A DNA stretch of 64,000 bases from Branchiostoma floridae (lineage: Eukaryota; Chordata; Leptocardii; Amphioxiformes; Branchiostomatidae), in contig NC_049986.1 of NCBI RefSeq assembly GCF_000003815.2, positions 13,815,579 through 13,879,578 of the forward strand, read 5' to 3'. Of the stretch, positions 1 through 64,000 are shown piece by piece. The notes below the pieces were generated by a model that saw only the letters and a list, made by a program, of their open reading frames with translations, ran no database searches and was not told where the DNA came from. The position numbers were made by a program, and so were the translations under genes. How positions within the stretch are numbered: position 1 is the first letter of the stretch; every line of letters begins with the position of its first letter.

Positions 1-1148
1 CATCAGATCATTGGCAAATCCAGACCATTTTTGCCATAAAAATCTGTTGAAGAAAAGGAAAACTCAGCATTTGATCTGGGTGCTACGCTCATCTTTGGCA
101 GATAAAGGATGCATAATCTATAAAAATGCAAACTGTGATTGTCACAATATTGTATCAATGTGACACTAATCCAACGTGGCACTTACATTTAAGACTGCAA
201 TCTAAAGGTACATCCTTCCATTAGTTGGATCAAAGTTAAGAGATAGACATAACATTATCGGATGATCCCTTCTAAAAGCATTCACATTAGCATCTTTCCT
301 CTAATCGTAATCTTTCCTCTACAAGATTTTATCTGATTCCTTTTTATCATTTACAGACAGGTGTTTTGGATTACATGTACTTTTACTTGGGATTACCAGT
401 TTACCATTACGTAGCTACAGGTACAACTAGTTATAACAGAAGTACCATATGTGATAAGAATACTGCTTCTAGGAAATGAGAAAATTGTCTTCAATGAAGT
501 CACAATAGTCAAAAGCCTGTTGTTTCCATCAATTCAACCCTACCTAAACTGTTGACAAGGGGTCAAGATTTTGTATGAGGTTTATGCTCTATTATGTACA
601 AATGTATAAATGTTGGAATACTAGTTATCTCTGATGTATAGATTCTAGTCAATGCTTGGGTGTCTTTAGAAACTACTCCTGCTTTGAAAATGACTTTTGA
701 CTACATAACCTCACAAGAACCAGAACAAAAACTTTCTTGTACTTGTATCAGACATTTATTATTACCTACTGGGCACCATAGCAGGGAATGGGGACAAAAG
801 CAATAACTTCTATACATAATAGAGGTGATAGGCTGTCCATCTAATATGAACAATATTGGCATGGCCAGATCTTGTATTGACTTTTATGGTGCTACAAAAT
901 GAAGTAGGGTGATGAATTTATCCTATTTTATTAATCATCCATTGAGGTAGATATCTTGCCCCCAGAATTATGTACCTAAATCATTAAACTTTTAAAGAGG
1001 GGTAAATTTGGTAATGATACGATAGGTATACATTGTTTCTAGTTGCCAATATCCCATCGTTAAATATAACACAGTTATTGAAATGATACCAGATTTCTTT
1101 GTCAAGTTTCATTGATTTGGTTTTCCTCAAATTTTTATGATATCTATG

Positions 1149-1642
1149 TCTGGCCCAGTGGCCTTAATATCAATAATAATATCCTATTCAGAGCTGATAT
1201 TGAAAGTTATCCAATATCTTGGAATGTTCACGAATATCGTAGTCATGAGGCATAGCCAACCATTAGGCACCATTTCAGAGAGAACATCACCCTGTTGGGT
1301 TATCAGTTTCAAACATATCAGAGAAGACATTACACTACTTCAAAGCTTAGTTTAAGTATAGCATGATTGTGTAGAGCTCTATACTGCCAGTGCTGTACAT
1401 GTATCATGTTCTTTCTGTCCCTGGCAATGTTTAAAAGGCAATTGTGTTGAGTTTCCTGTTTTACTGGCTTTAGTTTTGTTAACTTTTCAGGGCATAAAGG
1501 TCTGGCCTAGTGGCCTGATATTCAATTTCATCCAATATCTCAGAATACTTGGATATAATATTGTAGTCAAGAGGCATGACAAGGTTGTCTCGCCATCACG
1601 CACCATTTGAGAGGGACAACAGCCCCCTGTTGACTGGCAGTT
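1149..1642. repeat. Diverged direct repeat pair (1149-1310 and 1501-1642)
   Basis: Both copies start TCTGGCC(C/T)AGTGGCCT, share blocks around TCCAATATCT, GTAGTCA-GAGGCAT and CACCATTT-AGAG, and end near CCCTGTTG. Spacing is about 352 bp. The second copy lacks roughly 20 bases near its left end and has small insertions. No coding content seen. Confidence 0.6.
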
Positions 1643-3522
1643 AGGGACGCATCAGAGGAGGCATTAGAGGGCCATTCTGCTGACTTTCCTTGATGGCCAG
1701 ACAGAAAATGACTTCCTGCTTCTAGATCCATTGAACCCATAGATGGTAAACCCATGTTATCTCTACTACTTTTCCAGGCATTACGTTTCACCGAAAATGA
1801 AGAAATGGAACAGAAATTTCATGATCTTTGCCATGGGAGCACGGGAGCAAATATCAAATGGTTGTCTACTAAAAAAAAGCCATTAGACCTCTCCATACTG
1901 TACTGCAGTGCAAACGTCGCTGTGTTAAGTATAATTTAAGGCATTGATTATCGTGAACAAACTTTTGCGATTTACACGAAAGCACAGCTCTTTAGACAGG
2001 GTCTATCAGATAACGAAGCTCTTTACCAACCTCTGGATTGATAACTCCAACTGTGAAGATCCTCTACAGACAGACAGATAAAGGATAAGGCTTCTGTACC
2101 ATCATGATATGGAAGGCAGATGGCAAGAAGACAAGTCCTTGACAAGGAAACCATTTACTGATTATCCAAACTTTCCAGGGATCCCTCTAAATGTCACAAA
2201 GTTTGATTATTGTGGACTCAGGCTGAGCAAAAGCACTCAAGCTGATAACATGAAAATCTTGGTTACTTCCGACTAAGGCACCTTGTCGCTTTCAATAAGG
2301 TACATGCTGATCCCTTTATGTGAAATATCAAGACGATGGAAGCAGCAAGCTAGCAAACATGTCAAAAGAGGTTACGGAACAGAGTCAGCTCAGCATTGAA
2401 ATTATATCAGTTGAGATATAACAAGTCATGTACGACAGAAACCAAATAAAACTAGAGAATTGGAAGTCTAAAAGGATCTAAAAGAAAAAAAAAATTTCAT
2501 GAAACTTTATCAAAGTTAAGGCCAATATATTTGGGAACTGCTTGTATATGCACATGTACATGCACATGTAGGGTCGAGGAATTTGTAACCTGACATCCTG
2601 ATACGAAACACTGCCAAAGAGAGAAAATAGTACACAAGAGTGAGCTTTTAACATAACTGCAAAGGGTAACTGCTCAGATCTACATCTATCATGCTAAATC
2701 AAGCTGGGTACAGATCACTCTAGTTGTTAAACAAAGCATGGAGAAGCCTTTCCACAAGATAAGACTTTCCGATAAGTTAAAAGCTTTGCGCTCCTGTCCT
2801 ATTTGTTACCTGCCCTTGGCAGATCCTCAAGGATCATTTCCATATTTGGAACCTGACATTGAACCAACCTTACCCGTGACATTGGCACTGCTGTAAGTGG
2901 ACATGACAGCAATATTTTACAGCCTGACAAAAAACAAATAAATCAATGTCTATTACTCTCTTTAGACAGAAGTGAAATCAATTCTCAAAGTGATAAAGTC
3001 AAAGTTAATTCCAGCACCTTCAGAAGTTGATAGAAATTGAAAGGCTGAGATATGAAAGATGGCAAGGCTCACCCAGATAGCATTAATAGTAGCTATGCTG
3101 ACACTGTTCAACATAAAACTTTAAAATCTGACAAAATCGTCTCAGTTGACGTCTTCTTCTTTCATGAAAAAGCTTGTGCCATTGGAAATAGTAAACTTAT
3201 ATTCATTCTGCAGAATGTTACTAGTTTTGCAAGGTACCTGCAGTTTTTTTTTCAGTATCAAGGTGCTGTTATTTCAGAGCCTTTGTTTTTGGTACAATCT
3301 AGGGCATGCTGTGTGGGTGTGTCATAGGTGTAGACAGCACTATATCAAGTTGTTTATTGCCATTCTAGACACATGCAGTGGGCGTAAAGAACATGTGGAC
3401 TGAGCTGTGTGTAGGTGGTTGTTGTTTTTCCATTACAATACCACCACATATCATAACTTAACTTCAAGGGCAATCTCCAAAGGAGTATCTAACAATATCA
3501 AATTGCAAGGTGTAGTTATTCC

Positions 3523-4758
3523 AAGAGGGTCTGCATGCCTTTTTCCGTTAAGCGTTACGAGCCATTTTAATTCACCGTTAATCGTTACCGACCCGCTCTA
3601 ATTCAACGTTAATCGTTATCGGTATATTCTTCGTGAAGCGTTATTGGTCGTTTCAATTCAACGTTAACCGTTATTTGTTATCCCGAATTCACCGTTAAGC
3701 GTTACCAAGAAATTCTTCGTAACCCGTTATACACACGAAGTCAAATGCCAGATAGAACCCCGGAAAATGCAGGAAATGGCGTTTCAAAGGGTCCAGATTT
3801 CAAAATTTTCTCCGAGCCTCCCGGCCTTCGGCTCTGGACAGGGTAAAATATGTTGCGGAAGCGTCGCTCTCAAAAACTTTATCACTCATACAGATTTCAG
3901 TGTAAACTTAGCTTAGTTTCGGGCAAAAAGTACTCCTAGAATGCAGAAAATGAGGTTTCTCCGGACCTTCCTTGTGACGGCTGGCGCCTTTGGCGCTCAC
4001 GATGACATGGTGAAAATATGTTAGGGGCGTGGGCTAAGGCACAAAAAACTTTTCTCTCTAATAAAAAGTCATTTCATTTAGCTTCGTCTTACAGCAAAAT
4101 GTGTCCTTCAAAATGCAATAAATGGTGTTTCAGACGGTCCAGATTTTAATTTTCCCGGACTTATATTGCAACGTCTCGTGCCTTCTGAGCTGGAAATGGT
4201 AAAATATGTCGGGGGCTCTGGGGGCGGAGGCCAAAGCTATAATCATTGTGTAATTTGATGAAAATGTCAAAATCAACCTAGCTTAGTCAGTCGGCAAAAT
4301 TTGCCGAAAATGCAGGAAACAGCATTTAAGAGGGTCTTGATTTTAAAATTTTCCCGGGGGAGCATACCCCCGGACCCCCCTGGCGCTCCATGTGCTGAAA
4401 CAATCGTTCAATCCCTCCATAAGAAATTTGCTGCCGTCGTCTCTGTGGCAAGCCAGGAACTCTGCCTCCGTCAACTTACAGATGCCATGGACATCGTTCC
4501 TGTCATTCCTCCGGATTCTGGGCACCTTTTGCTTTGTCATTAGTCGGATATTTTCCCCCATTTTCCCCCATTGATATAAATACTCGTTGTATGAATAGGA
4601 ATGCACGTCAATGTTACTTTCAACGGTGTTATGTTTTGTAACTCCTTCTGAATTTACCGTTAAGCGTTACCGGGCCTCCTGAATTTACCGTTAACCGTTA
4701 CCGGGCCTCCTGAATTCACCGTTAAGCGTTACCAAGACCCCCCCATGCAGACCCTCTT
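3523..4758. mobile_element. Non-autonomous TIR DNA transposon, about 1.24 kb
   Basis: Bounded by perfect 15-bp terminal inverted repeats: AAGAGGGTCTGCATG at 3523-3537 and its reverse complement at 4744-4758. Just inside each end is a roughly 30-bp minisatellite built on CCGTTAAGCGTTACC, with about seven degenerate units on the left (3545-3733) and three on the right (4655-4735). The middle has about four degenerate units of 170-200 bp, each starting near ATGCAGGAAATGGCGTTTC (about 3766, 3941, 4112, 4310), the last containing a CCCCCGGACCCCCC run. No transposase is present. A clear target duplication was not found, so the superfamily is open. Confidence 0.8.
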
Positions 4759-5459
4759 CCAAAACTTCCGACTATCATCTATGTGGTGAGAGACAAATGT
4801 AGACAGTAGTATGTGTGTATCACAAGTTACCATAACATATCAGAAGTTTACTTCAAGGGCAGTTCCCAAAGGAGTATCTAAATTTTCTTCACAGTATCAG
4901 TTCCTTAGGTGTTGCCATATGAAAACCTTTGTTTTTGGAGCTATGAGATGAGGGTGCAGATGAGGTGCAGACAGCCCTGTGAGTGAGTGGGTGGACAGTC
5001 TGTTACAGATAAACCCAATCCTCTGCACATCTGATCCTCCAGCCCAGGGCACAGGAAATGGAGGGTCTCAGGTGGCAGACGGGCAGCATATGGAAGTTAT
5101 TGGAGTCCCCAAAGGTTGGACCTTTCAACAGACATCTTGGTATGATCTACTCCAGATTTCTTACATCTGCCAGTTGGAATCATGCACTTTTAAAGCAGTT
5201 TCCTTTCAGGCCATGTTTTCCTTTCATGGTGGTGCATATTCGTATATTCTCAAAGTAGACATTTTGCACATCTTACTTGCTGAATCTATCAACATCTTAG
5301 CTTGAACAAACATTCAAATCTTACCATCTGACACATAAATTAAGATTAATTGAATTGATAAGATGGGAGGGACTGATATTAAGATGTTGTTCTTCCTTTC
5401 ACTGTTGCTGTTTTGATAGCTTTCCCAAAACTCCTCTAGAAGTAACCACAGAAGAAAAG

Positions 5460-5752
5460 CACTAAACTGCTCTTGACACCTGACCCATTATAATCACCAG
5501 GTGTATTTTGCCAGCCAGTAGGTACCCATTATGAGTAATGAGGCTGATTAACGTGGTCGAGGCACCTCCTCGAGCACGGGACCCCCGTTTTACGTCCCTC
5601 CCGGAAGACGATTTCGTGGAAAGCTTCGTGAGGCTACAGCAATCCGGACGTCCTTGGTTGGTCTCCCATCCAAGCACTGTCCGGACCGTCGCGTTGCTTA
5701 ACTTCCGAGATCGAGGGATCGGGTGTACCAACGCGCCACGCGGCCGTATTAT
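5460..5752 (-). repeat. 5S rRNA-derived repeat (SINE3-like or pseudogene)
   Basis: Read on the minus strand from about 5749, the sequence starts with an ACGGCC-type 5S beginning and continues with CGATCTCGGAAGTTAAGCA and CTTGGATGGGAGACC, which match the 5S rRNA internal control region (box A and box C neighbourhoods). The central part has diverged. After about 5630 the 5S similarity ends and a GC-rich segment follows (mirrored CTCGAGG/CCTCGAG words), then an AT-richer tail to about 5460. A 5S head joined to unrelated sequence suggests a SINE rather than a simple pseudogene. Ends are approximate. Confidence 0.7.
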
Positions 5753-8310
5753 AACTGAGATAACATTCCATTGATATTAGTGATGTTCCCACTTTGATAT
5801 GTGTGAACAACCTGTGACAAAAATTCATCATAAACATGTTTGGAAGAGATAAAGTTACCAATTTATCAACATATCTCTACCTGTGGATGGAAATGTGCCA
5901 AGCTGTAACTGATGATGGACAACACTTGTCACTCTTGTTCTATGGTTGGTTTTGATTAAGCATGAAATTCAAACCATCACCTGTGGTTTTCTTGGTTTCT
6001 TGGTTAGTTGGTTTCTGAATAATAACTTGAAAAGTTATGATTGGATTCCCAATCCTTTTCCATAGATAGTGGGAGCTTTGCCCCTAGAGCAAAAAAATCC
6101 TTTTTGGGCAATTCCCCTTGTGACCCCCTTCAAAACTGCAGATTATGTGAATGTCAGTGAGTAAGTGATGAAGCGTACCTTTCTAAAAATAGCTTTCTAG
6201 CAACTTTCCTTACTTAAGAAACATGCAATCCTCTCAGATGTTTGAAGGATGCGTATGTCTACAGTCTAAGCCATCAGATAAGGTGAAAGATGAATTGGAA
6301 TGCAAAAATATACAACGAAGGTCACTATCTGGTACCCTTTACCAGGAAATGGATTCAGGTAGTTATGAGAAGGCCTTCAAGTGGGCTCAATAATGTAGAT
6401 ATATGGTTAAATGCACGATTCTTAACTCCAAACCAACCTCAAGCTGTGACCTTGGACACCAAAGGTGAACAGTCATTTCCACCAGATTACACCCCCCTCC
6501 CCCATTATCACTCATCCTGACAGGTGGGTGAATATGGAACACTTGTGCCCATCAGCAGCCCACTCACAGTTGTCAGTCCCTTTTATCATCCCCAAGTTGC
6601 TGGACAGTTAACCACTTGAAGTTGAAGTGGACAAGTTGCCCCAACGAAAAATGGTTCATTTGTGGGAAGCAAAGCTTTCTGCCTCATTACCCATGTCTGG
6701 ACAGCACTGACTAATGGTTGATGTACCAAAACCATCCTTTTGTTCCAACACAAAAGGGTTTACAGATAACACTCATCATCTTGATCTTCTTCATCCTGGC
6801 TTTTTACTGATAAAAATGTAGGCATAACTTTTCCTCATTTTGTCATTTATCTACAGTCTTCGCTCTTACTCTAGCATACATGTAACTGTTATCAACAGGA
6901 CCATGTTTAGCTAGCTCACTTACAAATGCAAGGCTATGTTGTACCTGGTAGAGATAGATATGCCACTTGAATCCATCTTGAAAAAGATTTTAAGCCCTTA
7001 GCAAACAAAGACAGGCGCCAGTCCTTTCAGAAGACTGATGTGGCGAACACGTTATCAAATTTTGCGTCAGGAAAATGTGCAGAAAAGTGGCTCTGTGAAG
7101 AATGTGGCAGTGCCCTTAAGTGTTATTTCCAGCACTTTGCTCTCACATTGGCACTCTGAAAAGCAATATCAGTTTGTGACCTACAGATGTTCAAAAGGTT
7201 GTTTGGCTATTGTTAGAAAATGTGTGGCTTGTAGGCTGTTACTGAGATTGATTGACAGACGTTGAATGTGCAAGTGGGCAGATATAGGGTCTGATATCAC
7301 TTGATTTATCAAAGACCTAGCTGTGTGTGGGCTGGTCAGGATATTGGATGAACTTTTACAGGTCAAGAGTTCAAGGTACAAAGTTTTCTCTTTCTTCTTT
7401 ACATTTTTGTCTTCAGAGAGTTCAGTCAATCTTTTGTTTTTGTTTTTGTTGTTACAGTGTGTAAGTTCTTAAAATTTATTTTCATAAAATGTCTCTGCCT
7501 CCTTGTTGTTGGATTCAATGTGAAACGAAAAACTGATTTTTCCATCCCTCAATAAGACGAAAATACATGTATAACTTTACCAGAGTGTGACATAGTTTTG
7601 TTGACACACAGTCATTTATCCAGCAACTTGAGTTCTCAATCATCCCTTCCATTTAACCAATCAATAGGTTAACCTTGGATGGGTCATCTTCCTGCCTCCT
7701 CCAATCTCAGCTTCGGCTGCTCTTCTATCCCCAAAGACACGCCGCTGTCACGTTTTATCACACTCCCAACAGCTCATCACAGACAGCAATATTTTCGATT
7801 AGCGGCATGGAGCCCTTGTCAAGACAACGCAAGCGATAATGCAGCCACAACTGTCTGACATGGACAAAAAGTAATCATGCAATCAATAGCTCCTTGGCGC
7901 ATCCTGACCACTTGTGCAGTGTCCAGGGAAGACAAAGGTGACTCGATTGCTCACTGTAACAGACAGAACGTGATCAACCGCTCTTTCGTTGTCTTCCTTA
8001 CATGCTTTTCGGCTCATCAAATGCAAATATAATCATCCCAGTACGCTTTGGGGATGCATGTAGCAATCAAGCCGTGTATTGCTTGTGCACTTTTATGTTC
8101 CAAATGGGAGTTGCCTGTCTCCAGCACTTTTACGGCCAAGGATAGGTACATCATAAAAGCGTGATCACTACCTTGGCCATCTTAAAATAATGACCATGCA
8201 AATGTCAAAAACAATACCCAATGGAGGGGTTGACGACCTACCGGGCTTTATCAGAGAAGCATCTTCCATTACAAGCTGTACTGGGACCTCACCAATCTCT
8301 GAACAGTATG

Positions 8311-8562
8311 GAGGGTCTGCATGCATTTTTAGTGAGGCGTAGTGAGCTACAGTATTCTAATTCACAGGCATTTGTAGCTGCCCCTCTCTTATTCGTGCAG
8401 CATAGCCGGTCATCTTCATTTTAAGTTTTGCCAAACTCATGCAAACCATGGAACAATTCAATAACTCCTTACCAAAACCATTCGCAATTTACTGTTCAAG
8501 CATTATTTGTCCTCCTAAATTTACTGTTAAGTATTGCCAGGATCCCCCATGCAGACCCTCTT
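8311..8562. mobile_element. Internally deleted copy of the 3523-4758 TIR element
   Basis: Left end GAGGGTCTGCATG (8311-8323) and right end CATGCAGACCCTCTT (8548-8562) match the termini of the 1.24-kb element. Inside are degenerate copies of its GTTAAG-TTACC minisatellite (for example 8520-8540). The 170-200-bp internal units are missing. The inter-unit word TCCT-AATTTACTGTTAAG mirrors the right end of the larger copy. Confidence 0.75.
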
Positions 8563-9420
8563 GAGTACAGCACCTGGTAAGGTTATAGCACATGGTTTTA
8601 TGATATCCAGTGGGAGAGCATGCTTAATGATGTTCCAATCAGTACCTCATTTTTAAGGCAACATAAAACTTAGGTCAGTCTGTAACCTTTAATTCAAAAG
8701 CAATTATTTTACCCAATAGCAATAAAAATTTGAATTAAAAGGACCTTCTATAGCTCATTGAAATTTTACAGTTTGAATCTACACAAAAATGATTCTAGAT
8801 CATCTTATCACTGTAAGTCATAACGTTAAATCACATTTCCATATTGATCAAAATCGTCAGTGAAAGTCCTGATGTGAGATATCAGATTTGTGATAGGGTT
8901 GAAAACTGCAAGTCATTTATTTCCTATGCTAAATGGATACAAACATCTTTCCCCATAGGCCTACTTATTCATCCTAAATGGGATACACGATGTTAATCAC
9001 CCATAAAATAGGGCTGCTGATTCTGGAGTGCTTTACCACTTGGAGATACAAGTTAACGCACCATTCGGGATGAATGGGAATTGGGAAATTTTATGACAGA
9101 TGCGTAGTCGATAACCATATAATTACTTGTCAGTATGGTGCCATCTGATTTAATTGGGCTATGAAATAAAACCAAGACCCTTTACCGTATACCTGTTTAT
9201 CTTGCAAGTTATACAGGAAATTTTCATTCGAACACCCTCCATAAAACTGTTTGTGGCTTTGTGCTGCATTGAATAATTTATGTCCTTTTGTAGTAGGAAG
9301 GGCACACTGCAGGTTTTGTAATACATGTACATTTCTTTATGAACTTATTTTTACGTACATTTCTTTTAAGGTGGTGAATCTCATTTACTTCACTGTAGGG
9401 TGTGCACATCTCTCTTATTG

Positions 9421-9550
9421 ACAAATGCTAGTTCACCTTTATTTGCGGGGTAATCTATATCTCAGAACAGGTATTTAGGAATAACAACTTGACGGATGCA
9501 ATAATTTCACAATATTGCAGTTTGAAACCACAATCTGTCGATTTGCTTTT
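9421..9550. mobile_element. Half copy of the lancelet-type foldback MITE
   Basis: GCTAGTTCACCTTTATTTGC followed by TAATCTATATC, a TTTAGG word and a CTTGACGGATGC block matches one arm of the element at 9859-10072, read from its end inward. The other arm is missing after about 9545. Confidence 0.55.
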
Positions 9551-9858
9551 CCTAAACACCATGCTTTTAGAAACAACAGATATAACATGTAAACTAGCAT
9601 TATGCAGGTTAGAACAGGAAACAATGAGGATATACAGGTATTTCTAATTGTTTGTGTACATCTTACCTTCACCAGTCGAAGTATCCACCATGCTCATGTA
9701 ATGGTTATGCATTGAAATGGTTTCATACAAGTTTCCAGTTTGATCCACCCTTCATAAAATCTCCTCAGGGTGGTGCAGATATGATTTGTGACTGGTTCAG
9801 GCAACATGCAGACAGAGTCTTAAAGTAGACATTCTGTGTCATAAATGTGTAGTATTGT

Positions 9859-10072
9859 GCTAGTTCACCTTTATCTGCTAGATAACCTATATCCGTTGTA
9901 GTTAAGAAAAAAAAAGGTAATCAGGGATATCAAGTCGACAAAAGGTGGTTTCATTGCAATATTTTCAAAACAATGGTATTTAAAAGTTACAAACCACCGT
10001 CCGTCGACTTGATATACCTAAACACCCTGTTTCAGCAGATAAAGGCTACCCCACAGATAAAGGAGAACAAGC
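9859..10072. mobile_element. Foldback MITE, about 214 bp
   Basis: The ends GCTAGTTCACCTTTATCTG (9859-9877) and CAGATAAAGGAGAACAAGC (10053-10072) are imperfect inverted repeats. Inner arms are also inverted: ATATCAAGTCGAC...GGTGGTTT near 9928-9951 against AAACCACC...GTCGACTTGATAT near 9995-10016. It ends about 26 bp from the NOS1AP exon 4 donor. No coding potential. Confidence 0.65.
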
Positions 10073-10097
10073 GTTACATCTACCTGTTTCCACTCAC

Positions 10098-10156
10098 CTG
10101 TAGATGGGGTGTGACATCAGCAGCAGCTTGCTCTCGTCCCAGGTCCACTGCTTCTT
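10098..10156 (-). CDS. NOS1AP: NOS1AP coding exon 4 (PTB domain)
   Basis: Acceptor CACCCAG then 59 nt encoding [19 protein letters not shown] plus two bases, donor GTGAGT. It joins exon 3 in phase 0 and leaves in phase 2. No other AG lies within about 120 nt upstream, so this acceptor is unambiguous. Confidence 0.92.
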
Positions 10157-13100
10157 CTGGGTGATCGACAAGGCAGAATGGGTGCAAGGTCCAGGTACAA
10201 GTTCATCAGAAAAATGTTCATAATGACATACATTGTGAGTGAAAAGAAGGTCACATCACACATGCATGAAACAAGAAAAAGTCTGTTTAAACCATGACTG
10301 TCTCCAGCTTTCAAATTTTTTTCTGTCCCACTGATTGTTTGGGGGTATTTTCAGAAGCAGGTAAGTCGTTTTCATTGTTAAATCTGCTACTTTAAGCTTA
10401 CAAAAATATGAAAATATGTGTCAATGAACTTAGTTCAGATTTTTTGGGACTGCTGTGGTGAAATTTTTGTACCTCCTCATCAACCAATTTTCTGAGACGG
10501 ATGGATGGATCCTAGAGACAGCCTTGGTCTTTTAGCCAACATCATATTTAATGGTGCCTTTGATATATTGAATCATCGGTAAATATTGGCAACTTTGATT
10601 GCATCAAAGCATGACCATGAATTGTGACAAAAATGGCTGCATCTAATGTATTTGGGCATGCAGGAATAATCCCATCACCAACAGGACATCTGGCTGTCTG
10701 ATTAAACTGGTTTGATCTCCTGATACACCAGAACTTCATACATGCAACACCACGCCAGACCTTTCTCAACCCAAGCAGCAGTTGAAAATGCAATGGGATG
10801 TCATGCACAATGTTCAGCATTGGTGTGTATTAAATGAGCTATGAAAATAATCTTTTTATTCTTAGTTTTCTGTCAGATTATTTGCATTTTTGTTTGGTAT
10901 TTCTGTGAGACATGAAAGTGTAATTTTAGAAAAAGGTACTATTATATAAAGTAAGATCAAATTCAACAAGTTTAAAGCACTTGTAAAAACCCTTCAGCTA
11001 TCTGAAGTTTGATAACTCTAAGTGACTGTCACTATTAAAATATAGTATTATGACTGTCATGAAAGTATTTCAATCAGATTTTGTATCATCTAAGTAAGAT
11101 AAAGGCTTTTATCTTTATGTAAAGGTCTGGGGTTTCCAGTCATAAAGATAAAAACTGTTTTTGCATCTTAGGGCCCACTGCTTTTATATCTTTCATTTCT
11201 CAAATACTGCGCCATTTAAACAAAAAGCTACCATCACCATTTTCCTTTGTGTCATGCCTGATAAACTACATATCGGCAATGCTGTGATAACGGATAAGGC
11301 AGGTATATACAAACCAATAGATGCTGGCCCAGGAGCGAAGAGATTAGCATGGAAAGAGAGAAGATAAAGTTAGTCACATATTTGTAACCAAATTCAGCAG
11401 GACTGAGCCAACCTTCCACAAGAGGGTTGATAACATTACCAAAATGTATTCCCTGGTCAGGTATTTTGTGCACTGTCAGATTTCTATTGTACATCGGCTG
11501 AATTTGGTTACGCAAGATGAAATGACTGCACACATTTTATTGATCCGATCAATATCCGAGGCATGAAGCCGACACAGAAGCAACATCATCAATTATAATG
11601 CTTTCCTTTCATTCGCTGCCTAAAATCAATGACTGCGCAATTCAAAGACTTCACCATTAGGAGAGAGAAATTCAGTGTGCTTTGCGGAGAGTTACAGGAG
11701 CATACTAAACATGTTAGTACAAAGAGGAGAAGTGAAACAAAAATAGAGACACACATAAAAGAGATGAACTCCTGTTATGGCCAGCAACACCCACCGAGAT
11801 TAGTTATTGACATTTTGGCACTTGGGTTGAAAAGTGTGTGCACTAATAGGTAATTGTAATTATTGATGCCTATTGTTTCCCCATTCAATACTTATTAGAG
11901 TTTGGAGTAAGTTGAAAACTTCTGAATGAATGTGTAAAGTGCTCAACCTGTAACTGAGACCATTATCATGCTGTGCAGTTAAAAGAACAAAGCAACCCTT
12001 GCAATAAGTTACATATAATGTAGAGAAAGTTTTTCTAATTCTACATGGTCTGCTATGTAACTTCCAACACCAAAGTGTAAGTTAAATGCCGATTTAGTGC
12101 TTTAAAGTTGTTTGTAAGACACCAAAATCCCAGGAAAGAAGCTACATTTATGGCAATAATTATATTTCAGCCATACCATATATGGTATGGTGAAATATAT
12201 TGTATTCGTAATGTTTCTTTCTTTCTTTCTTTCTCCTGTCAAATCTTCAAAGCAATTCATCTCCGTCGTTCCGTGACCGAATGACCTGAAATTTAGCACA
12301 AAGGTAGAGTGGGTCAATACCAAGGTGTGTTTTTCTGATTTTATTCATATCTGCCTCTAAAATGATTTTATTGAAGTTTAAAGGTCATGTTTTGACCAAA
12401 ACTGTATATTGTGGCCCCCTGTTCCCTTGAATTACAATGGAATGACCTTAGATTTGGTGTAGATAGGCATTAGATAGTTGGTAAAATGATCCAAGTAAAA
12501 TTTTTGGTATAAACCAATTTCAAATGATTAATTTCTGCACTTTTCTGAGGGGAAATTGGTTTTCTTTCGGTCTTCTCCCGTGAACTCCAGTGACCCCAGA
12601 GCCCACACGTGCCAGGTGCCAGCGGTCTGGGGAGAGCGAGAGTTAATTACTTTATGGACGCCAGCCAATCAGCGACGAGAAAGGCGAATGCTAGTTAATA
12701 TTCATAAGCGGGGCCTTGCAATCCCGTATATACACAAACAGATGCACATTACAGCCTTACAGTTGCCATATGGTGCCCTGTGCCCGGTTTGAAATTGTAG
12801 TTTGCGAGGATTTGGAGTTCAGACAGGGTCATTTGAGCGGTAGCGGACGGTACGCGTGCATTGAACGTTAGTGGCGATGACTTTACCAACATTCCGCATG
12901 GCACTATCAATCATTTTCGGCAGATTTGGACAGGGAAAATTGGACAGTTTGCGTTTAGTTTTGATACGTAAGTTTGACAGTGGCGAGAATGGATGTATTT
13001 TTCCCGAACAAATGTAGGTACTTCTAGTATTGTTGTTGTTCTTTTTTGACGTAAACTTTGTACATTAAAATTGTAAGTAACTTTAAACTGCCAGAGTTTG

Positions 13101-16100
13101 AGCCCAATAAAACACTCTCAGTACCAGAGTATCACCACTGACCTCCGAAAAGAAACCCACGAACAAGGTAGAAACACCTATCCTCCAGGTCTCGCACGCT
13201 ACGAGCAGGAAATTATAACACTCAGACAAGATTACGTCCGATGGCTCAGCGGATTGCATACAAAGTAAAACAATTTAACAGTGGTATGCAGGGGCATATA
13301 CTTAACAAAGAATTCGAAGGAAAATGAAATAACGTTATACAGATAAAGCCAAATCAAATTAACTTGTTGGTCCTGGGATTTTTCAGAAAAGAAATGAAGC
13401 GACAGAGTGGTAAAATTCTTGTAAAAATTCGAGACGTCTCCGTTTATAATGGCTCATACAAAACAAGAAGAAGATTGAAGTTTTTAGCTTGAAAAAAAAA
13501 AAAACACTCCTACTACACAGTACCTGCACCTGCTTGACAATTATCAAAATGTATGCCCTATAGCTACTTGCTTAAAAAAAAGTTCACTGCAATGATAAAT
13601 GTACCCACATCACAAGGAGATTATTACGGTATTTAGACCTAGTTATCGAAGTGGAAATTGTTGAATGGCGTCATGTAATTTCATGATGAAAATCTTAATG
13701 GAAGATGCGTTTTTTTTCACTCTCGGAAAAATAGGAGCTGCCGCAATTCTAAAAACCAATCAGTTATGCATAGGCGCTCCTGTGGAAGATTATATTCTTC
13801 CATATGGGCCCGGGGCATATTGGGCAAGCTCTGTTTTGACCTGGAATCAATTCACAATATTAGTTCTCTTTTGGGGATAACTTACAGTTAAAATATTGCA
13901 TTTTTGCGCAGGGGTGACTTGGAACAGTCCAATGTTGCGTGGGAATGGGTATGGCTGAAATATGCTGTATTTGCACCCAAGCAAATGTCGGCCTTTCTAG
14001 TTATTGATGTGTCACTAAATACAAAAATGTATTATACATCATACTACATGCAGCCATTTAGCATTGGTTATGTTATAGTTGTTAGCAGAAGTCCTTAAAA
14101 TGATTTCCTGCACCTTGCAAGGACTTGATGGCAACATGCAACAACATTGTTGTAGATCTTGTGAGAAAAGGTGGTCATACAATCTTACATACAATGGCAG
14201 TAGAGAGACATATTCTTTAAATCATATCACTGTTGCATGAAAATAAATGACGTGATGTGCTCAGCATACCTTACAACATCAACTTATTGCACCTGTTAGC
14301 CTTAATCCCATGGAAGGCAGTACAAGCACACATGCACATGGATGTACTTAAAAGAGAATTGATGGCAAGGCATTACTCAAACATGGGATATTAGTCTGAG
14401 TCGGACAGATGCTAGAGATGGAGGTCTGGATAATCCTGACAAGCATTAAAGGTGCATGAATTGATATACATGTGCAATATGTATGCTCTCCCACAGTCTA
14501 ATACCTTTTCAAATATCTGTGACAGCACGTACATGTATGATGCCTGGGGTATGAATATTATGAACTTTTCACCATCATACCTTAGTGAAAAGAAGTTTTG
14601 GCATTATGACAAAGGTACATGCTTGTCCTTTATAAGTTGACCATTTTCCTGGTGAATATTGTTGTTAAGAATTTGTGCCAAAAGAATATCTCAGTAAGAT
14701 GATGGTTATGATAGATGTTTGCCTTTTAGAAATTAAGTCATTATTAAACTACAATAAAACCTGTTCAGATAATGTTGGGATTAATTTATAACATTCAAAG
14801 TTCAAGACAATGTTCTCACCTTTTTCTTCTTCCTTAATGCACACTTCACACCGTCCACTGAGATGGTGATGTTGACTTTCTTCTTCTTGATGGCCTTGGC
14901 TTTAAACTCATACTGCAGAAGAAAAAAAAAAGAACATACATGTACATGAACTTGTGATTTGTCTTTCCTTTACAAGTTCAGACTACATTATACAGAACTG
15001 TACATTTTGACATAAAATTGATGATTTTGCTGCGGATATCATAAAGACCTAAATAGCTCCATAATCCCAAAATCTATCCACCAAAGAACAAGCAATACAT
15101 GATCAATTTGTCACAAGGAATCATCTCGGACAGTTTATTGAAGATATACTTTATGATGTGACACCCAAATCCTGTAATATTATTGTCTTCTATCAAGATT
15201 TAGTATTACAATTGTCAGTCTGTACTTTAGCAAAAGATGATAATAAATCATGCAACAGGGAAGGTAACAAATAGCCTGAGTGAACACTGCTGGCAAAATA
15301 AACTGAAACTTATTTGTTTATTTACATTAAAATTTGTATGGCACAGTCTTATGTATACACCATAATATATGTAACATACAGACTGTACAGTTCATATGTC
15401 AGACTTCTTTATTCCGTGCGATTACAGGGAGTTGTTAGAAAACTAAGCATTGAACCTGAGCTTGTAAAAACTCTGAAAAAAAGCTGTTTTTACAGCTCAG
15501 TCAATGCCTGTAAGGGTACAAAGGAACCCCAGAAATGTAAGTACATGTACATGTAAGTCGGAGTTATACTGGACTGACTTACCAGGAACTTATTGTTTGC
15601 ACATCAAGGAGAAAAGACAGGTTTAGATTAAAGAACAGATCTTTATAGAAAAATTACCAACATTAATAATTGCTTATTATTTTGCCATGCATAATGAACA
15701 AATGCAGTTCATAAATTTGGCATATGTAATAGTAAACTGTTATTATTATGGTATTTTGTTAAATGATTTGTTAAGGTTAAAATAGCCTTACGTATATTTG
15801 AATGAGGTAGGTTATGAATAAGTAGTTAACTAACTTCTTCCTCATCATAGTTTAAGACAGCTATGTAATCCTACATAAGGGGAGATTACGACTGAGTGAC
15901 TTTGAAGTCGGAGGACAAGGATACGTCTAATTTATATTCCCGCTGTAATACCACTGAGAGGCATTCAATTTAGCATTACAGGAAAACATCAGCGTTTGAT
16001 GAGCAGTTACTAATTCATGAAGAGCTCCATGTTCCCCCAGACACAAGAACATCTATTAGCTTCTTCTGGACGGGCTCCAAGATCAATAAATCCACCTGTA

Positions 16101-19100
16101 TTTCTCCATGGATACAGAAAATGGGAGGGAAGCGGATGGTAATTGCAATAACTTTGCTTGGTGGAGCACGTCAGATATGATAACACATTGCGGCTGTATT
16201 CAGGGAGCTCAAGTGCATTATCTAATTGGCATCCCTTCCACCGTGTTGTACATTAGTTTAAGTGCAAATTAGAATCTTACAATTACATGGCAGAGAAAAA
16301 AAGAATTCATGGCAGAAAATGAAATGACACGGTTCCTATTCTGTTTCTAACAATGTCTAATGATTTCAACTGGGATCATGAAGAAGACCAAGTGGCCAAT
16401 CAAATTCCTTGGATCAAAGGATCTGTCTTTCTGATGAGCTTTGCAATGACAAGACAGGCACTTTCAGTATAATCCTAGATGTTGGATGTTCACATTATCA
16501 TATCAATCTTCTTTGGAACTCCAATCAGTAGCTAAGCTTCAAGGTTCATACAGTTTTTCTTCTTCTCCTTTTCTTAATCAGCACTCAGAAGTCAGTCCAA
16601 CATTTTACTAAAACTTGATGGCCATCAACAGATAACTTGCAACTTGCAAAGTTCCTATTTCTCTTCTCCGAAATGAAGACATTTATCTAATTCTTCCCCG
16701 GTTGCCAGGAATGTCAGTTGTGTAGTGACTATCTCGTAGTGACCCTCCCAACTGTCCTAACCAGGCTGGACCAGCTCCACAGAACCAACAGTCTGTTGAC
16801 AGGATCAACACTTGCTGAACTGACCCTGTATAAACAACTGTCACCACTAGACCAATATATGGTAGCAGTTGTTACATGGGCTCTAACCTACTCTCATAGC
16901 AGAGGTTTGGCTTTGACTGTTTTGGTATCTTTTAGCCGATTTTATCAGGGTTTCCATTCTGCACCATTTTCTTTTGGTTTTGTTTGGCAGAAAGCCATAA
17001 AGAAAACGGTACAAAATAGAATGCCAGATAAAAATGGCCCCAATCATGTACAAAAACAGCCGGAGTCGAACATCTACTTGGAGAGAAGCCCTTACCCTGT
17101 TCATACTGAGAACTGAGTGAATCTGAATGAATCTTGCCCCCTTCTTGTCTCTTCTTGTTCTCTGACACACTGTGACATTGAAGTGATAACTTTTGATTGT
17201 GATTTGCATAAGACAAACTGTCAGATGTATTACTTCTAATCTCTTTGTAATAGTTTTGCACTGGATTCAAAGCAGTACTAATTCAAAATATTACACAGAC
17301 CTACAGATGTATCTGTCATGCATGTAGATTTCACCTTGGCATTTGACTTTGTATTAAGAGAACACAAAATTTGGATTAATGTCTAATTTATCAAACTCAA
17401 GCACATACATTTTAAAGCACATGTATGAAACCCAAATTTCTAGATTATAATTGTCACTTTTGTACATGTATGCAACTGCCATTATGCTGTGGCTTTGGAA
17501 CATATATTTGATTGGATTTTTGGATCATCGCAGTTACTGTCAAACAAATTATGTAACATGTTGTCACTCTGACACTCAACTACACACCCGTATTCCCACA
17601 GCAGCAATATTGCACCTCTAATGATGATTACATACGTAGAAAGCATGCTTCAATTGCTTTTAACTATTCGTGTATCTGTGAACCCCACCTTCTTGTCATT
17701 CAGAGATAGGGAAATCTCAGACAAGCAATTGTTTGCCAATGAGCTGGAAAAATTAATCCCTTGATGTATCTACCTTCCACACCAGTGATATAATCAAATC
17801 CGTAGACAATCACTCACTCCCGCAATTGCTGCATGTGACTAAAGGGAAAAGACACTTACTGTCTTTTACTGTTCTGTAAAATGTATGCAGACCTGTTTCT
17901 GTATACAATACATTATGCATGTAGAACTAGTAGCTGTGTTTGAGTTTGTTTTACTGTTATGTGTCTATTGTTACTGCCTAAGTGTTCGACAGTGCTATTC
18001 TCAAACTGTGGTAAAAACAAACGCGAAATGTGTTAACACCCAAAAAGCATACACTACAATGTCATGTTTTTGTTTACTTAAACTTGAAAACATCTCGTCT
18101 TGATATAATGCCTAAATATTTATTCCAGTTTTATTAAAGATTCAAGTTATTCAAGTGGATTAATGCAGCCAAGGCAACCTAGACTGAAGGCATTTAATCC
18201 CTGTAATTCAGTAGCTTTATAGTCTAGGATCTCAAGGCCCTGGCTCAAGGTGTATCCTACTTTAGATGCGTGGGGAGTTTTCCTCTTACGAGGTCTTCCA
18301 ATTCCATTTTATCTACACTTTAATTCCGACCCTTGATTCCCACATGAAACCATCTTGTTGATCACAGCTTAACCCAGACCCCAGTTCCTGAGTCTCGTTC
18401 CACCACATAAGACAAGGCTGTGTAGCTAGGGCTTTGCAATACAACTTAAGCCACTACTGGAAGGCATTTCCAGGTTTAAATCTAATCCATCCATGCCCCA
18501 GTTCACTGCCCTGCGTCACTGCCTACAATATTCATGGCTCTAATTGTCGTTGAAGCACACTTTAACGTCCAGGCTTCTCTAACGGCCGTCTGGCGTGCTG
18601 TTTGCGTAAGGATATGGAACGCTTCACTCCGCACACTGTTTTTATTGACATTGAGGAGCACCAAATGCCAGCAATCAAACTCAACATATTGACCCTTTGC
18701 GACAATCAACAGTGAACATATTTGTGGCGATTGGTCTCTTGGACTTGGAGACCTCCCTGACCATATTGAGACTTAGCCTAGCCCTCGTTAGCAGCAAATG
18801 ATTGAGGTCTTAATTAACTTGCAACTGATCAGAGCTTTACGCCCTCCCTCTATGCATTCGATCACCGAGGAGGGTAACCCTGCTGCCACAAATTACTTGG
18901 GATACAAAATTGGCATCGAAGGAGAGCCTACTGCCACAATTATAGCCAATAAAAAAGGCTGAAAACGATACTATTTGCCAAACCACAGTATTAATAGAAT
19001 GCTTATGGGCATTTTATTTCTCTCAAGACCCTTCGACAAATTTTTAACGAAAACCATCAAATATTCAAGCGATGAATATGAAAAGAATATGACCACAATC

Positions 19101-22100
19101 AGGAAGAAGAAATGGCTGGGCATGCAATTTGGCCAGCCATGCATAGTCAATACTACCAAATTAGAACAACAATTGAGTTTATTGGGTGCTCTTAAAATTC
19201 AAATTAGATCATTTATTTGACTTCCCATAACCGTCTGGTTGAATTGGCGGAGATCTCTACAAACATCTTGATAATCGTTCACCTCTGAAGATGGAATTAC
19301 TGGTACATCGAAAATTCCCATCCCAGGATGGCACTTTGCTCCTACTGCCAATATGAGGACTGATGAGCCATCGATTGCAATTGCAGTGGTCCCTCCTAGT
19401 ATCCTTTCTTCATGGGAAGTCGATATTAAATCCAGAGGGTTGTGGAAACAATATGTAATGCCACATTCGGGGCTTGTCAGGCAAAACAATTGCTGTGGTT
19501 GCGCACTTGACCTGGGGGCCGCGTGGGTCGCCTGCTTCACCAAGGCCCGGTCGTCTGTCAAACAGGATCTAGCAGCTTTGGACAGGATTACGCTGCAAGC
19601 TTGAGACCAGGAGGGGGGATTAATCAGCCTTATCTCTGCCAATACAGGGACACTTCAATCACTCATACTTGTAGGGTTGCTGCAAAACTTCAACTTGGCT
19701 CCTGCAGGTTTAGAGGTTAGGTGAATAGACGGATGGTTCCAAGGCCAAAACGACAACTTGTACAAACTCCCCAGAAAAGCTTGTACAAACTCATCATTTT
19801 ACATGATGACTCACACCTTTAAAGGAAGATGGTATATTAGACCTTGATTAGAGGTATTGATAATATAGTAAAATGACAAATTTTGTTTTAATAAGTGACT
19901 TGTGTCAGAAATTCACCTGTGATAAAGTTAAAATACCAAGAAAGTAAGGCAACACCATCAACCAAGATTAACAAAAACATGCATATGGCTGCAACCCCCT
20001 CAAACACCTTGGCCTACTTACTTTTTTAATCTCCCAGTTAAGAAGCACCATGCACATTACACACACAGCCATTAATACCAGTCTTATAAGCAGGTACACA
20101 TTTAATTTGGAACACTGGGAGGATTAAGTGACTTATTGGTAAGTGCTCATCCTTCTTTATTGCAATACATTTACTGCCATCTGTTCAGGTTGGGGGAAGC
20201 GATTTAGCATCCAAACCTCCCCGTATATCTTATACACCACAGAACTTATCATTCCGTACAGATGTGGCACTCTTTTCTTTTGAAATCCAAAGAATGCTAA
20301 CAAGGATTTTATAATATGCAGATTTTGACTTGGAGTGCATTCATCAGAACTATCATAATCAAACATACTTGATTGTAAAACACATAATAGGCTGCATTGT
20401 ACATGTATGATGTACACATTGTGTACATGTATGGCAGTAACAAATACCTGTCTTGAGGCCCACACATGTAGCTTTGTAGACTGCTTCTTTGTTATCAGTA
20501 TCAGCTTAATTGATACGGACAATAAAACTTACATACACATAACAATAAGCATGATGGCAATAATGGCTTGATTACGGAATTCATTTTAGTAAAAGTCCTT
20601 TTGGATTTAATGGCTGACATACTTTTTAAAGTACATGTACAGTTTTCCCTTGAGTGCCCAATAAACAAAATTGAAGTGCTTTCACATCTTGTAAGAAAAA
20701 TGTCTGTAAATCCTAGAGAATCTATTTATATCACCCATTGTGGAGATCATGTTTGGAAGACTGTTGGCTACCTCATCAATCAAGTCATAATTTCAACCTT
20801 CTGACTTCATACATATATATATATATATATATATACTACTATGTCAGCCTTTTGTAAGGAATCATACAGTGATGAGAGATGACTAAGCAGTCTTCCTCTG
20901 CTACTTTCTCTATGGTTTTCGAAACCATGCAGTGTAGAGAATGATACATGTGTGGGTCACCAGGTAGCCATAATTTCATCCATGTCGACATGAAACCTCC
21001 TGTGCCTACCCATAAGCGGCGGCTCTACCTCCTAACATGATGCCTCCGTTCCTCCTCCTAATCACAGTGAACGTAGCCCCACCCCACAAATCACTGACAT
21101 CACGCACGAAATAATGACTCGCCAAGCTGAAGCTCTGCCAAAATAACCGCTACCAGAGTAGGAAATTCTGCCGCAGCAATTTTGACAAACGGCACGTACA
21201 GGGCCACACTGGGAAGGAAATTGTGGAATATTGCAGAGAAGATAGCTGATGTGATATGGTATTGATTGGATGGGTGCTGTGAAAGGGCTGGGTCAATATG
21301 CCCGGCAAATTGATCATAACTCATCTTTTCTGTATCAAACCTGCCAACATTTTGTCTGCGTGGAAACTCGACGAGTCAATAACAACTTTTGATAATCCTC
21401 TAACTTGACTCGACTTTCATACATGGTTCATCTCGTTTCAGATTTATTTTAGAAGAAATTGTTGATTTCTTTACATTACTGTCCTGGTACACTTTCCTTT
21501 ATTTCTAATTTCCCACAAACCAGGTCTCTGCCAAATCTTGTATGACAAAATTGTGGCAAAGACTTCCGTGACCTAGGAAACAATTCCTTTGAAGTCAAGC
21601 CTCGGGCCAAGGAAATCCGTGTCACGAAAGAAGTTGGGCGCTGGCTTTCACAGGGCCATCCAAGCGTGGGATTAGGTATGTTCTGTCGGATGCCTGCTCG
21701 ATAGCGGCCAACGTGTTTGTGGTTATTAAACATCCACAACAGGATGTAGCTGGCCAACCATGTTTACTGACTCTAAACCATCCTGTTTTCCGCTTACAGC
21801 TTTCAACATAGTGTAATGTTTTGACATCAGCTATATGAACAATTTTGTATTATCAACAAATCACACCAATACAGTTGGCTACTGTTTCCTTCTTATTACC
21901 TGGTTACCAGACTCTTGCTGGACTATGCCCCCATTTCTCTTCTATACAATGAAGCAGGCTTCATACCACTTCAGTCACACTGGAACAATGTTCACATATT
22001 CTTTATGTTGTCATGGGTCTTTTACCCACTTTCTGGGCCTGTTACCATAGGCCTTGGAATAGGTACAGACACTGACAGGTTCCAAGCTTTGATCTGGGAC

Positions 22101-25100
22101 ATTCCAAAACCTACATGTAGGGGACACCTGCAGTGGTGCAAGGCTGGGGTCACTGCTCTCCAGACAGACAATTTTCTGGTTTATTTGTCTACCTGAAATA
22201 AGTGTACGGTGACCTATCCATATCAACCACTGTTCTTTTGCAGTGTTTTCATAATACAAAAGCATCACTGTGGACAACCAAAGACTACAAATGATTTGAT
22301 AATATTTCCATCAATGTTTATAGGTACCAAAGGAATATCACTGAAGGCTGTTGTCTTCAAGAACTTGAAGAGGAAATTGTTATGTCAAGGATGTAGTGTA
22401 TCTGACAATGGGGGCTTTGTAAATCCACTGGTATTCCAAACATCTCCCTGAATAGTGGCGGGTAACCAACCACAGCTGTCTGTCTTTAAGTCTAATCCCT
22501 TAGAGGTCATTCAAGGTTAAGTTCTATAAATCCATACCTCAGGAGTATTGCTGCACCTGGAGTCAGACTCAGAGATAAACATATTAAAGATAAACATGTG
22601 AAAAGGTCAGATATCTTATTTATCATTTTATAGTGGATATCTTAAACTAAATATACATGTACATGTCTGTGGTAGTGTATGCTAACTCTGCCTTTTGGAA
22701 CTTCAAAATCAATCATCTATATGAGGCTTTCATAATGTACTTATTAAGATTAGGAATATGGTGATAAATAATACAGGTGTGACCTTGTTACACATTTGAA
22801 ATTTTTAGATTGTATTCAATCATCCTACAAAAAATTATCATCTACCCGTGGACTTTCAGAATCAGCTCTGACTTGTCTATGTAAAAAAAAAAACTCTGAT
22901 GCCAGCCAACTTAATGTGACCTCAAAATAGGACAAACATTTTTTAAACCTTGACCCAGATCAAGAGAACCCTTGTCTTTGATCTCTGGCCAAGAATATTG
23001 TGGTCCAGAAGACACTTTCAATACCTGAGCTGTTTTAAATCAAAACGCCAGTCAAGCCAATGAGACTATGACCACATCTTAATGATTTCAGACTGGAAAA
23101 AGTAATTTCTATTTCAACCTTGACCCCCATCAGCGAAACCTTCAAGTTAATTCCCCTGTAAAGAATCCATCATAATAAAGAACGAGACTTTGCCCTTTCC
23201 CAGGAAGAAATACCGGGTGCAACAGTTGCCTGGAACCCCAGCTGTATGGCTGACAGCCAACAGTACAGCCATTAGAGGATGTCAGTGGGTTGTGAATGTG
23301 AAATTGAGGATGTTCTATACAAAGGTCACAGATTGGCAGTGTGCATAGAAGAGAGCATCAGCTGGCGACTTGATACTGTCCCCGTCTTCTCGAGTTATGA
23401 GGTTATGAAAGAAAAGTTATAGACATTTCTACTGCAGTAGACTGTGACCACAATGGTTATCCAAAGTTAACTGCAAGGAAAATATTTCTCTTGGTATTCC
23501 AAGTTTTATCTGCTTTGAGATTTACAATACTCCCCATTCCTTCTCTGAGTTCTGTCTTTTCCAATAAGTTTAAGATCAGCAATAGAAGTGCCGGCCTGAC
23601 ACCATTATTCCCTTTTGTGATGTTGAATTGATTATAATTGACCTTGGGGCACCTGTCTGATTGCAAAAGGACAAAGATAGTTTTAGAACCAATATCCCAT
23701 CACCATGTTTTCACTGAGCCTGTGAAGGTTCACAGGGCACACTGATGAAGCAATTGTGGCTGTCAGACCAGCAAGAAGACAAACGGAACGGATCTCCACT
23801 TCAAGTGGACCCATCCATCGGAACAAGGACAGAAATTTGCCTGTTGGGATAGACAAAATTTCACCCAGTCTGTAAAAAACAAAACTGAACTTAATCACAT
23901 CAAAATGATGAAAATTTTCATAAACTTAGAAGTATACATTTAAAAGAATAACATGTGCTCCCAAACAATAAATTATACAGGAAAAAACAGGAGACTCCTG
24001 ATGTGGGTATAAGAAATATTTCCCAAACAACATGCTTAATGGAGAAAACAAGGAATCAAACTTTCATTCCCAACAGAAAGAGTTGAATACCCATCAAGTT
24101 TTGACCCATCCTCCACCCTTCTTTGTGATTAGCAACCCACTCATTCCTGATTGATGTTGATACCTGCAAGTTCTCCCAGATGTATTCACACCAAGCCTGC
24201 AGAGTTTTCCGCATACTAATTCTAACACTCCAAGGTACCATTAGAAAGACCATGAAAATGTATCTGGCAGCATAGATACTCCCAGGAAGTATTTAACCTT
24301 CCTTTATGCGTTTCCATGAGGCTCCCTGGTCATCCATACACACTTCTTCAAGTTACAGTTTCCATCTTTCACTTCCCATAGAGACCAGAACATGCCCAAA
24401 ACAAGAGGTTTGGAGTACAATTATGTTTCCCATGACAGCTGGCCCTGACCCTATGAGGCTGGCTTCTGACAGACGGAGTTATGATGCTTTAGGTGTCATA
24501 ATGATGACTCAGCCTTTGGAACAACTCCTGAGCTGACATCTGCCAATTCTGCTGGTCGCTTCTGATACTTTTGTCATTCTTCACAGGGTACAAACCCATT
24601 TGTAAGAGTCTCTTTTATTGGGATTTTAAAGGCAAAATAAGACAGTACTACTTAACCCAGCACATTGCTGTATGTGAACTGACAGAAACTTGACACACAA
24701 CATTTTGATAGACTGATCCCATGCAGACAGCTGCTACTCAGCGACATGGAAGTACCACTGCTAAAAAAGGGATGACATGTCTTTTAGTGGATAAGTTATA
24801 TTCCATTCCTGGAATATAATATCACCATATGTCAAATTTTTCCAGAAAATGATACCTCACTCCTTGACATTTGTGGCTTATCGTCTTGCAGCTGTTTAAG
24901 AAATATTAGGGCTATTCCATTAAAAGTTCAGATGGGGGGTCAGACTTACATTTTTCAATTACATGCCAATCCTCCATATATGACATTGTTTTTTATCCAT
25001 ACCCCTAACCTAAAAAGTATTCTTCCGAACTTTTCATTTTATAGCTTTCCCAAAGACAAAAAGCTCCTAAAAAGTATACACCTAAGAAGAAAGGGAAATA

Positions 25101-28100
25101 AAATGCACCTCTAATTCTAAATACGTTTGTTTGAGTGCCATATGGCACATCACATGTGATACACCCATAAAGCAACACATCTGTTAGCTGAAACAGTGCC
25201 AAAGTGTACATTCATGTGTATGATCACAAGCGGTTATTCCGAAATGTACATCAATGTGATTTCTGGGGAGAATTCAAATGGTTCATTACTATCAATTGCT
25301 GTGAAGAGATGCCATTAAATGAGTACTCAAGTGTCACAAATCATTCAGTTACATTTGGCGGTATCAAACATTTTCCGCTTGTAATCTCATATTAACCATA
25401 CATTTTGAGTCCGAGTCATTGAAGAAAGGAGAAAGAACACGCTGTGACATTTCTTCTAATAGATGTTCTGTGAAATGTCAAAACAAACCAGTTCTATTCA
25501 GAGGCACATGTCCCATACATGTTTGTGTGCATGCACCCCTCAAGGCTGATGGAACCCCCAGGCATTCTAACATTGTTCAACAGAAAGATGAATACACCCT
25601 ATGATTAAAACAGACACAAGCAACTTGTGTACAAAACACCTGGTGTGCTGTCTGTGGCATGTTTTTCCTGCGTCATACAACGGTAAGCATGACTCATCTC
25701 CGACAACCAAGGGCAAACAGTAATATACGTTTTTTTTCTTGGATCTCAATTCTCAAATCAATTATATTCCATTTCAATGTCATACGTACTTGTCATAAAC
25801 ATTACAGTTATAATATTGCTTCTAAAATGTATCAAGTATGACTCTGCAATGATACTATTACAGCGCAGCTCCTTCATACAAGATTTCCCCAGAATTTCAA
25901 AAGATGGTAGAATCCACTCCATATCAGTTCATGCCTGGTGGTCCCTGTAAGGGAGTGATGTGACCCTGACTGTGGGAGAGGACATGAGAAAGTGGTGCGC
26001 CCTGCAACCGGCTAATGTCCTTGTGACAAACAGGCATATCCCTCACACCCACCCTGCCGCCTCCAGCCTATTCCACTTGAAATAGACCAAGCCAAGCGGA
26101 ACGGCAATGCACACAACAGTCAAGTTCCAACCGTCACCATGAAGAAAGGCTCCTTTGAGGAATCAGGAGATAAAGTTTGAGAGTGTGCCAAGTGCATGGC
26201 CAAAGACCTTTCCCTTATGTTTAGACAATAGGGAAAAGNNNNNNNNNNNNNNNNNNNNNNNNNNNNNNNNNNNNNNNNNNNNNNNNNNNNNNNNNNNNNN
26301 NNNNNNNNNNNNNNNNNNNNNNNNNNNNNNNNNNNNNNTGGGCAAGGTCGTTGCCTCACTTTGATGAGCGGCTACCAAGGTCAAATCTATAAAATGACCT
26401 ATACAGTAATGAAAATGTATGGCAAGTAATTGCACAACTAATTATACAGTATTCAAGGACTGTTGTTAAATGTTTATCATGTTACTGTTACGAGATGACC
26501 GGCAAATGATTCAGAGTATCATAAAATAAGATCCTTTTACCATACTGCCCACAAAAAGGACAATTTGGGGTCCTCCAATCGTTTCTTTAATTTGCGGCAA
26601 CAAGGTATACTAGCACCCCAATTGATACCAATTTAGTTTCACAGTGAAGAAGGAAATATTCCCTATCTACTGTACCGTATATTCTCGAATAAAGTACGCA
26701 CCCCAATTAAAGTACGCACCCCTGATTTTGGACAAGTCTTAGACAGATCTTTGGGACTGAAAGGTAAAATGGAAAAACTCAAATAAAGTACGCACCCCTT
26801 CTCCACCGATTTTGAACAGACCTTTAACTGGATAAATTCAAATTTATGTTTTCCCCAGGTTATTTTGCATGAAATAACCTGCATTTACACTGTCATTGTC
26901 TCTATAAACTTGTGAATTGCCTACTGCAAATTATAAAAATCAATGTGAACTGGTAGAAGAAATCAGGAAAAAACAGTTGTACAAGTCAAAGTCACTAACT
27001 CAAAAGGATTGTATGCAAATGCCAATCTTATGTAAATCATGTTTAGACAATTTCTTTGTTTCATGTTTAGACAACTACAAGACAACAACATTGTTTACAA
27101 TGTGCATGTTTTGAAACATTACTCAAACCTCTTGCTCCACCTTGCTTTATTTTAGGCTTTTTTTACCATTTCTCTGTGCAGTGACCTCAAATAAAGTACG
27201 CACCCCAACTTTGGCAACAACTTGTAGTACCTTTTCAATTTTGAAAAGTTAAAAAAGTGCGTACTTTATTCGAGAATATACGGTAACATAAAACCTCCCT
27301 GTCATATTACACATTTGACCTTGACGAAATTGAAAATATGACTGATAGGATCCGAGCCATCAATCATAAGTATGTTCTGTCAGATAAGATCATACTCTCC
27401 TTATCTGGGCTTCCTTCACCTCAAATGGGCTGTAAAAGACACACCTTCTGGGAGAAAATGCAGGAATTCAATAGGGTGTTCCTAGAAAATGAGTAACAAA
27501 AAGGGCAACACTAAAGGGGAGGAGGGGGTTGAGTGCCTGGGGGGACAATGTGTGGGATAGGGAATACGGGTGGGGGTGGTTGAAGATTCATTACAATCCA
27601 AGTTATGGTAATCTAATGTTGGAACTGGATCAAATATAGTGACTAAGTAATATTTTGGTTGGTTTTAGCCTGTAGCATAATCAAGTAGCCAATAATTATA
27701 TATTGGTCACAGGGTTGTGCAGATAGGGTTTGTGCTATTGACTGGTGAAAGATGGATAAATCGTACAGTATGAGGGACAAAGACTTTTAAGAGAGTATAG
27801 CGCCTCTCTTGTTCCTGAAAAAAAGTTCAAAATACCTTGAAACCTCAACCTCAATTTGCAAAAATTATTAAAAGTCTTTGTCAACAATGTAATGCCTTTG
27901 AACAGGTATCAGGTCCAGGGTTGTATCAATAAAGATGAGTATGTTTCATCACTTCATTCTTTCATCTATGTTTGTACAGGTGTGTTCTCTGGAAGTGAAC
28001 CTGCTATCTGTAAGTAACATAAGTTTGAAAGTAGCTTCAAATATCAAACCTATCATAATACGCATAATACATCATCTCACACATGCCACCCTAGGTCTCT

Positions 28101-31100
28101 GAATGAAGGTTTAATACTGTACAACCTGGTAGGTCTCGCAATCATTAAAATACCAAAACATCACACTTCATAACAACTTCTTAGACCAGATTAGCTGTCA
28201 AGCTCCGGAACAGTTCAGGCCAGGATATCTTGCATACTTTCTAGCTTGTAATGAAAATAATCAATTATACTTCAGCCTTCTGGTTTTCTTCAACACACAA
28301 GACATTTCCTAATAATATAAGCCTGCTCAGTGGGGGAGTTGGTCCTCTCTGAGGTGGTCTGGAGGAAAAACGTACTTGTGTTTCACACTATGTTCTTCCA
28401 TCTTGTTATTGTCAACTTTCTTCAGTTGCTATAGATACCGAATAAGATATATCTATCATACTGTGAATGACTTTCTAGGTTTCTCAGGATTCAAGTTAGC
28501 GATGCAAAGTTAAATAAGCGAAAATCAACCAACTGGCATTATCAATCACTCATAATGCCAAGTAGGCACGAATGTGTACCGTTGGCATGTCAACACCTCC
28601 GAAATATTAACATCATGGTCACTCGAGTTCAGCAACAGCAACTAGAGATGTGGTATTCATATTCATATTTTCACTCCTATAGGCTCTTTTGCGATAGGGT
28701 CGAAGACATAAGTATTTAAAATTCCTCCTAAACCTGCAAAAGCACAGTAATGACCATGGCAATCAACCTGTGATTCTCTTTCCATCAGTGGTTTCCCATG
28801 ATTGTTATCACCTGCCCCACTAATTGCACCCATGTCTGGGTATCACCTCCCCATTTCCCTTGCATGGCTACCCCTCAGGATTTCTGGATCCAGGAAATTC
28901 AAGGAAACAGCAGGTTTGAAACCAACCCTGTGTTTGATCAGTGCAACTTTTGGGATTACAGAAAAAATCCCTTCTTCCACACAACAGATGCTTATCACCT
29001 GGTGTGGGTGTGTAGATCTTATGGTTCACACAGTAAAGATATCCTTACAGACAGTCTCAGAGATAACATTCAGGAGATGGTCCCACGCCCATCTGGGAAA
29101 TTAGATGTGCAGACAAGAATTTAAATGCTTGGGGCTAAATGTCTAGTGAGCACTGTTCTAACTTCTATGCAGGGTGGTCTGCGTAACAGTTGTAACCTTT
29201 AGCGAAAGATCAATCTCATAGCCCTGCCCACCTCTGTCAAAACATTGAAATACAAAAATAACACAAATGTTTGACGGACATGCATCTCTTATTGGTCAAA
29301 CTGCTTGTTGTGATGGACAGTCAGGGCTGGTCTATTCAGATTCACTAACACTATACATGGATTCATCCCTTGATATTACGAGAATGCCATACATGTGTCT
29401 GTACATACTACTGTCCTTGAGGCGGAAGAACTTTTGGTTCTGGCATCCCAGTCTCTTCCTTAGCATTGACCTTGCTTTGACCTTCGTGACAACCCATTTA
29501 GGCATTCTATGCTGCGCTACTGCTGCTTCTGTTGGAGAGAAATCTGTCACCAGCAAGACAATGTGAGACCAGGCTAATTTGAAGGTCAAGAGCGTAACCA
29601 CATCCTTCTTTTTGGTTAAGTTCATAACCACCTTCCTTCCGTCTAACCATCCCCTGCTTTGTGATTCCAAGACTGGCCATCTTACCCTAACAAAAGGGAA
29701 GCGAAACAGCAAACCGTTAACAAAGTCAACCTCAAAACCCCCTGGAAAGATATTATGTCTTTTTGCAGAACCAACAACCACAGATCTTCAAAGGGCTCCG
29801 CCCTCCCTCACTTCATGGAAAAGTTGCTCTGAGATGTTCAAAGCATGCCACCGAACACAAAGGTTTCAACAAACGGTTAGACTCGGACAATGAAGAACAG
29901 GATCCACGGTTCACGAGGACTCTATAAACAGTTCATATGTAGAGAGAAGGCTGCTGTCCTTACACCCTGTCTCTAAACACATTAGAGGATTACAGGAAAG
30001 CCTCTACACCTGCACTAATACACCAGTGTTCTGGGCAAGATAAGACAAGGTAGACTGAAGTTTCAAAGCTTCTATCTCTGTTTGAATTATTATAAATCAA
30101 CAAATTCTGGGTATGTAAAAACTTTTTGTCCTCTAAAATGGCATGCAGCTTTTCTGTTCATGACAGTAACTGACCGTTTACATGTCTTTTGTCTGTGTGT
30201 CAGTGCAAGACACAAAACAGAAAACATAGAGTTCTGGCTCATCTAGGTTATGATGAACTTTTGGGATATAGTTTACAGCATAGAAACAAATATCCCTCAG
30301 CCCATATTTCACAGAGAAGCCATTGGGGCATTGAAAATGGAGTTATGCAGTTTACAGACTCTCGCACTGCTTTGTATTGTACACACTTTTGGTTGCTGTC
30401 CTCTGTTTGTGCTAAGTTGTGTTTGGTCACGTCTCCTTGTTCTGTGAAACATGTCGGAAATCGGTATGGCTTCCTGAACCATTCTAGGCCTCCTTGCACA
30501 GTGCGTATATGTCAATATTTCATCTGTGCCACTGCTGAAATTTTGATGACCCTTTATTGGGGACTCGGAACCCATATCTACACTACATGCGCAGCTCAAA
30601 TCACGCTAGTCAACTGGGATCAGGCCGCAATTACTGTCATGTCTCGGAGCTGTCGTATTTATGAACTCATTATGTGGGGATCACTGATAACCCAGCTCAT
30701 TACGGCTTTCATTGCAAAATAATCCGTTACTCATGGACAGCTCTGGGTAGAGGATACAACGTGACAACCTCTTCTTCAGAGTTAATGATATGTATTCCCA
30801 TATATCATCATTCTCATTATTACATATAATCCTGCGACCATTAGGAGACTCAGGAGTAATTAGGCATAGATTTTCTCAAGGGCAGACAGAATATTGAACT
30901 TGAAACAAGCTGTTAGGAGCTTAGTCGCCTCACAAAAATTATGTAGGGAGAAGCAAAATGTTTCAACTCGTTGACTCGAGCTACTTTGCCCATCAAATGT
31001 GTATTCATCACAGCATGAATCAAGATATAGACGAGTCAAGATATAGATTCAGAAGGTTCATGAGTTTTCTCTTCAAGACCAGACTGGGTTGAACATGGCT

Positions 31101-34100
31101 CTTGTCTGATTGATGGATGCCTTACAACTAACGATATGATCCAATAAGTGTATCCATTTATTTTTCAAGTTATCTTAAGAATGGGTATACTTCTTATCTC
31201 ACAAACTATTTATCTAGCTTAACTGGACTGGAAGTTTTTCTACTGAAGAGTTGAAACTTTGTAAGCTCCCTCCCGTAGGACTCTACATCTAATTTTGTAC
31301 ATGTACCTGCAGCAGAAGGCTGCACCTGATAAGCAGCAGTCTAATCCACTCACACGCCCTGTGCACCCCTGCACGCAGGCTTCGTCTCCTCCGAAATCCA
31401 ATAAACACTACTGATTGAGGCATTCCTCTCCCAGGTTCGCCATTCAGAGAACCCAATTACACGATGAAGTACATTTAGACATCGGGAACAACCAGATCAA
31501 TGTAACGATTGGTGGAGACATGTTCCACTTTCTGCTGGGCCTTGACAAAAGCTGTACCCTCCACATCTGTAGTGCACATAGTGTCAACCCACAGTTTTAA
31601 TAGTGGTAAGGTCTTGTAAGCATAATCTCCAAGATCGAAAATGAGTTTTGGAAGGATGATGATTGCATTTTTTGCCCCATCCTGTTTTTCTTACAGAGGA
31701 TGATCATTTAGTTACAATCTTATATTGAAATACGTGTTTTACGATTGTCCATATAAGACTACTCCTGAATATCAGCAAAACTGAAGATCATGCTACCATC
31801 AACCTTCAAACATCTGCTTGGAGATGAGAACATTAGGTGACGGAAGACTGCAATTATCAAGAGACTGGTATTGTAATTCCATAGCAGAACCAGCCTTTCA
31901 TCATAGCTGTACTTAATTTCATAGTTCCAGGCTTACTAAGTACATAACTTCTTTGATCTGACAAATTAAGAGACATCTGATCGTCTGTTATGACAAGTTA
32001 ACGCAGCTCTAATGTTACTCAAAGCTCAATTATGTCACCTTTTCCAATTACCACAGCAAAATATGATACCTTTCAAGTCTTCAAGGGTATTACTTTTCAA
32101 CACATCATATCAATATCATCTTATTACATACCTTGTATAATCTTGCTTCCTGTATTTCAGTAGATATTTGTAAAGAATTTTGATGTTATGGTTGAAATAC
32201 AACATACAAAAAAATATTCTATTGTGCATATTACTCTAGAAGCCCTTTGATATTGAGTTCTTGTACAGAGGTATTCAATTTCAAAATACATGTACATGGG
32301 TAAACACACAGGCAAACAGGAATTACATTATCCTTTATCTCCTTTCTTTTACTCTTTCCCCCTCTGATGTTCTTCTGACAATATAGAAACTTGCATTATC
32401 TCAACAAGTTGCTAGGTGATAGCAAAATGAATGTTTGCCCAGTCACTTGACATCCAATTGAAAAGAGATGCATACATAATCAAGTACATACTCAAGTACA
32501 GTAATCACAATAAGTTATCATTAGAGATATTCACTTGAACTTCATTGGTCAAAAGAAGTCAGAAGTTCTCAGAACTGTGACAAATCAGACACAGCCAAGT
32601 AGATGCTTGCAGTAATGTCATTATCTGACTACCTGTTGATATAGTTCTTTACCAGTGGTTTTACACATAGATAACAGTGTTTAATGAGTATTTTTCCCAA
32701 TACATGTGTATCACCATAGGCATTTCCTATGTACTGTCTTATCAAACGGACAGAGGTAGCAGGTTTCTTAGAACAGACCTGGAACAGAATGCCTTATCAT
32801 TATTACCTAGAACAATAAACAATCTTGTATCTTTGGCATTTATGGCCATTTAAAGATATGGGCCCTTAATTCATGGTGAACCTTTACGTATTCAGAGATG
32901 CAACATTGTTGTTAACTTGTCATACATGTAATTAGTCAAAATGGTTATAATGCAAGAGACTGAGGAAAAAGACATATCTACTTTCGAACTGCTAACAGCT
33001 AAGACCTAAAAGAATTATTGTGGCCAGAACCAAGGGGTAAAAACAACAAACAATTTCACATGGTCTAGACAAAGTCACCAGACATTTCAACATCCAGAAG
33101 ACAGTCCTCTTTACTGCACTGTTTTCACTAGACACACCGCCAGATGCACAAGACATGCTGGCTGTTTATTGTAAACAAATACATGCAGGTGGCACAGTGC
33201 TGCAATAAAGCGGGACCACCACAAGGCTGGAACAGTTTGATGAAGACGAATGTGTTTCTCGTTGTTGTTTTTCCTTGAAAAAACAAAGTTTGTCTGACAG
33301 TTCTTTATGCTGGTTGAAGAACAACAGTCAAAGTTTATCAAATGATGTTTTGAAAGGAGGGCAGAAACGACTAGTTGAGTGACTTATTTACATCCCTTTG
33401 TAAACACAGAAGGGCAAGACTGGTAGGAAAATACTGCTGTGTACTTTTCTGAGGGTGAAGTATGCTGGTAAGATAAGAGTATAATGTATCACAACTGCCA
33501 TTGTAATTTACTTTTGTTAGGACAATGTCTTCAAACTATCATCATTAAAAGTTTAATTTCTAAAGAAAAAACTTTCTCTCTGCAAAATAAGTTCTTGACA
33601 ATGAGTTGACAAAAGGAGACGTAGTTTGATAATATAAAAAATTCCAACACAAGCTACTGCAAACTACTGTGCTTGCAGAGGTATATGTAGATGATTACAA
33701 AGCTATTGTATATTTCAGAGCAAATATGCTTAGCTTCAATCAACCTGTCATCAGTCCTATAAGTGATGACTCATTTGTACTCCCCTGTGACTTATGTTCA
33801 ATATAATTCACCACAAAAGGTAGATCTATGTGTCCGAAATAAGCCCATCAATGTGGCATTGTACAGATTTGAAAGGGTAGAAAAAAGTTATTTTTGTACC
33901 TGGTATACAAGTTGCAGGTGTGTCTGATGACTAACACTTTTATCTCAGTGAGTAGTTTCATAACCCAACTTCAAATGTATTTAAAAAATCACAAGCTTCA
34001 CTGTTGTATGATTTAAGTGTCCCCAGTATAAAATCAGGATACATCCCCAGTTAAGCTACATGTAGGGTTTTCCCCACAGAATTCTCAAGTTCAGGTCAAA

Positions 34101-37100
34101 ACCACAACCAAGACAAACACCCTGCACCAAATGATGCTTGGCTTGGTCTGTCAGCAGCCAGCTTGATAATCTAAAACAACACCTTAGCCTGGAAAACACA
34201 ACAAACAGTTCACCAGTCTGTCTCAGTTCTGAACATTTGTTCCCCAAACGCTTGCTGGAGGCCCCTTCTGTCAGCATATCTTACATACTTGAGTTACAAT
34301 CTGGCTGCCGACCAGTATACGGGCTGAAATCAAAGAACGGAAACCGCTTTTAGACCTGAAACCACAAGACCGTTTGCCATCCAAATGAGCACAATAGCTG
34401 CATAGGAAGTTGTACCAAAACATCTTGAGCATTTCTGGTATTACAGACCAGACATCCTGTTTGATATGGATACCAAACAACTCTAAAAGCCATCGGAGAA
34501 TAACAAACAGTAGAAATTCATGGTGTACTGAAACCAAATAAATGTGGGTCATATCGTCGTCGTATCCATTTTTGATTATTATTATTATAGCTCTTTTTTA
34601 TTGAAGCAAAAATACAGCCCACAAAATATGCCTTTATTTCTAGGTCGCAAATAACAACCATACATATTTCCTCCTCGAGACATTTCTGAGCATAGCCAGG
34701 GCACAGTATTGGATAGACAGTAATAAAGTGGATTATGTGATAATTCCTCCCACATACAAACCTATCATAGTCCACTTTACTCCCCTCTGAGGCGACAATG
34801 ACTTAAAGACCTGCTAATAAATGCTTTTGCACTTGTGCAGCGATGCAGAAATAACACTCATGTGCCATAATCCCCATAGGAATAAGCCCAAGTGATAAAA
34901 TTAGTAGATACACTGACAGTCATAGTGCACGCTGTCATGGACACACAGTAGTATCATCTGTATGCAATAAGAGAGGATGTGACATATCTGGCGCTGGAAT
35001 GCCCTTCCAACTAAGCGAAGGTCATTCCCATGTACCCAGTGCAGGGTTGACCTTCAAAGTGTCATCACAAACTCTGCCAGCAGACTGTTGGGTATAAGGA
35101 CTTACAGAAACAGGATACAGAAGAAAAATATTTTGGACATCAGTGGACAATTTTCAGTTGTTGTATGCCTGCATTTTCATTCTGACTTTCCAGAAATTCA
35201 CTAGTGAAGACAAACAAGAGTCTAATCCCCTAATCTCTTCAAGTCTTTCCCTATGTATAGCATTTCATCTTCTTCCTCAGAAAGTAGAGCTCTATTGACA
35301 GTGATCACAGGCCTTCCATACTACTTTCAAAATGCCTTTCTGCTACAGTTAACATGGGAAATAAGACAGGATAGAACTTTTCAGCAAAGTTTTAAAAGCC
35401 CAAATATTTCATGTGATTTACTCGATACACAAGAGAATATCATACACTTGAGGAACTCAAATCTCTTCCGCTACAGGCTTCAGGAGCAGAGTGTAATATA
35501 TATAGTAGCCCTCTATAAAATGTGTTCACATTGTGAATGGTCTATTGCCTAACGAATCTCTTGCTCAGAGTGCTCATTGCTCAAACTGGACGTTTCTGGC
35601 CAAATTTTGATGCAATATGACCACACAAATACAGTATAGTCTTCACTGTGCAGCTGTTTTTCGGACCTGTATTTCCGCTGCCTGTGGCTTATTCTTTCCT
35701 AACTCGGATAATCCTATAAGTCGGATATTGGCATGGCCCTGAATTCTTCCGCGCGGCCTCTTCATCACGTCTAGCTGTTCGGTTGGAACCCTGCACAGAA
35801 GGTGGCAGAGTGGGGGGATTTTCAGCTGTTGCGCCCACACGTGTTGGAAAAGTAGTACACAAGTGTTCAGTGTGACAGGCTGGCAGACTCGAGCACTGCA
35901 GGCTTAAACCGTCCACTCTCCGCAGCTTTCCTCGCACCAAACATGGACATGGTTATCCCGTAAGCTCATTAATGTTCTCACTTGAGCTAAAGACAAAGTA
36001 GAGGATTTACTCGAGCTAAGCCTGGGGAATGGTCGTGTAAGACAGTTCATCCATCAATAGCAAACTGCAAAGCCAGGTCAGGTGAACACTGTGCTATATG
36101 AATTCGAAAGTGCAAAACAGGAGGTGGGAGGGGGGCACAGCAACAATCCTGCCCTCAAGTAAAGTTGACGCTATGTTCTTACCTAGGGATGGTAGCCTGA
36201 GGGCAAAGAGGTGGGACACAAGTTTTCCCACACCTCCGCTAGGAATTGTTGCCCTAGGATAAATTTATATATAGGTCAGTTACAGATCATTCATAGTCAT
36301 ATAATCACATCTATTTACTAGTATTAGGATCCCTTAACAGGTGATTGAAACAACAAAAATAGCAATGAAAAGATAACTATTTTGACAGTTAACTTTTTGA
36401 CCTATGTCAGAATTACTGTTTTTTATGGAAGCAAAAAGATCTGTCAAGAGGTCTGTAATGTATGCTTGACTAATGCTGTATTATTGCAGTTCTGCTTTGT
36501 TTCTTCTTGAAGAATGTCAACCAAGACCTCTTCTCTTATTTGCTATCCTGCATGCATATAAATGGTGTTATGACAAGAAGGTTTACTTTGCAGCGGAGGT
36601 ATCTGTGTTACAAAAAGTGGGCTTAGTCAGTAAAATCCAGGTCTCACAAGTCTTATCTGTCTGATAAACCACTCCAGGTCCTCACGCCCTTTCATCACCA
36701 TCACTCACTCACGACTAATTACTCCATCTTCGTTAGCTAAAAATGGTAGAACTGGGTCTGGACAATGTTATATGTCTCTTCACTTGTCTGTAGTCTGCTC
36801 TTAAGTCACCACAAATAACACAAAATACTTCAATAGTGAAGCAATTCTTAACAGAGAAACAGTACATTTTCAGAAATGTCACATTAATGACTAGAACACA
36901 GTTCCATAATGTTACTGTGATACTGATAGCAATTTATACTATACTGACGGTGTTTGCAATAGCTAGCAATTCAGCGGAATAAGATCTTTAAAGACCATCA
37001 CAAATGCCTGTGACAATCCTTTCAAATATATCATTATCTGTTTATACCTTTAGGCTGGAAAGGCCGCATACATGTTAATTGGCCTAAATACCATGGACAA

Positions 37101-40100
37101 ATTACTACCTTGGCTACTTAGCTGCGATCTACATGAAAGAAACCGGCCCTTTGGTGCTGAACTGAGTTATACAAATAGGATAGGAGGGGGCCATGGTATT
37201 CATACCAATTGGATCTCTATGTAACAAAGCCTATTTCCACCAGTAAGTAAAATTGAATCAGTAAGATTCGCAGCTAATACATGTAGTACCCGTGCAAAAA
37301 CTGACTAAGAACTAGATTTAGATTGATTTACATGTAGTACATCAACTAAATATCAGTTTCATTTCCTCTTTCAGAAACACACCTTTCCACAAGAGGCTAG
37401 TCTCCTTTTCATAGTGGCAATGTTTATGAAGTCTTTTGGGGAGTGCTGATTTGCAATTTTCAACACAGGCTCTCTATGCCGGGAAGGGAGTTGGCCAGTA
37501 CTTTTGCCGCCTTCGGCATAGAGAACCCTCACCCATGTTGAAAGTTACGAATCAGCTACCACTGCCACTCTTAAAGTCTGCTAACAATGGCTGAGCAACC
37601 AATCATTTGACAGATTGCTCAAAGGATTTCAAAGAAAGAAAGAATATGTCTATACTTTATGTTTCCAATGTCAGAGGAGGTGTTAATTCATCCACGTTCA
37701 CTACGAAACCCATGTAATAAATGGACAATCCCTGTGTGGGAGCTGCAACCCCTGTACCATTAACGGACAATCCCTGAGAGGGAGCATCAAGTCAGATTGG
37801 CTGACCCCATTCGTTAATCAACCAACTGTTGGTTCTACAACACCTTCATTCCAACAAGTCTCCATTAAGGTGTCTTTGATTGACTCAGGCTGATCTGAGG
37901 GTCCTTCACAAGTCACTGCGCAGGCTCTGGCCCACATAGCAAGCCATGCAAAAACTTTTTCTGTCTTTTTCACTATCGAAGAATAGGCAGCCATATTTCT
38001 GGTCAGTGTTACCATGTTTAGCATAAATAAAAAAATAAATGAAAATACTTTAGTGTTAAATCTTCAAAATGTAAATAAAAATATTATCAGCTGTATATTA
38101 TGTATAGGGCTCAAACAAAAATATCAATGAAGCCTGGCATGCCTTGAGAAATAAAGAGTGAGTATGATGGTTTTTTTGATGAATAGGTCTACTGTATTGA
38201 AATTACCAAGCAGACAAAGAAAGTTATTGTGGCACAGGGCAATTATAAATGTAACATACGAAAATGCATAACTGTTATTAGTGTTAAATCTCCTTATCAA
38301 CAATTTACAAAAACATCATTCATGGCCTGTGGAGCGAAAATAGAAAGTCACGGGAAAGTCATTTCTAGAAACTCCCTATCCTCTTAAGGCTTAAAGATAG
38401 GATCACAACAGCCATATTTGCCTTGAAACTGTTGCTTTTTTTAAGCAGTCCTTTTCTTGTGCTAAAAATGGAGCAATAGTTGTTTCCTAGTTCCATACCC
38501 AGGAAAATTGAAGTTTGCAGCATTTTTTTCTTGCATAGGTGAGATAATAAATTCTAGATGCTCTGAAATTGATGTGCTGCATTATCTGTGCTAAACCCAG
38601 AAAACTGATACCAATCTTTCCATTCCGTCTGATTTCCTGTGCAGCCCAGTGAAATTACAGGATATCAAAAGAATATCACAACGCATCACAACGAGGGAAG
38701 CTCATGCCAAAGGCGATATACCCTAATCCTCTTAGAACCCCCCAGCTAGCCAAGGAAAGTGCATTACTGACAGCGAAAACATCAATGCACAAATCCCACA
38801 AAGCCTCATCACGGAGACGGCCTTGAATTTTCCTTCCCAGCGAATCTAGCGGTCTCGGGGAGATCTTGGGCAATACCTGCTATCAAAACAGCATCACGCT
38901 TCGTTTCATACATCAGGTTTGGAGTTCAGCAAAGGGAGAGAAGGTATTCCTCTGTTGGGACTACCTGGTAATGTAAGTCATATTACTGAACTCAATATAC
39001 CCACATGAAATCTTATGATGTAGGTCACCTGTGACCACTAAAAAGCATCAATGCATCTCTGGTTTGGGCTGGTTCATTACAAGGTGGGGTGGCAAAGACC
39101 ACAATACAATTGTATTCCTTGTGTAATGATGATGTGAACATTACAGCTTAGAACTAATGGGAGCTATACATTTATGTTTATAAAAACTTAGCTGAAGCCA
39201 ATCAAGATTACAATTTGATCTGAAAAAGTAAGGGAGCGGGCGAAACAGGGAAATTGAACAGCAGAAAAGCCAGAAATATGGCACACTTGATAACATGTAA
39301 GCCACTGGCGACTGCTGTAATGTGATTGTCTGCTATCTATTCTGCTACCCCACCATTACAGTATATCATCATATGCTATCTGGGATGTAACAAATTATTA
39401 GGACCATCAGCTGTTATCTGTTCCTACTGCAGCATATATATGCACAATCAGGCATTCTCATCTGTACTACATATTCAATAAGGCTACTTGGGCAGGCCAT
39501 TATAGGATATTTCTGAGCCTGTGACCACAAAATTCATGTCAGGAATTCGTGCTGACAATTGGAAGATAGGATGTGGGGCAGGGAAGTTCTTGTTTTGATT
39601 ATGTTTGTTCTATGATGGGCCGAGGGCTACCAGTAAAAAAAAGGAGGGCTAAAAGAGCTGGGATATAAAAAAAACGAACTTTACAAACCATAAAGTTGGA
39701 ATTGTTCTAGCTCAAAAAGGCTATCAAAACATGTTTCCTTTAGTGAACCCTTGGTGACCTGCAGTGACCTTGGTAGAGGCATGACAACAATGTTCCCCCT
39801 GCTTGCTGACCAGCCAATCACAAGTGTGTACTCTCCTGGTTGCCATGACTACCACATCCAGACAGCTGGGAGGAACAAACAACAGAGAATACCAGGATCC
39901 ATCTCTGTCTCCTGCCATTGTTGGGAGGGGGGTCCCCTGGGATGCTGTAATGTTCATTTCATGTACGTCCCCTAAGGTAGTTAGAGAGAATTTCGCTGTG
40001 GGGTTCCTCCTTTGTGACTAATATTTCAAACCGACCATAGAAATGATGGCAGTTAAATATCGAATTATTGCTAGAATTCTGCTGACTTAGCCAATAATTT

Positions 40101-43100
40101 GACCACATGTTGAGGCATTACGGTAACATGAGAATATCAATTTTCCTGAAATCGACATCAAATCTTGGCTGGGCCTGACAGCACGAAGGTTGGGTTTCTC
40201 TAAACTATCATAACAGTTAGTGCAATAAAATGCATCATATTCTAACACTGACTTTTTCTCATCACAACTTGATAAAATGAGAGTTGAAGTAAGGCAATGG
40301 AATAGTTTTAAATCTCAACACTCCTTATGTGGCAAAACTACGTTATAACATGGTAGCACTGTGTCATGTGGAGCATCACAACATCAGGCTCAAGTTCTTG
40401 CCTTGGCTTCCTCATAAAAGACCAGTTGGAAAGGGGAGAAGAAAAACAAACATGTCTGGGGTGCCCTGGCCACTAATTAACTCCTACAGCTTCTCAGGTT
40501 ATGTTTTTGTCTAAAGCGATGGTGGCATACCATGGCACACGCATTTGGTCTCGTACAACGTTTTCTATTAGCTTGAAGTTGTTATAAACAAAGATTATGT
40601 AGCTGTGACTTTGAGAACAAAACTGTCATACTATTTTTGAGTGGAAATTCATGGTTGAAACATTACTGTAGCATAAAACACACATTCGTAGTGCCATTAT
40701 TAAAAGAAATAACCCTGCGAACATTTCAAGGTTTACAGTATGCCTATATCAGTTGTTGCTTATGATATAATATCATGAAGGAGAATGGTAACAAAACTAA
40801 AAAGCTCCTTCAGCTTGTTGTAATATGAAGGGAGATAATTGTGTGGATGTAGCTTTGTGTCCTGTGGATAAACAGACTTGTATGAAGCTGCCCAGTCACT
40901 GAACCATGAAGACAACATTACCTGGACTCACAATGGAAGTCATCCCTCCACAAACACATGGATACACGTCTTTGTGAGCGAACGTGTTTTCACATTTATC
41001 TCTTTAATCAGCCTCTTATAGACCACTAGAATGAAAAGTATGACTTTTCTCAATATCTATCTTTGAAAGAATTTATTCTCTCAGTGACCTACAATACCAT
41101 TTCTGCTATATGATCAAAATCAGGCAATGAAGTGTCCGAAACCAACCAATACATTCACAGCCTAATGAAGCACCAATCAACAACCCTGTAACATCCTCAA
41201 CAGGTAGACAGTGCTTACTCATCATTCATTCATCACAGCTCGTGCCATTGGAGGACAGCCAGAATTTGAATTCAATCAAAGAAGCCTGAGAAACAGACTT
41301 TGGCATTCATTAAGTCCATTCCGATCCAGCCTCCGAGATTCTGTTCTCGTATTCCAGGATGCACAAACATTCCATACAAACAGGGTAAGAACCATAGATC
41401 ATGAAACTTTCACGGTGGTTTTATTTCCATGGTTTTTACAACCTCACCACCGCAGATCAATGGCACCACCAATATGTGTTTCCAATAATAGCTGTCTCTC
41501 GCTTTTGATTTTTCTGTCCTAATAATCTTACTCATTGTTGGAGCCAATGTTGTTCATTTCTGTGTTTCGAATGTATTACTGGTGTACTTATATTTGTCTA
41601 CAGAGTGTGTCCTACAGCGAAATAAAAGTAATGTGAAAATAAATGAATTTACAGTACTGAATCTGTGCTTGCCTCACAAGCCCATGTTTATGTTTGCAGG
41701 GGGCTCCTCACGATTGGGTAGGGTATCCAAACATTTGTTCTACACAGGCAGGAGATTACTGGCACTAAGACTTGAAAAATAACGACTGCTCCCTGCCGAT
41801 CGCTTTCCCCGCAAAATATTGCATTATAATCCGGATCTGTCATTTCTGCGGTGAAATAAAAATTGGTATGGTGTCTAGGAGCTGTCAGGTTGATGGAGTG
41901 GGTCCACACAAGGGTGAAAATATCACTACTCATTATTCAGTGGCTAAAAGGAGGCATAAATAAACAACTGTTACAGACTGACAGGAGGGTAGAGGGGCAG
42001 AATGCTGGCATGGTAGAATTTACATGCTGAAGCCTTGTGAAGGCAAGAACAACCTAATAACAGGTTTCTGGATAGTTTCTAGCAAGAACAAAACATATCG
42101 TAAACTTCCAACTCAAGCGTGTAGGAATTCTCTGTGTTCATTCGTCTTACCAGTGGTAGCACCCGCTACAACATTGAATGCTCTGTACTGAGGCCTATCA
42201 TAATACACATGTAATAGTACATGTAATACTAATAAAATTGACCCCAAAAATCAACATTTTAAACAGCAAAGGCACTTCTGACAGTGGTCTAATTTAAGTG
42301 CTGTAATATTGGCACTCTCAGACTCCCTTAATTTTCTATGTATGGAATGTCTTGCTAATTGGCAACTAAAATGGAATCACCGATTAACGATCTTGGACAA
42401 CCCAGCCATGAGGGTTTCCCACCCGATGACAAAAATAACCTCACACCAGTTTGTGGGGTCCAACCCTTTTGTTTAGAACAGTGTGTACGATCCAGATAAG
42501 GGCGGAGATATGCAAATCAACCACAACTATCCAAACTACCCCTTTTGTCTTTAGGTGGGTGATAGCTGCTCAAGGGATTCTGATAAACTCAGGTAAATGT
42601 TTGGCTTTGGGTTCTACACCAAATACAGTGTAACTACTGATAAGATTTTTCAACGATGAACTTCAAAAGAAATAATCATATCGAGAATTAAGTTGAAAAA
42701 AATTGGTCTTCCTCACACCTTCCTTCCTCCTGAATGAATGGCATCTTCAGTTCTTGGGACATTCAAGTTGCCCTTTACAATATCTTGTCACTATTTACTC
42801 TCCTCGGTTAGCAAACGCAAGCTGGGCATGAACTGCAAATATGGCAGCGTAGAACGCACAGCAAGTTCACCCAACGACGTGCTATAAATTCTAATTGAGG
42901 AGCTCCATTTCGCAAGCTTCCTCAAACATCGTAGTTATGTGACGGTTAGAGAAACCACGGAAGTAATGACAGACCGGTAAACATCGTGCCTCTATCAAGA
43001 CCAGCGTAACTGTTTGCCAAACAACCCTGCACAGAGAAATTTATATCTGAAATCTACCTCTGAAACGGACCCAACTTCACGGACAATGAATGACCGCAGT

Positions 43101-45848
43101 AAAAGCTGCCGTGGCCGTTCGGTGTAAAACCGTTTAGCGTAGCGTGGGGAGTGCTTGCCCATCGGCTGAGCACACGCTGAGTCTACTACATCTGTCAGCT
43201 CCTATTCAGCATAGTTCCTGTGATTTCACTTGGCGGTGCAGGGATTATATTTACCCTGACCAGGGCAAGAGAAAGGAGATCCCACCAAACTGTGGGCTCA
43301 GAAAATGTTTGATTTGGTCACAAAAAGGGTCTCTAGACCAGTACTGTGGTATTTACACACCAATTCTTCTTTACAACTTGTTGTCATTCATGAGAGAGTC
43401 GTCATAACACCACAAAAATAGTGCTGCCTTCAACCCTTTAAACTGTGCGCATGCCAGGAATTCAGAGTGGATGTAAAAATCTTACAAAACCGGTGGCTGC
43501 ATGGCAGAAGACCATGACCTAATTCTTCTTTATAGAACCAGGAGTCCAAAACAGTTCATTGACCAACATTCAGGACAGACATATAGGAAATGGTGGCTAA
43601 ATATTTATCTCCAAGCTGATTTACCGGTGGCATAAGACAGTATCAAAAGGGCAAAACAGTATACAATTGGCCTCTTTGATGCTATCTTATAAGTTATACT
43701 ATTATATACTACTAGACTAGTACTATAATATATTTAAGTCTAACTCCAAGTTTTTATGAAGGGAAAGACTATAAAAAAGACATCTGGTTTCCAAAAAGAT
43801 CAAAACCATCCTTGGTGTAACAAACAACCCAGTCAACGTTTCCCTTATTGTTTTCACAGAAGACAAAACAGTTTGTACAACAGACAAGCCTTTCCAGTCC
43901 AACCATCTGCATTTTGGTGGATCACTCAAACCCCCTGGCAGTTGAGTGAAAACTCACCAGTTGAAATGGTAATTAGGAAACCCATTACTGATTATCATCT
44001 GAAAACTGCTGTGTGTTTTCAGCAGGGTCGCAACTTCTGACTTTCAAAACACCGAATGGTATAATTGTATGGATAAGGGCAGCTGGCTTGACTGGACCCA
44101 ACCGTACTACATACACAAAACAAAAGTGTCTCACACTGGATTGGCTTGTAGTCACACGTGAATGAATTTTTTATCAAACACCCTATGCAGCAAGGAGAAA
44201 TTATGTAGTGTGTCAGTTGGAAAGACTACACTGCTAAAGGGCAAGCCAACTGTTGTAAGGGGAGTGCCACTGTGTTATTGTATACAAGAGGGCCTTTGTG
44301 TGATGATGTCACCCGAAATATAACTGTCATCTATAATGCAGGATGGACGGCTATCTATGTACTAGGAAGCTTTAGAACCTTTGTTATAGTGAATGTGGGA
44401 TGTACCAGAATAATCAATGGAAAATAAATCGCCTTGTAAAGGACAACAATAAATTTGTGCAAGAATGGTAGCAGATCCAAAAAGAGACCAACCAAAGGGG
44501 AATAAAAAGCTCCTAGACCTGATACAAAAATAGGTACTAATTTTTCCGAACGTCTCAATACAATTTTTCCTGTCCCATCCTGTGGTTTTTCCCATCTTGA
44601 CTCATAGTCATACAAAGCCTCGCAATTTTAAAATCTATTTCTGGAATTGTCACAGATTCCAGTTTCCTCAGCAGACAGGCAAACCTGTCAGGAAGGTGTG
44701 TCATTTCCAGGTGTGCAGGTTAGAGCCCAGGTGAGATGGTTCACCAGGTGAGTGTGTGTATGGGAGTATGGGGTATGGGAGTGAGCCTTACCCGTATTCT
44801 CCTCATGGCCGCCACAATCTCCACCCGACTGCTGGGTCTGGGCACATCCAGGGTCCCGATGTACTGTGTGGAGAGAACAAGACAGTCGTCAGGTCGTAAA
44901 CTGTCCAATAGAACATTGTACTAACTAGTAAGGACTCGTTGGTAGTAAAATATCTTCAGATATAATATGAAGGTCTGCCAACAACGTTAACTTGCCTTTT
45001 TGCTTCCTAGAAAGGTTTTCAATCAAAAATATCTTTGATTACCAATTTCCATTATTTTCATTGACTAATCACTAAAGCAAATCAAACAATTAGAGTATCT
45101 TCTTATAAACATGTCCAGTGTCCCTGAAATTGGATTTGGGCAAATCAATTATGCTCAAGCAAATCTATATACTGTGTACTTTGTTCTATAATAATGGTAT
45201 GATCATGATGACTACTAGTAATTGTGACGGTTATGTTACAACTCTGCTATGACATGTATTCTGTCCTTGTAGACTTGTAGGATTCTTAAGTATTTTTCTG
45301 CCTTGTATTTCTGAGACAGGAAATGTCCTGACTTCCCTCCTTATTTCCTGAGTTTGGTCTGATGTTCAGGACAGATGTAGGCATGGGGAGGGGAGGGGCA
45401 CAACCAGGCTGCTACTTCTACTGAACTCTCATCATGTACAACGTGTCATTTCTGTCTTATAAAACAATTTGATACCTCCCAATCAATACCACAATCTCAC
45501 CAGTAGTGTAAAAATCGAAGTCAGAAAGATTTCTGGTTTCTGTTGCTGAATCCAGGCCAGAATAAAAAGGCTGACACAGGAAGAGAAAACTCTGGGGAAA
45601 TGTGATGAAATACAATACACACTCTGTGCCACACACGCCCATATATATAAACAGTAAACAACGCCTTTCTTATAAATATATGGATCGTCTAAATGTTATG
45701 GCAATAACAAGTTAGAATGTAATGACCATGATGTGTTTACCTTGGCTTGGAAGATAATTCCATGTTGGAAAGCTTCCTCGTTGTGCAGAGGTATCCTCGA
45801 GTCGTAACCGTCCTCGACAAGGTCGTAGTCTTTTTTCTTGGAAGGCAT
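10098..45848 (-). CDS. NOS1AP: NOS1AP (CAPON) orthologue, 5' four coding exons, partial
   Basis: Adaptor protein that in vertebrates links neuronal nitric oxide synthase (through a C-terminal PDZ ligand) to targets of its N-terminal PTB domain. Four minus-strand exons join in frame: 45741-45848 (36 codons, starts [16 protein letters not shown]), 44792-44863 (24 codons), 14820-14912 (31 codons), 10098-10156 (59 nt, ends in phase 2). The joined 110 codons follow the vertebrate protein nearly residue for residue from the start Met through the PTB core ([46 protein letters not shown]). The remaining PTB strands, coiled coil and PDZ ligand are not found between 1 and 10097, so they should lie outside the window to the left. 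Introns are about 0.9, 29.9 and 4.7 kb. All junctions are GT-AG. Identification rests on recalled family sequence, not a search. Confidence 0.93.
12160..12560. repeat. Interspersed repeat with (CTTT)n and a palindromic start
   Basis: Begins with the palindrome CCATACCATATATGGTATGG (12173-12192), then a CTTT microsatellite (12214-12234). This is followed by about 300 bp of sequence including CGTTCCGTGACCGAATGACC and GACCTGAAATTTAGCAC, which has the look of a high-copy invertebrate repeat adjoining a simple repeat. Family not identified. Confidence 0.45.
12590..12970 (+). promoter_or_regulatory. Candidate intronic promoter and first exon
   Basis: In plus-strand order: a CCAAT box in GCCAATCAGCG (12663-12673), a GC-rich word AAGCGGGGCC (12707-12716), a TATA-like GTATATACA (12726-12734), then GC-richer sequence with an ATG at 12876 open for about 31 codons ([18 protein letters not shown]...) into a GTAAGT donor at 12968. 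The frame is short and unrecognised. Could be an antisense or unrelated transcript inside NOS1AP, or chance. Confidence 0.3.
14820..14912 (-). CDS. NOS1AP: NOS1AP coding exon 3 (PTB domain)
   Basis: Acceptor TTCTTCTGCAG, 31 codons from [18 protein letters not shown] to ALRKKKK, donor GTGAGA. Phase 0 at both ends. The lysine-rich stretch and the ISVDGVK strand are characteristic of the CAPON PTB domain. Confidence 0.94.
20813..20834. repeat. (AT)11 microsatellite
   Basis: Uninterrupted AT dinucleotide run of 22 bases. Confidence 0.95.
26239..26338. other. Assembly gap of 100 N
   Basis: Exactly 100 consecutive N, the conventional placeholder for a gap of unknown size. The real distance and content here are not known. 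Confidence 0.99.
26675..27283. mobile_element. 609-bp TIR MITE flanked by TA (pogo/Tc1-mariner style)
   Basis: Perfect 27-bp terminal inverted repeats starting CCGTATATTCTCGAATAA at 26675 and ending with the reverse complement at 27283. Both ends are flanked by TA (26673-26674, 27284-27285). The word AAAGTACGCACC recurs at least four times inside, close to both ends, always in the orientation of the left TIR except at the right terminus. No transposase frame. TA duplication points to the Tc1/mariner/pogo group by general knowledge; the exact family is inference. Confidence 0.85.
36183..36262. repeat. Imperfect foldback, about 80 bp
   Basis: ACCTAGGG...GAGGTGGGA on the left pairs with TCCCACACCTC...GCCCTAGG on the right with several mismatches and small bulges. 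Could be a MITE remnant or a structured RNA; no target duplication seen. Confidence 0.4.
37441..37570. mobile_element. Foldback MITE, 130 bp
   Basis: Left arm GAGTGCTGATTTGC...TTTTCAACA (37441-37465) pairs with the right arm TGTTGAAAGTTACGAATCAGC ending ...CCACTC (to 37570), the right arm carrying about 10 extra bases. An inner stem TCTCTATGCCG/CGGCATAGAGA is nested inside. A shorter relative is at 46896-46952. Confidence 0.7.
44792..44863 (-). CDS. NOS1AP: NOS1AP coding exon 2 (PTB domain start)
   Basis: Acceptor CCACACAG, then 24 codons beginning [13 protein letters not shown] and ending MRRIR, then donor GTAAGG. Phase 0 at both ends. This is the first beta strand and helix of the PTB domain. 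Confidence 0.94.
45741..45848 (-). CDS. NOS1AP: NOS1AP coding exon 1
   Basis: Encodes 36 residues starting [19 protein letters not shown] and ending FQAK, then a GTAAAC donor; phase 0. An upstream in-frame ATG at 45893 would add 15 residues, but the vertebrate start corresponds to the Met at 45848, which I chose. Confidence 0.93.
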
Positions 45849-46700
45849 GGCGATCTCAGATCTCTTTCCTTCCCTTCCTTTCAAAAATCTCAAGATTATA
45901 ACAAGGCGGAGGCGAGTTCCTCACGCCTAGATCTTCAACTGGCGCCGATCAGCAGTATCTGATCGCGACTCTGTCCTACAGCGATTTCACGTTGTCTACA
46001 AACTCAGTCAACAGTTCAAAATAGGGGGTTTGAAAACAGAGCCAAAACCAGTTGAGATCAACTCGCAGTTTCACACGTCCCGATCGCTCAATTTCACGAA
46101 CAGACCCCCTTTTCACAGAGACAGTAGATACCTGTCCACGGCTGCCAGATGTCCCTATGGTGTTTGGAGGCGTCCTGTGTGTTTGTAGTACCAACAGAAG
46201 ACGTGGAAGTGAACTCCTGTGCCGCGGGTTCGGGCCAACGGCTCGGTCCTCAACTTTTCACCCTCCAAAATGTCGCCAAGATTCCCGTCGGTTTGAACGC
46301 ACTTCCGCGAGGTGAAAACTGGCGCGGATCTCTCTCTCTATTCCTCGGAAAGATGTTCTGGTGTACCTTCCGTGTCTTCCGGTGACATCAAGACCGACTA
46401 GACGACAGAGAAGGGAGCATACCAGGGCCGGGGAGTCATCCCTGCTCCCAGGGTCGACAACTTCCGCGGTGCCAGAGGAAAGTAGCGAAGCAATCGGAGG
46501 TCACGTGGTTCAACCGAACTCGATACTTCGCGGATTAGATTTGCATTTCGAGAATCCCGCGTAGCAGCGACCTCTAGCAACCATAGATAAAACTGCAGCT
46601 AGTCGATTTCGCGCACACCTTGCAGCAGCGACCTCTAGTGATAGCAGGTAAAAGTGTAACCACTCGATCATCGTACTACTCATGTCTTGTGACAACATGA
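45849..46700 (-). promoter_or_regulatory. GC-rich 5' region and likely promoter of NOS1AP
   Basis: The block upstream of the NOS1AP start is richer in CpG than the surrounding introns and has no convincing coding sequence; its several open frames in all phases are what a CpG island produces. It contains a GAAAACTGGCGCGG word near 46313-46326, similar to the E2F-like sites in the promoters further right. Two direct copies of GCAGCGACCTCTAG lie at 46564-46577 and 46625-46638. No TATA box was recognised. Transcription start is not located. Confidence 0.5.
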
Positions 46701-46895
46701 TAGAAAACTTTCTGTCTGTTCCAGAGAGGCATTCTCGGAACGGTAACCATTTCTCCTGTCACCCCAATGGTGGCCAAACTCCATGGCAAGCATTGAATGA
46801 ATGAATGCGTTTATGCTCTTACATGCAAGCTAAATATTCTCCCTATGGCCTACACCAAGGGTAGTTGTCTAGTAAACTAGAATACTTTTTTCTGG

Positions 46896-46952
46896 GAGTG
46901 CTGATTTGCGATTTTCAACATGAACCCCACTGTTGCAAAAATCAGCGCTCTC
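46896..46952. mobile_element. Short relative of the 37441 foldback MITE
   Basis: GAGTGCTGATTTGCGATTTT followed by CAACA, then 12 bp later TGTTGCAAAAATCAGC and GCTCTC, forms a 57-bp inverted repeat. The left arm differs from the 37441 copy by one base over 25. Confidence 0.65.
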
Positions 46953-48064
46953 ACAAAAATAACTAGGTAACAAGTTACTAGGCTAAAATCCGAACCTACT
47001 ATAGCTGCCAAAACTCTTCATCGTCTTTCTCAAGTCTGCTTAAAAGGACAGAGACTCAGCAACGTTTGTATACCGGACTAGTTTAATAGGTGTGTTATAT
47101 TTACTTCCTTGGTTGATGTCATCACTAGTGCACTAGAAATATGCAATGTCAGTATGCAATGTCAGTGGATTTGATTGATTAAATATCAAGTGAGCGTAAC
47201 TTGTGACTAGTTTCTTTACGAGTTCTTTATTTTGCAGGGAGGTTGTCTGTAGAGCTTGCATCAATGCCCTTTACCTATTGATGTCGCTATTAAGATGTAA
47301 TCATGAATGACCATGAAATGAATAATGGTATGTGCTATGTTTTAGATCAATATGACAATGAAAGAGGAAAACATAGGTATCTTGCCACACACATTTCCAG
47401 ATACTTGATCTAGACTTTCCAGTTTGTTTTTATTTTGTTTCATTCTCACTTGTTCAGGAAGCAATGAAATAGACATTAACTTCATACCAGCAAGAAAAAA
47501 AGTTGCAAATTCTTTTTGCAATTCCTGCACTTTGTGAAATGTTATATCAATGCAATGCATGTAGTTGAGTCAGTACTTAGTAATACCATTTATTTGGTCT
47601 TAGTAGATACAATGACTTGTTTGTGAACATGAATTGACCAAAGAGAAGTAAGACGTTTGTAAAGATGGCATTTTAATGTCAACAATCTTATGATACCTTT
47701 TTATATAAAAACTGATATTTTGTAAACTAACTTGTTACATTTATCCTATAGCATAATACTCTTGTGTTAAAAACAACTTTCAAATATAAAAAAAATAAAC
47801 AAGAGTTCAGTTTGATACTGAAACCTTATATATAAGGCTAAAACAAAACTTGGATGCTTAAGTGCTACATCACATCTGGCTTAAAAAGCAACGCCCTATT
47901 ACATGTACTGGTCCACGTAGCGCAATGATACTGAAACCTTACATATAAAACTAAACTTGGATGCGAAAGTGCTACATCACATCTGGCTTAAAAAGCAATG
48001 CCCTATCACATGTACTGGGCCATGTAGTGCGATGTTCCAGTCAGGTGTGGGAATCTGAGCTAAT
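46953..48064. other. Spacer between NOS1AP promoter region and copy A
   Basis: No supported gene. From about 47066 on it is the downstream flank of copy A and matches the downstream flank of copy B (51555-52407), including GATTTGATTGATTAA and AATTCTTTTTGCAATT words; part of it is probably 3' UTR. Confidence 0.6.
47814..48038. repeat. 113-bp tandem duplication in copy A 3' region
   Basis: Two adjacent copies begin GATACTGAAACCTTA at 47814 and 47927 and continue through GTGCTACATCACATCTGGCT and a CCCTAT-ACATGTACTGG word. Copy B has the corresponding sequence only once (about 52273-52382), so this is a local expansion in A, probably in its 3' UTR. The second unit ends about 28 bp past the first base after the stop codon on the minus strand. 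Confidence 0.8.
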
Positions 48065-51000
48065 TCACATGACAGCGCATGTTTCACGTTCCTCAGGGTC
48101 ACTGTCCACATCACTCTCCGGCGTGCACGGGCATTCAAATATACCCCAGTGGCCTGCAAAGTAGCACCTGTTGCATATCTGGAAAATACAATGACTTATG
48201 ATTAATTAGTTGGCTGGTTAGATAAAGGTCATTTTGCTTAGCAGTGATGCCCAGAAAAGCCTTACGCAGAAATCTTGTTAATTCACTTACTTTATTTTAT
48301 TACATAGTACATAAGGTAGACCATGCAGATTATGAATTCTGAAGCAGTAAAAGTCCAGGGGCAATGCGAAGCAGTCATTGCCATACTACATTTTCAAAAT
48401 CATTTACATATATAGAAAGCTTGTGAAAGTAACAAAGAAAAAGGAAAGCAAAACATCAGTCATCATATATAATAATCTACATAATGGTTACAATTGTTGA
48501 TAAGAAACACTTGCAATGCTACCTCACAATGGTCACTCCTGTAGTCGGCACAAAAGCGACACTTCTCACAGTGGTACCTCGGACGTTTCTCCTCATCGAC
48601 GAAGCGGTTCCAGCACCAGGAGAACTGCCACTCATAGCCACATTCTTCTCCAGGACATTGGGCCACCCCAGGCAACATATCCTTCAGCTGGATGTGGATA
48701 AAAACATCAAGGAGAAGTCACAAACGTTCCTTTCTACAATTCAAAGAAATGGGCCATGGGTGTAGATTTATTTATTTACTTCTGTTTCTTTACTAGTATA
48801 CAGGGTTGACACACTCAGTACTTTGCACACTGCTTTCAAGGCGTGCCCTGTACAGAATAACATACACAAAATAGCATAACAAAGAAATCAGATAAACTAA
48901 ACAATGAAAAAAAACAAAGTAATAATATATACATAAACATATATCAAAATCGTAACTCAAAGTTAGTGACGGGTCAGGAAATTTTAGTGCAGCTATGCAA
49001 AATCACCTGTTACCTCCATCTTTCATTATTGCAATACGCAACTAGCTAATCTAGCAAGGCCTAATAAAATATTGTGTCTCCATTTACCCACCAGACCCCA
49101 GCAAAAACCTGCCCAAAACTAGCCTTTTCTTTTGGGTTGACAAAACAATTTTTTACTGATTCCATGAAGTGGGGTCTTCCCCATGAGGCCATGATCCCCT
49201 AATATGTACTGTAACTTAGAAATTCTGGTCTTCAATGAACAGATATTGTCTCTTGTCATGAACACATCATTACTGACCTGTACAGACTCCTCACAGCACT
49301 CCAGTTCATAACTCTGCTCCAGGCGACCTCGCAAATCTTTAACCTGGACAAGGGTACAAAAATAGAAATACAAATTCTATTGAGGTATAATTTGATCATA
49401 CTGACAATGTCATATGTGTTCTTCTTAACAGCTGAATTTGGGTGCTGCTGAAGTGCCTGATGTACCTTGAAGATGTTGTCCATGAGACATGCGTCCTCGG
49501 CTGCATCTGACAAGTCGATGTTATACTCTGCGAGGATGTTGAAGGGGTTTACGCAGCCCATACACTTGCAGGAGTCGTCACAGGCCTCCCCCTTCTTGCC
49601 ACAGGGACATTTTCTGCAACAACAGTCAAGAAGTTTAGATACCTTTTCAATAAATGTTTTATTCTACATCAAGTGCAGAAAGTATACAATTCAATTCAAA
49701 CTTTAATTCAAGATCCCAAAAATGTGCTTTTACTTGTTTTAATTATCCTATAACTATAGCCTATAATTTAGGATTCAATTAGGATTTAACCATGGTCAAT
49801 ATTGATCAAAGCAAGGAGGTTAAAATCTTGATTTTAACCTCCTTGATCAAAGGAGGCCATGTACATGTATATAGCCTCATAGGGATATTGGAAACATCAA
49901 ACTTGACTTGAGCTATGACACAGATGGAGATGATAGTCACCTTGTCCTACAGCTTCCGATACAGCTGCACTTTGGCTCTGGGGCCTTGGGAGGGCTGGGC
50001 TTCTTCATCTTGGGCTGGGTGGGCACTGGTGATGGACACACAAATCATTTTACTTTCATGGCACTTATTATGATCATTCTATCAAGTTTTAACATGATCA
50101 AATCAAGATTGTTTAATGTTAGTGTCATCAAAGACTGATTTCACATAAAGCTGTGGAAGACAATGATAGCCTTTCTGGTTTCCTACTAGGCTCAACCATG
50201 GAGGTTGAAAAAGAAACCTCCTTGGCACAACCATACAAATTTATTATAACGTTCGACAAAAAGATTTCCACATTTTTGTTTTGCATTTCTTATGTTCTGG
50301 CCGAAGTGGGCGGGGTTTTGACATCATTTGACACTTAAAACTATCCATAACAAACTTCCCCAGACGGAGAACAGAACGCAATGGAAATTTCACAGCCATT
50401 TCACACTTTGGTTATTTCGCACCACGGCCTTTCAGACAGCGCCTTTGTTTTACATTTATAAGTGTACATCTGGTTTTCATAGTCTATCACTCTATGGCAT
50501 GATTTACACGAGAGAAAAAAACGCGCGTCCTAGGACAGCTTTTTTTCCCGTGTAAAAACGAAAACGACGCGCTGCGGCGCGCAGCAGTGTGGCACATTCG
50601 GAGGTGAGTTACGACGCGCCGCTGTGAGCCTACTAGTACTAACTCACGCTCCCGCCAAATTTCTGATTCAAACAAAATACACTGACTAGAATAGATGTAC
50701 CGATCAGTCCAATCCTTACTGATAGCTTAGAATTCCTATAGGGCCTGTTCTTGCTACGGTTGTTTTGACATGGCCCATCATCAAATCGACGGAAGGACTA
50801 GCAAAAATTGGTTTTGTCTTCCCCCGTAAACACATGATCAATTCTAGCTGACAATATCAGCGATCAGAAATCGGTCAAAAGAGCCATAGAAACTCTCCAG
50901 CCACACAGAAGTTCTACACACGCACATACACTCAAACACACACACATATTCACACACACACAGTACAGTAGACGAAGCAAGGTTGTGCGGGAAAATAAAA

Positions 51001-51115
51001 GAATAAAACTATGTCACTATGCAGTATGCTCCTGCAAGTTTATCGAAATACTTTTCTACACACCTTTGCCCACGGTGTCCGGTTCAGTATCCAGGGATGT
51101 GCGCTTAGATGCCAT
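48065..51115 (-). CDS. CXC-domain zinc protein, tandem copy A, 209 aa
   Basis: Six minus-strand exons: 51064-51115, 49941-50025, 49466-49613, 49278-49343, 48523-48687, 48065-48178; all GT-AG, phases 1,2,0,0,0, open to TGA at 48065. Residues 37-66 carry C-x-C-x3-C-x4-C-x-C-x6-C-x3-C-x-C-x2-C, nine cysteines as in CXC domains (TSO1/tesmin, EZH2, MSL2), which bind three zinc ions as a Zn3Cys9 cluster. A lysine/proline-rich linker precedes it. Residues 128-190 form a second Cys/His/Trp-rich region (CPGEEC, WCW, YHCEKCRFC, DHCEICNRC, CPC) that resembles zf-3CxxC domains (ZAR1, RTP) in layout; that is inference. The C-terminus is acidic. CXC domains often bind DNA, so a nuclear role is plausible. 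I do not recognise the gene. Confidence 0.85.
49812..49845. repeat. Perfect 15-bp palindrome
   Basis: CAAGGAGGTTAAAAT and ATTTTAACCTCCTTG are exact inverted repeats around CTTG, in the intron between exons 2 and 3 of copy A. Copy B lacks it at the matching place. Confidence 0.75.
50504..50640. repeat. GC-rich insertion with inverted ends in copy A intron 1
   Basis: TTTACACGAGAGAAAAAAA (about 50501-50520) and a complementary TTTTTTTCCCGTGTAAA (about 50541-50557) form an imperfect inverted pair, followed by a GACGCGCTGCGGCGCGCAGC block. Copy B has no equivalent at the matching place (before TCACGTTCCCGCCAAATTT). Probably a copy A-specific insertion; type unknown. Confidence 0.45.
50917..50962. 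repeat. CA-rich microsatellite
   Basis: Interrupted CACA tract (cacacgcacata...cacacacaca) in intron 1 of copy A, right after the region equivalent to the transposon target site. Confidence 0.8.
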
Positions 51116-51310
51116 GATGAGACAAAAGAGGAAAGTTGAACAGATGTTGAGAGAGAAAAACAAGACGCTTCTGAGAAACACCCGTCGTGTCCCGCTTCTT
51201 CTTCTAGAATGAAAATTGGCGCGAAATCTTACATCTAGTCTAGGTGCATTGTGGGATCGGGAGAAAGTCACAAGCTACCGAGCCTCCCATTGCCATATAT
51301 GGAAATCCTA
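51056..51310 (-). promoter_or_regulatory. Promoter of copy A with E2F-like site and CArG box
   Basis: Upstream of the copy A start are TTGGCGCGAAA (51216-51226, E2F-type), GCATTGTGGGA (51246-51256) and CCATATATGG (51293-51302, a perfect CC(A/T)6GG CArG box). The same three words occur in the same order upstream of copy B. Factor names come from consensus knowledge only. Confidence 0.5.
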
Positions 51311-52407
51311 CGGTCATTTATGAGTAGAGTAGAGTAGACTTCTTCGGTTTATAGGTACGAGTCTCGCTCCAGTAGTTTTCTTTCTTTCGCACCAAATTCA
51401 ATGACCAAACAAATGACAGACATCTAGAGGCCAAATATTCTAGCGAGGCTCGGGCGATTTGCGCAGAATCGTCGTCCGATCGATTTTCGCCACTGATGTG
51501 ACAGGGGTATAATAGGGACTCAGCAGCTATAATAGGTTTGGTATACTAGTAGGTTTGGATACCAGGCTAGTTAGGTGTATAGTTAACATTTAACTTCCTT
51601 GGTTGATGTATATCACTAGTATAGTGCACTAAGATATGCAATGATGTCAGTGAATTTGATTGATTAACGTTAAATACTTGTATCAAGTGAGTTGAACTTG
51701 GGGAATGTATGTAGAGCTTGGAATACTGCACTCTTTCATTAGATGTCGCTACCAAGATGTCATATTATCAATTATGACAACAGATCCAAAGGAAAACTTT
51801 TGTATCTAGCCACACACACTTCCAGATACTACATAACTGTTACTTTCCAGTCTGTCTTTATTTTGTCTCGTTCTCACTTGTTTGGGAACCTATCACACCA
51901 GCAAGAAGAATGTTGCAAATTCTTTTTGCAATTTCTGCACTTTATGAAAAGCTATATCAATGTAATGTCAATGTTAGTAAAGTCGGGTCCCATTTTCAAT
52001 AACATGTTGTTGAATAGTACCATATATTTGGTCTTAATTGATACAATGACTCGTTTGTGAACAAGGATTGACCAAAGAGAAATAGGATGTTGGTAAATAT
52101 GGCATTTTAATGTCCAACAACTTTACTTACATTATACCAGTAACATTATAACTGTTACATGTATAAAATTGATGCATTGTAAACTGGCTTGTTACATGTA
52201 TCATAAAGCATAATAATCATGGCTTTATTAATAACAACAACTTTCAAATATGAAAAAAATTAAAAGTTTGACACTGAACTTTTTAAAGATATAAGGCTAA
52301 ATAAAACTTGAATGCTAAAGTGTTACATCTGGCTTAAAAAGCAACACCCTATCATATGTAATGGGCCTTGCAGTTCGATGTGCCTGGAAGATGCAGGAAT
52401 CTGAGCT

Positions 52408-55400
52408 TTACATAACAGCGCATGTTTCACGTTCCTCGTCGTCACTGCCCACCTCATCCTCCTCCCGGCAGGGGCACGGGAAACCGTAGTGGCCTGCAAA
52501 GTAGCACTGGTTGCATCTCTGAAAAATACAATGACTTATGGTTAATTGGTTGGCTGGTTAGGTAATGCCATTTTGCTTAGCAGTAATGCCAGGAAAAGCC
52601 TTATGCAGAAATCTTGCTAATTCACTTACTTTATTTCATAAGCTTGTACATAGGGCAGACTATGCAAATAATGAATTTTGAAGCAGTGATAGTCCATGGG
52701 CGATGTTAACCAGTCATTGACATATTATAATTTCAAAACCATTTACATCCAAAGCTTGTGAAGGTAACAAAGAAGGAAAAAAAGCCTTAATGGTTACAAT
52801 TGTTGACAAGAAACACTCGCTTACATCACAATGGTCCCCCCTGTAGTCCCCACAACGGCGACACTTCTCACAGTGGTACCTGGGACGATACTCCTCATCT
52901 ATGAATCGGTCCCAACACCAGGAGTACTGCCACTCATAGCCACACTCCTCCCCAGGACAGTGGCACACCCTGGGTAACATATCCTTCAGCTGGATGGGGA
53001 TAAAAACATGTCAAAGTCAATGAGAAGTCACCAACATTCCTTTCTAAAGTTCAAAGAAATGAGCCATGGGTCTTTTACTGCAGCTACGCAAAAGTAACTT
53101 GTTACTTATCTTACGGTGTATCTTTGTGTAAACAAGCCTAACTGTCTCTGTACGTTAGACTGTAGAAACTTTGTAGAAATTACTATCAACTATACTCTAC
53201 TTTGGCCATGTTCTTTTTTTGGACAGGCAAGCCTCAAAACATGTGGACGCCTACTGTTAGATCTACAGTGTGTTTATTTTCCAATCAGTCTACATCTGGC
53301 CCCAGAAGTCAAAATGGTTTTGTACCGGTATCATGTACTGGGACCCATCTCTAACATGTACTGTATGAAAGTCCGGTCTTCAACAAACAGATTGTGTCTT
53401 GTCAAACACATCATTACTGACCTGTACAGACTCCTCACAGCACTCCAGTTCATAAGTCTGCTCCAGGCGGCCTCTCAGGTCTTTTACCTGCACAAGGGCA
53501 CAAAATGAAGTATACTCTGATATTCTCCATACTGACAAAATAATATGTTTTCTTGTCAACTGCTGTATATAATGCTGCTGAAGTGCCAGATGTACCTTGT
53601 AGATGTTGTCCATGAGACATTTGTCCTGGGCTGCATCTGGCAAGTCGATGTTGTACTCCTTGAGGATGCTGAAGGGGTTTACACAGCCAGTACACTTGCA
53701 GGAGTCCCCGCAGGCCTCCCCCTTCTTTCCGCAGGCACATTTTCTGCAGCAATAGTGAAGGTGATGATGATGATGATAGTAAAGAAGTACATCCGTGTAT
53801 CCGTAAGTATTTTACAAAGAGCTTTACTATGTGAATAGTCAAGAAGTTTTCATACCTTTTCAATAAACGTTTTATACTACATAAAGTGCAAAAAGTATCA
53901 ACTTAATATTAGCTTTTCCTTTTTTTTAATCAAGTTTTAAACCTTCAAGTATCAAACAATGGCCTCATCCCTGGGAAGAGATTTCAGAAACATCAAAACT
54001 TGAGCCATGACAAAGATGGAGATGATAAATAATCACCTTGTCCTACAGTCCCCTCTACATCCACACTTTGGGACCTTGGGAGGGCTGGGCTTCTTCCTCT
54101 TGGGCTTCGGCTTGGTGGGCACTGGTGATGGAAACACAAATCATTTTTCTTCCATGACATATCATTTTATCGATTTACGATTATCAAAAGATTTTTAGTG
54201 TCAAACAAAGGCTGATTTCACATAAAACTGTGGAGGACAATCGGAAGGCCAACCTAAGTAATATGGTTTTATATATGGCGATGATAATGATGATTTATAA
54301 AATCAGGTTCTACTTTTTTTATCATAGCAGGCAACAAAAACATGGTTGGCAAACAGTATAACAATTTTTTGACACGATATTCAAGTTCTCAAGTTTATCT
54401 TCTGGTTTCACAGAAATGAATACCTACAATACCTCGGTGGTTATACATAACAATACAATTTGCGCATTTGTACACTATTGTTTTGCATTTCCACTATTCT
54501 GGCCGAAGTGGGCGGGGCTATGACATCATTCACACTTCAAACTTTCCATAACAAACTTCCCCAGACGGTAGAGAACAGAACATGAACACAATGGAAATTT
54601 CGCAGCCATTTCACACTTTAGTCATTTCACATCACGACTTTTCTGACAGCGGCTGTCTACATAAATTTACATACGAAAGGAATGTGTACTCAGATCAACC
54701 TCCTTCATCTAACGTGTTACATCTGGTTTTCATTTACTCGATGACAGCAAATCACGTTCCCGCCAAATTTTTGATTCAACAAAATAGAAGTACAGTAGAC
54801 TAGTTGTACTGATCAGTCCAATTCTTACAGACAGCCAATTCATTGGGCCTGTTCTTGCTACGGTTGTTTTTAATTTATCCACAGAAGGTCGTGATATAAA
54901 ACCAAGGTATAAAAGCTCCTTGATAAAACGCGAAGAAGCAGCAAAACAAATTTGGGTTTGTTTTTCCCCGTAAAACTCATGATCTTCTAATCCTAGCTGA
55001 CATATCAGGGATCAGAAAAGAGCCATACGAGCAATCGCTGTTATTGTTTACATCCGGGGTATTCGGCGCACGAGCGCTGACTGGTAGGCAAAAAGCGTTA
55101 GGAGATCAGATTACTAATTAGCATACCGGCGCGGAAGCAGATCGTACTGTTTACGCGAATTTGCGCATTTTCAGCCACGTTTTTATCGCATCCATGGGAT
55201 TTTTTCAGATTTTGTATTTTTTTCACTACTTCTTAGTCTTTTTTTTTTTTTTTCTTGTGTAATATTTTGGGAGAAAATGACCCTTGCCCTCTTGACTTCC
55301 GTCATGTGTTTCCGGTTGTTTTGATTTTCCCGCCGTACGGGCTTTCTGTCATCCGTTCCGGGCTGTTATATTTCTGTTCCTAATGTGGTTTAATTAATAC

Positions 55401-58400
55401 GTTTAATCAATATGAGTTCTTCAAACAGCTACATTAGCTCTTTGGAGCCTAATGACCGAACCAGGTATTTTGAGAAATTAATGGTAAGTGTCGAAGACGC
55501 CGGCGATAGTTCAAACCCGGAAGTGACTGGTTCGGCGGTGACTGGTGACGGTGTACGCCTACCTGACCCATACAGTCTGACAGGTGAGGATCATGTGTAC
55601 ATGTGTTTCTAGATTTTGATAAGGTAGATTTTTGTGTCAGATAAAGGTTACAAAAACATGAGTACGTGTAAATGTGTTTGTTGCTAATCTCTAGAAATTC
55701 TGGCTACGTAACGTTATGTTTATTATCATTTGTATGTTATACAGGTTGGAAGGATGATTTGAGCCTCTGGCCAGATACGGACTATGGGTGCATCTACACC
55801 TACCTAATCGAGGCTCCAGGTCCGTTTAACGGAGAAGCCATGAAAGCCTATAAATCCCTGGAGGCGTACAATCTCTTTATAAGTGGCCATGTGAGGGAGT
55901 GCAGGTACCACCCTATTGGAAAAAATGTGAAGGTCTGCTTCCTTAAGGCCAAGGTTGTGCCAGGTGGGTGTTGGAGTGCATTGGAACAATATTTCTACTT
56001 ACATGTACCTGTAGTGAGAACTCTTGAAGATGAAGAATGAGATGCGTGATTAGTATTTAACTGTCAGATACGTTTTTATATTTACTGTATTATCTTTTTT
56101 TTCTGTTACATTTGTGTTTCAGGACAGAGAGTAACAGAGACTCCTCACAACCCATGGGTGTGTTTGACCAAAAAAGAGGGTTATGTCATGGCAGCTCACT
56201 GCACTTGTATGGCAGGGTAGGTAATATAACTGCATTGACCATCATATCCAAAAAGTCACATTTTTATCTAACAGTGTTCTCGTCAGATGAGGTCCATGGC
56301 AAGAAACAGTTTTAGAAATAATGAAAGTCAAACTAGTACTCACCTGTAAATGTTCCTCCGTATATTTCCAGGGAGGAGCGACCATGCAGTTTGTATGTGG
56401 CAAGATAACTGTCTTAATTTTTTTCCTTGGTTCATGTTCTTGTGCTTGATGGTTTCCAGTTGTATTTGTACCTGTTGCAAATGCATTTCTTCTTGTTGAT
56501 GTTCTTGTTGCAGGTTTTACTTGTTGATGTGTTTCGTTTTCTAGGTAATTTGGAGTTATCAACAGTTCCTGAGAGTGAGTATACTAACACATATCATCAT
56601 GTAGATGTAGATAATGCTAAAAGAAATGTGTATATAGTAGAAATATTCAAATATCACAGAGACTTCCATAATGAGAAGATAAGGCAAATCTTTCATTGTA
56701 CTGTGAAGCTGGCCAACTTATCCGTTCCTTTTACCATTAACTCTAAAATTGCTCCTGACTATAGTACCTATAATGTATACTCATTTTTTGTTATATTTCA
56801 ATGTAGATTGGGAGAGGTCTGCAGCCATGTGGCTGCACTGCTGTTCGCAGTGGAGGCCTCCAGGTCTCTTCAGGAAAAACGGACGTCATGCACCAGCAGA
56901 AAGGCCGTGTGGAACAAATATTACAAAGATAAGGTCTGTTCATATTTGGGCATTATAATTGAGTAGAATTTTTTTCAATGTCTACAATTTTTTTGCCTAA
57001 GTAGACTGTTATAACTTACATTAATGAATGGATTTCTTTGCTTCTACAAAATCATGTGGCATTTACATGTATCCAATTCACAATATATAGCACTACACTA
57101 TAGATTTACAGCAATATAGTAGATGTTCCTAGCCTGGAGTCCAGCCTTGTTGTGCTTTAGTCCACTCCCAACGGTGGCTACCCCGTCAATGCCATGGGGT
57201 AGCGACCTTTGGGAGCGAACTAAAGCACAACAAGGTTGGACTGCAGGCTAAGATGTTCCTCTTTGTAAAGTGTAATATCTGACATGGCCACTGTATAATG
57301 CTTTTTCTCACATATATTATTGATAATTCATTTTGTGGATTATTTCTTTCAGGTTGATCCACAAAGGGCTGAGGACATGGACTTTTCGCACCCTAAACAT
57401 GGAGTCCAGATCAAGAAGGCGCGCCGGAAGCCGCAGTGTGATGTGCCACCACTCAGTGAAGAAGAGGCCGCTTCTGCTTTCTCACAACTGAGGAAGCTGT
57501 GTCCCACTGCCAGTGCTGTCATTAAAGAGGAGGAGGACACAGACACAGCATCAGAAGATGAGTCAGATGTCAACACAGAGACGCTTCCCCCTGTGGTATA
57601 CAGGTCTTGTCATCCAGCCAAAGTCCCTGTTACTAGTGTTAGTGTAGACAGCATCCTTGAGGATGTTCGGTGCAACCCCGAGCAAATCACAAACCTCAAC
57701 AAAGCTACAGTGGGGCAGTCCAAGTCTGCTTTATGGCGTCAGCAACGCAAGGGTCGTGTGACTTCTACATCCATGCATGATGTCCTTCATGCATCAAACC
57801 CCACCACTGCAGTACGGAAGGTCATGCAATATGACTGCAAGGATTTGAGCCAAGTGAGTTAACTGAAAACTAGTACAGTGTACACTTGCAGGAAGCCATT
57901 TTTCGTAGGTAATTAAGGCACACAAAGAGACAACATTACCCTGTATATTGGAACATGTACCATAATAATCCCAGAGCAAGTGTAGCTCTGATCTTTATTT
58001 GGATTTAAACAATACCAGGAGTCTAAATATTTCTGCAAAGTGTGACAGTCTAAATGTTCAGTCAATGCGAGATAGTGTCATATTAGAGATGTAATTCATT
58101 TGTGCTTTCTATGTCAGAAATTCTAAATAGGGAATTTCACTTTCAGGTTCCAGCTATACAATGGGGGATGAAACAGGAGGAGAAGGCAAGGCAACAGTAC
58201 CTGGAAGCTACCTTGTGCATCTGCAAGGATGTGAAATTGGAGGAAGTGGGGCTCATTCTCTACAAGGATTTTCCCTTCATAGGTATAGCTAATTTTGGCT
58301 CTTACTTCAAACTTATGAAGTATAGTACATGTAATTGAGTACCAACTACACAATGTCTAATTGACTTATGATTTTGTTGATGTAACAATGAAATACATGT

Positions 58401-61400
58401 ACTTGTTTTAACAATTGCACTGTATTCGTACCAAGTGAATATGTGCCATTTGCAGCATTTGGCAAGTATCAAAAGTAAGTACATTATGTTCATGTTTGAA
58501 ATATCAGAAACTTTGCCACTAATTTGAACATTACTGTTGTATATATAGGTGCATCTCCTGATGGGATGAGACAGTGTTCATGCCATGGAAGAACTGTGAT
58601 TGAGATCAAGTGCCCATACAAGTACAGGGACATCTATCCTGCTGCAGATCTGTGTCTATCAGATGCCAACTACTGTTTAGATAAGGATTGTAAGCTAAAG
58701 ACAGGGCACAGATATTACACCCAAGTCCAGACACATATGCTGGTTACCGGTGTCTCAACATGTGATTTTGTAGTGTGGACTAATGCAGGCATGGTTGTAG
58801 TAAATGTTCCAAGGGACCAGTCACTGTTAAATGTAATGTTGTCTACATGTGTCCAGTTTGTAAAGTCCAGTCTTATCCCTGAGATACTGACCCACAAGTT
58901 ACAGTGTGGAGACTCTGGAGTAGATGTGACTTTCCAGGAAGATGATGACCCAAACAAACGTTACTGTTCTTGTCAGAAACCAGCATATGGTAGGATGGTA
59001 AAGTGTGATAACAATGAATGTGAGTCAGAATGGTTCCATTACAAATGTGTTGGCATCAAGAGAAAACCAAGGGGCCATTGGTTCTGTCCCAGTTGTCAAT
59101 GCTAAATCCTACTGGACAGTTTGAAATACTAAAAATACTAGTATAACAATAGAAGGCATTTTACAGTTTTATGTCATGTTTTAAAAAACTAATGTAAAAC
59201 AATTAAGAATTGTACTTTGTGGTATACTTATTATATTGTAGTGGGCTTCCCAAAAATTTGTTTTGTGTCCCTTTAACATTTTACCTTCAATCTCAGTATT
59301 TTGATATACAGAAAAGGCCAGCTCGTGCAGACAACATTGCCATTAAAAATTACTTGATTAGCTTTGGAAGTAAGTTTGTAAGAGCCGCACAGATAACAAC
59401 ACTGTCACTGAGTAGAGGGGCAAATGTTAATGGACAGATTTGGCTGAGAATTTGGAAGTTCTTGATTCTTTCAATTGCACGTTCTACATGAATTCTTAGA
59501 GTTGATATCTGTCTGGCATCTTGGACGATACGCCCCGGGAGTTGTTTCCTTCCTGTGGTAAATGGTGGCATAACTAGTGTTGCTCCTTTCAGGGCAAGTT
59601 CCTCAGAAATGGTGAATCCCCGATCTGCCATAATCATATCACCATATTCCACTTTGTTATAGAAACGACTTTTTAGCGTAATGTCTTTATCAGAAATTCT
59701 TCCACCCCAGGAACTGGACAGAAATGACACTGCTCCATAAGGTGTAATACCTACCAGAAATTTGAACGTATGATGGTGTTTGTAGTTACTCCAGGTCTTT
59801 GCTCGGGTCTTTAAATTGTATGGCCTCTCAGTGAAAATCTCTGAGCAATCAATGATGACTCTACAGTTTGAGTATTTTTTTTTCCGAAATTTTTTGGGAA
59901 GATTGCGCTTTACGGTTTCCTTGGACGGCCAATGAATCAGGAACTTTAGTCGGACAGCTAAGATTGGAATACAACGGTTTATGACTTTTGAAACTGTGGA
60001 GGCAGAAACACTAAATCTCAAAGCTAGATCAGCATTTTTGAGGCCTAGTCTCAACTTCATGAGAGTCATGAGTATTTGATCCTGCTGACACATGGACTTT
60101 AGAGGAGCAATGAAATCACTAACAAGTCTAAACACAAACATAAACAGTGCAACAGTAGGTATTCCAGTGAAGAGCTTGCATTTTGCATCTGTGAGATTGG
60201 AGGCTGATGTTGATGATTTCTTGATTTGTTCTTGAAGGTGATCACGTTCTTCCCTAAGGTTGTCAGCTTCACTTTGAAGGGACTCGCAAAACTGTTCCAA
60301 CTTACATTTCTCCTCTTGTACTTTTGTGAGCTGTTCTCTCAGAGTCTCTACACTTTCAGGAAGGGGGTCTCTCAGAGTCTCTACACTTTCAGGAGGAGGG
60401 TCAGCGATCATTTCTTCATCTGAAATAAAGCAAATCCGAAGTTCAATGGAAGTGCTATGTCATTATGAGTGTCATATATCTGAACTGAACTGAATGTTCT
60501 AAACTCTGATTCATATGTATGTATTGTTGTTTCAATATTTTACTCATGCAGGTTGCATGCTTCTCTACTTGATTCACATCTATATCCCCACTCCGAAAAC
60601 CAAGCGGATAAACTTTGTAGCAAGTAGTCTTGTGTGTATGGTATGTGATTCATGTTGAATAAGTGACAAGTGATAGATTTACTTGTTGAGCAAGAATGAT
60701 AGATTAAACTGTTGATCAAGAATTTATATGTTTAGGATTACTGATTGTATCCATTAGACACTTTTCTTATTCCCTCTGTAATGCCCTTACCATTTAGTGA
60801 TGTAGGTGGGGCTTCATTCTCTGATGACACCCGCAGCCTTTTTGCTGCACGCATATACCTGCAAACAATGAAGCATGTTGTAAGTTGTAAATCAAAGTTG
60901 CATGCTTTGTTTCCTACATACATTCTGTTAGCATAGCATTTAGTGATTACTGCTGTGAATGTTATGAAATATAAAACATTTGACTAGGTGTAAACTCTAA
61001 CATGAGTAACTTACAGGATCTTTGTGAGATTTAACTGAATCCTTGGTAAAACTTTCATGGTCATCTTCTCAGGCAAGGAGGTAGAGTATAGCAATGTTTC
61101 ACACAGGCATGAACAGCCTGCCTGCATGAACAGCATGAGCAGTAAATCAAATTTCAATAAAGAAACATTGAAAACCCCAATGTTACCTACCGATCTTTCT
61201 TGGCAACTGGGTTTCTTGAACGATTGCAACTTGCTGAGGTTGGGAGGTTAAACAAGCTTGGGACGTAATCTGGATCTGCAGGGTCTTTAGAAGGGTTCCC
61301 TGCAATGCAAGAAGCAAAGAACTTGTCAGTATTATAAACATGATTTTAAAATGAGCTGGCAATTGGTCTTGTGGTTAGGGTGTAGGACTCATAATCCAAA

Positions 61401-62609
61401 GATAAGTATGAGTTGGAATCCCTGATAGGTCACTTTGTTGTTGTGCCCTTGGGAAAGGTACTTAAACCATACTTTACACCTATTTCCTCACTTCACTAAG
61501 GTGAAAAATGAGTACCTGGCTTCGGCTACACACCTCGGCATGTTAAACTGAAAGAACCCACCACACTTATCGAAAAGAGCAGGGGATCATCCCGGTGTGA
61601 GTGGATCAAACTCCACAGTCTGGTTCTTTCTTTCCCCTGCACTATCCCACAATGGTCCGGGCCAAGGTGGAGGTCTACCCGCTGGGGGCCTCCCCACACA
61701 ATATGCTCCAGTAGGGGCCATCTGGGGGTATTCCCATGTAGATGTAGATGATTTTAAAGACATTTTAAAACATTTGTAGATGTCTTCGTCAATCAGTTAA
61801 GTGATGTACGTTATACTTCTGGTATACTATATATGTATACGTCCATCCCAGATACTTTACCACTATTTATAAGTCAGACCCCCCCCCCTCCCACGTGGAC
61901 GCGCTGTAAAACTTTGATACATGTAACATTAATATTCACTATCCTTGATATGGCATGAATCAGCGACAAAACTTACTTAAGCTTTCCGCAGATGTGTAAC
62001 GAAAAGTACACTATTACATCACGAAAAATGTATTTATGCAAGGGGGACAACAACAAAATATAAAACATATAGATCACAAACCTGAGATGAAATGGTCGCT
62101 GCACACTCTCTCGTGGCCTCGTGGTGTCCACGCCGCGGTCGGGTTTTTCTTTCCCTGCTCAAAATCTGACCTTTTTAAGGCTCTAAGCCATGCAGCCCTT
62201 CGTCCTGGTTCCGCAGGGATTCTAAAAAACTTCTTTCTACTGCCTTTATCCTTCCGGTTAGTACAATTCAGCGCACAACAACTGGTCGGCATGTTTGCGT
62301 TTCCCGCGCGCAACTGGTGGGCGAGGAGGGTTCAGCCCGCTCTCCTCGCCCACCAGCAGCTTTTTGCCTACCATGACGTCACGTGACGTAACCGTGACGT
62401 CAGCGCGATCGCTCGTATAGGAACCCTCCACACACACATACAGGACTCTGGATTTATTTAGCATGGTTAGAACAAACTTCAAGGGTCATTTTTAAGATAT
62501 GATTTGAGTAAAGTATAAAAATTGATCAAGATATTATCGCAAGACTTTTGTACATACCTTTGTCCACTGTGTCCGGTTCAGTATCCAGAGCTGCGCGCTT
62601 AGATGCCAT
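52408..62609 (-). CDS. CXC-domain zinc protein, tandem copy B, 208 aa, transposon in intron 1
   Basis: Six minus-strand exons: 62558-62609, 54037-54121, 53596-53743, 53422-53487, 52825-52989, 52408-52518, with phases identical to copy A and lengths equal except the last (one codon shorter). Starts MASKRAALDTEPDTVDK and stops with TAA at 52408. The nine CXC cysteines lie at residues 37-66, exactly as in copy A, and all Cys of the second zinc region are kept (CPGEEC, WCW, YHCEKCRRC, DHCDRCNQC, CPC). By eye about three quarters of residues match copy A. Intron 1 (54122-62557) contains a complete 7.39-kb transposon, so the pre-mRNA must be spliced across it. No frame damage seen; both copies look functional. 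No known gene recognised. Confidence 0.83.
55412..59105 (+). CDS. Transposon-encoded SWIM-YqaJ nuclease-PHD protein, 601 aa
   Basis: Seven plus-strand exons: 55412-55583, 55745-55963, 56123-56216, 56807-56933, 57353-57853, 58147-58282, 58549-59105; GT-AG junctions, in phase throughout, stop TAA. Domains: a SWIM zinc finger at about 157-169 (CTC...CSH), an acidic/serine linker (about 255-275), a YqaJ/lambda-exonuclease-like fold from about 370 (WGMKQEEKAR, then SPDG with D421, then EIKCP with E435 and K437, the metal-binding core), and a C-terminal PHD finger (554-601; CSC, KC, HYKC, CPSCQC). The YqaJ family are 5'-3' exonuclease or recombinase-type nucleases; the PHD finger usually reads histone tails. 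In ISL2EU elements this is the second protein; its exact role in transposition is not established. All nuclease motif residues are present. Confidence 0.88.
57121..57260. mobile_element. 121-bp foldback MITE with 9-bp target duplication, nested in the transposon
   Basis: Element 57130-57250 begins TAGCCTG and ends CAGGCTA. The arms are near-perfect inverted repeats of about 53 bp, with CCTTGTTGTGCTTTAGT on one arm and its complement on the other, around a small loop. The 9-bp sequence AGATGTTCC directly precedes it (57121-57129) and follows it (57251-57259). The duplication length suggests a Mutator-like origin by general knowledge. It lies in intron 4 of the YqaJ gene and so leaves the reading frame intact. 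Confidence 0.85.
59350..62292 (-). CDS. THAP-DDE transposase of the ISL2EU-type element, 485 aa
   Basis: Four minus-strand exons: 62082-62292, 61191-61299, 60791-60858, 59350-60419, phases 1,2,1; no internal stop. Exon 1 is a THAP C2CH zinc finger (starts MPTSCCALNCTNR, ends VCSDHFISG), which recognises the element ends. Exon 2 continues with the typical PSKDPADPDYVPSLF segment, exon 3 is basic (MRAAKRLR). Exon 4 has a coiled coil (about 133-200) with a small internal repeat (PESVETLR twice), an LTDAKCKLFTGIP helix-turn-helix entry, and a DDE_Tnp_4 catalytic domain with D320 (VIIDCSE), D395 (MADRGF) and E442 (HVERAIERIK). I start at the Met of MPTSCC rather than seven residues upstream, because THAP domains begin at or near the first Met. 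Catalytic residues and zinc ligands are all present. Confidence 0.9.
61352..61760 (+). mobile_element. tRNA-like SINE in the transposase intron 1
   Basis: The left part resembles a tRNA gene: a box A-like TTGTGGTTAGGGTG (about 61369-61382) and a box B-like GAGTTGGAATCCC (about 61410-61422). It continues with TTGTGCCCTTGGGAAAGG, the sort of core seen in deuterostome SINEs, and ends in a GATGTAGATGATTTT tail near 61758. Ends and target duplication not fixed. It does not touch coding exons. Confidence 0.6.
62314..62356. repeat. Perfect 15-bp stem-loop upstream of the transposase start
   Basis: CTGGTGGGCGAGGAG (62314-62328) and CTCCTCGCCCACCAG (62342-62356) are exact inverted repeats with a 13-base loop. 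In an mRNA from the transposase promoter this GC-rich hairpin would lie just 5' of the THAP start codon. Confidence 0.85.
62359..62416 (-). promoter_or_regulatory. Transposon right end with paired CRE palindromes
   Basis: Between the inner inverted word and the terminus are two perfect TGACGTCA palindromes (62374-62381 and 62395-62402) with CACGTG overlapping the first (62380-62385) and a TGACGTAA half-way variant. They sit about 80-110 bp upstream of the transposase start. TGACGTCA is the consensus CREB/ATF site. The left TIR lacks these words, so they are likely to be a promoter for the transposase rather than a transposase-binding signal. Confidence 0.6.
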
Positions 62610-62999
62610 TCTGACACAACAACGGAGAGGATTTTTTTAACAGATGCTGAGAACGTCCTTGCTGAGAGAGTGAAAAACAGTTTTACCAGGAGACTTCTGA
62701 CACACGTCTTGCCGGTCTTAGTGCTGGGTCTGGTCTGGGTCCCGCTTCTTCCTCCAGAATGAAAATTGGCGCGAAATCTTATATTGAGGTACTAGGTGCA
62801 TTGTGGGACCATGCCAAATATGGAAACCCTCTTGCCATATATGGAAGTCGCTGGGCGGGGCCTAACTCCCACAATGCATCTCGACATAAAGTTCGCGCCA
62901 AGTTTCAGTTTTGGACCATTCGGACGAGACAGACGTTCATACTGCAACTTCCTTGTAAATTTGTTTTCTTCTGTATACATTCACTTGAGTTGGCTCAGA
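62610..62999. promoter_or_regulatory. Palindromic bidirectional promoter between copy B and gene C
   Basis: The starts of copy B (62609, minus) and gene C (63000, plus) are 390 bp apart. The middle is an inverted repeat: E2F-like TTGGCGCGAAA at 62766-62776 and TTCGCGCCAA at 62892-62901; GCATTGTGGGA at 62798-62808 and TCCCACAATGC at 62867-62877. Between the arms are two perfect CArG boxes, CCAAATATGG (62814-62823) and CCATATATGG (62835-62844), and a GC box GGGCGGGGC (62853-62861). No TATA box. Confidence 0.65.
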
Positions 63000-63766
63000 A
63001 TGGCACCCAAACGCGCAGCTGAAGATACAGAGCCAGGAACAGCGGGGATTGAAGCAAGGAGGTTTTACCGGCAAACCTCTAAAGGTAACGTTGCGTGAAA
63101 AAATCTGACGAAGCTTTCTAGTGCATAATTTTGCTCGACATGACCTTGCTAACATTATGTAACGTTATACATTGTATTCCACTTATTTACACACACTAAA
63201 ACCGGAGTTTCATTATAGAATACTATACAATTGTATCTTTTCTGATGCTTACAAGTTACTGAGGGAAATTTATCTTTAGTTTCTATCACGGCCTTATGTC
63301 GATAATGATGGAAAGATAGTTTGACAATTTGACAGTTCAGAATCAGAATGTAACGTTATATTTTCGTGAGATTCAGAATGCACATGGACATTGATTTTGA
63401 GAAATTTTTGCCTCCTATAAATCGCGACTGAGCGAAGGTGCTTTACTGGCACTTTGTCAATTTGTATCTAACGGTTATTGATATAGCCTTCAACACACAT
63501 AAGCGCGCGACGCGGCCGACAGCAGGTTATTTTAGTACTGAACAGGTTGTCACGCCTAACCGTTGCCAATCTTAGTATTCTTACTGCAAATGTTGTTTGA
63601 AGCTATCTAGTGAGGATGCGCCTAGTGTACAAGTACTTGGTGGCAGCGAATTCCAGTCAGTGACAGTTCTATAACGTTAACGGTTAATACACATTTTTAG
63701 GCTGCAGAATCGTCAACACGATGAGGGCGGCAGTCCAATCGAAAGAAGAAGAAGCAGATCTGTCTG
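63000..63766 (+). CDS. Gene C, first two exons, divergent partner of copy B (partial)
   Basis: Exon 1 63000-63084 (85 nt) begins MAPKRAAEDTEPGTAG, clearly related to the MASKR..LDTEPDTV starts of copies A and B, but continues IEARRFYRQTSK. Donor GTAACG. Exon 2 63701-63766 (66 nt; acceptor ATTTTTAG, donor GTAAGT) joins in phase 1 and reads on without a stop (...RIVNTMRAAVQSKEEEADLS). The rest lies beyond the right edge, so whether it has the CXC domain is unknown. The start Met is chosen because it matches the A/B start and lies just after the palindromic promoter. Exon 2 is supported only by splice sites and open phase. Confidence 0.6.
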
Positions 63767-64000
63767 GTAAGTAATAGCAAATGTGTAAAAAGACCTGTCT
63801 GATTTGGTATGCATTCCATAGTATTCTATTGTCTATTGTCTACTGACTGACGGTAGTAATGCTATTGTCTACTGTCTGACAGCAGTAGAAGTGTGAAAAT
63901 GCTCAGAGGCTGAATATCTGAATACACACCATCTTCTAACAATGAAAATGAACTTCATTGTATTTGGGATACCCTGTAGTAATGTTACATACCTGATAAG
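63767..64000. other. Intron 2 of gene C (start)
   Basis: Non-coding to the window edge; contains short repeats of a CTATTGTCTACTG-type word (63829-63881). Nothing else seen. Confidence 0.5.

Follow-up and report, generated by a model that had tools for sequence, protein, structure and literature searches.

A complete, potentially autonomous cut-and-paste DNA transposon of the ISL2EU type, probably of animal origin, occupies 7390 bp (55027-62416, no strand assigned) of the window analysed here, a 64,000-nucleotide stretch of the Branchiostoma floridae genome; this assignment, made by comparing the content of the element with the published description of ISL2EU, is considered probable. The exonuclease encoded beside the transposase ends in a PHD finger of the ING type, and both genes, together with the finger, are conserved in a second element (L001), which suggests that the partner protein may read histone marks to choose the landing site.

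The extent of the element is based on a tandem duplication, which is real but old, BLAST linking positions 47064-51256 to 51553-62808 by eight pieces that each span 120 columns or more, at 67-83% identity. The original prediction had located an intact target in this duplicate, and the uninterrupted paralogous site is indeed found in copy A, as GAGCCATAGAAAC (50881-50893, plus strand). The filled site in copy B (55020-62424) reads GAGCCAT, followed by the element, from ACGAGCAATCGC to GCGATCGCTCGT, and then ATAGGAAC. When the flanks of copy B are joined with a single AT, they give AAAAGAGCCATAGGAACCCTCCA, as against AAAAGAGCCATAGAAACTCTCCA in copy A, within a longer collinear alignment, and this restoration of the empty site upholds the predicted 7390-bp boundaries. 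The terminal inverted repeats, ACGAGCAATCGC on the left (55027-55038, plus strand) and ACGAGCGATCGC on the right (62405-62416, minus strand), are 12 bp long and match at 11 of the 12 positions, with one mismatch, while a subterminal box, TGGTAGGCAAAAAGC (55082-55096, plus strand), has an exact inverted partner (15/15) at 62359-62373 on the minus strand. An AT on each side (55025-55026 and 62417-62418, both plus strand) is the putative target duplication, although the left one is ambiguous with a longer inverted repeat. The claim that the site proves a 2-bp duplication of AT was thus overstated, given that an absence of duplication, with ends of the form TACGAG...CTCGTA, fits equally well: a duplication with ACGAGC ends and no duplication with TACGAGC ends result in identical filled and empty sequences, so that a single site does not decide between them. 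Precise excision from copy A may also account for the arrangement, as an alternative to a post-duplication insertion into copy B.

A host gene copy carries the element in its putative first intron, with the insertion point 141 bp into this intron. In the interrupted copy, the exon that presumably opens the coding sequence (62558-62609, minus strand) has an ATG and a GT donor in common with copy A, and the start of a divergent paralogue lies at 63000. This gene is left without a name because the only domain match, to MSL2-CXC in copy A, is weak (20.1 bits, with a cut-off of 26.7), copy B giving no match in the same search. Three TGACGT repeats in the right end of the element (at 62374, 62384, and 62395, spanning 62374-62402, no strand assigned), two of which are full TGACGTCA motifs, are possible promoter elements of the transposase gene; TGACGTCA occurs twice in the window, both times in this right end, a count which is not in itself above chance, being reached in 15 of 100 shuffles.

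Two multi-exon genes are contained in the element, and the prediction that both are open is borne out by models in which all introns are GT-AG and no internal stop interrupts the coding total of 3264 bases (stops included). At the base composition of the element, the chance of 600 and 485 stop-free codons would be approximately 2e-17 and 4e-14, respectively, although the true values are higher, given that the splice sites were picked to preserve the frame. The transposase gene (59350-62292, minus strand; 485 amino acids) has four exons (62082-62292, 61191-61299, 60791-60858, and 59350-60419), and its product is composed of a THAP domain (Pfam, 3.3e-13), a coiled-coil-like stretch, HTH_Tnp_4 (2.5e-17), and DDE_Tnp_4 (3.2e-42), with a candidate catalytic triad, D320, D395, and E442, assigned by motif. 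The partner gene (55412-59105, plus strand; 601 amino acids), which encodes a YqaJ exonuclease, has seven exons (55412-55583, 55745-55963, 56123-56216, 56807-56933, 57353-57853, 58147-58282, and 58549-59105).

These Pfam domains, and their agreement with the description of ISL2EU in PMC4482050, bear out the predicted pairing of a THAP-DDE transposase with a YqaJ partner. In that description, ISL2EU, a member of the PHIS superfamily, likewise has two genes, one for a THAP, HTH, and DDE transposase and the other for a YqaJ protein, and both traits are present here. The inverted repeats of ISL2EU range from 6 to 259 bp (PMC4482050), which includes the 12 bp of the window element. ISL2EU, for which a 2-bp AT target duplication is characteristic, likewise has AT at the insertion site; the window site is compatible with this duplication, and equally with one of 0 bp. 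The differences concern the target, which is usually A/AT/T in ISL2EU and is C/AT/A at the one site of the window element, the inverted repeats, which usually start with GG rather than ACGAGC, and the length, with a mean of approximately 4840 bp in ISL2EU, compared with 7390 bp (PMC4482050). The target was treated as a preference rather than a defining rule, and the GG start was not treated as defining either, because the same source describes it as usual. The partner, in turn, adds an ING-type PHD finger and a SWIM-like motif to the description in PMC4482050.

The open genes had also been taken to suggest recent activity, an interpretation weakened by the presence of two other mobile-looking sequences inside the introns of the element. 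One is a 397-bp SINE-like insert in intron 1 of the transposase gene (61351-61747, plus strand), flanked by 11-bp repeats (61340-61350 and 61748-61758); given that a tRNA scan of the window found no tRNA, the SINE label is based on inspection and on these flanking repeats. The other is a foldback (hairpin) element in intron 4 of the partner gene (57130-57250, no strand assigned), with flanking 9-bp repeats (57121-57129 and 57251-57259). Three Rfam matches, two to microRNA models in the foldback hairpin and one to FTX_2 (E 0.56), were rejected as RNA genes, all of them being below the threshold of their own family. These nested inserts, and the lack of a second copy of the element within the window, would fit an inactive resident copy that has long been immobile despite its open-looking genes, although the 3264 coding bases of the model, free of internal stops, argue against this interpretation, which is a substantial possibility, but falls somewhat short of an even chance.

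The sequence of the partner indicates a PD-(D/E)XK exonuclease, its type being YqaJ/viral alkaline exonuclease (Pfam YqaJ 3.7e-19, Viral_alk_exo 2.1e-08), to which a SWIM-like zinc motif and an ING-type PHD finger are joined. The SPDG, EIK, and YxxQxQ nuclease motifs can be aligned to 3syy, an exonuclease of solved structure (E 8.4e-06), and the nuclease also aligns with R354 (3.1e-04), without a clear match to EIK. The SWIM-like motif scores below the Pfam threshold (13.6, with a cut-off of 19.6), and an AlphaFold2 model of exon 7 alone was too poor for use (pLDDT 38). Neither this motif nor the finger was included in the original prediction.

The finger consists of the C-terminal 53 residues of the partner (58944-59102, plus strand) and matches ING4 (2vnf) with an E of 1.8e-19, being identical at 26 of 48 positions, with the zinc ligands and most of the cage residues retained. 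All 20 of the chains matched at E<=1e-10 are ING1-5, YNG1, YNG2, png2, or PHO23, the last two of which are presumably also members of the ING family. The Pfam PHD model, with a cut-off of 24 bits, scores no more than 21 in the window, and in L001 it just attains the cut-off. The possibility that this is a host gene containing a stray PHD exon was rejected, since a single uninterrupted exon joins the finger to the SPDG and EIK nuclease motifs, and the finger recurs in L001. Whereas the PHD fingers of ING1-5 and YNG1-2 resemble it, the finger is fused here to an exonuclease within a transposon. Of the four residues of the ING cage for H3K4me3, that is, Tyr, Ser, Met, and Trp (PMC5000080), three are kept in the window finger, with the Ser replaced by Ala, while the cage of L001 has Phe, Glu, Met, and Trp (Tyr to Phe and Ser to Glu). 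Both H3R2-contacting residues, Asp and Glu, are kept in the window, with the Glu replaced by Thr in L001, and the window finger has Lys where ING3 has a Gly involved in a backbone contact. The chances that the finger performs a histone-reading step appear evenly balanced. A literature search, whose coverage excluded Repbase Reports and most subscription papers, recovered no description of a PHD finger in a YqaJ partner, and the terms "PHD" and "zinc" are absent from the main text of the ISL2EU/PHIS paper (PMC4482050), although protein databases such as InterPro may well hold the combination of YqaJ and PHD unnamed.

In the second element, L001, which lies on a contig labelled Poribacteria, the two genes are again arranged tail to tail, with order and orientation unchanged. 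A bacterial origin was rejected, given that this contig carries three spliceosome-type GT-AG introns, two of which, in the partner gene, match those of the window element in place and phase. The transposases share 39% identity over 348 columns, and residues 306-600 of the window partner are 40% identical to L001. L001 was the single locus recovered by the partner exon scan of the GTDB contigs, in which the transposase scan found none; together with the best 80 of at least 211 relatives recovered by the same exon scan of IMG/VR, it makes up a set of 81 YqaJ loci. At E<=1e-3, the finger, the N-terminal/SWIM region, and the transposase were all unmatched in these best 80 loci, so that L001 is the only one of the 81 to match any of them. 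At E<=10, there were 18 PHD, SWIM-region, or transposase matches outside L001, the best being a PHD match of 22 residues (0.033), and these were read as chance. In two of the IMG/VR loci (L069 and L071), the match to the exon query extends as far as residue 170, with no finger before the end of the reading frame; the reading frame runs off the contig in one of the 81. Scans of IMG/VR with single proteins gave no confirmed relatives, and the transposase scan of IMG/VR gave none.

The conservation of L001 also bears on whether the partner is needed at all. The transposase might be sufficient, as in the related Spy elements, the majority of which encode a transposase only (PMC9179366), and the role of the additional ORFs in the transposition of the superfamily is referred to as unclear in PMC4482050. 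This is nevertheless improbable, considering that the N-terminal/SWIM region (82/151 identical), the nuclease (66/170, 39%), and the finger (32/52, 62%) are all better conserved between the two elements than the linker (22/90).

In the proposed mechanism, the THAP domain of the transposase would bind the ends of the element, its DDE site would make the cuts, and insertion would take place at AT. The finger would most likely serve as an anchor for the transposition complex, or for the nuclease, on H3K4me3 nucleosomes at active promoters, while the nuclease would process the ends during transfer or the repair of the donor site. The insertion analysed here lies near an inferred promoter, although a lone insertion is no proof of a preference. 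The finger may instead have a role other than targeting, such as keeping the exonuclease at broken ends or changing local histone acetylation once transposition has occurred, or mainly the stabilisation of the partner. ING proteins act in acetyltransferase complexes (PMC5000080), and the fusion of the finger to the nuclease, rather than to the transposase, is consistent with such a role, whereas the near-promoter insertion slightly favours targeting; a non-targeting role is estimated at roughly one chance in three.

Targeting by the finger would have counterparts in other mobile systems. RAG1-RAG2 and ProtoRAG, whose genes likewise lie in opposed order, also combine a DDE transposase with a partner protein, a likeness in the way of working rather than in membership. 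The RAG transposase family and the fold of the partner are not known to be related to those of the window element. The PHD of RAG2 binds H3K4me3, and a functional PHD has been reported in the RAG2 of the sea urchin, while the ProtoRAG of amphioxus has none (PMC8355894), unlike the partner described here. The CR1/L2 LINEs, which are retrotransposons, also carry a PHD, in ORF1, proposed to aid the targeting of integration (PMC4120745). The top matches given there for this PHD include 2vpb, 3lqh, 3zpv, and 1wep, none of which is found among the 20 chains matched by the window finger.

The finger is better conserved than the nuclease between two distant elements, which provides a concrete candidate role for the partner, that is, the reading of histone marks. 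It is proposed, tentatively and as a rather unlikely scenario, that a lineage of DNA transposons long ago captured an ING-type reader in its nuclease partner, and uses the finger to land by H3K4me3 promoters, as an independent parallel to RAG2. If true, this would represent a second DNA transposon system, beside RAG2, with a reader of methylated H3K4. The host range of this ING-finger lineage may be as wide as lancelet and sponge, if L001 is DNA of the host of the symbiont. The two elements may bear on conflicting reports of ISL2EU, both in amphioxus, where one report found none and an earlier one listed it (PMC9179366), and in the sponges, which are named among the groups without PHIS elements (PMC4482050).

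The partner gene of the element at 55027-62416 (55412-59105, forward strand; seven exons, 601 residues) and the transposase gene (62292-59350, reverse strand; four exons, 485 residues) are convergent, with their ends 244 bp apart. The splice sites of both models were picked from open frames and domain continuity, without cDNA, and all of the introns are GT-AG; in these predicted models, both multi-exon genes are open, as the original prediction had held. The transposase matches the Pfam models THAP (3.3e-13), HTH_Tnp_4 (2.5e-17), and DDE_Tnp_4 (3.2e-42), and its DDE triad was assigned from motifs as D320, D395, and E442. Between THAP and HTH lies a coiled-coil-like stretch, with many coiled-coil matches, all below the Pfam cut-offs. 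A 33-bp tandem duplication (94%) at 60335-60400, in a transposase coding exon, produces an in-frame repeat of approximately PxPESVETLRD. The partner matches YqaJ (3.7e-19) and the viral alkaline exonuclease (2.1e-08). Alignment to the solved exonuclease 3syy covers the partner's nuclease motifs SPDG, EIK, and YxxQxQ, and alignment to R354 does so in part and less strongly. At residues 157-169 the partner has a SWIM-like CxC...CxH motif that scores under the Pfam cut-off, yet is kept in a second element, L001.

The last approximately 50 residues of the partner are, on sequence comparison, an ING-type PHD finger. All 20 PDB matches of the finger at E<=1e-10 are ING1-5, YNG1, YNG2, png2, or PHO23 chains (we take png2 and PHO23 to be ING family members), with ING4 at the top (E 1.8e-19), while matches to PHD fingers outside this group are far weaker, starting at 1.7e-05. 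The general PHD model of Pfam scores 21 bits, below its cut-off of 24, so the evidence for calling it a PHD finger is the ING comparison together with the zinc-ligand pattern. A splicing artefact is ruled out, because no intron separates the finger from SPDG and EIK: one uninterrupted exon (open frame 58500-59105) codes for all three. According to the ING3 structure report (PMC5000080), the trimethyl-lysine cage is formed by Tyr, Ser, Met, and Trp, and the H3R2 contacts include Asp and Glu. Compared with the ING3 residues given there, the finger retains the cage Tyr, Met, and Trp and the contact Asp and Glu, whereas the cage Ser is replaced by Ala, and a backbone-contacting Gly by Lys. The nearest works-like case is RAG2 (PMC8355894), and LINE elements whose ORF1 carries a PHD provide a second precedent (PMC4120745). 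Among the matches listed from the open-access literature, a scope outside which the Repbase Reports fall, no description was found of a PHD finger in an ISL2EU-type partner.

The left junction of the element reads GAGCCAT followed by ACGAGCAATCGC, and the right junction GCGATCGCTCGT followed by ATAGGAAC, while copy A, the neighbouring tandem duplicate of the filled copy B, carries the unbroken GAGCCATAGAAAC at the equivalent site. When joined with one AT, the copy B flanks match copy A across the junction, inside a longer collinear alignment. The junctions and the empty site agree with the boundaries predicted originally. The 2-bp AT duplication claimed with them is compatible with both sites but not proven: because AT is palindromic, a duplication with ACGAGC ends and no duplication with TACGAGC ends give identical filled and empty sequences, and one site fits either equally. 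The duplicates are only 67-83% identical (eight BLAST pieces of at least 120 columns), which indicates that the tandem duplication is not young. The terminal inverted repeats span 12 bp, with one mismatch, and a 15-bp exact inverted match, TGGTAGGCAAAAAGC, lies 43-55 bp inside each end. Upstream of the transposase start, just inside the element's right end, are three TGACGT repeats spaced 10-11 bp apart (62374-62402), and the only two TGACGTCA sites in the 64-kb window both fall within them.

In content, a THAP/DDE transposase with a YqaJ partner, the element agrees with the ISL2EU description (PMC4482050), which fits the earlier assignment. It departs from the usual GG ends, A|AT|T target, and mean length reported there, none of which is taken as defining for ISL2EU. 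A 397-bp SINE-like insert lies in a transposase intron between perfect 11-bp repeats (61340-61350 and 61748-61758; ATGATTTTAAA), and a foldback hairpin element in another intron between perfect 9-bp repeats (57121-57129 and 57251-57259; AGATGTTCC), the hairpin matching Rfam microRNA models only below threshold. The two inserts either arrived later than the element or are carried by the family, and both weaken the earlier claim of recent activity. The open genes keep alive the reading of a potentially active element; no further copy was found within the 64-kb window.

By its position, the element appears to lie within a first intron, next to a promoter serving both directions. A putative first coding exon (62558-62609, reverse strand), common to copies A and B, ends 141 bp away from the element's right end, and on the forward strand a divergent paralogue begins at 63000. 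H3K4me3 would be expected at such a promoter. Three related gene starts (MASKRxxLDTEP / MAPKRAAEDTEP) are present, two in tandem (47064-51256 and 51553-62808) and one divergent (63000 onward); both tandem copies hold cysteine-rich CXC-like ORFs, and copy A has a weak, sub-cut-off MSL2-CXC match.

The transposase would most likely bind the element ends through THAP, and cut and join through DDE, inserting at AT, while the partner would most likely contribute a PD-(D/E)XK exonuclease to this process, its finger holding promoter nucleosomes. Histone reading, targeting, and the nuclease step are what we infer here. The insertion site, a single case, fits guided insertion; the finger may equally well act once insertion is complete, or in donor-site repair.

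From an IMG/VR scan with a two-sequence alignment, the best 80 of 211 relatives were taken, and L001 brings the set to 81 loci. Every one of these 81 matched the YqaJ region at E<=1e-3; only in L001 was there a match to the finger, to the N-terminal/SWIM region, or to the transposase. Relaxing the limit to E<=10 adds nothing but short matches scattered over the other loci (the best 80 of 211), the strongest match having E 0.033 across 22 residues. In two of them, L069 and L071, the match seemed to enter the finger, but the frames end without one; the frame runs off the contig in one of the 81. Thus, none of the viral YqaJ exonucleases covered (the best 80 of 211) has the finger.

L001, a 3616-bp contig labelled as a Candidatus Poribacteria MAG, was the sole relative recovered by a GTDB contig scan with exon 7, and bears both genes, tail-to-tail as in the window element. 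Its partner is 40% identical across residues 306-600 (E 1e-72), and its transposase 39% over 348 columns (E 4e-73). Sequence comparison establishes the domain assignments and their conservation. Between the two partners, 82/151 positions are conserved in the N-terminal/SWIM region, 22/90 in the linker, 66/170 in the nuclease, and 32/52 in the finger. The finger is therefore more conserved than the nuclease, a difference that we take to reflect stronger constraint. The two fingers have 30 of 48 positions in common, and each shares 25-26 of 48 with ING4 or ING1, which fits, but does not establish, a single old capture.

The L001 contig (1-3616) contains introns of the spliceosome type, along with a two-gene element resembling ISL2EU. 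Removal of three GT-AG introns gives a partner of 620 residues with no internal stop, its start truncated by the contig edge. Two of these introns match the window gene in place and phase (phase 2, HCTCMAG|GEVCS; phase 0, K|V); the third is missing from it, and four of the six window partner introns are missing from L001. Poribacteria are sponge symbionts, so L001 is probably animal host DNA inside a bacterial bin. The contig stops short of where an inverted repeat or a THAP domain could show. L001 may represent a sponge occurrence of a superfamily that sponges are reported to lack.
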